Assembly (NCBI GenBank): GCA_900319465.1
Contig: ONOL01000010.1
Span: forward strand, 1-46,253
DNA: 46,253 bases
Origin: an uncultured Eubacteriales bacterium
GTDB taxonomy: Bacteria > Bacillota > Clostridia > Oscillospirales > Oscillospiraceae
Direction of reading: 5' to 3'
Below the pieces are notes generated by a model. It was not told where the DNA came from, did no database searches, and saw only the letters and a program-made list of their open reading frames with translations. Below are positions 1-46,253 of this stretch, one piece after another. Position 1 is the stretch's first letter; each line of letters opens with the position of its first letter. The position numbers and the translations under genes were made by a program.

Positions 1-870
1 TTCGTGATGATGAACCTCACGATCGATAAAAACGAGCTGCCCGGGACGCTCGAGATCGAGGACAAGTGGATCCTCTCCAAGCTCAACGACACCGTCAAAG
101 AGGTCTGCGAGAACATGGACGCCTTTGAACTCGGCGTCGCCGCGGGCAAGATCTACGACTTCATCTGGGACAGCTTCTGCGATTGGTATATCGAGCTGAC
201 GAAGCCCCGCCTCAACGGCGAGGACGAGGGATCGAAGCTCGCCGCGCAGAAGGTGCTTCTGTACGTGCTGACCGAGATCCTCAAGCTCGTGCACCCCTTC
301 ATGCCCTTCATCTCCGAGGAAATCTGGCAGGCCCTGCCCCACGAGGGCGAGGCGCTCATGATCGAGCGCTACCCGAGCTTCGACGAGAAGCTGAGCTTCC
401 CCGAGGCCGAGGCGAACTTTGAGATGGTCATGACCGCGATCAAGGCCGTGCGCGCCCGCCGCAGCGACATGAACGTGCCGCCCTCCCGCAAGGCCCACCT
501 CATCATCGCCACCGACAAGAAGGCCGCCTTTGAGGCCGGCGAGGCCTACATCCGCAAGCTCGCCTACGCCTCCGAGGTCACGGTGCAGGACGCCGCGCCC
601 GCGGAAACCGCCGGCATGGTCTCCGTCGTCACCGACAACGCCAGGCTCTTTATGCCGATGGCGGATCTGGTCGATCTGGAGAAGGAGAAGGAACGCATTA
701 ACAAGGAGCTCGCCAACGCCGAAAAACAGCTCCAGGCGCAGATCGGCAAGCTCTCGAACCAGAACTTCGTCACCCGCGCGCCCGAGGCGGTCGTCAACGC
801 CGAGCGTGAGAAGAAGGCCAAGCTCGAGGCGCTGATCGAGAACCTCAAGCTGAGCCTTGCGCAGTTTTAA
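1..870 (+). CDS. valS: Valine--tRNA ligase, C-terminal part (5' truncated by window edge)
   Basis: This is the C-terminal 289 codons of a class I aminoacyl-tRNA synthetase that charges tRNA-Val in the cytoplasm. The frame is open from base 1, so the Rossmann catalytic core lies outside the window. What remains is the alpha-helical anticodon-binding domain (FIWDSFCDWYIELTKPRL, then HPFMPFISEEIWQ, both typical of Val/Ile/Leu enzymes). It is followed by the Lys/Glu-rich C-terminal coiled-coil arm (about the last 65 residues, LVDLEKEKERINKEL onward) that is characteristic of ValRS and contacts the tRNA elbow. The Met/Val codons near base 4 are internal. A terminator follows about 80 bases downstream. 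Confidence 0.95.
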   Translation, partial: FVMMNLTIDKNELPGTLEIEDKWILSKLNDTVKEVCENMDAFELGVAAGKIYDFIWDSFCDWYIELTKPRLNGEDEGSKLAAQKVLLYVLTEILKLVHPFMPFISEEIWQALPHEGEALMIERYPSFDEKLSFPEAEANFEMVMTAIKAVRARRSDMNVPPSRKAHLIIATDKKAAFEAGEAYIRKLAYASEVTVQDAAPAETAGMVSVVTDNARLFMPMADLVDLEKEKERINKELANAEKQLQAQIGKLSNQNFVTRAPEAVVNAEREKKAKLEALIENLKLSLAQF

Positions 871-951
871 GCGTTTGGATTTCCGCGCACGATAGAAGCG
901 TTTTTCACTTAGACGCCGTTTTCGACAAACATTTTAAGGCAATACCGATAG

Positions 952-990
952 AATAACACCGTGCACACCTGTGCGCGGTGTTATTTTTTG
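952..990 (+). terminator. Rho-independent terminator after valS
   Basis: A perfect 10-bp stem pairs 952-961 with 976-985. The loop region can pair further (gcaca with tgtgc), and a T-run covers 984-989. It ends only 3 bases before the spoIIAA ribosome binding site, so it also lies in the spoIIAA upstream region. No convincing sigma-A or sigma-H promoter was found between valS and spoIIAA. Confidence 0.8.
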
Positions 991-1010
991 CGAAAGAGGA
1001 GATTTGGCGC

Positions 1011-1334
1011 ATGAACATCAGTACCGCATACGCCTCCGGCCGTCTCACGATCTACCTCGGCGGGGAGCTTGACCATCACGCGGCTCGCGAGACGATGCAG
1101 AGCATCACGGAGCTTCTGGACGAGTATCTGCCGCGCGAGTGCGCGCTGGATTTTTCCGGGCTGCGCTTTATGGATTCCTCGGGCGTGGCGCTCATCGTGC
1201 GTGTGAGCCGCAGGATGCGGGAGCTCGGCGGCAGGGTATGGATCGAGAACCCGGCCGGACAGACCCGACGCGTGCTGGAAGCGGCGGGTGTGGAGCGGCT
1301 CGTGCAGGTCGCGGCAATAGGAGGGAAAACATGA
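1011..1334 (+). CDS. spoIIAA: Anti-sigma F factor antagonist SpoIIAA
   Basis: This 107-residue STAS-domain protein is the anti-anti-sigma factor of the forespore switch. Unphosphorylated SpoIIAA binds SpoIIAB and frees sigma-F; SpoIIAB inactivates it by phosphorylating a serine. The signature DFSGLRFMDSSGVALI carries that serine in the MDSSG loop, and the length is close to that of other SpoIIAA proteins. The start at 1011 is chosen because AAAGAGGAGA (993-1001) sits about 9 bases upstream. An upstream in-frame codon at 978 lies inside the terminator hairpin and is unlikely. The stop overlaps the spoIIAB start (ATGA at 1331-1334), which implies translational coupling in the conserved AA-AB-sigF order. 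Confidence 0.93.
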   Translation: MNISTAYASGRLTIYLGGELDHHAARETMQSITELLDEYLPRECALDFSGLRFMDSSGVALIVRVSRRMRELGGRVWIENPAGQTRRVLEAAGVERLVQVAAIGGKT

Positions 1335-1771
1335 ACATCAAAAACTACATAACGCTGGATTTCCCCAGCAACAGCGCAAACGAGGCCTTTGCCAGGGCCG
1401 CGGCGGCGGCCTTTGCCGCGCAGCTCGACCCTACGCTCGAGGAGCTGGGCGATATCAAGACCGCTGTCAGCGAGGCGGTGACCAACTGCATCGTCCACGC
1501 CTATCCCAACGAGCTCGGCAGGGTCCGCCTGCGGCTAAGGATTCTGGATGAGGATACGCTGGATATCACCGTGCGGGACTGGGGCGTGGGGATGGATAAC
1601 GTCCGGCAGGCCATGCAGCCGCTCTTTACCACCGGCGGGGAGGAGCGCAGCGGCATGGGCTTTACCATCATGCAGAGCTTTACCGACACGCTCCACGTGC
1701 GCTCCGAAAAGGGGAAGGGGACGACGGTCTCCATGCGCCGCCGCATCTTCCGCCGGGGCAGGCACGGATGA
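1331..1771 (+). CDS. spoIIAB: Anti-sigma F factor / serine kinase SpoIIAB
   Basis: This 146-residue GHKL-fold ATPase and serine kinase holds sigma-F inactive in the predivisional cell and phosphorylates SpoIIAA. Visible motifs are the N box (SEAVTNCIVHAYP), the G1 box (VRDWGVGMDN) and the G2/lid segment (ERSGMGFTIMQSF), ending in the GxGTxV-like KGKGTTVSM. It starts at the ATG overlapping the spoIIAA stop and ends in an ATGA overlap with sigF (1768-1771), so all three proteins should be made in coupled amounts. Members of this family are about 140-150 residues, so this one is full length. Confidence 0.94.
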   Translation: MNIKNYITLDFPSNSANEAFARAAAAAFAAQLDPTLEELGDIKTAVSEAVTNCIVHAYPNELGRVRLRLRILDEDTLDITVRDWGVGMDNVRQAMQPLFTTGGEERSGMGFTIMQSFTDTLHVRSEKGKGTTVSMRRRIFRRGRHG

Positions 1772-2478
1772 ACGGGGAGAAGCTGGATGAGCTGCTCGCG
1801 GCAAAAAACGGCGACCGGGAGCTGACCGGAAGGCTCGTGCAGGAAAACAGCGGCCTCATCTGGAGCATTGCGCGGCGCTATTTCGGACGGGGGACCGACC
1901 CGGAGGATCTCTATCAGCTTGGATGCGTGGGCTTTTTGAAGGCGGTCGAGGGCTATGACCCGGCATTCGGGACCCAGTTTTCCACCTATGCGGTGCCGAA
2001 GATCGCCGGGGAGATTCGTCGCTTTTTGCGGGACGACGGCGCCGTGAAGGTCAGCCGCGGACTCAAAGAACAGGCGGCGAAGATCTTCACCGCGAGACAG
2101 GCGCTCGAGCAGCGGCTCGGGCGGGAGCCGAGGATCTCGGAGCTGAGCGCGGAGACGGGGCTGGACGCTGAGGAGATCGCCCTGGCCGAGGCGGCCTCCG
2201 GCCCGACGGAGAGCCTGCAGCGCGAGAGCGGGGAGGACGGCTTCACGCTGGAGCTCGTGCTCGGCGATTACACGGCGGAGGAGCGGATGCTCGAGCAGGT
2301 GACCCTGCGGGCGCTGATCGAGGAGCTGCCGGAGAGGGAGAAGCAGGTCATCGCCCTGCGCTACTACCACGGCCTGACGCAGCAGAACTGCGCCAAGGTC
2401 CTCGCCGTTTCGCAGGTGCAGATCTCGCGGCTCGAGAAGCGCGCCGTTGATCGGCTGCGTGAGCGGCTGCAGTCGTGA
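1768..2478 (+). CDS. sigF: RNA polymerase sigma-F factor (forespore-specific)
   Basis: This 236-residue sigma-70 family factor directs early forespore transcription. Region 2 is recognisable (ARRYFGRGTDPEDLYQLGCVGFLKAVEGYDP, then FSTYAVPKIAGEIRRFLRDDG). Region 3 follows, and a region 4 helix-turn-helix lies near the C terminus (LPEREKQVIALRYYHGLTQQNCAKVLAVSQVQISRLEKRA). The assignment to sigma-F rather than sigma-G or sigma-B rests on position: it is the third gene of the spoIIA operon. No spoVA genes follow; the next unit is the aromatic amino acid operon. Confidence 0.93.
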   Translation: MNGEKLDELLAAKNGDRELTGRLVQENSGLIWSIARRYFGRGTDPEDLYQLGCVGFLKAVEGYDPAFGTQFSTYAVPKIAGEIRRFLRDDGAVKVSRGLKEQAAKIFTARQALEQRLGREPRISELSAETGLDAEEIALAEAASGPTESLQRESGEDGFTLELVLGDYTAEERMLEQVTLRALIEELPEREKQVIALRYYHGLTQQNCAKVLAVSQVQISRLEKRAVDRLRERLQS

Positions 2479-2527
2479 TTGTGCAAGAAAACAAAGGGGG
2501 AAACTTGTAAAAAATAACGAATTTCTC

Positions 2528-2556
2528 TTGACAGTAAATCCATAAAGCGCTATAGT
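2528..2556 (+). promoter_or_regulatory. Sigma-A promoter of the aromatic amino acid operon
   Basis: TTGACA (2528-2533) and TATAGT (2551-2556) are separated by exactly 17 bases. Transcription should start near 2563, about 11 bases ahead of the leader-peptide ribosome binding site (AAAGGA, 2574-2579). The 322-base gap 2479-2800 holds this promoter, the leader peptide, the attenuator terminator and the aroF ribosome binding site. Confidence 0.85.
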
Positions 2557-2588
2557 AATCCCAGACTTTTCCGAAAGGATTCCGGAAC

Positions 2589-2642
2589 ATGAAGGCTTAT
2601 TACTTTACCGCTTATTATACCTTTACCGTCTCTGCCCGGTAA
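2589..2642 (+). CDS. Tyr/Phe-rich leader peptide of the aro operon
   Basis: This 17-codon ORF encodes MKAYYFTAYYTFTVSAR and ends at TAA 2640-2642. Six of 17 residues are aromatic (4 Tyr, 2 Phe), arranged as AYYFT then AYYTFT. It has its own ribosome binding site (AAAGGA, 2574-2579, 9 bases from the ATG). It lies between a consensus promoter and an intrinsic terminator, ahead of genes that make Tyr and Phe. That arrangement matches ribosome-mediated attenuators such as E. coli pheL and trpL. The 3' end of the ORF folds into a hairpin (2621-2628 with 2637-2644), and 2651-2657 can pair with 2686-2692, which would disrupt the terminator. Function is inferred from composition and context; the peptide itself is presumably only a sensor. 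Confidence 0.82.
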   Translation: MKAYYFTAYYTFTVSAR

Positions 2643-2687
2643 GGATAATTTGTGGTGCAAGAAACAGCCTCCCGCTTTGCTTGATTG

Positions 2688-2718
2688 CCGCACAGGTTAT
2701 CCTGTGCGGTTTTGTTTT
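2688..2718 (+). terminator. Attenuator terminator between leader peptide and aroF
   Basis: A perfect 9-bp GC-rich stem pairs 2688-2696 with 2701-2709 around a TTAT loop and is followed by TTTTGTTTT. It stands 45 bases after the leader stop codon and about 80 bases before aroF. Every transcript from the promoter at 2528 must read through it to reach the structural genes, so it fits a regulated attenuator. Confidence 0.85.
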
Positions 2719-2800
2719 GGGGTCGCGCCGCGGTTTTCCGGCCCCGCGCCCCGGAAGGTACGAATCCTGATCCATAACAACATATAGAAGGAGCATCGCC

Positions 2801-3805
2801 ATGATTGTCGTATTAAAGCACAACGTATCCCAGGCCAGAAAGGAACAGCTCATCGCCTGGCTGGAGAATCTCGGACTTCGCATCCACGTCTCCGACGGGG
2901 AGTATCAGACCGTCCTGGGCCTGATCGGGGACACGAGCCGCGTGGACATGGATCTGGTGGCGAGCCTCGAGATCGTGGACTCCGTCAAGCGCGTCAGCGA
3001 GCCCTTCAAGTGCTGCAACCGCAAGTTCCATCCCGACGACATGGTGGTCGAGATCGGGAGCGTCAAGGTCGGCGGCGGCCATTTCGCGATGATCGCCGGC
3101 CCCTGCTCCGTGGAGAGCGAGGAGCAGATCGTGACCGTGGCGAAGGCCGTGAAGGCCTCGGGCGCGAACCTTCTGCGCGGCGGCGCCTTCAAGCCCCGCA
3201 CCTCCCCCTACGATTTCGCGGGCCTCAAGGCCACGGGCCTCGAGCTTCTCAAGATCGCCCGGCAGGAGACCGGGCTTCCCATCGTGACGGAGCTGATGAA
3301 CATCATGGACATCGACCTGTTCGAGGACGTGGACGTGATCCAGGTCGGCGCGCGCAATATGCAGAATTTCGACCTGCTGCGCGAGCTCGGTAAGCTCGAC
3401 AAGCCCGTCCTCCTCAAGCGCGGCCTTGCCAATACGCTCAAGGAGCTTCTGATGAGCGCCGAGTACATCATGGCCAGCGGCAACGAGCGCGTCATGCTCT
3501 GCGAGCGCGGCATCCGCACCTTCTCCGATTACACCCGCAATACGCTCGATCTCTCCGCCGTCCCCATGCTGCACGAGCTGACGCATCTTCCCGTGATCGT
3601 CGATCCCAGCCATGCCACCGGCATCGCCAAGCTGGTGCCGCCCATGGCGCTGGCGGGCGCCGCCGCCGGGGCGGACGGCCTGATCATCGAGGTGCACAAC
3701 GACCCGATGCACGCCCTGTGCGACGGGGCGCAGTCCCTGCGGCCGGAAGACTTCGACGCGCTTGCGAAGAAGGTATTTGCCGTGCGTGAGATCTGCAGGG
3801 CATGA
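2801..3805 (+). CDS. aroF: 3-deoxy-7-phosphoheptulonate (DAHP) synthase
   Basis: This enzyme condenses phosphoenolpyruvate with erythrose-4-phosphate, the first step of the shikimate pathway. The 334 residues comprise an N-terminal ferredoxin-like regulatory domain (about 1-70) and a TIM-barrel with the type I-beta motifs [38 protein letters not shown] and DPSHATG. The N-terminal domain is the one that confers Tyr/Phe feedback in Thermotoga-type enzymes, so feedback is likely here (inference). AGAAGGAG (2786-2793) lies 7 bases upstream of the ATG. It is the first structural gene after the attenuator and overlaps tyrA by four bases (ATGA). Confidence 0.95.
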
Positions 3806-4635
3806 GAGTCGGGATTGTCGGCCTTGGTCTGATCGGCGGTTCCTTCGCCAAGGCTTACCGTGCGGCGGGACACAGCGTCCTCGCCTGGAACCGCAGCCGC
3901 TCCGTGCTGGATTTCGCCATTATGTCCGGCACTGCGGACGGAGAACTGACAAAAGAGAACCTGCCGGACTGCGATCTGGTGCTGCTGTGCGTCTACCCGC
4001 AGGCCGCCATTGACTGGCTGACGGATATGGCGCCCTACGTGGGGAAAAAGCCCCTGGTCATCGACTGCTGCGGCACCAAGCGCGTGGTCTGTGCGGCCTG
4101 TTTCCCGCTGGCGGAGCAATACGGCTTCACCTATCTCGGCGGGCACCCCATGGCCGGCACGCACAACTCCGGCCTCAAATATGCCCGCGCCGAGCTTTAT
4201 CACGGCGCGCCGATGGTCATCGTTCCGCCGGTGTACGACGATATCGAGCTGCTCGACCGCGCAAAGGAGATGCTTGCTCCTGCCGGGTTCGGGCACATCT
4301 CCGTCACGACCGCCGAAAAGCACGACGCGATGATCGCCTTCACCTCGCAGATGGCGCACGTGGTCTCCAACGCCTTTATCAAAAGCCCTACCGCGTCGGT
4401 GCACAAGGGCTTTTCCGCGGGCAGCTACAAGGATCTGACCCGCGTCGCCTGGCTCAACGCGCCCATGTGGGCGGAGCTTTTCATGGAGAACAGGGACTAT
4501 CTGCTTGATGAGCTGAACATTCTGATCGACAACCTCAGCGCCTACCGGACCGCGATGGAAAACGGCGACCGGGAGGAGCTGACGCGCCTGCTGGAGGAAG
4601 GCAAGCGCCGCAAGGAAGAGGTGGACGGCCGATGA
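3802..4635 (+). CDS. tyrA: Prephenate dehydrogenase
   Basis: This enzyme oxidatively decarboxylates prephenate to 4-hydroxyphenylpyruvate, the committed step to tyrosine. The 277-residue protein begins with the NAD-binding Rossmann motif [13 protein letters not shown]. It carries [13 protein letters not shown], which holds the conserved active-site His-Pro segment of the TyrA family, and the all-alpha dimerisation half follows ([22 protein letters not shown]). It lacks a C-terminal ACT domain, so direct Tyr feedback through such a domain is not expected. It is translationally coupled to aroF (ATGA) and aroB (ATGA), which places the Tyr branch second in the operon. Confidence 0.94.
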
Positions 4636-5693
4636 GAAGCGTTAGCGTTCAGGCGTCCCGAAGCTATGAGGTGTTGATCGGGCGCGGCCTTCTTGACGAA
4701 GCCGGCGCGCGCGTAAAGGCGGCTGCGCCGAAGGCGGAAACCGCCGTGATCGTTTCCGGGGACCGGGTATGGCCCCTGTACGGCGCGCGCGCGGAAGCCT
4801 CGCTGGAAAAGGCGGGCTTTCGCGTGCTGCGTTATCTCATCCCGCACGGGGAGCAGCATAAAACGCTGGAGACCTATACGGGGCTTTTAAGCTTCCTCTG
4901 CGACCGGCGCCTGACCCGAAGCGACGTGCTTGTCGCGCTCGGCGGCGGCGTGACGGGGGATCTGACCGGCTTTGCCGCCGCGACCTATCAGCGCGGCTGC
5001 GGCTTTGTGCAGATCCCGACGACCCTGCTCGCGATGGTGGACTCTTCCGTAGGCGGCAAGACCGCCGTGGATCTGCCCGGCGGGAAAAACCAGGCCGGAG
5101 CCTTTTACCAGCCCCTTCTTGTGCTCTGCGACCCCGATACGCTCGAAACGCTTCCCGAAGAGGAGTTTCGCTGCGGCTGCGCGGAGGTCATCAAATACGG
5201 CATGCTCGGAGACGCGGCTTTCTTTGCCTCCCTCCGGCGCCGGCATGTGCGCGGGCAGCTTGAGGACGTGATCGAGCACTGCGTCGCCATGAAGCGCGAT
5301 ATTGTGCATGAGGACGAGTTCGACACCGGGCTGCGGCGGCTGCTGAACCTCGGACACAGCTTCGGCCACGCGGTGGAGAGCTGCAGCGGGTTTACGGTGC
5401 TGCACGGGCAGGCGGTCGCCGTCGGAATGGCGATGATCACCCGAGCCGCCGTAAAAAAGGGCTTCTGCGCGCAGGAGACGCTTGCAAGGCTCCTCGATAT
5501 CCTCTCTTTTTACGGGCTTCCCGCTTCCTGTGAATATAGCGCTGACGCGCTGGCTGCGGCCATGCGCAGCGATAAGAAAATGACCGGCGGCACCATGCAT
5601 CTGGTGGTGCCGGAGGCTGTGGGCCGCTGCCGTGTGCTCGCGCTCCCGGCGGAGGAGCTGGGCGACTGGCTCAGAGAGGGGGGCGCGCGATGA
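4632..5693 (+). CDS. aroB: 3-dehydroquinate synthase
   Basis: This enzyme converts DAHP to 3-dehydroquinate using NAD and a divalent metal, step 2 of the shikimate pathway. The 353 residues show the NAD-binding segment [21 protein letters not shown], the conserved [25 protein letters not shown] stretch, and metal and substrate residues in [21 protein letters not shown] and [10 protein letters not shown]. The length is typical of the family. Four-base overlaps join it to tyrA upstream and aroA downstream. Confidence 0.96.
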
Positions 5694-6937
5694 ACCGCGT
5701 GGTATTGCCCGGCGAGCGCCGGGGCTGCGTGCGTATCCCCGCCTCCAAATCCCAGGCCCACCGGCTTCTGATCTGTGCCGCGCTCTCATCCTCGCCCTGC
5801 GAGCTTCTCTGCGACGGCATTTCCGCCGATATCGCGGCGACGATCGCCTGCCTGAACGCCCTTGGCGCGGAGATCTCTGTTTCCGATAACCGCATCCTCG
5901 TCGCGCCGATCCGGGAAGTGCCCGGAAACGTCTGCGGGCTTCCCTGCGGCGAGAGCGGCTCTACGCTTCGCTTCCTGCTGCCGGTGGTCGGCGCGCTCGG
6001 GGCGGACGCGGTTTTCCATCGGGAAGGAAGGCTTCCGCAGCGCCCGCTCGCCCCGCTGGACGAGGCGCTGTGCGCGCATGGGATGCAGATCCGGCAGGAG
6101 GGGGACAGGCTCTGCTGCCGGGGACAGCTCTGCCCCGGCGCGTATTCGCTGCCGGGAAACGTGTCGTCCCAGTACATTTCCGGTCTGCTGCTGGCGCTGC
6201 CCCTGCTCAAAGGGGACAGCAGCCTGCACGTGACCGGAACTGTCGAATCCGCCGCATATATCACGATGACCGAGGACGCGCTGCGCACCTCCGGGATCCG
6301 AATCGAAAAAAACCATTGGAACTACGGGATCGCGGGCTCGCAGAAGCCCCGGATGCCCGCATCGCTTCCTGTGGAGAGCGACTGGTCGAACGCCGCGTTC
6401 TTCCTCGCCGTTGGGGCGCTGTCCCGTCAGGGGATGAAGGTCATGGGACTCAACCCCGCCTCCTCGCAGGGCGACCGTGCGGTGCTGGACGTACTCAGAC
6501 GCTTCGGCGCCGAGATCAGCGAGCAGCCGGACGCGGTGCTGATCCGCCGCGGCGAGCTGCGCGCGGTGGAGATTGACGCGGCGCCGATTCCGGATCTGAT
6601 CCCGGTGCTGAGCGTCGTCGCCGCGGGCGCGGAGGGGGAGACCCGGATCGTGAACGCCGCGCGGCTTCGCCTGAAGGAATCCGACCGGCTTGCAAGCACC
6701 TGCGCCATGCTCCGCGCGCTCGGCGCGGAGGCGCAAGAGCTTGCCGACGGCCTTGTCATCCGGGGCGGAAAAGCCCTGAAGGGCGGCGCGGTGGATTCCT
6801 GCGGCGATCACCGGATCGCCATGTCCGCCGCGGTCGCTTCCTGCCTCTGCGAAGGGGAGGTCACGGTCTGCGGCAGCGAATGTGTAAAAAAATCCTATCC
6901 CCGCTTCTGGGAGGACTGGGAGGGCCTGTTTCTATGA
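5690..6937 (+). CDS. aroA: 3-phosphoshikimate 1-carboxyvinyltransferase (EPSP synthase)
   Basis: This enzyme transfers the enolpyruvyl group of PEP to shikimate-3-phosphate. The 415-residue protein has the two-domain inside-out barrel signatures: PASKSQAHRLLICAAL near the N terminus, GESGSTLRFLLPV in the first domain, and the late RLKESDRLASTCAMLRALG and SCGDHRIAMSAAVA motifs. The first-domain motif reads CGESGSTLRF where the glyphosate-sensitive E. coli enzyme has GNAGTAMRP. I infer a class II-like enzyme from this, but sensitivity cannot be read from sequence alone. Overlaps with aroB and aroC are both ATGA. Confidence 0.95.
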   Translation: MNRVVLPGERRGCVRIPASKSQAHRLLICAALSSSPCELLCDGISADIAATIACLNALGAEISVSDNRILVAPIREVPGNVCGLPCGESGSTLRFLLPVVGALGADAVFHREGRLPQRPLAPLDEALCAHGMQIRQEGDRLCCRGQLCPGAYSLPGNVSSQYISGLLLALPLLKGDSSLHVTGTVESAAYITMTEDALRTSGIRIEKNHWNYGIAGSQKPRMPASLPVESDWSNAAFFLAVGALSRQGMKVMGLNPASSQGDRAVLDVLRRFGAEISEQPDAVLIRRGELRAVEIDAAPIPDLIPVLSVVAAGAEGETRIVNAARLRLKESDRLASTCAMLRALGAEAQELADGLVIRGGKALKGGAVDSCGDHRIAMSAAVASCLCEGEVTVCGSECVKKSYPRFWEDWEGLFL

Positions 6938-8004
6938 GCAGCAGCTATGGAGAAAACCTGAAACTGACGATCTTCGGCCAATCCCATTCGCCCGCGATCG
7001 GCGTGACGATCGAGGGGATCCCGGCGGGGGAACGGATCGATTTTGAAGAGCTGGCCGCCTTTCTGCGCCGCCGCGCCCCGGGGCAGAACGCCTGGAGCAC
7101 GGCGAGGAAGGAAGCGGACGCGCCGGAGTTTCTGTCCGGTCTGGTAGGGAATACCACCTGCGGCACGCCCCTTACGGCCGTTATCCGCAACAGCGACACC
7201 CGCTCGAAGGACTACTCGAATCTCACCGTCACGCCGCGGCCCGGCCATGCGGACTATACCGCGTCGGTCAAGTACTTCGGCGCGCAGGACTACGCGGGCG
7301 GCGGGCACTTTTCCGGCCGGCTCACCGCGCCGCTCTGCGTGGCCGGCGGGATCTGCCTGCAGCTTCTCAAACATGAGGGGATCACCGTCATCTCCCGCAT
7401 CGCCTCGATCGGAGGAATCGCGGACGAAGGCGAGCTGACCGCCACGACTGCGGAGAAGGACTTTCCCACGGTGGATACTGCGCGCGGCGAGCGGATGCGC
7501 GCCGCCATCGCGCAGGCCAGAGCGGAGGGGGATTCGCTCGGCGGCGTGGTGGAATGTGCGGTGCTCGGCCTGCCCGCCGGGCTCGGCGACCCGATGTTCG
7601 ACGGGATGGAAAACCGGATCGCGGCCCTTGTTTTCGGCATTCCCGCCGTCAAGGGCCTGGAATTCGGCGCGGGCTTCGCCGCCGCCGCGCTGCGAGGCAG
7701 CGAGAACAACGACGCCTTTGCCGTGAAGGACGGTCGGATCGTGACCGTGACAAACCGCTGCGGGGGCATCCTCGGCGGCATCACGACCGGTATGCCGCTC
7801 ACGTTCCGCGCGGCCTTCAAGCCCACGCCCTCGATCGCACGGCCGCAGCAGAGCGTGAACCTGCGCACGGGGGAAGAGGAGACGCTGCGTATCGTCGGCA
7901 GGCACGACCCCTGTATCGTTCCCCGGGCGGTGCCGGTAGTGGAGGCGGCGGCCGCGATCGCCGTATATGACGCGCTGCTTGCGCGCAGAAAGGAAGTGCG
8001 ATAA
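6934..8004 (+). CDS. aroC: Chorismate synthase
   Basis: This enzyme eliminates phosphate from EPSP to give chorismate and needs reduced FMN. The 356-residue protein shows the family motifs GQSHSPAIGVTIEGIPAG at the N terminus, RPGHADYTASVKYF, GGGHFSGRLTAPL, and near the C terminus CGGILGGITTGMPL and the RHDPCIVPRAVPVVEA signature. The ATG at 6934 overlaps the aroA stop (ATGA); in-frame codons further upstream would extend into aroA. It directly abuts pheA with no intergenic base. Confidence 0.96.
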   Translation: MSSSYGENLKLTIFGQSHSPAIGVTIEGIPAGERIDFEELAAFLRRRAPGQNAWSTARKEADAPEFLSGLVGNTTCGTPLTAVIRNSDTRSKDYSNLTVTPRPGHADYTASVKYFGAQDYAGGGHFSGRLTAPLCVAGGICLQLLKHEGITVISRIASIGGIADEGELTATTAEKDFPTVDTARGERMRAAIAQARAEGDSLGGVVECAVLGLPAGLGDPMFDGMENRIAALVFGIPAVKGLEFGAGFAAAALRGSENNDAFAVKDGRIVTVTNRCGGILGGITTGMPLTFRAAFKPTPSIARPQQSVNLRTGEEETLRIVGRHDPCIVPRAVPVVEAAAAIAVYDALLARRKEVR

Positions 8005-9144
8005 ATGGAGCTTCAGGATTACCGCAGAGAGCTGGACGGCATCGACGACGAGCTTTTACAGCTCTTTTGCCGCCGCATGGAGATCGCGGCGCAGATCGGC
8101 GCCTATAAAAAGGCCAACGGCCTCCCCATACTCGATCCCGCGCGCGAGCGCCAGATCCTTCTGAAGATCCGGGACAAGAGCCCGGAGGGGATGGGGGACT
8201 ATGCCGTATCGCTCTATTCGCTCATTTTCGAGCTGAGCCGCGCGAGCCAGAACCGGCTCATGGGTGAAAAAGCCCCTCTGACGCAGCAGATCGAAAACGC
8301 CGTCGCCGGCACGCCGGCGCTCTTTCCCGACAGCGCCATGGTGGCCTGCCAGGGCGTGGAGGGCGCGAACTCCCAGCTCGCCTGCGAAAAGCTCTTCAGA
8401 CTGCCGAACATCTTTTATTTTAAAAGCTTCGAGGCGGTGTTCTCCGCGATCGACAGCGGCCTGTGCCGCTACGGCGTGGTGCCGGTGGAAAACAGCACCG
8501 CCGGTTCCGTCAACGCGGTCTACGATTTGATGATGAAGCACAATTTCCGCATCGTGCGCAGCGTCAGGATGAAGGTCGACCACAATCTCCTGGCAAAGCC
8601 CGGCACGAAGCTCTCCGATATCCGGGAGATCTACTCCCACCAGCAGGCGATCAGCCAGTGCGCGCAGTTCCTGCAGGGGCTCAATGGCGTCAAGGTCATC
8701 CCCTGCGAGAATACCGCCGCGGCCGCGAAGCTCGCCGCCGAGTCCGACGGCTCGGTGGCCGCGCTCTCCTCGCGCTCCTGCATGAAGCTCTACGGCCTGG
8801 AGTGTCTCGCCGCGTCGGTGCAGGACCGCGGGAACAACAGCACCCGTTTCATCTGCATCAGCAAGGATCTGGAGATCTATCCGGGCGCCGACCGCACGAG
8901 CCTCATGATGGTGCTGCCCCATACGCCGGGCAGCCTTTACAAGGTGCTGGCGCGCTTCTATGCGCTGGGGCTGAACCTCAACAAGCTGGAGAGCCGCCCG
9001 CTCCCGGACCGGAACTTCGAGTTTATGTTCTACTTCGATCTGGATACGCCGGTCTATTCGCCGGGACTTCTGCAGCTCATGGGCGAGATGGACACGATCT
9101 GCGAGGACTTCAGCTATCTCGGCAGTTACAGCGAGGTGATCTGA
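8005..9144 (+). CDS. pheA: Bifunctional chorismate mutase / prephenate dehydratase (P-protein)
   Basis: This enzyme converts chorismate to prephenate and then to phenylpyruvate, the committed Phe branch. The 379 residues hold an AroQ-type chorismate mutase helix bundle (about 1-90, YRRELDGIDDELLQLFCRRM). A prephenate dehydratase domain follows (about 105-285) with GVVPVENSTAGSVNAVYDLM, SHQQAISQCAQFL and the catalytic-site NNSTRF. A C-terminal ACT domain (about 300-375) ends in LNKLESRPL, the ESRP motif that binds feedback phenylalanine. The start codon immediately follows the aroC stop. Because tyrA here has no fused mutase, this mutase probably also supplies prephenate for Tyr. Confidence 0.95.
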   Translation: MELQDYRRELDGIDDELLQLFCRRMEIAAQIGAYKKANGLPILDPARERQILLKIRDKSPEGMGDYAVSLYSLIFELSRASQNRLMGEKAPLTQQIENAVAGTPALFPDSAMVACQGVEGANSQLACEKLFRLPNIFYFKSFEAVFSAIDSGLCRYGVVPVENSTAGSVNAVYDLMMKHNFRIVRSVRMKVDHNLLAKPGTKLSDIREIYSHQQAISQCAQFLQGLNGVKVIPCENTAAAAKLAAESDGSVAALSSRSCMKLYGLECLAASVQDRGNNSTRFICISKDLEIYPGADRTSLMMVLPHTPGSLYKVLARFYALGLNLNKLESRPLPDRNFEFMFYFDLDTPVYSPGLLQLMGEMDTICEDFSYLGSYSEVI

Positions 9145-10365
9145 ATGAAATGCGGCCTTCTAGGCGAAAAGCTGGGACACAGCTATTCGCCGGCGATCCA
9201 CGGCATGCTTGCCGGCTATGAGTACCGGCTTTACGAAAAAGCGCCGGATCAGGTGGAGGATTTCATCCGAAACGGCGATTGGGACGGTCTGAACGTCACG
9301 ATCCCCTACAAGAAGACCGTTCTGCCGCTCTGCGATGAGCTTTCGGAACGGGCAAAACGGATCGGCAGCGTTAACACGCTGGTGCGCCGGGCGGACGGGA
9401 CGGTCTTCGGTGACAATACCGACGCCTACGGCTTTGAGAAGCTGATCGGGCGCTGCGGGATGCAGGCTGCCGGAAAGAAAGCGCTGGTGCTCGGCAGCGG
9501 CGGCGCGTCCGTCATGGCGGTTGAGGTGCTGCGCGCTCTCGGCGCGTCGCCGGTCGTCGTCATCTCCCGCAGCGGCGAGGATAACTACGCAAACATCTGC
9601 CGCCACGCGGACGCGCGGCTTATCGTCAACACCACCCCCGTCGGCATGTACCCGAGAAACGGCGAGGCGGCGGTGGATCTGTGCGCGTTCCCGGACTGTG
9701 AGGGCGTGCTGGACGTGGTGTATAACCCGGCGCGGACGGCGCTGCTGCTGCAGGCGGAGAAGCTGGGGATTCCCCACGCGGGCGGGCTCTATATGCTCGT
9801 CGGCCAGGCCAAGCGCTCCTGCGAGCTGTTCACCGGCATGAGCATTCCCGATACGGAAATCGACCGTATCGAGACGATGCTGGCGCGCTCCATGCAGAAC
9901 ATCGTGCTGATCGGCATGCCCGGCTGCGGCAAGTCCACGGTCGGAAGCCTCCTCGCCGAAAAGCTCGCCCGTCCCCTCTGCGAAGCGGACGCGGAGATCG
10001 AGAAGGCGGCCGGAATGAGCATCCCCGAGATCTTCGCGATCGGCGGGGAAACGTCCTTCCGCCAGAAGGAGACAGCGGTGCTTTCCGAACTCGGCAAGCG
10101 CTCCGGCGCGGTGATTTCGACCGGCGGCGGCTGCGTTACGAGAGAGGGGAACTATTCTCTTTTGCACCAGAACGGCGTGATCGTCTGGCTGCGGAGAGAG
10201 ATCGACGCCCTGCCGAAGGACGGCCGGCCGATCTCCCTGAAGAGCGATCTGCACGAACTGTACGAAAAACGCCGTCCCCTCTACGCGCGCTTTGCCGATG
10301 CAGTTGTGGACAACGACGGCACGCCTGAAGAGACGGTGGAAAAGATCCTGGAGGTGCTGGGATGA
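9145..10365 (+). CDS. aroE-aroK: Fused shikimate dehydrogenase - shikimate kinase
   Basis: This single 406-residue protein appears to perform two consecutive steps: NADPH-dependent reduction of 3-dehydroshikimate, then ATP-dependent phosphorylation of shikimate. Residues about 1-245 are AroE, with substrate motif GHSYSPAIHG, catalytic Lys in LNVTIPYKK, NTDAYG and the cofactor loop GSGGAS. Residues about 250-406 are AroK, with Walker A GMPGCGKSTVG, DAEIEKAAG, FRQKE, the STGGGCVTRE substrate loop and RRPLYARFAD. Both active sites look intact and no stop or ribosome binding site separates them. The AroE half is somewhat short but complete in its motifs. It abuts pheA and overlaps aroQ by ATGA. 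Confidence 0.93.
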   Translation: MKCGLLGEKLGHSYSPAIHGMLAGYEYRLYEKAPDQVEDFIRNGDWDGLNVTIPYKKTVLPLCDELSERAKRIGSVNTLVRRADGTVFGDNTDAYGFEKLIGRCGMQAAGKKALVLGSGGASVMAVEVLRALGASPVVVISRSGEDNYANICRHADARLIVNTTPVGMYPRNGEAAVDLCAFPDCEGVLDVVYNPARTALLLQAEKLGIPHAGGLYMLVGQAKRSCELFTGMSIPDTEIDRIETMLARSMQNIVLIGMPGCGKSTVGSLLAEKLARPLCEADAEIEKAAGMSIPEIFAIGGETSFRQKETAVLSELGKRSGAVISTGGGCVTREGNYSLLHQNGVIVWLRREIDALPKDGRPISLKSDLHELYEKRRPLYARFADAVVDNDGTPEETVEKILEVLG

Positions 10366-10811
10366 AGTTTCTGGTCATCAACGGCCCCAATCTCAATCTG
10401 CTTGGCCTGCGCGAGCCGGAGATCTACGGCCGGCAGGATTTCGCGGCGCTGCAGCAGTTCGTCCGCGACGCGGCGGCGGAAGCCGGCGTAGAGGTCGAGC
10501 TGTTTCAGTCAAACCACGAGGGCGCGATCGTCGACACGATCCAGGAGGCTTACGGCAAGGCGGACGGCATCGTTATCAATCCTGCCGCCTATACCCATAC
10601 GAGCGTCGCGATCCTCGACGCGCTCAAGGCGGTGGCGCTGCCCGCGGTAGAGGTCCATCTCTCCGACGTGTCGAAGCGCGAGAGCTTCCGGCAGGTCTCT
10701 TATGCGGGGCTCGCCTGCGTCAAGACCTATATGGGGCTCGGCTTTGAGGGCTACCGGAGGGCGATCCTGTTCCTGCGCGATTTCTGCGAAGGCGAGGTGA
10801 AGCGGGCGTGA
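10362..10811 (+). CDS. aroQ: Type II 3-dehydroquinate dehydratase
   Basis: This enzyme dehydrates 3-dehydroquinate to 3-dehydroshikimate. The 149-residue flavodoxin-like protein has the type II signature INGPNLNLLGLREPEIYG with the conserved Asn and active-site Tyr. The QSNHEGAIVDTIQEA and INPAAYTHTSVAILDAL segments and catalytic His in EVHLSDV are also present. With this gene the operon encodes every step from DAHP to chorismate. It overlaps the preceding fusion gene by ATGA and the following membrane-protein gene by GTGA. Confidence 0.96.
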   Translation: MKFLVINGPNLNLLGLREPEIYGRQDFAALQQFVRDAAAEAGVEVELFQSNHEGAIVDTIQEAYGKADGIVINPAAYTHTSVAILDALKAVALPAVEVHLSDVSKRESFRQVSYAGLACVKTYMGLGFEGYRRAILFLRDFCEGEVKRA

Positions 10812-11524
10812 TCGCGGTCTTTGTCAACATGGCGACGGTCCTCGTGGGGAGCCTTCTGGGCATCCTGCTGAAAAACCGGCTGAAAATCAGCCTGCAGGAA
10901 GCGCTGATGAAGGCGCTCGCGCTCTGCACGGCGCTGATCGGCGTTTCGAGCGCCATCGGCACCGCTGACGTGCTCTGCGTCATCGTCTGCATGGTGATCG
11001 GCACGGCGCTCGGCGAGCTTCTGCGCATCGACGACGGCATCGAACACGCGGGCGACTGGATCAAGGGAAGGCTCTTCAAAAACGGCGGCGGCGAGAGCCG
11101 CTTCACCGAGGGCTTCGTTTCGGCCTGCATCCTGTTCTGCATCGGGTCGATGACCATTGTGGGCTCGCTGGAGGCGGGCATCAACCACGATTACAGCATC
11201 ATCTACGCCAAGAGCACGCTGGATTTCGTCTCGTCGATGGCCTTCGGCGCGGCGATGGGCCTGGGCGTTACCTGCTCGGTCGTGTTCATCCTCCTGTTTC
11301 AGGGCGGGCTGACGCTGCTGTCCGGTCTGCTCGCGCCGGTTCTGAGTACGGCCGTGGTCACGGAGATGTCCGCCGTGGGCGGCGTGATCCTGCTCGGCAT
11401 GGCGGTCAATATGCTCGGTCTCGGGAAGGAGCGCATCCGGGTGGCCAATATGCTCCCGGCGATCTTTCTGCCGATCGCCTATTTCCCCGTGTCGGCGCTG
11501 CTTTCCGGACTGTTTCCGGGTTAA
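10808..11524 (+). CDS. DUF554 family integral membrane protein
   Basis: This 238-residue polytopic membrane protein resembles the YdfK/YqgA (DUF554) family, whose biochemical role is not established. Hydrophobic segments begin at the N terminus (VNMATVLVGSLLGILL) and recur about seven times. The GSM and glycine-rich helices (CIGSMTIVGSLEAGI, FGAAMGLGVTCSVVFILL) are typical. It uses a GTG start overlapping the aroQ stop, so it is translated from the aro operon. That position could hint at transport of an aromatic compound, but nothing in the sequence proves it; it may be a passenger gene. Confidence 0.85.
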   Translation: MIAVFVNMATVLVGSLLGILLKNRLKISLQEALMKALALCTALIGVSSAIGTADVLCVIVCMVIGTALGELLRIDDGIEHAGDWIKGRLFKNGGGESRFTEGFVSACILFCIGSMTIVGSLEAGINHDYSIIYAKSTLDFVSSMAFGAAMGLGVTCSVVFILLFQGGLTLLSGLLAPVLSTAVVTEMSAVGGVILLGMAVNMLGLGKERIRVANMLPAIFLPIAYFPVSALLSGLFPG

Positions 11525-11597
11525 GGCAACACCGCACAATGCGTCTGCGGCGTCTGCCGGAAAATTTGCGCTTGCCGCATTATGCGCTATTGCCTAA
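11521..11597. repeat. 77-bp imperfect inverted-repeat element (MITE-like)
   Basis: The left end ggcaacaccgcacaatgcg (11525-11543) matches the reverse complement of the right end (11576-11594 plus flanking cta) at 16 of 19 positions. It encloses about 32 bases. TTA-type sequence borders both ends, and the left end overlaps the DUF554 stop codon. A closely matching end (ttaaggcaataccg, 934-947) sits downstream of valS. Palindromic elements of this kind are often small non-autonomous repeats; no transposase is near. Confidence 0.55.
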
Positions 11598-11600
11598 AAA

Positions 11601-11634
11601 AATAGCAGGGAAAGCAAAAGTTTTCCCTGCTATT
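11601..11634. terminator. Bidirectional terminator between the aro operon and the EamA gene
   Basis: A 13-bp stem pairs 11601-11613 with 11622-11634. T-rich sequence follows on the plus strand (11636-11642), and an A-run precedes it (11596-11602) that becomes a T-run on the minus strand. It serves both convergent units, and the minus-strand stop codon of the EamA gene lies in its right arm. Confidence 0.85.
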
Positions 11635-12511
11635 CTTTTTTTATAAGTCCAAGCCCCGTCTCGGACAGAAGCACCGAGACGAAGATCAGCGCAAAGCCGG
11701 TCAGGAGCTTCGCGGTGACGCGCTCGTGATAGAACAGGATCGAGGTCAGCGTGCCGAAGACGGATTCAAGCGTCATGATGACCGCGGCGGTGGAGGAGGG
11801 CGTGCGCTTCATCCCCCAGGCTTCGAGGAAGAAGCAGAGCCCCGTACACACAAAGCCCATATAGGCGATGCTGAGCCAGGCGCCCGACGGAACGTCAGAG
11901 GGAACAGGCTCGAACAGGAGCGCGCCCGCCCAGCACACGAGCGCCGCCACGGCAAACTGCACGGCGGACAGGCAAAGGGCGTCTCCGTCCTCGCCGCCGT
12001 ACTGCTCGACGACGATGATCTGCAGCGCGTAAAAGACGCCGCAGAGAAGCGTGAGCGCGTCGCCCCGGTTGAAAGGGCTCTCGCTCCCGCTCAAGGAAAC
12101 GAAGCCGATCCCGGCGAGGCAGAGGAAGGCGGCGAGGACGTGCTGCGCCTTCGGCTTCCGGCGGTAGATCCCCCAGGCCAGGAAGGGGACGAGGACGCAG
12201 TAGACCGCCGTAAGGAAGGCGTTCTTGCCGGGCGTTGTGTAAAAAAGCCCGTAGGTCTGCACGATATAGGCGGCTGCGAGGCTGAGCCCCATGAGGGAGC
12301 CGCCGCGAAGCACGCGGGGGGAGAGGCCCTTCAGCCGCTTTGCGGCAAACAGACCGAGCAGCTGCGTTGCGAGCGTAAAGCGGATCGCGAGGATCCACAG
12401 CGTCCCCACGCTCTCAAGCGTGGTTTTCAGGATCACGAAGGAGGTGCCCCATAGCAGGGCGGTCGTGACCAAAGCGGCGCGGCCTGCGAGGGCGCGGTTT
12501 TGCGTTTTCAT
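11630..12511 (-). CDS. EamA/DMT-superfamily exporter
   Basis: This 293-residue integral membrane protein has about ten predicted transmembrane helices. They are arranged as two EamA repeats, the hallmark of drug/metabolite transporters that usually export amino acids, metabolites or drugs. Typical features are the N-terminal ALLWGTSFVILKTTLE, the end of repeat one GKNAFLTAVYCVLVPFLAW, and repeat two's SSTAAVIMTLESVFGTLTSILFYHERV. The substrate cannot be predicted. It starts at the ATG overlapping the pcrA stop (12508-12511 on the minus strand), so the two genes are co-transcribed leftward and end at the bidirectional hairpin. Confidence 0.88.
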   Translation of the reverse strand: MKTQNRALAGRAALVTTALLWGTSFVILKTTLESVGTLWILAIRFTLATQLLGLFAAKRLKGLSPRVLRGGSLMGLSLAAAYIVQTYGLFYTTPGKNAFLTAVYCVLVPFLAWGIYRRKPKAQHVLAAFLCLAGIGFVSLSGSESPFNRGDALTLLCGVFYALQIIVVEQYGGEDGDALCLSAVQFAVAALVCWAGALLFEPVPSDVPSGAWLSIAYMGFVCTGLCFFLEAWGMKRTPSSTAAVIMTLESVFGTLTSILFYHERVTAKLLTGFALIFVSVLLSETGLGLIKKE

Positions 12512-14877
12512 TGTTTCGTCATGTGCAGCGCGGCGGCGCGGAGCATCAGCTTCTTGCTGCCGATCTGGTCAAAGTCGATCTCAATCAGATAATCTCCGCC
12601 CATAGGCGTCATCTTTACGAGCGTTCCCGGGCCAAAGGCCTTGTGCAGGACCCGGTCGCCCACAGCGAAGGCGGCGGCCTGCGGCGCTTTCGGCTTCGGC
12701 GCGGCGGGGGCGGCGACGGCGTGCGCCTTCGGCTCCGGCGCCCGTTTCTGGCGGTAGGGGTGCTCCTCCCGCTGTTCACGAAAGCCATAGCCCCTGGGGA
12801 TGTTCTTTCTGATATGTTCCTCCGGAATTTCGTCGACAAAGCGGGAGACCCGGTTCGCCGTGGTGCGGCCGAAGAGCATGCGCTGGCGGGCGCAGGTCAG
12901 ATAGAGCCTGCGCTTGGCGCGCGTGACGGCTACGTAGCAAAGGCGTCGCTCCTCCTCCATCTCCTCGGGCTCGCCGATGGCGCGGATGCCGGGGAAGATC
13001 CCCTCCTCGCAGCCCACGATGAACACGGTGGGGAATTCCAGACCCTTGGCGCTGTGCATGGTCATCATCACCACGCTGTCGCTCTCCCGGTCGTAGTTGT
13101 CCAGATCGGTATACAGCGCGACATTGGCGAGGTAGCCCTCCAGCGTCAGGTCGCCGGAATCCTTCATAAACGAAAGCATGGAGCTTTTGAGCTCTCGGAC
13201 GTTTTCGGCGCGCGTCTCGTCCTTGTCGTCGTCGGAGCGCTCCAGCGCCAGCAGGTAGCCGGTCTTATCGAGCAGCTCGTCGTATACGGCGTCCGGCGGG
13301 TTGTGCTCCGCAAAAGCGCGCAGCTGCTCGATCATCTGTGCAAACTGCCGCAGCTTCACAGCGGGTCTCGCAAGCTCCGGATGGCGGTCCGCCTGCCGCA
13401 GGATCTCAAACATGCTGCACCCGTTTTCCGAGGCGAGCCGGCGCACCAGCTCGATGCTGCGCTCGCCGATGCCGCGCGGCGGGCTGTTGATGATGCGCGA
13501 GAGGCGCAGATCGTCCGCCGGTGTGCAGATCACGTTCAGGTAGGCGAGCATGTCCTTGACCTCGGTATGGTCGAAGAAGCGGGTGCCGCCGAAGATGCGG
13601 TAGGGGATGCCGTTGCGCTTGAAGGCAAATTCGAGCTGGCTCGACTGGGCGTTCATGCGGTAGAGCACCGCATGGTCCCGGAAATTGCCGCCGGCGCTGA
13701 AGTCCGCGAGGATCCGGGAGGCCACGTACTGCGCCTCCTCATGCTCGTTGTCGGCGCAATAGAGCTCTATGAGATCTCCCGCGCCCGCATTCGTCCAGAG
13801 CTCCTTGCCCTTGCGGGCAAAGTTGTGGCGGATGACGCCGTTGGCGGCGTCAAGAATGTGCCCCGTGCTGCGGTAGTTCTGCTCAAGGCGGATCGTGCGG
13901 CAGTGGGGGTATTGGCTCTCAAAGGAGAGAATATTCTCGATGGTCGCGCCGCGGAATTTGTAAATGCTCTGGTCGTCGTCGCCGACGACGCAGATGTTGC
14001 CCCACGCGCCGGCAAGCGTCGAGGCCAGCAGGTACTGCAGATGGTTCGTGTCCTGGTACTCGTCGATCAGCACATACTGGAAGCGCCGCTGCCAGTAGGC
14101 GCAGCACTCCTCGTCCTCCTGCAGGAGTTTGACCGTGAAGGCGATCAGATCGTCAAAATCCATGGCGTTGGCGGCAAAGAGACGGCGCATATATTCCTGA
14201 TAGACCTGGCCGAGCTTGGCACGGCGCGCGTCGCTTGCGGCTTTCGCCTGACGCAGGAACTCCTGCGGGCCGATCTGTCCGTCCTTGGCGCGGCTGATCT
14301 CTGCGAGAACGGAACGGGGCGGAAAGCTCTTTTCGTCCAGCTCCATATCCTTGAGGATACGCTTGATGAGGCTCTGGCAGTCCGCCGCGTCGTAGATGGA
14401 AAAGTCCGCGCCGAAGCCAAGACGCTCCGCATCCCGGCGCAGGATGCGCACGCAGGCGGAGTGGAAGGTGCAGGCCCAGATGTCGTTCGCGTCCTCTCCC
14501 AGCATCCGCTCCAGGCGGTCCTTCAGCTCGCCGGCGGCTTTGTTGGTAAAAGTGATGGCAAGGATGCGCCACGGGGCGACGGGATCGAGCGCCGCGAGCT
14601 TCTGCGCTTCCGGGCCGCCCGCCTCCAGCAGACGGAGACGGCTCTCGTCCGCGTCGGGGGGGAGCTCGCCGCAGTCGCCGGCCCTGCCGTATTTGAGGAG
14701 GTTTGCGATGCGGTTGATGAGCACGGTGGTCTTTCCGCTCCCGGCGCCGGCCAGGATCAGAAGGGGACCCTCCGTGGCCATCACGGCCTCGATCTGCCGG
14801 TCGTTGAGACCGGCGAAGTCCGCGCGCACGACGGCCCTGCGTGCGGCGAGATAGCGTTTTTCAAAATCGTTTCTCAT
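12508..14877 (-). CDS. pcrA: UvrD/PcrA-type ATP-dependent DNA helicase
   Basis: This superfamily 1A 3'-5' helicase acts in repair and replication-fork maintenance. From the start chosen at 14877 (MRNDFEKRY) it has about 789 residues. Motif Q is LNDRQIEAV and Walker A is AGAGSGKTTVL. TFTNKAAGELKDR, the DEYQDTN Walker B, GDDDQSIYKFRGA, LEQNYRST, MTMHSAKGLEF and VAVTRAKRRLYL follow in order. A C-terminal Pro/Ala-rich linker leads to a PcrA-type tudor-like tail (FAVGDRVLHKAFGPGTL). An extra 12 upstream codons are open, but that region is better read as the promoter. No good ribosome binding site precedes either start. It overlaps the downstream exporter gene by four bases. Confidence 0.93.
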   Translation of the reverse strand: MRNDFEKRYLAARRAVVRADFAGLNDRQIEAVMATEGPLLILAGAGSGKTTVLINRIANLLKYGRAGDCGELPPDADESRLRLLEAGGPEAQKLAALDPVAPWRILAITFTNKAAGELKDRLERMLGEDANDIWACTFHSACVRILRRDAERLGFGADFSIYDAADCQSLIKRILKDMELDEKSFPPRSVLAEISRAKDGQIGPQEFLRQAKAASDARRAKLGQVYQEYMRRLFAANAMDFDDLIAFTVKLLQEDEECCAYWQRRFQYVLIDEYQDTNHLQYLLASTLAGAWGNICVVGDDDQSIYKFRGATIENILSFESQYPHCRTIRLEQNYRSTGHILDAANGVIRHNFARKGKELWTNAGAGDLIELYCADNEHEEAQYVASRILADFSAGGNFRDHAVLYRMNAQSSQLEFAFKRNGIPYRIFGGTRFFDHTEVKDMLAYLNVICTPADDLRLSRIINSPPRGIGERSIELVRRLASENGCSMFEILRQADRHPELARPAVKLRQFAQMIEQLRAFAEHNPPDAVYDELLDKTGYLLALERSDDDKDETRAENVRELKSSMLSFMKDSGDLTLEGYLANVALYTDLDNYDRESDSVVMMTMHSAKGLEFPTVFIVGCEEGIFPGIRAIGEPEEMEEERRLCYVAVTRAKRRLYLTCARQRMLFGRTTANRVSRFVDEIPEEHIRKNIPRGYGFREQREEHPYRQKRAPEPKAHAVAAPAAPKPKAPQAAAFAVGDRVLHKAFGPGTLVKMTPMGGDYLIEIDFDQIGSKKLMLRAAALHMTKQ

Positions 14878-14884
14878 GGCGAAG

Positions 14885-14913
14885 ATTCTACCACACTTTG
14901 CGATCCGGTACAA
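14885..14913 (-). promoter_or_regulatory. Promoter of pcrA, possibly giving a leaderless mRNA
   Basis: On the minus strand TTGTAC (14908-14913) and TAGAAT (14885-14890) are separated by 17 bases. Only seven bases lie between the -10 box and the ATG at 14877, so transcription would start at or within a base or two of the start codon. Confidence 0.6.
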
Positions 14914-14941
14914 GCCTTAAGAAATGTTAATCCCCGCCGTC

Positions 14942-14970
14942 TTGCCAACGGTGCGGGCTTCGTGTATAAT
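14942..14970 (+). promoter_or_regulatory. Sigma-A promoter of the sirtuin-tmk unit
   Basis: TTGCCA (14942-14947) and TATAAT (14965-14970) are 17 bases apart, about 31 bases ahead of the sirtuin start at 15002. It is divergent from the pcrA promoter. Confidence 0.8.
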
Positions 14971-15001
14971 GTCTCCAGGTTTGCGAAAAGGGGACGAGAG
15001 C

Positions 15002-15718
15002 ATGGACGAACAGATCCTTACGCTGAAAAACTGGGTCGCGGAGAGCGACAACATCGTCTTTTTCGGAGGCGCCGGCGTCAGCACCGAGAGCGGGATCCCC
15101 GATTTCAGGAGCGTGGACGGCCTGTATAACCAGAAGTGGCGCTATCCGCCGGAGACGATCCTGAGCCGCAGCTTTTTCGAGAGCGACCCGGAGGAGTACT
15201 ACCGCTTCCACCGGGAAAAGCTCGTGATCGAGGGCGTCAGGCCCAACCGCGCGCATCTGCGCCTTGCGCAGCTCGAGAAGGAGGGCAAGCTCCGCGCCGT
15301 GGTGACGCAGAACATCGACGGGCTGCACCAGGCCGCCGGGAGCGAAAACGTGATCGAGCTGCACGGCAGCATCCTGCGCGCCTACTGCTCCCGCTGCCGC
15401 CGCCCCTACCCGGCGGAGCGCATGAACAAGGGCGCGGGCGTGCCCCGCTGCTCCTGCGGCGGCGTGATCCGGCCCGACATCGTTTTATACGAAGAGCCGC
15501 TGGATCAGGACGTCATGCGCGCCGCGATCGACTATATCCGCAAGGCGGAGGTCCTGATCGTGGGCGGTACGTCGCTCGCGGTCTATCCCGCGGCGGGGCT
15601 TATCAACTACTACCGGGGAAATAAGCTGGTGCTGGTAAACAGGGGCAAAACGCCCTATGACAGCTATGCCGATCTGGTGATCCACCGCAACATCGGCGAT
15701 GTATTCAGCCAGATATAA
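15002..15718 (+). CDS. NAD-dependent protein deacetylase, sirtuin family
   Basis: This 238-residue SIR2 enzyme removes acyl groups from lysines, consuming NAD and giving nicotinamide and O-acetyl-ADP-ribose. NAD-binding motifs are FFGGAGVSTESGIPDFRS near the N terminus and TQNIDGLHQAAG. The catalytic His lies in ELHGSILRAYC. Four zinc-ligand cysteines lie in CSRCRRPY and CSCGGVIRP, and GTSLAVYPAAGLINY and LVNRG complete the cofactor site. The ATG at 15002 is preferred over an in-frame codon at 14924 because the latter lies upstream of the promoter. The next gene follows after 10 bases, so expression with dTMP kinase is likely. Confidence 0.93.
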   Translation: MDEQILTLKNWVAESDNIVFFGGAGVSTESGIPDFRSVDGLYNQKWRYPPETILSRSFFESDPEEYYRFHREKLVIEGVRPNRAHLRLAQLEKEGKLRAVVTQNIDGLHQAAGSENVIELHGSILRAYCSRCRRPYPAERMNKGAGVPRCSCGGVIRPDIVLYEEPLDQDVMRAAIDYIRKAEVLIVGGTSLAVYPAAGLINYYRGNKLVLVNRGKTPYDSYADLVIHRNIGDVFSQI

Positions 15719-15728
15719 AGGAGCAGAA

Positions 15729-16397
15729 ATGGGAAGAGGAAAGCTGATCGTGCTCGAGGGGATCGACGGGAGCGGGAAATCCGCGCAGTACCGCCGCCTC
15801 TGCGCACGAATGGAAAAGGACGGAATCGAGTATAATCATATTGTGTTCCCGCGCTATGACAAGGAGAGCAGCGCGCTGATCCGTATGTACCTCGGCGGCG
15901 AATTCGGGAGCAGTCCTTCCGACGTGAACGCTTACGCGGCCTCCACCTTCTACGCGGTTGACCGCTTTGCGGCCTACCGGACGGACTGGGGAGAACGTTA
16001 TGAAAACGGCGGGCTGATCCTTTCCGACCGCTATACGACCTCCAACGCGGTGCATCAGGGCTCCAAGCTCCCGGACGATGAGCTGCCGGACTTTTTCGGC
16101 TGGCTGTCCGATCTGGAGTATCACAAGATGGGGCTGCCGAAGCCCGACCTTGTGATCTATCTGGAGGTGGACCTCGCGACCTCCCTCGCGCGCATGCGCC
16201 GCCGCCAGGAGAAGCATAACACCAAGGCCGATATCCACGAGAAGGACGTGGCTTATCTCGAGCGCTGCCTCCGCACGGCGGACAAGGCGGCGGATTATTA
16301 CGGCTGGACGCGCATCCCCTATCTGAAAAACGGGCGGGAGCGCGAACTGGAAGAGAAAAACAGCGAGATCTACCGCATCATCCGCTCCAAGCTGTGA
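15729..16397 (+). CDS. tmk: Thymidylate (dTMP) kinase
   Basis: This enzyme phosphorylates dTMP to dTDP with ATP, feeding DNA synthesis. The 222-residue protein has Walker A LEGIDGSGKSAQ, the DR(Y) substrate motif in ILSDRYTTSNAVHQG, and an arginine-rich LID region (ARMRRRQEKHN). It belongs to a slightly divergent Clostridia-type branch of the family. The start at 15729 is preceded by an AAAGGAG-type site that overlaps the sirtuin stop region. It lies 10 bases downstream of the sirtuin gene. The gene downstream is on the opposite strand and shares no terminator on the plus strand. Confidence 0.88.
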   Translation: MGRGKLIVLEGIDGSGKSAQYRRLCARMEKDGIEYNHIVFPRYDKESSALIRMYLGGEFGSSPSDVNAYAASTFYAVDRFAAYRTDWGERYENGGLILSDRYTTSNAVHQGSKLPDDELPDFFGWLSDLEYHKMGLPKPDLVIYLEVDLATSLARMRRRQEKHNTKADIHEKDVAYLERCLRTADKAADYYGWTRIPYLKNGRERELEEKNSEIYRIIRSKL

Positions 16398-16400
16398 AAA

Positions 16401-16426
16401 GAAAAAGGGGCTTGCGAGCAAGCCCC
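16401..16426 (-). terminator. Terminator of the Cys/Gly-rich microprotein gene
   Basis: A perfect 9-bp stem pairs 16407-16415 with 16418-16426. On the minus strand it is followed by a T-run (complement of 16402-16406). Position and T-tract fit termination of the leftward gene ending at 16439. On the plus strand the hairpin lacks a T-tract. Confidence 0.8.
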
Positions 16427-16438
16427 CGGAAAATGCGT

Positions 16439-16576
16439 TCAGTTGCAGCCGCAGCCGCAGCCGTTGTTGTTGCTCTCGCAGCCGCAGCCGCAGCCACAGC
16501 CGTTGTTGCCCCAGCCGAAGAGGACGATCAGAAGAATGATGATCCACAGATTGTTGTTGCAGCCATTACAGAACAT
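16439..16576 (-). CDS. 45-residue Cys/Gly/Asn-rich membrane microprotein
   Basis: This tiny protein has three parts: an N-terminal MFCNGCNNN, one hydrophobic helix (LWIIILLIVLFGWG, about residues 10-23), and a tail of alternating Gly-Cys repeats separated by Asn (NNGCGCGCGC, then NNNGCGCGCN). Ten of 45 residues are cysteine. AGAAAGGA lies about 6 bases ahead of the ATG at 16576 and a terminator lies just after the stop, which supports a real gene. Similar small high-cysteine proteins occur in Clostridia, sometimes named after chorion-type composition, without known function. Roles in the spore coat or metal binding are possible but are guesses. Confidence 0.8.
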   Translation of the reverse strand: MFCNGCNNNLWIIILLIVLFGWGNNGCGCGCGCESNNNGCGCGCN

Positions 16577-16730
16577 GGTGTGTCCTTTCTCCGCGCTCGT
16601 TATTGCCCGGCCGCGCATCCCGCGGATCGGAGGGCGGCGTTCTCTCTGAGTGGCGCACGGTTTCGCCGTGCTCACGCCATCTTATGCGGCAGGCGAATTG
16701 GCTGCTACATTCATAAACAGGAGTTCCGAT

Positions 16731-18071
16731 ATGGCACATGAGTTTGAAAAAAACGACGAGGCGGTCCGCGCGGAGAGCGCGGGAATCCGTGACAGGACCG
16801 GCGAAGGAAAGAGCGCCGGGCGCGCCCCGCGCAAGGCTGCCGGGGAAAAGAGCGCGGCGTTCAACGGCGTGGACAAGCTGCTGATCGACGAGACCGGGGA
16901 CGAGGCCTACAATTACACCGGGGACGAGACCTCCGAACGGGATTACCGTCCCATCCGCCAGAGCCATGAATACCGGTCCGGCTGCCTCGGCGGGATCATG
17001 TATTTCGTTTTCATCCTTTGCGTGTCCGTGGTGCTGGCCTGCCTGACCTGGATGGCTGCGAGCGATATGCTGGCACTCAACAAATCCCCCTACACCACGA
17101 CGGTCACGCTGCCCATGAGCATTTTCTCCTCCGAGACGGTGGATACCTTCGACGAGGACGGCGTGAAGACCGGCACCAAGCGGGTCACGCACGCGGACAT
17201 GGAATACGTGGCCCAGACGCTCAAGGAAGCGGGCCTCATCGAGTATAAGTGGCTTTTTGAGATGTTCGCCCGGTTTTCCCACGCCGACACGAAGATCAAG
17301 CCCGGCGAGTACGAGCTGCAGTCCACCTTCGACTACCGCGCGCTGGTGCAGAATATGCGCCCCGGCTCCGGCTCTGCCGTGACCGTCTCTGTGACCTTCC
17401 CCGAGGGATACAGCATGCGGCAGATCTTCCTGCTGCTGGAGGAGAAGGGCGTGGCCAATTACGACGATCTGATGAACGCTGCGGCGACCTATAAGTTCAA
17501 CTACGACTTCCTCGACGATCAGGAGTCGGAGGAAGCGACCCGTCTGGAGGGCTTCCTGTTCCCGGACACCTATGAGTTCTATGTCGGGATGCAGCCCTCG
17601 AGCGCGATCAACAAGTTTCTCGAAAACTTCCATTACCGCATGACTGCCGAGCTGCTGGCGAGAATGGAGGAGCGCGGCCAGAACATCCACGAGGTCATCA
17701 CCATCGCCTCCATGATCGAGAAGGAGGCCGCGAACGACAACGAGCGCGCCGCCATCGCCTCGGTCATCTACAACCGTCTGCGCGCCGGTATGCCGCTCGG
17801 CATCGACGCCACGACCCTCTATCTCTATCCCGACCACGAGGGCGCGCCGACCGCCGCCATGCTCGAGGAGGATACGCCCTACAACACCCGTCTGTACACC
17901 GGCCTGACGCCCACGCCGATCTGCAGTCCCGGCCTGACCTCGATCCGCGCGGCGCTCTATCCCGAGTCGACGAATTTCTACTACTATGCGCTGGACACCA
18001 GTACCGGCCTGCATAAGTTCTTCACCAATGCCAATGAGTTCAACAAGTTTGTCGCGACCCAGAACTATTGA
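16731..18071 (+). CDS. mltG: Endolytic murein transglycosylase MltG
   Basis: This membrane-anchored YceG-family lytic transglycosylase cuts nascent glycan strands and sets their length. The 446-residue protein has a charged cytoplasmic N terminus (about 1-85) and one transmembrane helix (GGIMYFVFILCVSVVLACLTW). The extracytoplasmic region has the family motifs VTFPEGYSMRQI, LEGFLFPDTYEF, TIASMIEKEA (catalytic Glu), VIYNRL, PLGIDATTLY and NTRLYTGLTPTPICSPGLTSI. Start 16731 has CAGGAG about 8 bases upstream; an in-frame Met at 16650 lacks such a site. It overlaps or abuts the following U32 peptidase gene. Confidence 0.93.
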   Translation: MAHEFEKNDEAVRAESAGIRDRTGEGKSAGRAPRKAAGEKSAAFNGVDKLLIDETGDEAYNYTGDETSERDYRPIRQSHEYRSGCLGGIMYFVFILCVSVVLACLTWMAASDMLALNKSPYTTTVTLPMSIFSSETVDTFDEDGVKTGTKRVTHADMEYVAQTLKEAGLIEYKWLFEMFARFSHADTKIKPGEYELQSTFDYRALVQNMRPGSGSAVTVSVTFPEGYSMRQIFLLLEEKGVANYDDLMNAAATYKFNYDFLDDQESEEATRLEGFLFPDTYEFYVGMQPSSAINKFLENFHYRMTAELLARMEERGQNIHEVITIASMIEKEAANDNERAAIASVIYNRLRAGMPLGIDATTLYLYPDHEGAPTAAMLEEDTPYNTRLYTGLTPTPICSPGLTSIRAALYPESTNFYYYALDTSTGLHKFFTNANEFNKFVATQNY

Positions 18072-19275
18072 CGCCCCGGAGCTGCTGGCGCCGGCGGGGG
18101 ATATGGAGCGGCTGAAAATGGCCGCAGCCTACGGCGCGGACGCCGTTTACCTCGCCGGGCGGCGCTTCGGCATGCGCGCCTCCGCGGTAAACTTTCCGGA
18201 CGACGCGCTGCGGGAGGCGGTGCGCTATGCCCACGCGCGGGGCGTAAAGGTCTACGTGACCTGCAACACGCTGCCGCGGGAGGAGGAGCTGAAGGAGCTC
18301 CCCGGCTATCTGGCCTTCCTGCAGGACGCGGAAGCCGATGCGCTCATCATCGCCGATCTCGGCGTTCTGGAGCTCGCCAAACGCTATGCGCCCAAGCTTT
18401 CCCGCCACGTGAGCACACAGTTCGGCGTCGTCAACAGCGCGACAGCCAAGGCACTGTATGATCTCGGCGCGGACACCGTCGTGCTCGCGCGGGAGACCCC
18501 GCTGGCCGACATTCGCCGCATCCGCGAGAACACGCCGGAGGCGCTGCGGCTCGAAGCCTTTGTCCACGGCGCGATGTGCGTTTCCTTTTCCGGGCGCTGC
18601 CTGCTGTCAAATTACCTGACTGGGCGGGACGCCAACCGGGGCCAGTGCGCCCAGCCATGCCGCTGGAAATACCATCTGGTGGAGGAGACGCGGCCCGGCC
18701 AGTATTTCGAGATCAGCGAGGACGGCGGCACGCATATCATGAACTCCCGCGATATGTGCATGATCGGGCATATCCCGGAGCTGCTGGACGCGGGGATCTC
18801 AAGCTTCAAGATCGAAGGCCGGATGAAATCGGCATACTATACGGCTGTAATCACCAACGCCTACCGGCACGCGATCGACGCTGCGCTCGCGGGGGAAGCG
18901 CCGGACCCCGTCTGGCTGCGCGAAACGGAGATGGTCAGCCACCGCCCCTATACCACGGGCTTCTATTTCGGCGAGCCGGGGCAATACTATCCCGACTCCA
19001 TGTACGACGCCGGGGCGGACGTGACGGCGGTCGTGGAGTCGTGCGAAAGCGACGGCTTCGCGGTGCTGACCCAGCGCAATAAATTCTCCGTCGGCGACGA
19101 GCTGGAGCTGCTGACGCCGGGGGATAAACCCGTTTTGTTCCGGGCGGAAGCGCTCTTCGATGAGGAGGGGGAGCCGATTGCGGATACCCGCCGCGCTATG
19201 ATGCGCTTTTCCATGCGTTTGCCATGTGCGGCGCCCGCGCTTTCCCTCGTGCGAAAACGGCGCGAAAGCGCTTGA
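18034..19275 (+). CDS. Peptidase U32 family protein
   Basis: This U32-family protein resembles YegQ/RlhA-type and collagenase-like proteins. Some members act in tRNA or rRNA hydroxylation, and others were described as proteases. The core begins PELLAPAGDMERLKMAAAYGADAVYLAG, and FVHGAMCVSFSGRCLLSNYLTGRDANRGQCAQPCRWKY follows as short conserved segments carrying the cysteines that in some homologues hold an Fe-S cluster. The C terminus is a short beta domain. The start is uncertain because the PELLAPAG motif begins right at the mltG stop (18069-18071). Candidates are ATG 18034, TTG 18049 or ATT 18067, none with a clear ribosome binding site, so translation is probably coupled to mltG. Confidence 0.85.
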   Translation: MSSTSLSRPRTIDAPELLAPAGDMERLKMAAAYGADAVYLAGRRFGMRASAVNFPDDALREAVRYAHARGVKVYVTCNTLPREEELKELPGYLAFLQDAEADALIIADLGVLELAKRYAPKLSRHVSTQFGVVNSATAKALYDLGADTVVLARETPLADIRRIRENTPEALRLEAFVHGAMCVSFSGRCLLSNYLTGRDANRGQCAQPCRWKYHLVEETRPGQYFEISEDGGTHIMNSRDMCMIGHIPELLDAGISSFKIEGRMKSAYYTAVITNAYRHAIDAALAGEAPDPVWLRETEMVSHRPYTTGFYFGEPGQYYPDSMYDAGADVTAVVESCESDGFAVLTQRNKFSVGDELELLTPGDKPVLFRAEALFDEEGEPIADTRRAMMRFSMRLPCAAPALSLVRKRRESA

Positions 19276-19299
19276 CAAACGGACATCTTGTGATAAAAT
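19272..19299 (+). promoter_or_regulatory. Promoter of the T-box/alaS transcript
   Basis: TTGACA (19272-19277) and TAAAAT (19294-19299) have a 16-base spacer, and a TG at 19291-19292 gives an extended -10. The -35 box overlaps the stop codon of the U32 gene. The start site should be near 19306. Confidence 0.8.
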
Positions 19300-19305
19300 A
19301 ACATA

Positions 19306-19520
19306 GGCTTTGACGAAAAGAGCCGGTTTTCCGCGCATTTCAGAGAGGGATCGTTCGCTGCGAGATCCCATGCGCGCCTCCGGCAGCCGTTTCCGAGCCT
19401 CCCCGCGACGAGCGGGGCGCAAGCCTGCGTTACAGGCGCTTGAGAGATCGCGCAAGCGATAATCAGGGTGGTACCGCGAATTCACCTTCGCCCCTGTTTC
19501 CGGGGCGAAGGTTTATTTTT
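19306..19520 (+). ncRNA. T-box riboswitch (tRNA-Ala sensing) upstream of alaS
   Basis: The T-box sequence AGGGTGGTACCGCG lies at 19465-19478. The downstream terminator pairs 19484-19494 with 19502-19512 and ends in a T-rich tract to 19520. Upstream, a Stem I is visible: gcgcat pairs with atgcgc around an AGAGAG-type bulge and a ctgc-containing distal loop. Below it gccgg pairs with ccggc, leaving GCC (Ala) unpaired as the probable specifier codon. Uncharged tRNA-Ala would stabilise the antiterminator and raise alaS expression. Confidence 0.92.
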
Positions 19521-19531
19521 TGGAGGACAAC

Positions 19532-22168
<2,637 letters not shown>

Positions 22169-22181
22169 GGAGGATTTGAGC

Positions 22182-22529
22182 ATGAAAGACGCAAACTGCC
22201 TGTTTTGTCGGATCATCGCCGGGGACATCCCCAGCGCCAAGGTCTATGAGGATGAGGACGTGTTCGCCTTCCGGGACATCAATCCCCAGGCTCCCGTCCA
22301 TGTGCTCGTGGTTCCCAAGCAGCATATCGGCTGCGCCGCCTGCATCGATGGGGAGAACTCTGCCGCCGTCGCGAAGTGCTTTGAGGCTATCGCGAAGATC
22401 GGCAAGGCCGAAGGGCTTGACAACGGCTACCGGGTCGTCAACAACTGCGGGGAGGACGGCGGCCAGTCCGTCATGCACCTGCATTTCCACCTGATCGGCG
22501 GCAGGAAGCTGGGAGAAAAAATCATCTGA
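22182..22529 (+). CDS. HIT-family nucleotide hydrolase (HinT-like)
   Basis: This 115-residue histidine-triad protein of the HinT/PKCI branch typically hydrolyses nucleoside phosphoramidates and aminoacyl-adenylates. The N-terminal CLFCRIIAGDIPSAKVYEDE and C-terminal triad SVMHLHFHLIGGRKLGE (HxHxHxx) are clear. GAGGAGGAT lies about 7 bases upstream of the ATG at 22182. Because HinT-type enzymes can clear aminoacyl-AMP by-products, co-transcription with alaS makes functional sense (inference). A hairpin follows. Confidence 0.93.
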   Translation: MKDANCLFCRIIAGDIPSAKVYEDEDVFAFRDINPQAPVHVLVVPKQHIGCAACIDGENSAAVAKCFEAIAKIGKAEGLDNGYRVVNNCGEDGGQSVMHLHFHLIGGRKLGEKII

Positions 22530-22536
22530 TCCTTCG

Positions 22537-22568
22537 GGGCGACACCGCAAGATCCTGCGGCGTCGCCC
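22537..22568 (+). terminator. Hairpin after the HIT gene, probable terminator
   Basis: A 13-bp stem with one mismatch pairs 22537-22549 with 22556-22568 around a six-base loop. Only a weak T-rich tail follows (tgcctgtttc), so termination may be partial. A TATAAT (22589-22594) just downstream could be the comEC -10 box; no clear -35 is seen. Confidence 0.55.
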
Positions 22569-22618
22569 TGCCTGTTTCAAATTAGATCTATAATACCTGA
22601 TAGAGGGAGGGAAATCGG

Positions 22619-24910
22619 ATGCGTAAGCTTGCGATCACCGCGTTTTCTTTTTCGGCGGCTGTGTTTGCGGCCCTGTATCTGCTGCCCTTCCGCGCTTTGC
22701 CGTATCTTGCCGCAGCCCTGCTTGCCGTCGGCGTTGTTCTTCTGCTGGCAGGGAGGAGATGGCTGCGCCTCTTTGCCCTCTGTGCGCTGGGGCTTGCCGC
22801 AGGCTGCGGCTGCTTTTACCTGCACGATCTGCAAACTGCGGTGCCCGCGCATCTGCTGGACGGTACCACGCAGGAGATCGAGGCGCGTATCCTCGATTAC
22901 CCGACCGTATACGAGCGCTACTGCCGCGTGACGGTGAAGATCGAGAACGAGAGCCTGCCGCATCTGAACGCGCTCGTCTATGACGAGAGCATGGCTCTTT
23001 CGGCCGCAGAGCCGGGGGACCGGGTGCGCTTTACGGCCAAAGCGTCCTCCGCCGACCGCAAATACGGAGAGGCCTGCGACGTGTATTTCGCGCGCGATCT
23101 CTATCTGAAGCTGAATACCAAATCGGGGGCGGAGATCGAGGAACAAAGACCGACGGCGGCCGCGCTCCCCGCGCGCATCCACCACGCGCTCACACAGCGG
23201 ATCGAACAGCTGTTTCCGTCTGATACCGCGGCGTTTATGAAATCGCTGCTGCTCGGAGACAAGAGCGATCTCTATCAGGACGAGGAAAGCTATCTCGCCC
23301 TCAGCCGCGCGGGGAATATGCACGCGCTCGCGGTCTCCGGACTGCATATTGCGTTTCTCGTAGGACTGGTGCAGCTCATGCTGGGCCGCGGGCTCTTCGG
23401 CTCGCTTGTCTGTATCCCGCTGGTCTGGGGCTTTGTCCTGATCACGGGCGCCAGCCCCTCCGCCGTGCGCGCCGCCGTGATGCAGACGCTGCTGCTGGCC
23501 GCGCCTGTACTGCGGCGGGAAAACGACCCGCCGACCAGCCTTGCCTTTGCGCTGGGGATCATCCTGCTTCAGAACCCGCGCGCCGCAGCCAGTGTGAGCC
23601 TCCAGCTCTCCTTTGCCGCGATGGCGGGTATCCTCTGCTTTGGCGAAGGTCTGCACCGCTGGCTCGTTTCCTGCCTTCCCGCCGGTCGGCCGCGCCGGCT
23701 GCTGGCGGGGGCCGTGGCCGCCGCTGCGAGCGCCCTTGCCGTGCTGCCTTTTACGGTGCCGCTTACGGCGATTCATTTCGGCTATGTTTCGCTGATCTCC
23801 CCGATTTCCGCAGCCCTGTGCTATCTCGCGATCTCGCTGTGCTTCTGCGGCGGGTATCTGGCCTGCCTGCTCTCTCTGGCGCTTTGGCCGCTCGGCGCCG
23901 CGCTGGCCTGGGTGACCGCGTGGCTTGCCCGGTACGTCTGCCTGGTCTCCGGGCTGCTCGCTTCGATCCCGTATGCGGTCGTGTATACGTCCTTCCGCTG
24001 GTGCGTGCTGTGGATCGGCGGCGTTTATCTGCTGTTTCTCCTTTTCCGATTCCTGCCCCTCAGACGGGGTGAGAAGCTGCTGATACCGGCGCTGCTCTCC
24101 GTGCTTGCGCTGATGGTCCTGATGAACGCGGAGCGGCTGCGCTACGAGCGGGCGGACGGGTACTTTGCCGCCCTGAACGTGGGGCAGGGACAGTGCCTGT
24201 GCGCCTTCTCCGGTACGCAGACCGCGGTCATCGACTGCGGCGGCCTCATGTCGCTTGATCAGGCCGGAGAGCTTGCGGGACGCTTCCTGCTCTCCTGCGG
24301 CCGGCGGGAGATCGACACGCTGATCGTGACGCATCCGGACGAGGATCACGCAAACGGCGCGGTCCTGCTGATGGAGATGCTCCCGGTCCGGCGCGTGGTC
24401 CTCCCGGCGGGATGCGGCGAAGAGGACACCGCGATAGCCGGACTGTGCGAATGCGCGGCGGAGAAGGGAACTGCGCTCATCTTTCTTTCGGAGGATTCCG
24501 TCCTTCGGCTCGGAGCGCTCTCGATCGATCTCACCGCGCCCCTCGGCGAGGGCGGCAACGACGGCGGGCTGCTTGCCGCGCTGCATTTCGGGGCATATGA
24601 CGTTCTTGTGACGGGCGATGTATCGCAGGAGGTCGAGAGGGCCTGGCTGATGCGCGCCTTGCCGCTGGATTCCGAGCTGCTCGTGGTCGGACACCACGGC
24701 GCAAAAGATGCTTCAAGCGAGGAGCTGCTCCGGCTTTCGGGCGCAGATACCGCGATCGTCAGCGTGGGCTACAACCACTATGGACATCCTGCGGAAGAAA
24801 CGCTTGAACGTTTGTACGCGAACGGCTATAATGTATACCGAACCGACCGGGACGGAACGATCATCATACGGATTGAGGACGGTCATGGCGAAAAAGAACC
24901 AGAAAGATGA
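22619..24910 (+). CDS. comEC: DNA uptake channel ComEC/Rec2
   Basis: This 763-residue polytopic membrane protein is the inner-membrane channel through which single-stranded DNA enters during natural transformation. It has an N-terminal DUF4131-like soluble domain between the first helices (about 30-190) and the Competence membrane domain with MHALAVSGLHIAFLVGLVQ (about 200-480). The C-terminal metallo-beta-lactamase-like domain has NVGQGQCLC, THPDEDHANG (HxDxDH), VTGDVS and VGHHGAKDAS. All three parts are intact. GAGGGAGGG lies just ahead of the ATG. The 3' end overlaps holA by 26 bases. No comEA gene is beside it. Confidence 0.93.
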   Translation: MRKLAITAFSFSAAVFAALYLLPFRALPYLAAALLAVGVVLLLAGRRWLRLFALCALGLAAGCGCFYLHDLQTAVPAHLLDGTTQEIEARILDYPTVYERYCRVTVKIENESLPHLNALVYDESMALSAAEPGDRVRFTAKASSADRKYGEACDVYFARDLYLKLNTKSGAEIEEQRPTAAALPARIHHALTQRIEQLFPSDTAAFMKSLLLGDKSDLYQDEESYLALSRAGNMHALAVSGLHIAFLVGLVQLMLGRGLFGSLVCIPLVWGFVLITGASPSAVRAAVMQTLLLAAPVLRRENDPPTSLAFALGIILLQNPRAAASVSLQLSFAAMAGILCFGEGLHRWLVSCLPAGRPRRLLAGAVAAAASALAVLPFTVPLTAIHFGYVSLISPISAALCYLAISLCFCGGYLACLLSLALWPLGAALAWVTAWLARYVCLVSGLLASIPYAVVYTSFRWCVLWIGGVYLLFLLFRFLPLRRGEKLLIPALLSVLALMVLMNAERLRYERADGYFAALNVGQGQCLCAFSGTQTAVIDCGGLMSLDQAGELAGRFLLSCGRREIDTLIVTHPDEDHANGAVLLMEMLPVRRVVLPAGCGEEDTAIAGLCECAAEKGTALIFLSEDSVLRLGALSIDLTAPLGEGGNDGGLLAALHFGAYDVLVTGDVSQEVERAWLMRALPLDSELLVVGHHGAKDASSEELLRLSGADTAIVSVGYNHYGHPAEETLERLYANGYNVYRTDRDGTIIIRIEDGHGEKEPER

Positions 24911-25934
24911 AAGCAAGCTGAATTATGCGGCCGAGGTCCGCGCTCTCAGGGAGCGGGGGCCTGAGCGGCTGTACTTTCTCTGGGGGCCGGAGGACTATCT
25001 GCGGGAGCAGTATCTGCTCACGCTCAAGAAGCTCTGCCTGCCGGAAGGGGAGGACAGCTTCAGCTTTCACCGTCTGAACGGGCCGGAGCTTGATCCCCTC
25101 GCGCTGCGCGAGGCCATCGACGCCGTCCCCTTTTTGACGGAGCGGAGCTTTGTCGAGCTGCGGGACGTGGATCTCAACCGCGTCCAGGAGCCGGAGAAGA
25201 TCCTTGACCTCCTGTCAGACGTCCCGGATTCCTGCACGGTCGCCTTCGTGCAGAACGCGCGCTTTGAACCGGACGGCAGGATCAAGCTGGTCAAAGGCGT
25301 CCGCGCCGCGGGCCGGGATCTGAAATTCACGCAGGCCTCGCAGGGGCAGCTGATCGACTGGATCGTCCGCCGCTTCGGCGCGCTCGGAAAGGGCGTGGAG
25401 CTGGAGGCGATCCAGCGCCTTATCTTCATCAGCGGCGATTTGATGAGCCGTCTGATCCCGGAGATCGAGAAGGTCGCGGCTTACGCGAAAGGGGAGAAGG
25501 TCACCGCCGCTGATGTGGAGGCGGTCGCAAACCACATCCCGGAAGCCGTGATCTTTGACATGACGGACTTTATTGCGCAAAAAAAGAACAACGCCGCCGT
25601 ATCCGTTCTGGCAGAGCTGCTGTCCGATAAAAACAATGAACCGATCCCGATCCTCGCCATGCTCGGCGCGCAGATGCGGAGGCTTTACGCCGCGCGGCTC
25701 GCCGCCGAGAAGGGACTGGGAACCAAGTTCGTAGTGGACAGCTGCGGCTTGAAGTACGATTTCCTCGCGACGAAGCTCCTGCAGTCGGCGCGCGGCTTTT
25801 CGCTGCCGCAGCTCCGGCGCGCCATCGAGCTCTGCGCGGAGGCGGACTATAAAATGAAAAGCAGCTCCCTGGACGACAGGGAACTGCTGACGGAAACGGT
25901 GCTTCGCATCGCGGCGGGAGAAGGGCATGCCTGA
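24885..25934 (+). CDS. holA: DNA polymerase III, delta subunit
   Basis: This is the clamp-loader delta subunit, which opens the beta sliding clamp. The 349-residue protein has the weakly conserved AAA+ fold of HolA: YFLWGPEDYLREQYLLTLK at the N terminus, PFLTERSFVELRDV, a SGDLMSRLIPEIEKVAAYA sensor region, and the C-terminal helical collar domain with LAMLGAQMRRLYAARLAAEKG. The start at 24885 (MAKKNQKDE) is inside comEC, and the comEC-holA order is common in Firmicutes. It overlaps rnmV by eight bases. Confidence 0.88.
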   Translation: MAKKNQKDESKLNYAAEVRALRERGPERLYFLWGPEDYLREQYLLTLKKLCLPEGEDSFSFHRLNGPELDPLALREAIDAVPFLTERSFVELRDVDLNRVQEPEKILDLLSDVPDSCTVAFVQNARFEPDGRIKLVKGVRAAGRDLKFTQASQGQLIDWIVRRFGALGKGVELEAIQRLIFISGDLMSRLIPEIEKVAAYAKGEKVTAADVEAVANHIPEAVIFDMTDFIAQKKNNAAVSVLAELLSDKNNEPIPILAMLGAQMRRLYAARLAAEKGLGTKFVVDSCGLKYDFLATKLLQSARGFSLPQLRRAIELCAEADYKMKSSSLDDRELLTETVLRIAAGEGHA

Positions 25935-26538
25935 GATCAGAGAAGTCATCGTCGTGGAGGGGCGCTACGATAAAAATGCGCTGCGTCAGGTCGTGGACGC
26001 CGTGATCCTCGAAACCTCCGGCTTCGGCGTGTTCAACGACCGACAGAAGCAAAAGCTGCTGCGGTCGCTGGCCGAGAAACGCGGGCTCATCGTCCTGACC
26101 GACTCGGACGGCGCGGGCTTTGTGATCCGCAATTTCATCCGCTCCTGCGTCGATGCGGCAATGGTCAAGCACGCCTATATCCCCGACGTCTACGGGAAAG
26201 AGCGGCGCAAGGCCAAAGCCTCGAAGGAGGGAAAGCTCGGTGTGGAGGGGATGCGGCCGCAGATCCTTCTGGAAGCGCTGCGCCGCGCCGGCGCGAGCTT
26301 TGTCGGCGAGAACGGGGAGACGGTCAAAACGGAGCCCATCACCAAGACGGATCTCTACCGCGCAGGACTCAGCGGGGGAGACGGCAGCCGGGAAGCGAGG
26401 CTTACGCTCCTGCGGGCGCTGGATCTGCCGGAACATCTGACGGCCAACGCGCTGCTGGAGGTGCTCAACGCCATGATGGGACGGGAGGATTTTTTCCGTC
26501 TTATCGAGTCCACTCTTCCACGCACGGAGGAACGATGA
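25927..26538 (+). CDS. rnmV: Ribonuclease M5
   Basis: This endonuclease matures 5S rRNA in Firmicutes. The 203-residue protein has a TOPRIM domain with REVIVVEGRYDKNAL (catalytic Glu) and LIVLTDSDGAGFVIRNFI (DxD). The RNase M5 C-terminal DUF4093 region (GVEGMRPQILLEALRRAG, TKTDLYRAGL) follows. The usual partner rsmA/ksgA is not next to it here; instead rnmV is translationally coupled to holA. The last 38 bases overlap a convergent small gene on the other strand. Confidence 0.93.
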   Translation: MPEIREVIVVEGRYDKNALRQVVDAVILETSGFGVFNDRQKQKLLRSLAEKRGLIVLTDSDGAGFVIRNFIRSCVDAAMVKHAYIPDVYGKERRKAKASKEGKLGVEGMRPQILLEALRRAGASFVGENGETVKTEPITKTDLYRAGLSGGDGSREARLTLLRALDLPEHLTANALLEVLNAMMGREDFFRLIESTLPRTEER

Positions 26539-26749
26539 CCGCGGCCAGAAGGGCAAGCTGCGCGTATTCGCTCAAGGTCTGCGCCTGCCGATAGAAACGG
26601 AAGCCGCGCAGGCTGTCGCCGTCCCAGGCGATCAGCAGCATCGCCGCGCAGACATGGAGAAAACAACTGAGCTGGAGACTGCGGATGAATATGTACCAGG
26701 CCTCCGGGCGCATCGCGAGCATTCGAGCGATTACCGCACGCACTTTCAT
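26501..26749 (-). CDS. Small hypothetical membrane protein
   Basis: This 82-residue protein starts at 26749, where GAGGTGAT precedes the ATG by about 5 bases. It has a basic N terminus (MKVRAVIARMLAMRP), a hydrophobic segment (LSCFLHVCAAMLLIAW), a short charged loop and a second hydrophobic segment (AQLALLAAVIVPPCVEEW). Two membrane passes are likely. I do not recognise a family. It is convergent with rnmV and overlaps its 3' end by 38 bases, which weakens the case somewhat, but the composition and ribosome binding site support it. Confidence 0.6.
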   Translation of the reverse strand: MKVRAVIARMLAMRPEAWYIFIRSLQLSCFLHVCAAMLLIAWDGDSLRGFRFYRQAQTLSEYAQLALLAAVIVPPCVEEWTR

Positions 26750-26837
26750 GGGGATCACCTCGTGATTAGTGTAGTGCGGTTTCTTCTTTTTCGCAAGGAA
26801 CACATTTTTCCATAGATATTTTGTATTCTATTCAATG

Positions 26838-26866
26838 TTGACATTTCTGCGGGGACGTACTATAAT
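26838..26866 (+). promoter_or_regulatory. Perfect-consensus sigma-A promoter of the ABC importer operon
   Basis: TTGACA (26838-26843), a 17-base spacer and TATAAT (26861-26866) form an exact consensus. It is followed by AT-rich sequence and an AAGGAGG site just ahead of the start at 26945. The TTGTTAAAA near-repeat just downstream of the -10 could be an operator, but this is not proven. Confidence 0.9.
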
Positions 26867-26944
26867 CATTTTTGTTAAAATTGTTAAAAGCATAACTTGT
26901 AATTCCCGGCCACCGGCCGTCGAAAATAGTAAGGAGGAAACAAA

Positions 26945-28090
26945 ATGAAAAAAAACATTGCCCTGCTGATGGCTCTGATCATGGTGCTTGCCCTGGCCGC
27001 CTGCGGTCAGAGCGCCGCCCCTGCTCAGACCGAGGCTGCGCCCGCGGAAGGCTCCGGTGAAGCGTCCCCGCTTGAGGAGCTGATCGCCGCCGCCAAGGCC
27101 GAAGGCGAAGTCGTCGTCTACGGTTCCTGCGAGGAAGAGTACCTCGCCGCCGCCTGCGAGAAGTTTGAGTCTCTCTACGGCATCAAGGTCAGCTATCAGC
27201 GCCTGTCCACCGGCGAAGTCCCCGCCAAGATCGAGGAAGAGAACGGCAAGCCCTCTGCCGACATCTGGTTCGGCGGCACCAACAACCCCTATGACGGTCT
27301 GGCCGCCAAGGGCTTCCTGGACAACAGCTACGTCCCCGAGAATGCTTCTCATCTGCTCAAGGACATCTACAAGGATCCCAACGGCTACTGGTACGGCATT
27401 TACACCGGCCTGCTCGGCTTCATGGTCAACACCGATGAGCTGGGCCGCCTGGGCCTTGAGGCTCCCCAGAGCTGGGACGATCTGCTCAAGCCCGAGTACA
27501 AGGATCTGATCTGGCTGTCCAACTACAAGACCGCCGGCACCCCGAAGCTCGTTGCCAACCTCATGATCCAGCTCAAGGGCCATGACGAAGGCATCAAGTA
27601 CCTCGTTGACCTCGACAAGAACGTTCAGGTTTACACCAAGTCCGGCTCCGGCCCGTCCAAGAACGTCGGCACCGGTGAGTGCGTCATCGGCATCGGCTTC
27701 CTGCATGACGGCATCACTCAGATCCTCGACAACGGCTATGAGAACGTCCAGCTTGTCGTTCCCGCTGACGGCACCGCCTGCGAGATCGGCCCCGTGGCCA
27801 TCTTCAAGGGCGCGGCCCACCTCAACGCCGCCCGTCTGTTCATGGAGTTCGCTCTGAGCCCCGACTGCGTTGAGCTGGCTGCCCAGCACGGCTCCTACCA
27901 GTTCCTGGTCATCGACAACGCGCAGCAGCCCGAGGCCGCCGCGAAGTTCGGCCTGGATCCCAGCCTCGTCTGGGGCGACTATGACTTTGCCAAAGCCGCC
28001 GCCGAGACCGAGCAGAACGTCAACGACGTGATGGAAGCGATCGCCGCCTCCGGTGCAGATACCGGCGCGGAGCGTTTCAAGACCGAGTAA
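26945..28090 (+). CDS. ABC transporter substrate-binding lipoprotein (AfuA/FutA/PhnS-like)
   Basis: This 381-residue extracytoplasmic solute-binding protein has a lipoprotein signal peptide with the lipobox LALAAC (Cys20), followed by a low-complexity Ala/Pro/Glu linker. The mature part (GEVVVYGSCEEEYLAAACEKFESLYGIKV, ADIWFGGTNNPYDGL, GFMVNTDELG, PQSWDDLLKPEYKD) matches the family that binds ferric iron, 2-aminoethylphosphonate or similar small ligands. The paired tyrosines of ferric-binding FbpA are not evident, so the ligand is open. It is first in the operon and its uniform preference for C-ending codons suggests high expression. A hairpin follows before the permease gene. Confidence 0.88.
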   Translation: MKKNIALLMALIMVLALAACGQSAAPAQTEAAPAEGSGEASPLEELIAAAKAEGEVVVYGSCEEEYLAAACEKFESLYGIKVSYQRLSTGEVPAKIEEENGKPSADIWFGGTNNPYDGLAAKGFLDNSYVPENASHLLKDIYKDPNGYWYGIYTGLLGFMVNTDELGRLGLEAPQSWDDLLKPEYKDLIWLSNYKTAGTPKLVANLMIQLKGHDEGIKYLVDLDKNVQVYTKSGSGPSKNVGTGECVIGIGFLHDGITQILDNGYENVQLVVPADGTACEIGPVAIFKGAAHLNAARLFMEFALSPDCVELAAQHGSYQFLVIDNAQQPEAAAKFGLDPSLVWGDYDFAKAAAETEQNVNDVMEAIAASGADTGAERFKTE

Positions 28091-28106
28091 TCATACTTGA
28101 TTCCGC

Positions 28107-28133
28107 AAGGATGGCGGGTTTCCCGCCATCCTT
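28107..28133 (+). terminator. Intra-operon hairpin between binding-protein and permease genes
   Basis: A perfect 12-bp stem pairs 28107-28118 with 28122-28133 around TTT, followed by TTGTTCT. Hairpins here usually act as partial terminators or 3' end stabilisers that leave the binding-protein mRNA in excess over permease and ATPase. Confidence 0.7.
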
Positions 28134-28178
28134 GTTCTATCTCGACGCAAATCTCTTGAACTGAAAGGAGCTGGTTCT

Positions 28179-29888
28179 ATGGCAAGAGGCCAGGGCGCGG
28201 CGCTGGACCGGAAAAAGCTGATGGCTGACCCCATCATGGTCACCACCATCGTCGTGCTGATCACCTTCTTGACCCTGTTTATCTTATATCCTCTCGCGAT
28301 CCTGCTGGTTGACAGCTTTGTGGGCGACGGCAGCTTCGGCCTGAGCATCTTCAAGCGCATTTTCGCAATGCCCTCCTTTACGCGCGCCATCACCAACACG
28401 CTGAAGGTCGGCTTCGTTGTGGGTATTCTCTCGACCATGGTCGGCCTGCTGTTCGCGTACGTGGAAGTATACGTCCGCATGAACAAATTCGTCGGCGGCC
28501 TGTTCAAGGTCGTGTCCATGCTGCCCGTCGTTTCGCCGCCCTTCGTGCTGAGCCTTTCGATGATCATGCTCTTCGGCAAGGCCGGCCTGATCACGCGCTT
28601 TTTGCTCGGTATTTATGACAACAGCGTGTACGGCTACTGGGGCATCGTCATCGTACAGACGCTGACCTTCTTCCCGGTCTGCTACATGATGCTCAAGGGC
28701 CTGCTGAAGAACATCGACCCCTCGCTGGAGGAGGCTGCGCGCGACATGGGCGCCGGGCGCTGGAAGGTTTTCATGGACGTGACGCTGCCGCTGATGCTTC
28801 CCGGCCTCGGCAACGCCTTCCTCGTCACCTTCATCGAATCCATTGCCGACTTCGCAAACCCCATGCTGATCGGCGGCTCTTACGATACCCTGGCGACCAC
28901 GATCTACCTGCAGATCACCGGCGCCTACGACAAGGCCGGCGCTGCCGCGATGGCCGTGGTGCTGCTTTGCATCACGCTGCTGATGTTCGGTGTGCAGAAA
29001 TACTATCTGGAGGCCAAGACCGCCGCGACCCTCACGGGCAAGGCCTCCCGCGCCCGTATGCTGATCGAGGACAAGAGCGTCAAGATCCCGCTGACTGTCT
29101 TCTGCTCGGCGGCGGCGCTGTTCGTCATCATCATGTACATCTGCGTCCCCATCGGCGCGCTTTTCCCCACCTGGGGCTACAAGTTCTTCCCGCTGACGGG
29201 CAAGTGGTTCCAGCAGGTTTTCACCCGTTATCACGGCTTTAAAGCCTTTAAGGACTCCTTCCTGCTCTCCCTGATCGCATCGCCCATCACGGCGCTTCTG
29301 AGCATGATCATCTCCTACCTTGTGGTCAAGCGCAAATTCAAAGCCAAGGGCTTTATCGAAGCCGTCTCCATGCTCGCGATGGCCGTTCCGGGCACCGTTC
29401 TCGGCGTCGGCTATATCCGCGGCTATTCAGGCGGCCTGTTCCACACCGGCTTCCTGCAGGGCATCTACGGCACGGGCCTGATCCTGATCATCGTCTTTGT
29501 CGTGCGCTCCCTGCCCACCGGTACGCGAAGCGGCATCTCCGCCCTGCGCCAGATCGACAAGTCCATCGAGGAATCGGCCTACGATATGGGCGCGGACAGC
29601 TTCAAGGTCTTTATGACCGTTACGCTGCCGCTGATCAAGGACTCCTTCCTCTCCGGCCTGGTGACTGCCTTCGTCCGCAGTATCACCGCCATTTCCGCTA
29701 TCATTCTTCTGGTCACGCCGTCGTTCCTGCTCATTACGGTGCAGATCAATGAGTTTGCGGAGAAGGGCGCTTACAGCCTTGCCTGTGCGTTCGCCACGAT
29801 TCTGATCATCATCACTTACGGCGCCGTTCTGCTGATGAATCTCTTCATCAAGCATTTCGGAACCAGCAGAAACATCAAGGAGGACTAA
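28179..29888 (+). CDS. ABC transporter permease, fused two-domain (FbpB/ThiP type)
   Basis: This 569-residue membrane protein carries two copies of the binding-protein-dependent transport permease domain, so one chain forms the whole channel. Each half has its ABC-contact EAA loop: SLEEAARDMGAGRWKVFMDVTLPLM (about residue 185) and SIEESAYDMGADSFKVFMTVTLPLI (about 465). About twelve transmembrane helices are expected. This fused layout is typical of ferric, thiamine and phosphonate importers. AAAGGAG lies upstream of the ATG at 28179. The ATPase gene follows after three bases. Confidence 0.92.
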   Translation: MARGQGAALDRKKLMADPIMVTTIVVLITFLTLFILYPLAILLVDSFVGDGSFGLSIFKRIFAMPSFTRAITNTLKVGFVVGILSTMVGLLFAYVEVYVRMNKFVGGLFKVVSMLPVVSPPFVLSLSMIMLFGKAGLITRFLLGIYDNSVYGYWGIVIVQTLTFFPVCYMMLKGLLKNIDPSLEEAARDMGAGRWKVFMDVTLPLMLPGLGNAFLVTFIESIADFANPMLIGGSYDTLATTIYLQITGAYDKAGAAAMAVVLLCITLLMFGVQKYYLEAKTAATLTGKASRARMLIEDKSVKIPLTVFCSAAALFVIIMYICVPIGALFPTWGYKFFPLTGKWFQQVFTRYHGFKAFKDSFLLSLIASPITALLSMIISYLVVKRKFKAKGFIEAVSMLAMAVPGTVLGVGYIRGYSGGLFHTGFLQGIYGTGLILIIVFVVRSLPTGTRSGISALRQIDKSIEESAYDMGADSFKVFMTVTLPLIKDSFLSGLVTAFVRSITAISAIILLVTPSFLLITVQINEFAEKGAYSLACAFATILIIITYGAVLLMNLFIKHFGTSRNIKED

Positions 29889-29891
29889 GCC

Positions 29892-30968
29892 ATGGATAAA
29901 GTGAAAAAAGGCGTTCGCCTGGATCATATTTCCAAAATCTATCAGGACCCCAAGACCGGCAAGGAATTCTATGCCGTCAAGGATACCTCGCTGACCATCG
30001 AGCCCGGCTCCTTCGTGACGCTGCTGGGACCCTCCGGCTGCGGCAAAACCACGACGCTGCGCATGATTGCGGGCTTTGAAAGCCCCGATGAAGGCGAGAT
30101 CTATCTGGGGGAGGAGCCTATCAACGAGCTGACCCCCAACAAGCGCGATACCGCGATGGTGTTCCAGAGCTACGCTCTGCTGCCGCACTACAACGTATTT
30201 GATAACGTCGCCTACGGCCTCAAGCTGCGCAAGGTGCCCAAGGACGAGATCAAGGAGCGCGTCATGAAGATCCTCGACCTCGTCGAGCTGACCGGGATGG
30301 AAGGCCGCATGACCAACCAGCTCTCCGGCGGCCAACAGCAGCGCGTCGCCCTGGCCCGCGCTCTGGTTATCGAGCCCTCCGTACTGCTTTTCGACGAGCC
30401 GCTCTCCAACCTGGACGCGAAGCTGCGCGTCTCGATGCGCACCGAGATCCGCCGCATCCAGCAGCGCGTCGGCATCACCGCCATCTACGTCACCCATGAC
30501 CAGTCCGAGGCCATGGCGCTCTCCGACAATATCATCATCATGAACAAGGGTGTCGTGGCGCAGATGGGCAGCCCTCAGGAGATCTACTATCACCCGAAGA
30601 ACGAGTTCGTGGCCGACTTTATCGGCGAGGCCAACTTCCTTCGCGGCACCATGACTGACAGCGACGGGAAGTATGTCACGCTCAAGGTGGAGGGCAACGA
30701 CCTGCGCGTGCCCGGCCGCGAGGATATGAAGAAAGGGGAGGAGTACACCGTCGTTCTCCGTCCCGAGGCGGCCGCGCTGGCCGACGAGGGCGGACTGCCC
30801 TGCGAGGTCGTGCTGTCCTGCTTCATGGGCTCTTATCAGAACTATCATGTGATGGTTGGCGGCACGCTTGTCAAGCTCGAGGAGCACAACCCGAAAAACA
30901 AGCACATTTACCAGGTGGGCGATACATGCTCGCTCGTCTTCGAGGCCGATTCGGTCCACGTGCTGTGA
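29892..30968 (+). CDS. ABC transporter ATP-binding protein (PotA/FbpC type)
   Basis: This 358-residue ATPase energises the importer encoded upstream. It has Walker A GPSGCGKTT, Q-loop FQSYALLPHYNVFDNVAYG, signature LSGGQQQRVALARAL, Walker B LLFDEPLSNLDAKLR and switch His in YVTHDQSEAMALSD. A C-terminal TOBE-like domain (about 240-358), often a regulatory or ligand-sensing element, follows. It starts three bases after the permease stop with GGAGGA in the permease tail, and the operon ends at the terminator at 30989. Confidence 0.94.
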   Translation: MDKVKKGVRLDHISKIYQDPKTGKEFYAVKDTSLTIEPGSFVTLLGPSGCGKTTTLRMIAGFESPDEGEIYLGEEPINELTPNKRDTAMVFQSYALLPHYNVFDNVAYGLKLRKVPKDEIKERVMKILDLVELTGMEGRMTNQLSGGQQQRVALARALVIEPSVLLFDEPLSNLDAKLRVSMRTEIRRIQQRVGITAIYVTHDQSEAMALSDNIIIMNKGVVAQMGSPQEIYYHPKNEFVADFIGEANFLRGTMTDSDGKYVTLKVEGNDLRVPGREDMKKGEEYTVVLRPEAAALADEGGLPCEVVLSCFMGSYQNYHVMVGGTLVKLEEHNPKNKHIYQVGDTCSLVFEADSVHVL

Positions 30969-30988
30969 TCAAGATTCCAACATAAAAA

Positions 30989-31017
30989 CAAGGGAGCGAT
31001 CCGCTCCCTTGTTTTTT
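30989..31017 (+). terminator. Rho-independent terminator of the ABC importer operon
   Basis: A 10-bp stem pairs 30989-30998 with 31002-31011 around ATC, followed by six T (31012-31017). The stem is GC-rich and perfect. An A-run upstream could also serve the convergent amidohydrolase gene. Confidence 0.92.
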
Positions 31018-31040
31018 GTCTGATCCCGAATGATATTCTT

Positions 31041-32996
31041 TCACCGGAACGTGAGTGCCTTCAGCCGCCAGTCCACCGTCTCTTTGCCGTTTTTCTTCTC
31101 GCCGCTCTGAACGAGCTGACCCGTCTTTTCATCATACCAGAAGAGGCCGGTCCACGCCCAGGAGAACATCGTCAGCACGAGGCTCACCTTCTCACAGGAG
31201 AAGCGCGTCCCGTTGATCGTGATCTCCTCCTTGCCGAGCCTTTTCGCGGCAAACTCGCCGAGGGACATCGCGCCGCGGTTATCGCCGGTACCGATGGAGT
31301 AAAAGACGATCTCATCAAGACTGGAGCCGATAAAGGCGGGGAAACACATATCCATCATCTGATACCAGAGCCCCTCGCCGATCTGGAAGCTCTTGTCCTG
31401 CGCCTTTCCCTTGAAGCTGCCGCTCATGTTGATGCTGCCGTTTTCGCGGAAAGCGCGGATATCGGTATCGTCGCTGGGGCGCAGATAATGCCATTTGACC
31501 GAGGAGAGGTTCTTTTCGAGACAGAATTCTTCCTCTGACCATTTCTCTTCGCCGTGATAGGTGATCTGCGTGACGAGCTTCTCCCCGGCGTAGCGTTCGA
31601 AGCGCAGCTCACGGCGCTGCGTTCCGTCGGCGTTCACGTATTCCGCCGCGGCCAGATCCTCGGGGTAATCATAGTCGGGGATGTCGTAAGACTGGATCGG
31701 CTTTTGGGAAAAGACAATCTTACCCTTCAGGAACACCCGCTCGATGAACTGCATGTTGGCGATGTTTTCCGCGGGGTCCTTGTCCAGCAGGATCAGATCC
31801 GCTTCCATGCCTTCCCGGACCTGTCCCTTCCTGTCGGCAATACCGAGGTGCTCCGCGCCGTTCTTGGTCGCGAGCACGATCGCCTGCATCGGCGTAAGCC
31901 CGGCCTCCACGTAATACGCGAGCTCCTTGTGCTCGACGTCGCCGCCCATGGTCTCGAACATATTGTCCGTGCCCATGGCGATCGGGATGCCCGCGTCATA
32001 GAGCACCTTGAGGTTGTGTATGCTGTGCCCCATGCGGGTGGGCTCCTTCTCATAGGTCATGGCGTTGACGGTAGGAACAAAACGCGCGCCCGATTCCTTC
32101 CAGAGCCTGATAATATCGTCGCCCGGCTCAATGTCCCTGTCGACGATCCCGTGCTCGATTCCGTAGATGCCGGCCTCAAGCAGCTCTTTGACGTCGTCGT
32201 AGTAAAAAACGTGCGCCGTCGCGTCCAGACCGTTTTCTTTGCCCTCGCGGATGATCTGCCGCATCAGCGCGGGATCGATTTTCTGAATCGTCAGCAGATT
32301 GTCGAAATACCAGAAATCTCCGCCCTGATAGGTGAATTTCAGAAAATCCACGCCCGCTTCTTTCAACTCCCTGATCCCCGCGGTGACCTGCTCCGGCGTG
32401 GTGACCTCGAGCGCCATCTCGGCTCTCGCCCAGGGGTTGTCACCGCCGAGCGTATTGGCGGGATGACCGTCGGGCGCCGTGAAGTTCGGCCCGACCAGCA
32501 GCAGCTCGGGGCCCGTGATTTCACCGGAGGCGAGCTTTTGGCGAAGCTTGTAGATGAAATGCTTCGGCGCGTCAAGATCCTTGATCGTTGTGATCCCGTA
32601 GGGCAGGATCTTGTCGCGGAAGATCTGCGGAAGCGTCTCGTTGAGAAAACGGTCGCTCTCCTCTTCGCTGCGGTTGTTCAGGCCGCCCTGGATATGGATA
32701 TGGCTGTCGATCAGGCCGGGCATCAACGTTTTACCCTCGCCCTCGATGATCTGCACGTTTTTCCTGCCGATCGGTTGATCTGAAATCTTGGCAATCATGC
32801 CGTCCCGGATCAGAACATTCTGATGATAGGCCTCGCTCCCGTCGCCCACGATCACATGGACGTCCCGGATCAGGTATTCGCCTTTCTTCACCGCCTTGGG
32901 GCGGGTCAGATACTTGAAGAGCATAAACAACACGACTGCGGCGCCGATCACCATCTGGATCCATGCGATCAGCGGGATACCGAATACTCTTGGCAT
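31041..32996 (-). CDS. Membrane-anchored amidohydrolase with unknown C-terminal domain
   Basis: This 651-residue protein has an N-terminal transmembrane helix (IPLIAWIQMVIGAAVVLFMLF, about 7-27) followed by a basic KYLTRPKAVKK stretch. That favours a cytoplasmic catalytic domain by the positive-inside rule. Residues about 40-430 form an imidazolonepropionase/prolidase-like amidohydrolase with metal ligands in LIDSHIHIQGG (HxH), LKFTY (Lys), ATAHVFYY (His), IEHGIVDRD (His) and GTDNMFETMGG (Asp). The last 200 residues are a separate region rich in aromatic and charged residues that I do not recognise. The substrate is unknown. It lies 16 bases downstream of an AbrB-like gene and is probably co-transcribed with it. 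Confidence 0.85.
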   Translation of the reverse strand: MPRVFGIPLIAWIQMVIGAAVVLFMLFKYLTRPKAVKKGEYLIRDVHVIVGDGSEAYHQNVLIRDGMIAKISDQPIGRKNVQIIEGEGKTLMPGLIDSHIHIQGGLNNRSEEESDRFLNETLPQIFRDKILPYGITTIKDLDAPKHFIYKLRQKLASGEITGPELLLVGPNFTAPDGHPANTLGGDNPWARAEMALEVTTPEQVTAGIRELKEAGVDFLKFTYQGGDFWYFDNLLTIQKIDPALMRQIIREGKENGLDATAHVFYYDDVKELLEAGIYGIEHGIVDRDIEPGDDIIRLWKESGARFVPTVNAMTYEKEPTRMGHSIHNLKVLYDAGIPIAMGTDNMFETMGGDVEHKELAYYVEAGLTPMQAIVLATKNGAEHLGIADRKGQVREGMEADLILLDKDPAENIANMQFIERVFLKGKIVFSQKPIQSYDIPDYDYPEDLAAAEYVNADGTQRRELRFERYAGEKLVTQITYHGEEKWSEEEFCLEKNLSSVKWHYLRPSDDTDIRAFRENGSINMSGSFKGKAQDKSFQIGEGLWYQMMDMCFPAFIGSSLDEIVFYSIGTGDNRGAMSLGEFAAKRLGKEEITINGTRFSCEKVSLVLTMFSWAWTGLFWYDEKTGQLVQSGEKKNGKETVDWRLKALTFR

Positions 32997-33012
32997 ACTT
33001 GATTCCTCCTTG

Positions 33013-33213
33013 TTATTTTCCGAATATCCGACCGAAAAAATCAGAAAACTGATTCTTCGGCGGGATCGCCATGCCTTGCTCCCGGTTTCCCAGGATGATC
33101 AGGGTGTCGCCCGGCTGGATATCGAAAACTTCTCTTGCTTCCTTGGGCAGGACGATCTGCCCCTTTGAGCCGACGGTTACGGTCCAGGCGTACCTTCCTT
33201 CCGGTCGTTCCAT
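33013..33213 (-). CDS. AbrB/MazE/SpoVT-family DNA-binding protein
   Basis: This 66-residue swapped-hairpin DNA-binding protein has a core reading AWTVTVGSKGQIVLPKEAREVFDIQPGDTLIILG, listed here as overlapping short motifs (VGSKGQIVLPKEAR; FDIQPGDTLIIL). A short tail ends in FFGRIFGK. AAAGGGGG lies about 7 bases ahead of the ATG at 33213. It is followed by the amidohydrolase gene on the same strand, so it may be that gene's autoregulator. No toxin gene is adjacent, so an antitoxin role is unlikely. A consensus promoter precedes it. Confidence 0.9.
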   Translation of the reverse strand: MERPEGRYAWTVTVGSKGQIVLPKEAREVFDIQPGDTLIILGNREQGMAIPPKNQFSDFFGRIFGK

Positions 33214-33261
33214 CGGAGTCCCCCTTTCTGAAAAGCCATACATAACATACTTTCCATGCCG

Positions 33262-33290
33262 AATGTATCATGTTGTGCGCTTCCTGTCAA
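33262..33290 (-). promoter_or_regulatory. Promoter of the AbrB-like/amidohydrolase unit
   Basis: On the minus strand TTGACA (33285-33290) and TACATT (33262-33267) are 17 bases apart, about 49 bases ahead of the start at 33213. Confidence 0.8.
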
Positions 33291-33351
33291 CCATATTGTT
33301 TCTATCTTGTGCGAAGTGCCGGGATCGGAACCGGAGGAGCAGGGGCGTATC

Positions 33352-33380
33352 TTGAGATAAGGAACGCCTTGTGCTATACT
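33352..33380 (+). promoter_or_regulatory. Promoter of the DUF1905 gene
   Basis: TTGAGA (33352-33357) and TATACT (33375-33380) are 17 bases apart, 40 bases ahead of the start at 33420. Confidence 0.75.
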
Positions 33381-33419
33381 GAATGAGCAAATGGAGGAAC
33401 TGTGCAGGAGGTGCGGCGG

Positions 33420-33698
33420 ATGAGATACGAGTACGATACGGTGCTGCATGAGCTGCCGGACACCGGCGGCGCTTATGTGGTCTTTCCATGGGATCTGCGG
33501 AAAGAACTGGGCAAAGGCCGCGTGAAGGTCCACGCCGAGTTTGACGGCGTTCCCTACGACGGCAGTATCGTCAATATGGGACTGAAAAACCCGGACTGCT
33601 CGGTTTGCTATATGATCGGCGTGCGGAAGAGCATACGCGCTCTCCTCCGGAAAGGCGAGGGCGATACGATCCATGTGCTCATTACCGGCCGGACGTGA
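33420..33698 (+). CDS. DUF1905 domain-containing protein
   Basis: This 92-residue protein consists almost entirely of a DUF1905 beta-barrel: a short strand YEYDTVLHELPDTGGAYVVFPWD, then GKGRVKVHAEFDGVPYDGSIVNMG, YMIGVRKSIRALLRKGEGDTIHVLI. The family has no established biochemical function. AGGAGG (33407-33412) lies 7 bases upstream of the ATG at 33420; a GTG at 33402 overlaps that site and is unlikely. It is transcribed alone between its promoter and the hairpin at 33772. Confidence 0.88.
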   Translation: MRYEYDTVLHELPDTGGAYVVFPWDLRKELGKGRVKVHAEFDGVPYDGSIVNMGLKNPDCSVCYMIGVRKSIRALLRKGEGDTIHVLITGRT

Positions 33699-33771
33699 GC
33701 TTGCCGTTGTTTTGAAAGAAGCATTATTTACAGCCTGTCAACCATTTGCCCAATAAGTATGGTAGAATAAA

Positions 33772-33812
33772 ACAAAGCCGAAAACCTTGAGAAAGAAGGC
33801 TTTCGGCTTTGT
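33772..33812. terminator. Bidirectional terminator between DUF1905 gene and tRNA-Arg
   Basis: A perfect 12-bp stem pairs 33772-33783 with 33801-33812; an inner cctt/aagg pairing extends it. T-rich sequence follows on the plus strand (ttta), and the minus strand has TTTTATT beyond the stem, so it ends the tRNA transcript and probably the DUF1905 mRNA. Confidence 0.85.
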
Positions 33813-33815
33813 TTA

Positions 33816-33892
33816 TGGCACCCACGGGAGGATTCGAACCTCTGGCCTGCCGCTTAGGAGGCGGCCGCTCTATCCTGCTGAGCTACGTGGGC
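33816..33892 (-). tRNA. tRNA-Arg (anticodon CCT)
   Basis: This 77-base minus-strand tRNA includes an encoded CCA. The acceptor stem is GCCCACG/CGTGGGT, the D arm GCTC/GAGC and the anticodon stem GCCGC/GCGGC around loop CTCCTAA, giving anticodon CCT (reads AGG). The T arm has loop TTCGAAT, with an A:C mismatch at the outer pair. A consensus promoter lies upstream and a terminator immediately downstream. Confidence 0.96.
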
Positions 33893-33911
33893 ATGCTTTA
33901 AAAGCTTCGTT

Positions 33912-33940
33912 ATTTTACCTCAGAATTCAAACCCTGTCAA
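33912..33940 (-). promoter_or_regulatory. Promoter of tRNA-Arg(CCT)
   Basis: On the minus strand TTGACA (33935-33940) and TAAAAT (33912-33917) are 17 bases apart, 20 bases from the mature tRNA 5' end. It is divergent from the ABC gene at 33966. Confidence 0.85.
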
Positions 33941-33965
33941 CCAATTCTCTGCGGAAGGATCCCAT

Positions 33966-36881
33966 ATGCTGAAACTGAAGGAAATCAAAAAGGATTATAC
34001 GGTCGGCGGCTCCGCCGTTCACGCGCTCAAAGGGGTAAACCTGTCGTTTCGGGAAAACGAGTTTGTCGCCATCCTCGGCCACTCCGGCTGCGGCAAGACC
34101 ACGCTGCTGAACATCATCGGCGGTCTCGACCAGTACAGCGCGGGCGACCTTATCATCAACGGAAAATCCACGAAAAACTATTCGGACGCCGACTGGGACG
34201 CCTATCGCAACCACTCCGTCGGCTTTGTGTTCCAGTCCTACAACCTGATCCCGCATCAGACGGTCCTGTCCAACGTAGAGCTTGCGCTGACGCTTTCGGG
34301 CGTCGCGCCTGCCGAGCGCCGTGCGCGCGCCGTTGAGGCGCTTGAGAAGGTGGGGCTCGGCGACCAGATCCACAAGAAGCCCAATCAGATGTCCGGCGGC
34401 CAGATGCAGCGCGTCGCCATCGCGAGGGCGCTCGTCAACGATCCGGACATTCTGCTGGCGGACGAACCCACGGGCGCGCTTGACTCGGATACCTCCGTGC
34501 AGATCATGGAGATCCTGCGCGAGATCGCAAAAAACAAGCTCATCATCATGGTGACCCATAACCCGGAGCTTGCGGAGGGCTACGCCAGCCGGACCATCCG
34601 TTTGAAGGACGGCCTCATCGTGGGCGACAGCGACCCCTTCGAGGCGCCTGACGATCTGAAAACCGGCGCCGCCCTGAAAAAGACGTCCATGAGCTTTTTC
34701 ACGGCGCTTGCGCTGTCCATGAACAATCTGATGACCAAAAAAGCGCGCACGATCCTCACGGCATTCGCCGGGAGCATCGGCATTATCGGCATCGCGCTTA
34801 TCATGTCGCTTTCCAACGGCGTCCAGAACTACATCAACAAGGTGCAGGAGGATACGCTTTCCAGCTACCCGATCACGATCCGGGCCGAGAGTGTGGATAT
34901 GACGAGCCTGATGACCTCGCTCATGGGCGTTCAAGCGGAAAACAACGGCACGAGCCACGAGAAGGACGCCGTTTATTCCAGCTCGGTCATGTACGATATG
35001 GTAAACTCTCTCGTTTCCGCCGATCTGGAGACCAACAACCTCAAGGCCTTCAAGAAGTATATTGAAAACGAAAACAGCGAGATCGCGCCGTATATCAGCT
35101 CGGTGCAGTACTCCTACGACGTTGATATCATTCCCTATGCCGAGGACGGGAACGGTCACATTGCCCGTACCGACGCGACCGATGTGATGCAGGCGGCCAT
35201 GTCCGCCGCTTTCGGCGGTGACTATTCCAACTATTTTTCCACCTACGGGCGCCTGTACAGCAGGATGGATGTCTGGATCGAGATGCTGCCCGGCGAAAAC
35301 GGGGAGCTGATCAATCCGCTGCTTGAAAAACAGTATGACCTGCTTTACGGAAGCTGGCCGAAGTCTTTCGACGAGGTCGTGCTCGTGGTGGACGAGAATA
35401 ACGAGATCTCCGATCTTGTCCTCTACTCGCTGGGGCTGAAGGCCAACGATGAGATCTCCAGCAATATGGAGCTTTTTATGGCGCAGGAGACGATGGAGAG
35501 CGCGGCCGAGAGCTGGAGCTATGAGGAAATCTGCGGAATGTCCTTCCGCTATGTTTTCCCGGCGGACAAGTACCGGTACGATGAGGAGAAAGGGGAGTAC
35601 ATCGACCTGAGCGCGGAAGAGCTGGGCCTGCGCACACTGTTCAACAACGGGCTTTCGCTCAAGGTCGTGGGCGTCGTGCGGCAAAGCAGTGAAGCGCTCT
35701 CCGGCATGCTCTCCGGCGCGGTGGGCTATACCCATGCGCTTGTCGAGCATATCATGGCGGAAGCCGAAACGAAGGATCTGGTAAAGCGCCAGCTTGAGGA
35801 CCCGGAGCACGAGGTCTTTACGGGCCTGCCCTTCCTCGACAAGGAGGACGAGGCGCTGACCAACGACCGCAAAATTGCCGCGGCGAAGGATTATATCGCG
35901 GCGGCCGATGATCGGACGATCGCAGAGCTGTATGTGAAATACATGAGCGAGCCGGAGGACTCCTACGTGCAGGAGCTGATCGGCGAGCAGATGAAGGACA
36001 TAAGCCGCGAAGACATTGAAAAGCTCGTCACGGATTCGTATCCCGAGTACCGCTCCGTGCTTGGACAGATGGATGACGAGACGCTGGACAACTACATGAG
36101 CCAGATGCTCACCCAGCAGGCAAAGGAGCAGTACGCCGTGCAGATGCGCGCACTATACGAGAAGCTCCCCGATGCGGAGCTGGTGCAGAATTTTTCCATG
36201 CTGTCGCTGGAGGACGACGACTACCTCTGGATCTACAACAACGCCATGCCGCCCGTCTTCTCCTCCTCCACGCTGAAGGATACGCTCAAGAAGCTGGGAT
36301 ACGTCGACCTGGAAACGCCCAGCACGATCAACCTGTACGCCTCTACCTTTGAGAACAAGGACAAGATTGCCGACGCGATCAAGGCCTACAACGACTCGGT
36401 GGACGAGGGGGATCAGATCAGCTATACCGATATGGTGGCGCTGCTGATGAGCTCGATCACCACCATCATAAACGCCATCAGTTACGTGCTTATCGCCTTT
36501 GTCGCCATTTCGCTGGTCGTTTCCTCGATCATGATCGGCATCATCACCTATATCAGTGTACTGGAGCGGACGAAAGAGATCGGCATCCTGCGTGCGATCG
36601 GCGCTTCGAAACGGGATGTCTCCCGTGTCTTCAATGCCGAGACCTTTATCATCGGCTTTGCTGCCGGCGCCATCGGCATCGGCATCACAGCGCTGCTGAA
36701 CATTCCGATCAACGTCATCGTCCACGATCTGACCGGCATTCAGACGCTCAATTCCGCGCTGCCGTGGGTAGGCGCGATCAGCCTTGTGCTCATGAGTATC
36801 ACGCTGACCTTTATCGCCGGCCTGATCCCCTCGGGGCTTGCCGCGAAGAAAGATCCCGTGGAGGCGCTCCGGACGGAATAA
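33966..36881 (+). CDS. Fused ABC ATPase-permease of the MacB/FtsX type
   Basis: This 971-residue protein joins an N-terminal ATPase (about 1-235) to a permease of the MacB/FtsX family. The ATPase has Walker A GHSGCGKTT, signature MSGGQMQRVAIARAL and Walker B LLADEPTGALDSD. A transmembrane helix at about 260-285 (FAGSIGIIGIALIMSL) is followed by a very large extracytoplasmic region of about 520 residues. Three C-terminal helices carry the FtsX motif ERTKEIGILRAIGASKRDVSRVF. Such proteins act as mechanotransmission exporters for peptides, lipoproteins or antibiotics rather than classic channels. The big acidic ectodomain is unusual in size. GCGGAAGGAT lies close to the start. No two-component system is adjacent, so the substrate is open. 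Confidence 0.9.
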   Translation: MLKLKEIKKDYTVGGSAVHALKGVNLSFRENEFVAILGHSGCGKTTLLNIIGGLDQYSAGDLIINGKSTKNYSDADWDAYRNHSVGFVFQSYNLIPHQTVLSNVELALTLSGVAPAERRARAVEALEKVGLGDQIHKKPNQMSGGQMQRVAIARALVNDPDILLADEPTGALDSDTSVQIMEILREIAKNKLIIMVTHNPELAEGYASRTIRLKDGLIVGDSDPFEAPDDLKTGAALKKTSMSFFTALALSMNNLMTKKARTILTAFAGSIGIIGIALIMSLSNGVQNYINKVQEDTLSSYPITIRAESVDMTSLMTSLMGVQAENNGTSHEKDAVYSSSVMYDMVNSLVSADLETNNLKAFKKYIENENSEIAPYISSVQYSYDVDIIPYAEDGNGHIARTDATDVMQAAMSAAFGGDYSNYFSTYGRLYSRMDVWIEMLPGENGELINPLLEKQYDLLYGSWPKSFDEVVLVVDENNEISDLVLYSLGLKANDEISSNMELFMAQETMESAAESWSYEEICGMSFRYVFPADKYRYDEEKGEYIDLSAEELGLRTLFNNGLSLKVVGVVRQSSEALSGMLSGAVGYTHALVEHIMAEAETKDLVKRQLEDPEHEVFTGLPFLDKEDEALTNDRKIAAAKDYIAAADDRTIAELYVKYMSEPEDSYVQELIGEQMKDISREDIEKLVTDSYPEYRSVLGQMDDETLDNYMSQMLTQQAKEQYAVQMRALYEKLPDAELVQNFSMLSLEDDDYLWIYNNAMPPVFSSSTLKDTLKKLGYVDLETPSTINLYASTFENKDKIADAIKAYNDSVDEGDQISYTDMVALLMSSITTIINAISYVLIAFVAISLVVSSIMIGIITYISVLERTKEIGILRAIGASKRDVSRVFNAETFIIGFAAGAIGIGITALLNIPINVIVHDLTGIQTLNSALPWVGAISLVLMSITLTFIAGLIPSGLAAKKDPVEALRTE

Positions 36882-36893
36882 CAATTACCAAAC

Positions 36894-36929
36894 GAAAAAA
36901 GATCCCCCGGCCGCAAAGGCCGGGGGATC
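36894..36929 (-). terminator. Terminator of the flavoprotein-hypA unit
   Basis: A perfect 12-bp GC-rich stem pairs 36901-36912 with 36918-36929. On the minus strand it is followed by TTTTTT (complement of 36895-36900). It lies five bases past the hypA stop and may also block readthrough from the ABC gene. Confidence 0.9.
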
Positions 36930-36933
36930 ACTG

Positions 36934-37278
36934 TCACATGGCTTCGATCTCTTTGATATTGTATTCGTTTCCGGTGACAAGGAAGGTGTTTCCGCTCTGG
37001 CAGTACGGGCAGATCTTTTTGTACACCATGGTGGGGTAGGTCTTGCCGCAGTCCTGGCAGTAGGTAACGGCCTCGAGCTTCTCGATTTTCAGCTCGGTGT
37101 TCCGGAAGTGCTCCGTCTTGGCGCGGGCGTACGCCCAGAAGTCCTGCAGGTATTCGGGAATGATGCCGCTGACCTCGCCGACCTCCAGCGTGATGGACCC
37201 GACCTGCTTCAGGTCGTTTTCCACCATGAGCTTTTCGACCGTGTCGATCACATAATAGATGGTTCCGAGCTCGTGCAT
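36934..37278 (-). CDS. hypA: HypA-like nickel/zinc metallochaperone
   Basis: This 114-residue protein resembles HypA, which delivers nickel to [NiFe] hydrogenase and urease. The N terminus MHELG carries the Met-His-Glu nickel-binding start. The zinc ribbon CQDCGKTYP...CPYCQSGN supplies four cysteines. The start codon shares one base with the upstream gene's stop (TAATG), so translation is coupled to the flavoprotein. No hypB-F, hydrogenase or urease genes lie in the window, so the client is unclear; it might act only as a zinc-ribbon partner of the flavoprotein (inference). Confidence 0.88.
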   Translation of the reverse strand: MHELGTIYYVIDTVEKLMVENDLKQVGSITLEVGEVSGIIPEYLQDFWAYARAKTEHFRNTELKIEKLEAVTYCQDCGKTYPTMVYKKICPYCQSGNTFLVTGNEYNIKEIEAM

Positions 37279-39986
37279 TATTTACCCTTGCGAATGATGC
37301 GCACGACCTGTTTGCCCGCATACTTGAGCATGGGGCCGACCTTGTCCTCGCAGCGGACCATGTTGGAGGCTTCCGGCACGTCGCGCTCGAGGTGGATCGC
37401 GTCGAACATGCAGCGCGTGGTGCACAGGCCGCAGCCGATGCAGCGGTTCGGGTCGACCACGCTCACGCCGCAGCCCAGGCAGCGGGAGGCTTCCGCCTTG
37501 ACCTGCTCCTCGGTGAAGGTGAGCCGGTCATGCTCGAAGGACTTGGCCTTGGCCGGATCGTGCAGCACCTTCTGACGGGCGGGACGGTCGAAGCAGTCGA
37601 CGCCGAGGACCAGATCGTCCTTATCCAGCTCGTAGAACTCACGCAGATTGCGCCCGACAGTCAGGCTCTGGCCGTCCTGGACAAAGCGGTGCAGGGACTC
37701 GGCGCCCTCGCGGCCGGCGGCGATCGCGTCGATCGCAAACTTCGGGCCGGTGTAGACGTCGCCGCCGACAAAGATGTCGTCCTGCTCGGTTTGGTAGGTA
37801 ATGGGATCGGCAATGGCGTTGCCCTTCTTGCCGGTCTTCAGCGCGCCGATATCGAGCTTGCCCCAGTCGATGGTCTGGCCGACGGCGGCGATGACGGAAT
37901 CGACCTCGATGGTCTCAAACCTGCCGGTGCCGACGGGCTTGCGGCGGCCCTTCTCGTCAGGCTCGCCCAGCTCCATGATCTCGACCTTGAGCGCCTTGAC
38001 CTTGCCGTCTTCGCCGATCATCTCCACGGGAGCGTTGAGGAAGCAGAACTTCACACCCTCTTCGCGGGCTTCGGCAACCTCTTCCTTGTCGGCGGGCATC
38101 TCGTCCTCGCTGCGGCGGTAGATGACATAGGTCTCCGCGCCGAGGCGGACCGCGGTGCGGCAGACGTCCATCGCGACATTGCCGCCGCCGATGACCGCGC
38201 ACTTTTTGCCGACTGCGGGCTTGCTGCCGAGGTTGACCTCGCGCAGGAAGCCGACGCCGCCGAACACGCCCTCCAGCTCTTCGCCGGGGATGTTGAGCCT
38301 GGCGCTGTTCTGCGCGCCGATGGCAATGTAGAAGCCCTTGAAGCCCTCACCGCGAAGCTGCTCGATGGTGACGTCCTTGCCGACTTCGGTGTTCATCCGG
38401 AACTTGACACCCATCTTCTCAAGCACTTCGATCTCACCCTTGAGGGCGGAGCGGTCAAGGCGGTAGCTGGGGATGCCCATGATGAGCATGCCGCCGGGGG
38501 CCGGGTTGCGGTCAAAGACCGTGACTTTCCGATAGCCCATGCGCGCGAGATAGTAGGCGCAGCTCAGACCCGCGGGGCCGGCGCCGATGATGGCAACCTT
38601 CTCCTCGTAGGGCTTGTCGATGGGACGGCGGTACAGGGGGGCGGGAACGTAGCGTTCCTCGCTCTTCAGATCCTGCTCGGCAATGAACTTCTTGATCTCG
38701 TCGATGGCAAGCGCCTTGTCGAGCGCGCCGCGGGTGCAGGCGTCCTCGCAGCGGCGGTTGCAGACGTAGCCGCAGACGGAGGGGAAGGGGTTATCCTGCT
38801 TGATGAGCTTGAGCGCGTCCAGATAACGGCCTTCCTTGGCCAGCTGGATGTAACCCTGGATAGCGATGTGGGCGGGGCAGGCGGTCTTGCAGGGGGCGGT
38901 GCCGGATTCGTGGCAGTTCTTGCGGTTGTCGTAGACGTAGTTTGGGTTCCACTTCTCCTTGCCCCACTTGAGGCCGGAGGGGAGCTCCTGTTTGGAATAC
39001 TGGACCTCGCCCTGCTTGGTGCAGAGCTTCTGACCCAGCTTGACGGCGCCGGCCGGGCAGACCTCGACACATTTGCCGCAGGCCACGCACTTTTCCTTTT
39101 CCACGTGGGCGCGATAGGCGGAGGCGGAGAGGTTCGGGGTATTGAAGTACTGGCTCGTGCGCAGGGCGAAGCAGACGCCCACGTCGCAGTTGCACAGGCC
39201 GAAGATCTTGTCCGAGCCGTCGATGTTCGTGGTCTGATGGACGTAACCGTTGTCCTCGGCGCGCTGGCAGATGGCGAGCGCCTCTTCCTTGGTGATCGCG
39301 CGGCCCTTGCCGGTATCGATCAGATACTGGGCAAAATCGCCCAGGCCGATGCAGCAGTCGTCCTGAATCTCGCCGGAGCCCTGTCCGAACAGGCGGCGGG
39401 CGTTGCGGCAGGAGCAGTAACCGACGGAAAGCTTGCCGTCGTACTTGTCCAGCCAGTGGGAGATATGCTCAATGGAAACGGACTTGTTCTCGTGCTGGAT
39501 GGCCTTCTCCACGGGGAGGACGTGCATGCCGATGCCGTCGCCGCCGGGAGGGATCAGGTGGGTCTTGCCTTCGAGGGGCAGGAAGGTCATTTTATCGAAG
39601 CTCTCAGCCAGCTCGGGATATTTCTCGACCTGCCATCTGACCATGTTGGTCATCTCGGCGATGCCGGGAACAAAGAGCTGGACATACCACTGCTTCTCAT
39701 GCCGGGGATTCTCCCAATGATACTCGACGATACCGTGCATGGCGGCGTCGGTGAGCAGTTCCTCGATCTTCTCCTCGCTCTTGCCCGTGAGCTTTGCGAT
39801 CTCAGCGGTCGTCTTGGGCTTGCGCAGACCCATTTTCAGCATGACCTCCGCGATCTCGTCGCTGGTACATGCGCGGTCAAGGATGATGTACTCGGGGTCC
39901 GTCTCGGTCAGGCGCTTGATGCCGAACTTGTACGGCAGGCGGTCGGTGATCATTTTGCCAAGGTCAAACAGAATCTCTCTTGCCAT
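37278..39986 (-). CDS. Multidomain Fe-S/FAD NAD(P)H oxidoreductase
   Basis: This 902-residue cytoplasmic protein starts with a winged-helix-like region (about 35-95, KPKTTAEIAKLTGKSEEKIEELL). An Fe-S domain follows with cysteines C191, C193, C211, C212, C265, C267 and C272. Next come a 4Fe-4S ferredoxin motif (CVACGKCVEVCP, 300-311) and a GltD-type cysteine region (CKTACPAHI, CGYVCNRRCEDACTRG). FAD (GAGPAGLSCAY, about 468) and NAD(P) (GGGNVAMD, about 600) Rossmann folds follow. C-terminal ferredoxin clusters are CLGCGVS and CIGCGLCTTRC. The GltD-like core moves electrons between NAD(P)H and Fe-S centres. AAAGGAG lies 8 bases before the ATG. It is first of a two-gene unit with hypA. Confidence 0.88.
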   Translation of the reverse strand: MAREILFDLGKMITDRLPYKFGIKRLTETDPEYIILDRACTSDEIAEVMLKMGLRKPKTTAEIAKLTGKSEEKIEELLTDAAMHGIVEYHWENPRHEKQWYVQLFVPGIAEMTNMVRWQVEKYPELAESFDKMTFLPLEGKTHLIPPGGDGIGMHVLPVEKAIQHENKSVSIEHISHWLDKYDGKLSVGYCSCRNARRLFGQGSGEIQDDCCIGLGDFAQYLIDTGKGRAITKEEALAICQRAEDNGYVHQTTNIDGSDKIFGLCNCDVGVCFALRTSQYFNTPNLSASAYRAHVEKEKCVACGKCVEVCPAGAVKLGQKLCTKQGEVQYSKQELPSGLKWGKEKWNPNYVYDNRKNCHESGTAPCKTACPAHIAIQGYIQLAKEGRYLDALKLIKQDNPFPSVCGYVCNRRCEDACTRGALDKALAIDEIKKFIAEQDLKSEERYVPAPLYRRPIDKPYEEKVAIIGAGPAGLSCAYYLARMGYRKVTVFDRNPAPGGMLIMGIPSYRLDRSALKGEIEVLEKMGVKFRMNTEVGKDVTIEQLRGEGFKGFYIAIGAQNSARLNIPGEELEGVFGGVGFLREVNLGSKPAVGKKCAVIGGGNVAMDVCRTAVRLGAETYVIYRRSEDEMPADKEEVAEAREEGVKFCFLNAPVEMIGEDGKVKALKVEIMELGEPDEKGRRKPVGTGRFETIEVDSVIAAVGQTIDWGKLDIGALKTGKKGNAIADPITYQTEQDDIFVGGDVYTGPKFAIDAIAAGREGAESLHRFVQDGQSLTVGRNLREFYELDKDDLVLGVDCFDRPARQKVLHDPAKAKSFEHDRLTFTEEQVKAEASRCLGCGVSVVDPNRCIGCGLCTTRCMFDAIHLERDVPEASNMVRCEDKVGPMLKYAGKQVVRIIRKGK

Positions 39987-40142
39987 GAAAACGCTCCTTT
40001 CAGTCTCTCTGTAATGAATGGGATAAAACTGATATTATACACTCATACATATTAAGATTATCATACAATTCAAGAAATGTCACTATACAAATCCATCCTT
40101 ACTGCCGAATTTTTGTGCGTTTTGACGCCGCCCGATCCACGC

Positions 40143-40172
40143 TTGACGGCGGCAAGGAAAAAGCGGTATAGT
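40143..40172 (+). promoter_or_regulatory. Promoter of tex
   Basis: TTGACG (40143-40148) and TATAGT (40167-40172) are 18 bases apart, so the start site is near 40178. Confidence 0.75.
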
Positions 40173-40175
40173 AAG

Positions 40176-40210
40176 GATCGGCCTCCCGGCCTTGGCGTCC
40201 GGGAGCGATC
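40176..40210 (+). promoter_or_regulatory. 5' UTR hairpin of tex mRNA
   Basis: ctcccgg (40183-40189) pairs with ccgggag (40199-40205), and gatcg (40176-40180) pairs with cgatc (40206-40210), with a two-base bulge. It lies at the extreme 5' end of the predicted transcript and ends 11 bases before the tex ribosome binding site; there is no T-tract, so it is probably not a terminator. Confidence 0.5.
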
Positions 40211-40231
40211 TTATGAATCAAGAGGAAGTTC

Positions 40232-42397
40232 ATGGAAGAAATCATTCAGCAATTATCCGAGGAGCTTAAGCAGAGACCGGAGTATATCGGCAACGTGATC
40301 CGGCTGCTGGAGGAGGGGAACACCATCCCCTTTATCGCGCGCTACCGCAAAGAGCTGCACGGCTCGATGGACGATACGACGCTGCGCGCGCTGGAAACGA
40401 GGTTACAGTATCTGCGCGGCCTTCAGGAGCGGCGGGAGAGCGTCCTTGCCGCGATAGCGGAACAGGGGAAACTCACGGAGGAACTGGCCGCCTCCGTCCG
40501 CGCGGCAAAAACACTTGCAGAGCTGGAGGACCTTTACCGTCCCTATAAGCAGAAGCGCCGCACCCGTGCCACCGTCGCCAGGGAAAAGGGGCTGGAAGGC
40601 CTTGCGGAGGTCCTCTTCGCCCAGGGGAAGGACTGCCCGGCCCCACAGGAGGAGGCGGCGAAATATATCGATCCCGAGAAAGGCGTGAACACCGCACAAG
40701 ACGCGCTCGACGGCGCGGCCGACATTATCGCCGAGCGCATCAGCGACGACGCCGCGATCCGCGCTTCCCTCAGAAACCTGGTGGAGCGTGTCGGCGAGCT
40801 CCGTTCGGTCGCCGCAGCGGAGGAGGACAGCGTCTACCGTCTCTATTATGATTTCACTCAGCACGTCTCCCGCCTGCAGGGGCATCAGATCCTCGCCGTC
40901 AACCGCGGTGAGAAGGAAAAATTTCTCAAGGTTTCCCTGCGGCTTGATCACGATCTGGCCATGCAGACCGTTTGGCGCGCCGTCGTCGTTCCCGGGAGCA
41001 AGGCCATGCAGTTTGTCAGGGATGCGGCGCTGGACGCCTACGACCGGCTCATCTTCCCCTCGATCGAGCGTGAGACCCGCAGCGGCCTGACGGAACGCGC
41101 CTGCGAGGGAGCGATCGGCCAGTTCGCGCTGAATCTGCGCCCGCTGCTGATGCAGCCGCCCGTCAAGGGCAAGGTGACGATGGGGCTCGATCCCGGTTAC
41201 CGCATGGGCTGCAAGGTCGCCGTGGTGGACGGCACGGGGCGCGTGCTGGATACGGCGGTGGTCTATCCCACCTACGGCGAGCGTCAGAAGGAGGAGGCCA
41301 TCGAAAAGCTTTCGTCCCTTGTGCGAAAATACGGCGTGGAGCATATCGCCATCGGAAACGGCACGGCCAGCCGGGAGACCGAGCAGACGGCGGTGGAGCT
41401 GATCCGCCGGGAACAGGAGAAGGGGAAGGAGCTCAGCTACATGATCGTATCGGAAGCCGGGGCTTCCGTCTACTCCGCGAGCAAACTCGGCGCAGAGGAG
41501 TTTCCGCAGTTCGATGTGAACCTGCGCTCCGCCGTCTCTATCGCGAGACGGCTGCAGGATCCGCTGGCCGAGCTGGTGAAGATCGAGCCGAAGGCCATCG
41601 GCGTCGGCCAGTACCAGCACGATATGCCGGAAAAGGAGCTGGACCAGGCGCTGGACGCTGTCGTGGAGGACTGCGTCAACGCGGTAGGCGTGGACGTTAA
41701 CACGGCCTCGCCCTCGCTGCTGCGAAGGGTCTCCGGTCTCACGGCGGCGACCGCGAAGAACATCGTACGCTACCGGGAGGAAAACGGCGCCTTCCTCTCG
41801 CGCAGCCAACTGCAGAAGGTGCCGAAGCTCGGGCCGAAGGCTTTCCAGCAGGCGGCAGGCTTCCTGCGCGTACCGGAGAGCAAAAACGTCCTGGACAATA
41901 CGGCGGTGCACCCGGAGTCTTATACGGCGGCAAAGAAGCTGCTCGGACTGCTCGGCTATTCGGAAGCGGATCTGAAGGCCGGACGGCTCGGCGACCTGCC
42001 CGGGCGCCTGAAGGTCTACGGCGCGGAGAACGCGGCGCGGGAGCTGGCGATCGGCCTGCCCACGCTGAAAGACGTTGCGGCGGAGCTGCAAAAGCCCGGC
42101 CGCGACATTCGGGACTCCCTGCCGCAGCCGATCCTGCGCACGGATGTGCTTTCGACCAGTGACCTCAAACCAGGCATGATCCTCAGCGGCACCGTGCGCA
42201 ACGTCATCGACTTCGGCGCTTTTGTGGATATCGGCGTCCATCAGGACGGCCTTGTTCACATTTCCCAGATCTGCGACCGCTTTATCCGCCATCCCTCCGA
42301 AGCGCTCTCCGTCGGGGACGTGGTTGAGGTCAAGGTACTGGATGTGGATGAAAAGAAAAAACGAATCAGCCTGTCCATCAAGCAGGCGAAAGTATAA
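40232..42397 (+). CDS. tex: Tex-family S1 RNA-binding protein
   Basis: This 721-residue RNA-binding protein is linked in other bacteria to transcription and transcript fate. The N-terminal Tex region (EEGNTIPFIARYRKEL, LEDLYRPYKQKRRTRA) is followed by a YqgF/RuvX-like domain (GLDPGYRMGCKVAVVD). Tandem helix-hairpin-helix repeats (VDVNTASPSLLRRVSGL, KVPKLGPKAFQQAAGFLRV) and a C-terminal S1 domain (GMILSGTVRNVIDFGAFVDIG, DGLVHISQI, KKKRISLSIKQAK) complete it. The length is standard for the family. The AGAGGAAG site is close to the ATG. A dipeptidase gene follows after 16 bases. Confidence 0.94.
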   Translation: MEEIIQQLSEELKQRPEYIGNVIRLLEEGNTIPFIARYRKELHGSMDDTTLRALETRLQYLRGLQERRESVLAAIAEQGKLTEELAASVRAAKTLAELEDLYRPYKQKRRTRATVAREKGLEGLAEVLFAQGKDCPAPQEEAAKYIDPEKGVNTAQDALDGAADIIAERISDDAAIRASLRNLVERVGELRSVAAAEEDSVYRLYYDFTQHVSRLQGHQILAVNRGEKEKFLKVSLRLDHDLAMQTVWRAVVVPGSKAMQFVRDAALDAYDRLIFPSIERETRSGLTERACEGAIGQFALNLRPLLMQPPVKGKVTMGLDPGYRMGCKVAVVDGTGRVLDTAVVYPTYGERQKEEAIEKLSSLVRKYGVEHIAIGNGTASRETEQTAVELIRREQEKGKELSYMIVSEAGASVYSASKLGAEEFPQFDVNLRSAVSIARRLQDPLAELVKIEPKAIGVGQYQHDMPEKELDQALDAVVEDCVNAVGVDVNTASPSLLRRVSGLTAATAKNIVRYREENGAFLSRSQLQKVPKLGPKAFQQAAGFLRVPESKNVLDNTAVHPESYTAAKKLLGLLGYSEADLKAGRLGDLPGRLKVYGAENAARELAIGLPTLKDVAAELQKPGRDIRDSLPQPILRTDVLSTSDLKPGMILSGTVRNVIDFGAFVDIGVHQDGLVHISQICDRFIRHPSEALSVGDVVEVKVLDVDEKKKRISLSIKQAKV

Positions 42398-42413
42398 CAG
42401 GAGGAAAGGAAAG

Positions 42414-43877
42414 ATGTCCTGCACAACCGTACTGGTCGGCAAGAACGCAAGCAACGACCGATCGACCATGATCGCCCGGACCGACGACGGGCACTTTGAC
42501 GTCAAGAAGCTCATCGTTGTCGAGCCCAAGGATCAGCCCCGCAAGTATAAAAGCGTGCTCTCCCATGCCGAGATCGAGCTGCCGGAAGAACCCATGCGCT
42601 ATACCGCCTGCCCGAACGTGGACCCGAAGGACGGCGTCTGGGCCGCGACAGGCATCAACGCCGCAAATGTCGGCATGACCGCAACCGAGACCATCACCTC
42701 CAATCCGCGCGTCCTTGCCGCGGACCCGCTGGTCGTCTATCAGGAGGCAAAGAGCAAACGGGAGAAGGACGTCCCCGGCGGCATCGGAGAGGAGGACTTC
42801 GTGGTCCTTGTGCTGCCCTATATCCGCTCCGCCCGCGAGGGCGTCGAGCGGCTCGGCGCGCTTCTTGAGCGCTACGGCACCTACGAATCCAACGGGATCG
42901 CCTTCAACGACGAGAACGAGGTCTGGTGGCTGGAGACCATCGGCGGCCACCACTGGATGGCGCGCAGAGTGCCGGACGACGTGTGCGTCATCAACCCCAA
43001 CCAGTTCGGCATGGACGGCTTTGATCTTGAGGACGCCTTCGGCGAACAGAAGGCGCATCTCTGTTCGAAGGATCTGCGTTCATTCATCGCCGAAAACCGT
43101 CTGGATCTCAACCAGAACGGAGAATTCAACCCGCGCGCCGTTTTCGGCTCCCGCCGGGACATGGATCATGTTTACAATACGCCGCGCGCCTGGTTCATGG
43201 CCCGCTATCTCGCGCCGACGCGCTGGCGCTGGGACGGGGAGAACGCGGATTTCACACCCGAGAGCGACAACATCCCCTGGTCGCTGGTGCCGGAGCGCAA
43301 GGTGACCGTGGAGGACGTCAAGTACCTGCTGTCTTCCCACTATCAGGGAACGCCGTATAATCCTTACACAAGACAGAATACCGGCAAACGCGGGATGTAC
43401 CGCTCCATCGGCATCAACCGCACCGGCGTCACCTCCGTCTGCCAGATCCGCAGCGACGTACCGGAAAAGCTCAAGGGACTCGAGTGGATCTGTTTCGGCT
43501 CCACCACCTTTGACGCGCTGCTGCCGGTCTACCCCTGCGTACCCAAGATGCCCGCCTACCTGAGCGGCGTGACGACCGACGTTTCCACGGAGACCTTCTA
43601 CTGGGCGAGCCGTCTGCTCGGCGCGCTGGCCGACCCCATTTATCCTGCGGCCCTCCAGTATATCGAGCGTTATCAGCTCGCGGTGATGACGCAGGGGCGC
43701 AGGATCGTCGGGGAAACGGATCGGAAGTTTGCCGAGACGGGAGAGGATAAACTGATTGCGGATGCCAACCGCAGACTCTGCGAGATGGCGAAGGAGCAGA
43801 GCACGGCGACGCTCAACAAGGTACTTCTCGCGGCCAGCGAGCACATGAAAAACGGATATAATCTTGCCGATAACTGA
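42414..43877 (+). CDS. pepD: C69-family dipeptidase (PepD)
   Basis: This 487-residue N-terminal-nucleophile peptidase of family C69 cleaves dipeptides. The expected nucleophile Cys3 is at the start (MSCTTVLVGKNAS), so little or no propeptide is needed. The family motifs TARDDGH-like (TMIARTDDGHFD), GVWAATGINAANVGMTATET, GIAFNDENEVWWLETIGGHHW and the late SSHYQGTPYNPY are present. There is no signal peptide, so it is cytoplasmic. The start at 42414 has a strong AGGAGGAAAGG site and an open reading frame continues upstream into tex in another frame. The hairpin at 43905 ends the unit. Confidence 0.92.
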   Translation: MSCTTVLVGKNASNDRSTMIARTDDGHFDVKKLIVVEPKDQPRKYKSVLSHAEIELPEEPMRYTACPNVDPKDGVWAATGINAANVGMTATETITSNPRVLAADPLVVYQEAKSKREKDVPGGIGEEDFVVLVLPYIRSAREGVERLGALLERYGTYESNGIAFNDENEVWWLETIGGHHWMARRVPDDVCVINPNQFGMDGFDLEDAFGEQKAHLCSKDLRSFIAENRLDLNQNGEFNPRAVFGSRRDMDHVYNTPRAWFMARYLAPTRWRWDGENADFTPESDNIPWSLVPERKVTVEDVKYLLSSHYQGTPYNPYTRQNTGKRGMYRSIGINRTGVTSVCQIRSDVPEKLKGLEWICFGSTTFDALLPVYPCVPKMPAYLSGVTTDVSTETFYWASRLLGALADPIYPAALQYIERYQLAVMTQGRRIVGETDRKFAETGEDKLIADANRRLCEMAKEQSTATLNKVLLAASEHMKNGYNLADN

Positions 43878-43904
43878 AGCCCCGCTTCCGACAGAAAGAT
43901 AACA

Positions 43905-43946
43905 GTCAACCCGATCCCCGCCTTTTCCGGCAGGGATCGGGTTGAC
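43905..43946 (+). terminator. Terminator after pepD
   Basis: A perfect 14-bp stem pairs 43905-43918 with 43933-43946, and inner bases can extend it. The downstream T-tract is weak (ttgtgg), but stem length and position support termination of tex-pepD transcripts. Confidence 0.75.
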
Positions 43947-43983
43947 TTGTGGAAAAAAAGAGCCATTCCATGAAAAAACATTA

Positions 43984-44012
43984 TTGACTTTCGGCACCTG
44001 CGCTTCTATAAT
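43984..44012 (+). promoter_or_regulatory. Promoter of the pilus operon
   Basis: TTGACT (43984-43989) and TATAAT (44007-44012) are 17 bases apart, which predicts a start near 44019 and a 5' leader of about 120 bases ahead of the first gene. Confidence 0.85.
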
Positions 44013-44032
44013 TAACATAATAATGGATATGA

Positions 44033-44105
44033 ATGGGCTTATGCTGCATATGCCTGTCCCGTGATCCGGAGCCTTATGCATCGACCGTGCCCCACAGCAT
44101 CCCAT
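44033..44105 (+). promoter_or_regulatory. Folded 5' leader of the pilus operon
   Basis: ATGGG (44033-44037) and ATGCTG (44041-44046) pair with CAGCAT (44095-44100) and CCCAT (44101-44105), an 11-bp long-range stem with a ctt bulge. It encloses about 48 bases with further small complementarities. It does not match the c-di-GMP-I, c-di-GMP-II or T-box consensus as far as I can see. Confidence 0.45.
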
Positions 44106-44141
44106 GGAGATCAATCTTTAGCAGCGGAGACCTTAAGTACC

Positions 44142-44750
44142 ATGCCAGAGGAAATCGCGAGACGCCGCAGCGTTAACGGCGACGCACACCGATCGGTAAC
44201 ACCGACGGAGAGACAGCATCTTCATGAGAAGACGCCGGTCAAAAAACAGAAGAAACCGCATCGCGCATGGAGAGCTTTCTCCGCTCTCTTGCTGAAGCTT
44301 GCGATCCTCGGCGCGCTTGGATGGGCGCTGCTGACCTATGTCCTCTGGATCGGCGTGTGCCATTCCAATGATATGTACCCCGCCGTCCGGGACGGAGATC
44401 TGGTGATAAGCTATCGGCTGCAGCCTTTTCTGTCCGGGAATATCGTCTCCTACGAGCATGACGGGCAGCAGTATCTGGGGCGGATCGTCGGCCTGCCCGG
44501 CGATGTTGTGGAGATCGATGCCGAGGGGCATTACACCGTTAACGGCAACGTTCCTTTTGAGACGATCTATTATGAAACGAAGAGCGCGGAGGACTCCGCC
44601 GTCACTTATCCCTGTATCCTCGGGGAAGGGGAGCTGTTCGTGCTCAACGATATGAGGGAGAGCATGAAGGACTCCCGCGAATTCGGCCCGATCCAGGAAA
44701 AGGACGTCGACGGAAGCCTCGCCCTGCTCCTGCGCCGCCGCGGCTGGTAA
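44142..44750 (+). CDS. Signal peptidase I-like pilus protein lacking the catalytic dyad (SipA-like)
   Basis: This 202-residue membrane protein has the S26 signal-peptidase fold: a basic cytoplasmic N terminus (1-45), one transmembrane helix (about 46-70), and box motifs NDMYPAVRDGDLV and YLGRIVGLPGDVVEID. In active enzymes the residue before Met-x-Pro is the nucleophile Ser and the one before Arg-(V/I)-(V/I)-G is the general-base Lys. Here they are Asp77 and Gly113. This Asp/Gly pair matches what I recall for SipA of streptococcal pilus loci, which is needed for pilus assembly but is not a classical protease. The start at 44142 has only a weak GGAGA; Met codons at 44061 and 44079 are alternatives. 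Confidence 0.85.
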   Translation: MPEEIARRRSVNGDAHRSVTPTERQHLHEKTPVKKQKKPHRAWRAFSALLLKLAILGALGWALLTYVLWIGVCHSNDMYPAVRDGDLVISYRLQPFLSGNIVSYEHDGQQYLGRIVGLPGDVVEIDAEGHYTVNGNVPFETIYYETKSAEDSAVTYPCILGEGELFVLNDMRESMKDSREFGPIQEKDVDGSLALLLRRRGW

Positions 44751-44785
44751 AGCACGGCTGCGGAATCCTTTCTCCGGCAGTTTGC

Positions 44786-44806
44786 CGTTGGCTTTTCCCG
44801 CCAACG
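44786..44806 (+). promoter_or_regulatory. Hairpin between the SipA-like and pilin genes
   Basis: CGTTGGC (44786-44792) pairs with GCCAACG (44800-44806) around seven bases; T-rich sequence appears only about 10 bases later. It may be a processing or stabilising element that raises pilin mRNA relative to the upstream gene rather than a full terminator. Confidence 0.4.
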
Positions 44807-44862
44807 CAAAATAATGTTTTTCTTTTGCTTCACAAAATCATGGCTGAAAGGTGAATGAAAAA

Positions 44863-46134
44863 ATGAGAACGATCAAAAGACTGAGCGCGATCCTGATTGC
44901 CGTTCTGTTGTGCGCCCTGCTCCTTGCGCCTGCCGCGGCCTATGCCGATAATACCTATACCGCGGTCGAAGGTACCAGCACCACGTTCAACAAGTACCTC
45001 ATCATGGATGCCGGCGATAACGTCCCCAATGTGAGCTTCAGCTTCTCTGTTGCCCCCGGAACCGCGATTTCCGCCTCCGCCGGCAAGATGGAAGTCATGG
45101 CTGGCCCCGGCGCCCCCACGATCGCCGACGTGACCTTCGCACCGTCTGATGCGACCGCAACCGAAGCCGGAACGAATATCGACATTGCGCGACAGGCCTC
45201 TGCCCGTGCCGACGGTCTGACTGCCGAAACAGGCGTTCAGCTGGAAGCCGGTGAGAAGTACGCGACCAAACAGGCGACGGTGAGTTTTTCCGGCATCACT
45301 TTCGACGAACCGGGCATCTACCGTTACATCATTACCGAGACGGCGAATGCCGATCATGAATCTGCGGGCATCATGCACGACAATGACGTCGACCGCGTGC
45401 TCGACGTTTACGTAAGCGATGACGGAACCGGGACTCTGACGGTTGCCGCCTACGTTCTGCATCTCAACGCAAACGACATCGCTGCCGGCAGCGGCAACGG
45501 TTCCGCGGACGTCCAGACCGACGGAGCTCCCCTGGACGATAAGACCGACGGTTTTACCAATGAGTTCAACAGCAAGGACCTGGTCTTCAAGAAAGAAGTC
45601 ACCGGAAACCAGGCTTCCCGTGATAAGTGGTTTGCGTTTACCGCGACCGTTACCGACGTGAATGACGACGACGTATTCACCATTTCTCTGGCGGACGACG
45701 GGGATGACAACACTACGGACGGCAACGCCGACGCGACGTCCGGCGTGAACAATGCGACCATCGCGGAGAACCAGAATAAGACAAATCCGACCAGCGCGAC
45801 CGGCGCTGAGCTCAAAGCCGGCGTGAAGTTCTATCTGCAGCATGGCCAGAGCGTTGCGATTCGCGGTATCGCCCCGAACGCTGCCTACACGGTCGAGGAA
45901 AACGCTGAGGATTACAAGTCCACCGCGTCCGGCGTCAGCGGGTACGATAAGGCGGCAACCGGTGTGATCGGAACGATCGCCGGCACGGAGAAGGTCGTTA
46001 AGACTTCCTTCCTGAACACCCGCAACGGCATGATTCCGACCGGCGTGCTGCTGACGGCAGTTCCTGGCATCGCGATCGTTGCCGTCGCCCTGGGCGGCCT
46101 GCTTGCCGTGAAGCGGAAAAAGAACGAAGACTGA
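44863..46134 (+). CDS. Sortase-anchored pilin with isopeptide-type domains (FctA/Spy0128-like)
   Basis: This 423-residue secreted protein has a signal peptide (cleavage near AAAYA, residue 28) and two Spy0128/FctA-like beta domains. Candidate intramolecular Lys-Asn bonds are K44 with N233 (F-x-N in FTNEF) and K243 or K244 with N385 (FLN). Nearby acidic residues that could catalyse them are E159 (YRYIITE) and E345/E346 (YTVEE). The C terminus is a sorting signal: MIPTG (390-394), a hydrophobic stretch and the tail KRKKNED. IPTG/VPTG-type signals occur in minor and backbone pilins of Gram-positive pili. AAAGGTGA favours ATG 44863 over GTG 44851. A further exported protein follows. Confidence 0.88.
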   Translation: MRTIKRLSAILIAVLLCALLLAPAAAYADNTYTAVEGTSTTFNKYLIMDAGDNVPNVSFSFSVAPGTAISASAGKMEVMAGPGAPTIADVTFAPSDATATEAGTNIDIARQASARADGLTAETGVQLEAGEKYATKQATVSFSGITFDEPGIYRYIITETANADHESAGIMHDNDVDRVLDVYVSDDGTGTLTVAAYVLHLNANDIAAGSGNGSADVQTDGAPLDDKTDGFTNEFNSKDLVFKKEVTGNQASRDKWFAFTATVTDVNDDDVFTISLADDGDDNTTDGNADATSGVNNATIAENQNKTNPTSATGAELKAGVKFYLQHGQSVAIRGIAPNAAYTVEENAEDYKSTASGVSGYDKAATGVIGTIAGTEKVVKTSFLNTRNGMIPTGVLLTAVPGIAIVAVALGGLLAVKRKKNED

Positions 46135-46197
46135 TCGAGAGATAAAGAAAACACTCGTGCTTTGCACCTTGTCCGAGGGATGAAGGAGAGAAGAGCG

Positions 46198-46253
46198 ATG
46201 AAAAAGACGATGAAGAAAATGCTGAGCGGTCTGCTGCTGGCGGCGCTGCTGGT
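46198..46253 (+). CDS. Start of a further exported protein (3' truncated by window edge)
   Basis: Only 18 codons are visible: MKKTMKKMLSGLLLAALL, a classic basic-plus-hydrophobic signal peptide start. AAGGAGAG lies upstream of the ATG at 46198, 63 bases after the pilin stop. By context it is probably another pilus subunit or adhesin, but identity cannot be read from this fragment. Confidence 0.75.
   Translation, partial: MKKTMKKMLSGLLLAALL

Follow-up and report, generated by a model that had tools for sequence, protein, structure and literature searches.

A predicted Tyr/Phe leader-peptide attenuator before the aro genes of an uncultured Oscillospiraceae bacterium and its relatives

The leader in front of the aro genes of an uncultured Oscillospiraceae bacterium is very probably a ribosome-mediated transcription attenuator that senses Tyr and Phe. 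We analysed this leader in the window, the whole 46,253-nucleotide stretch of DNA under study, by comparison of relatives, RNA folding and a ribosome-position model. The comparison showed that the aro genes are preceded by a putative promoter, a coding-like Tyr/Phe ORF and three conserved helices that exclude one another. The initial annotation had proposed a Tyr/Phe ribosome-mediated attenuator at this site, and the proposal is supported by conservation, covariation and the ribosome model. Judged from its matches in other genomes, the element is not peculiar to the window's organism.

In the proposed mechanism, a ribosome supplied with charged Tyr-tRNA and Phe-tRNA would reach the stop codon of the leader ORF and cover region 2, and the terminator (regions 3:4) would form. 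Without a ribosome, the 1:2 hairpin would hold region 2 and the terminator would form too. When Tyr- or Phe-tRNA is scarce, the ribosome would stall among the Tyr/Phe codons, most effectively at Tyr9, Tyr10 and Phe12, and break the 1:2 hairpin. The freed region 2 would then pair with the emerging region 3, and polymerase would enter aroF-tyrA-aroB-aroA-aroC-pheA-aroEK-aroQ.

Leader architecture and gene order

The promoter, ribosome binding site, 17-codon ORF with four Tyr and two Phe codons, and terminator that had been annotated before aroF were confirmed by direct reading and by a scan. The sigma-A-type promoter (2528-2556, + strand) consists of TTGACA (2528-2533), a 17-nt spacer and TATAGT (2551-2556), agreeing with the consensus at 11 of 12 positions. 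Among 69 leaders, 61 have a TTGACN-16/18-TANNNT match at most 100 nt 5' of the leader ATG, compared to 0.38 expected from shuffling. The Shine-Dalgarno-like string GAAAGGA (2573-2579, +) precedes the leader ORF, and similar strings precede the ATG in 58/69 leaders by a permissive pattern counted without a control. The ORF (2589-2642, +), which is conserved in relatives, encodes MKAYYFTAYYTFTVSAR from an ATG at 2589 to a TAA at 2640-2642, with Tyr at codons 4, 5, 9 and 10 and Phe at codons 6 and 12. The control codons favoured by modelled stalls, Tyr9 and Tyr10 (2613-2618) and Phe12 (2622-2624), lie within 2613-2624 (+).

Region 1 (2614-2628, +) is the 5' arm of the 1:2 hairpin, and the 3' arm (2637-2649, +) runs across the stop codon into the beginning of region 2; both were supported by the fold model, the consensus fold and pair counts. 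In this hairpin the Tyr9-Thr13 codons pair with the stop-codon region. A hairpin previously annotated at the ORF end (2621-2628 with 2637-2644) is present as the core of this longer one. Region 2 (2643-2660, +; GGATAATTTGTGGTGCAA) and region 3 (2685-2702, +) are the 5' and 3' arms of the antiterminator, both supported by covariation. Positions 2643-2654 pair with 2691-2702, and beyond a 2x2 internal loop 2657-2660 pair with 2685-2688. Region 3 overlaps the left arm, loop and first right-arm bases of the intrinsic terminator, which was found by scan and occupies 2687-2718 (+) with its tail. The terminator reads GCCGCACAGG-TTAT-CCTGTGCGGT at 2687-2710, with 2687-2696 paired to 2701-2710, and is followed by the T-rich tail. 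The 1:2 hairpin, antiterminator and terminator each exclude their neighbour. Features that define attenuators as a class were found here: an intrinsic terminator stands between the leader ORF and aroF, the short ORF has a start codon, a Shine-Dalgarno string (by the permissive pattern) and codons of the regulated amino acids, and the antiterminator is exclusive both with the terminator and with the 1:2 protector hairpin. RNAfold gave -58.4 kcal/mol for 2564-2722 (z = -4.80).

Downstream, on the + strand and named against NCBIfam cut-offs, lie aroF (DAHP synthase, 2801-3805; NF006421 and TIGR01361, over cut-off), a prephenate dehydrogenase-like tyrA (3802-4635; best matches below cut-off), aroB (3-dehydroquinate synthase, 4632-5693; over), aroA (EPSP synthase, 5690-6937; over), aroC (chorismate synthase, 6940-8004; over, with the mechanical ORF start at 6880), a chorismate mutase/prephenate dehydratase-like pheA (8005-9144; below), an aroE-aroK fusion resembling shikimate dehydrogenase plus shikimate kinase (9145-10365; below) and aroQ (type II 3-dehydroquinate dehydratase, 10362-10811; over). 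The row is tightly packed, with 4-nt overlaps at four of its seven junctions, and from this spacing we infer that the eight aro genes form one transcript. A SigF-like sigma-factor gene, with a match under the SigF cut-off, ends at 2478, 5' of the leader promoter. The window's own genome comprises 2.0 Mb in 60 contigs. Elsewhere in the window, a T-box match (19301-19498, +; 90 bits, just below the 93-bit cut-off) was observed directly 5' of an alanyl-tRNA synthetase-like ORF (19520-22168; named by eye).

Conservation and covariation among relatives

We sought AroF in 61 genomes of the genus and found it in 48, with upstream sequence available for 47 (the 48th starts its contig); we examined the 44 loci in which the AroF match starts from the N-terminus. 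A second set consisted of named loci, the 80 best-scoring of 572 confirmed relatives, which overlaps the genus set through common genomes. The best-scoring named relatives by AroF were uncultured Oscillospiraceae, 'Ruminococcaceae' and Clostridia MAGs. A strict ORF test, which asked for an ATG-initiated frame of 12-32 aa, no less than 25% of it Tyr+Phe, upstream of aroF, succeeded in 32/44 genus loci, compared to 2.1 expected from dinucleotide shuffles; at L019 it chose a different ORF from that read by eye. A full-element test required an ORF with at least 20% Tyr+Phe, a terminator and a 2:3 duplex of -12 kcal/mol or lower within 600 nt, with three shuffles per locus. ORF, terminator and antiterminator were found together in 38/44 genus loci compared to 0.00 in shuffles, and in 69 of the 80 best-scoring named loci compared to 0.67. 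The script found no match in the remaining six genus loci (L032, L035, L040, L044, L046 and L047) and in 11 of the 80 best-scoring named loci. Of the script-negative loci, L040 has a 38-residue Tyr/Phe-rich ORF by eye. At L035 and L044, a promoter and a bare terminator-like hairpin without a leader ORF were seen by eye before aroF.

For helix comparisons, 127 upstream regions gave 80 distinct leaders past a Tyr/Phe/Trp filter and 75 with a terminator by our finder. Partners of each helix were swapped between loci in these 75 leaders, which still included six mispicked ORFs or terminators. Cognate partners were more stable than swapped ones for the antiterminator (-21.8 vs -19.1 kcal/mol), the terminator (-14.7 vs -9.6 kcal/mol) and the 1:2 hairpin (-20.8 vs -16.5 kcal/mol), and for all three helices 0/2000 permutations were as good as cognate. 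Dropping the six mispicked leaders left 69, of which 51 were aligned; the pair counts thus represent leaders of the typical kind. Left out were ten near-duplicates (L005, L027, L028, L031, L059, L074, L078, L083, L103 and L124) and eight divergent leaders (L036, L037, L041, L042, L102, L105, L107 and L120). In this alignment 93.7% of 815 antiterminator cells pair, with 31 cells changed on both sides compared to a shuffle mean of 7.6 (0/500 shuffles as high); the outermost pair, 70:103, fails in 24/51 leaders. For the 1:2 hairpin and terminator together, 90.6% of 1173 cells pair, with 56 both-side changes compared to 15.6 in shuffles, and pair 104:131 fails in 30/51 leaders.

The decisive pairs are those private to one helix, and each helix has covarying ones in the 51 leaders. 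Pair 55:118 is private to the antiterminator and occurs as AU 17, GC 13, GU 6, UA 4 and CG 3 times in the 51 leaders; column 55 is bulged in the 1:2 hairpin and column 118 lies in the terminator loop. The private covarying pair of the 1:2 hairpin is 37:47. Those of the terminator are 107:128 and 108:127, with columns 107 and 108 in the internal loop of the antiterminator. A consensus fold computed without a given structure recovered 1:2 and 3:4. The rival pairing claimed by the initial annotation exists, but in a different register from the one it gave: the longer pairing of 2643-2660 with 2685-2702 is supported, whereas 2651-2657 with 2686-2692 can be drawn (83.5% of 357 cells pair across the 51 sequences) but has only two cells changed on both sides, compared to a shuffle mean of 0.7 (63/500 shuffles as high).

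The ORF evolves under constraint on its aromatic residues. Codon column 22-24 encodes Tyr in 49/51 leaders (TAT 39, TAC 10), and other codon columns exchange TAY for TTY while Tyr/Phe stays. Inside the hairpin, columns 31-33 and 34-36 encode Phe in 50/51 and Thr in 51/51 leaders, although pairing constrains both of these too. By the initial annotation, relatives lacking a conserved small ORF or aromatic codons would have refuted the attenuator; the relatives did not refute it, and the ORF, 1:2 hairpin, antiterminator and terminator are conserved and covary. A few aroF leaders (L120, L135, L101 and L093) combine codons for Tyr, Phe and Trp; that of L120, for example, contains EYYWWFSLK. L120 and L135 are among a few leaders, from MAGs labelled Clostridia, that add Trp. 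Such leaders look as if they sense all three end products; L093, with its Tyr/Phe/Trp ORF before aroF, failed the full-element test.

Modelled ribosome positions and alternative explanations

The ribosome was modelled as a block from -18 to +12 of the A-site, a footprint of our own choosing. In full-length window RNA, the terminator probability was ~0.99 without a ribosome, with a ribosome at the stop codon, or with a stall at codons 4-6. Stalls at Tyr9, Tyr10 and Phe12 gave antiterminator probabilities of 0.67, 0.61 and 0.89, compared to 0.00 at codons 4-6, and codon by codon the antiterminator was favoured at codons 9-12 only. In nascent RNA with its 3' end at 2703, stalls at codons 3-15 gave antiterminator probabilities of 0.80-0.96 (0.92-0.93 at codons 4-6), compared to at most 0.01 at codons 16, 17 and the stop and 0.005 without a ribosome. 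Codons 9-12 are thus the predicted favoured control codons, and codons 4-6 would act in one of the two models only. By the model alone, the control codons are placed so that a stall would free region 2. The model supports the earlier claim that a ribosome at the stop codon would allow termination and one stalled at Tyr/Phe codons antitermination, with the stalls at codons 9-12.

We extended the model to 62 leaders, 13 of the 75 being dropped as mispicked or divergent. In 62/62 the terminator probability exceeded 0.5, whether the ribosome was absent or stood at the stop. A nascent antiterminator (>0.5) was predicted in 0/62 with the ribosome at the stop and in 62/62 at the best aromatic stall, 'best' being the maximum over several codons; it was also predicted in 20/62 without a ribosome. 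At full-length equilibrium the best stall favoured the antiterminator in only 28/62 leaders, and the model therefore leans on co-transcriptional folding. Stalls were predicted to be effective at 426/428 Tyr/Phe codons compared to 925/1082 of all codons; conversely, 426 of the 925 effective codons were aromatic compared to 2 of the remaining 157, most of which lie just before the stop. There is little codon specificity in the nascent model, where stalls work anywhere except at the last codons. The model distinguishes a ribosome stalled within the run from one that has finished, more than it distinguishes individual codons.

Direct binding of Tyr, Phe or a shikimate metabolite by a riboswitch or other RNA, the ORF being incidental, could be suspected from the strong sequence conservation of region 2 (GGNTAATTTGTGRTGCAA). 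This conservation is explained, however, by the double pairing of region 2 with regions 1 and 3. The part 5' of region 2 evolves like coding sequence, with Tyr/Phe retained, and 426 of the 428 Tyr/Phe codons lie outside the last codons, at which stalling would bring no benefit. No Rfam family other than one tRNA reached threshold in the window, and we consider direct ligand binding very unlikely.

Membership of the Rfam trpB motif, RF04312, would fit the similar layout of hairpin and terminator, and this motif was the best sub-threshold Rfam match over the element (22.8 bits, E 0.27-0.53). Its gathering score is 59 bits, however, and it had no match at E up to 1 in 20 loci of the window's family that match R1, our covariance model of the leader element. 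On the sub-threshold score and the lack of matches in these 20 relatives, RF04312 was rejected as the family of the aroF leader, its membership being extremely improbable. Since RF04312 loci carry their own Trp-codon ORF outside the model, the likeness is architectural. A translated small protein, or a constitutive terminator beside chance Tyr/Phe codons, is equally hard to credit: leader lengths are similar across relatives (median 18 codons), but the N- and C-termini both vary, whereas aromatic identity is kept, as are all three helices.

In Firmicutes this kind of control usually falls to T-boxes. In the B. cereus group, according to a survey (PMC2494555), tyrosine synthesis is under T-box control, and the window's own genome has seven T-box matches at E up to 0.001, two of them over cut-off; a tRNA-Tyr/Phe-sensing T-box here was nevertheless rejected, its probability negligible, since RF00230 had no match within 2480-2830 up to an E of 10 and the leader is, by eye, too short and without a specifier loop. 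No TRAP-type run of spaced (G/U)AG repeats was seen by eye in 2560-2800.

Range of the element and related systems

At E up to 0.001, R1 matched 97/250 genomes of the family, in 50/106 genera, the window's own included. Downstream genes were inspected for 90 of the 108 listed matches, with names assigned by NCBIfam for one or two of each kind and by shared N-termini for the rest; TrpX, PaaK, symporter and pheA matches were below curated cut-offs. The next gene was aroF (blastp) in 62/90. In another 20/90 it was a different and mostly aromatic gene: six TrpB-like, four sodium-symporter-like, four TrpX-like, three aroB, two PaaK-like and one pheA. Seven of the 90 had no usable downstream gene, and at L144 the next frame was ambiguous with a tyrA-like gene further on. 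Leaders before TrpB-like genes and before 3/4 symporters contain Trp codons (for example FYWYWFSFTD and YWFWFYFTM), and the downstream genes of the attenuator family fit its aromatic codons. We would guess, from its leader only, that the symporter carries aromatic amino acids. Phe/Tyr-rich leaders of a like kind were observed before phenylacetate-CoA-ligase-like genes at L204, L212 and L248 (the protein-family scan of the gene covered L204); their codons suggest a possible aromatic control of arylacetate use.

Beyond the window's family, the class scan matched R1 in 18/290 other genomes. Thirteen of the 19 matches precede aroF, in nine other families, and one precedes a PaaK-like gene; at L244, a match before aroF, the script picked no aromatic ORF. 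The five matches with no such downstream gene (L238, L241 and L245-L247) are probably false. Several of the leaders outside the family read through region 2 and stop later. A search of a plasmid collection gave no match. General control of TrpX-like and TrpB-like genes by the element was not supported by protein-anchored sampling, in which a clear aromatic leader stood at 2/30 TrpX-like loci (L262 and L264, with L277 uncertain) and at 1/30 TrpB-like loci (L304), the loci being the best-scoring matches with loci and not a random sample.

The window's own genome holds a second, weak R1 match (L309; C59:12563-12691, minus strand; 28.2 bits, E 0.003). It lies directly 5' of an independently found TrpX-like gene (C59:11572-12507, minus), and its aromatic leader encodes MVRRFAGYFRYSFWRKRG, alongside a terminator and an antiterminator of -19.3 kcal/mol. 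At every stall tried, the terminator persists in the equilibrium fold (0.92 or more), and the switching of this leader therefore rests on complementarity (-19.3 kcal/mol) and likeness. A TrpX-like paralogue (C46:47894-48757, minus) has a same-strand T-box match upstream (C46:49056-49309, minus; 76 bits, below the 93-bit cut-off). The genome thus probably uses both T-boxes and leader attenuators.

The mechanism proposed here is textbook, with pheL, trpL and hisL of E. coli as leader-peptide attenuators. Like these, the window leader combines an ORF enriched in codons for the amino acids under control with 1:2, 2:3 and 3:4 helices and an intrinsic terminator before a biosynthetic operon; unlike them, it encodes both Tyr and Phe, precedes a complete shikimate row with tyrA and pheA, and belongs to another phylum. 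No Rfam leader family reached threshold over the window. The nearest report is uORFC-13-1 (PMC8632094), found before aroF in Acholeplasma with a promoter, a uORF with at least one Phe codon and a terminator, for which attenuation was suggested. It shares with the window aroF, the promoter, the Phe-codon uORF and the terminator, and differs in its 24 representatives, which come from Acholeplasma and environmental sequences only, and in a description that mentions no Tyr codons. Ribosome-mediated attenuation in Firmicutes has likewise been described, with reporter or mutant evidence, for S. aureus ilv-leu (PMC5794164) and Listeria Rli60 (PMC5864092), but for branched-chain amino acids, in Bacilli and with other sequences. 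A His leader peptide before hisZ/hisS* in bacilli (PMC2965389) was likewise predicted from sequence in Firmicutes, where T-boxes are usual, but concerns histidine and aminoacyl-tRNA synthetase-related genes. That 2010 report states that, before its own example, leader-peptide attenuators were known from Proteobacteria and Actinobacteria only. Among the papers listed by our searches of the non-subscription literature, none concerned a leader attenuator with Tyr/Phe codons ahead of clostridial aro genes. The mechanism is known, and the Tyr/Phe leader family is absent from Rfam and the literature searched.

RF04312 is similar in that the 3' shoulder of its hairpin can pair with the terminator and in its link to trpB and a transporter (PMC11109978); it differs in being filed as a riboswitch candidate, in its sub-threshold score here and in having Trp codons in an ORF outside the motif. 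The report calls it a 'strong riboswitch candidate', its authors leaving the attenuator option open. In another family of the Bacillota phylum, RF04312 matched 27/29 genomes, 12 of them over cut-off, and a conserved ORF ending in WQxWRR and a stop, or a close variant, lies just outside the model. The string TGGCAANNNTGG occurs at most 62 nt upstream of RF04312 in 25/29 loci scanned (14/14 over cut-off and 11/15 below), a count without a chance control in which many loci are close relatives and a 30th, L325, was dropped as a likely false match. The loci concerned are L226, L311-L324, L326-L328, L330, L332-L334 and L337-L339; the start codon of the ORF was sought in 20 loci only. Bases after the WQxWRR stop pair with the P1 5' arm in 97.6% of 253 cells (23 loci, one mismatched position dropped), with six both-side changes compared to 0.9 in shuffles but no excess of further pair types (10 vs 10.7). 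These observations suggest that RF04312, instead of being a riboswitch, probably works as a ribosome-mediated Trp attenuator through an A:B/B:C/C:D/D:E cascade. We found no literature on RF04312 as a Trp leader-peptide attenuator.

Returning to the Tyr/Phe attenuator, we offer a broader view with slightly more doubt than belief. Clostridia may hold a single modular family of homologous aromatic attenuators. From the aro operon it would have spread to pheA, aroB, TrpB-like, sodium symporter, TrpX-like and phenylacetate-CoA-ligase-like genes, with codon content alone retuning it among Tyr, Phe and Trp, and it would work beside T-boxes within one genome; this would imply that leader ribosomes keep pace with polymerase in a phylum classed as uncoupled. 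Unfavourable to an attenuator here is the classing of Bacillota, at phylum level, as 'runaway' transcribers in which RNA polymerase outpaces lagging ribosomes (PMC13323073, 2026). The breadth of the family, its Trp-codon copies and this very conflict with the runaway-transcription label make it of wider interest. A covarying switch in many genera and nine other families would mean either that ribosomes are not outrun within the first ~100 nt or that the phylum label does not fit these bacteria. The leader also offers a way to study how uncultured bacteria of gut and rumen make aromatic amino acids, and the covariance model finds the element.
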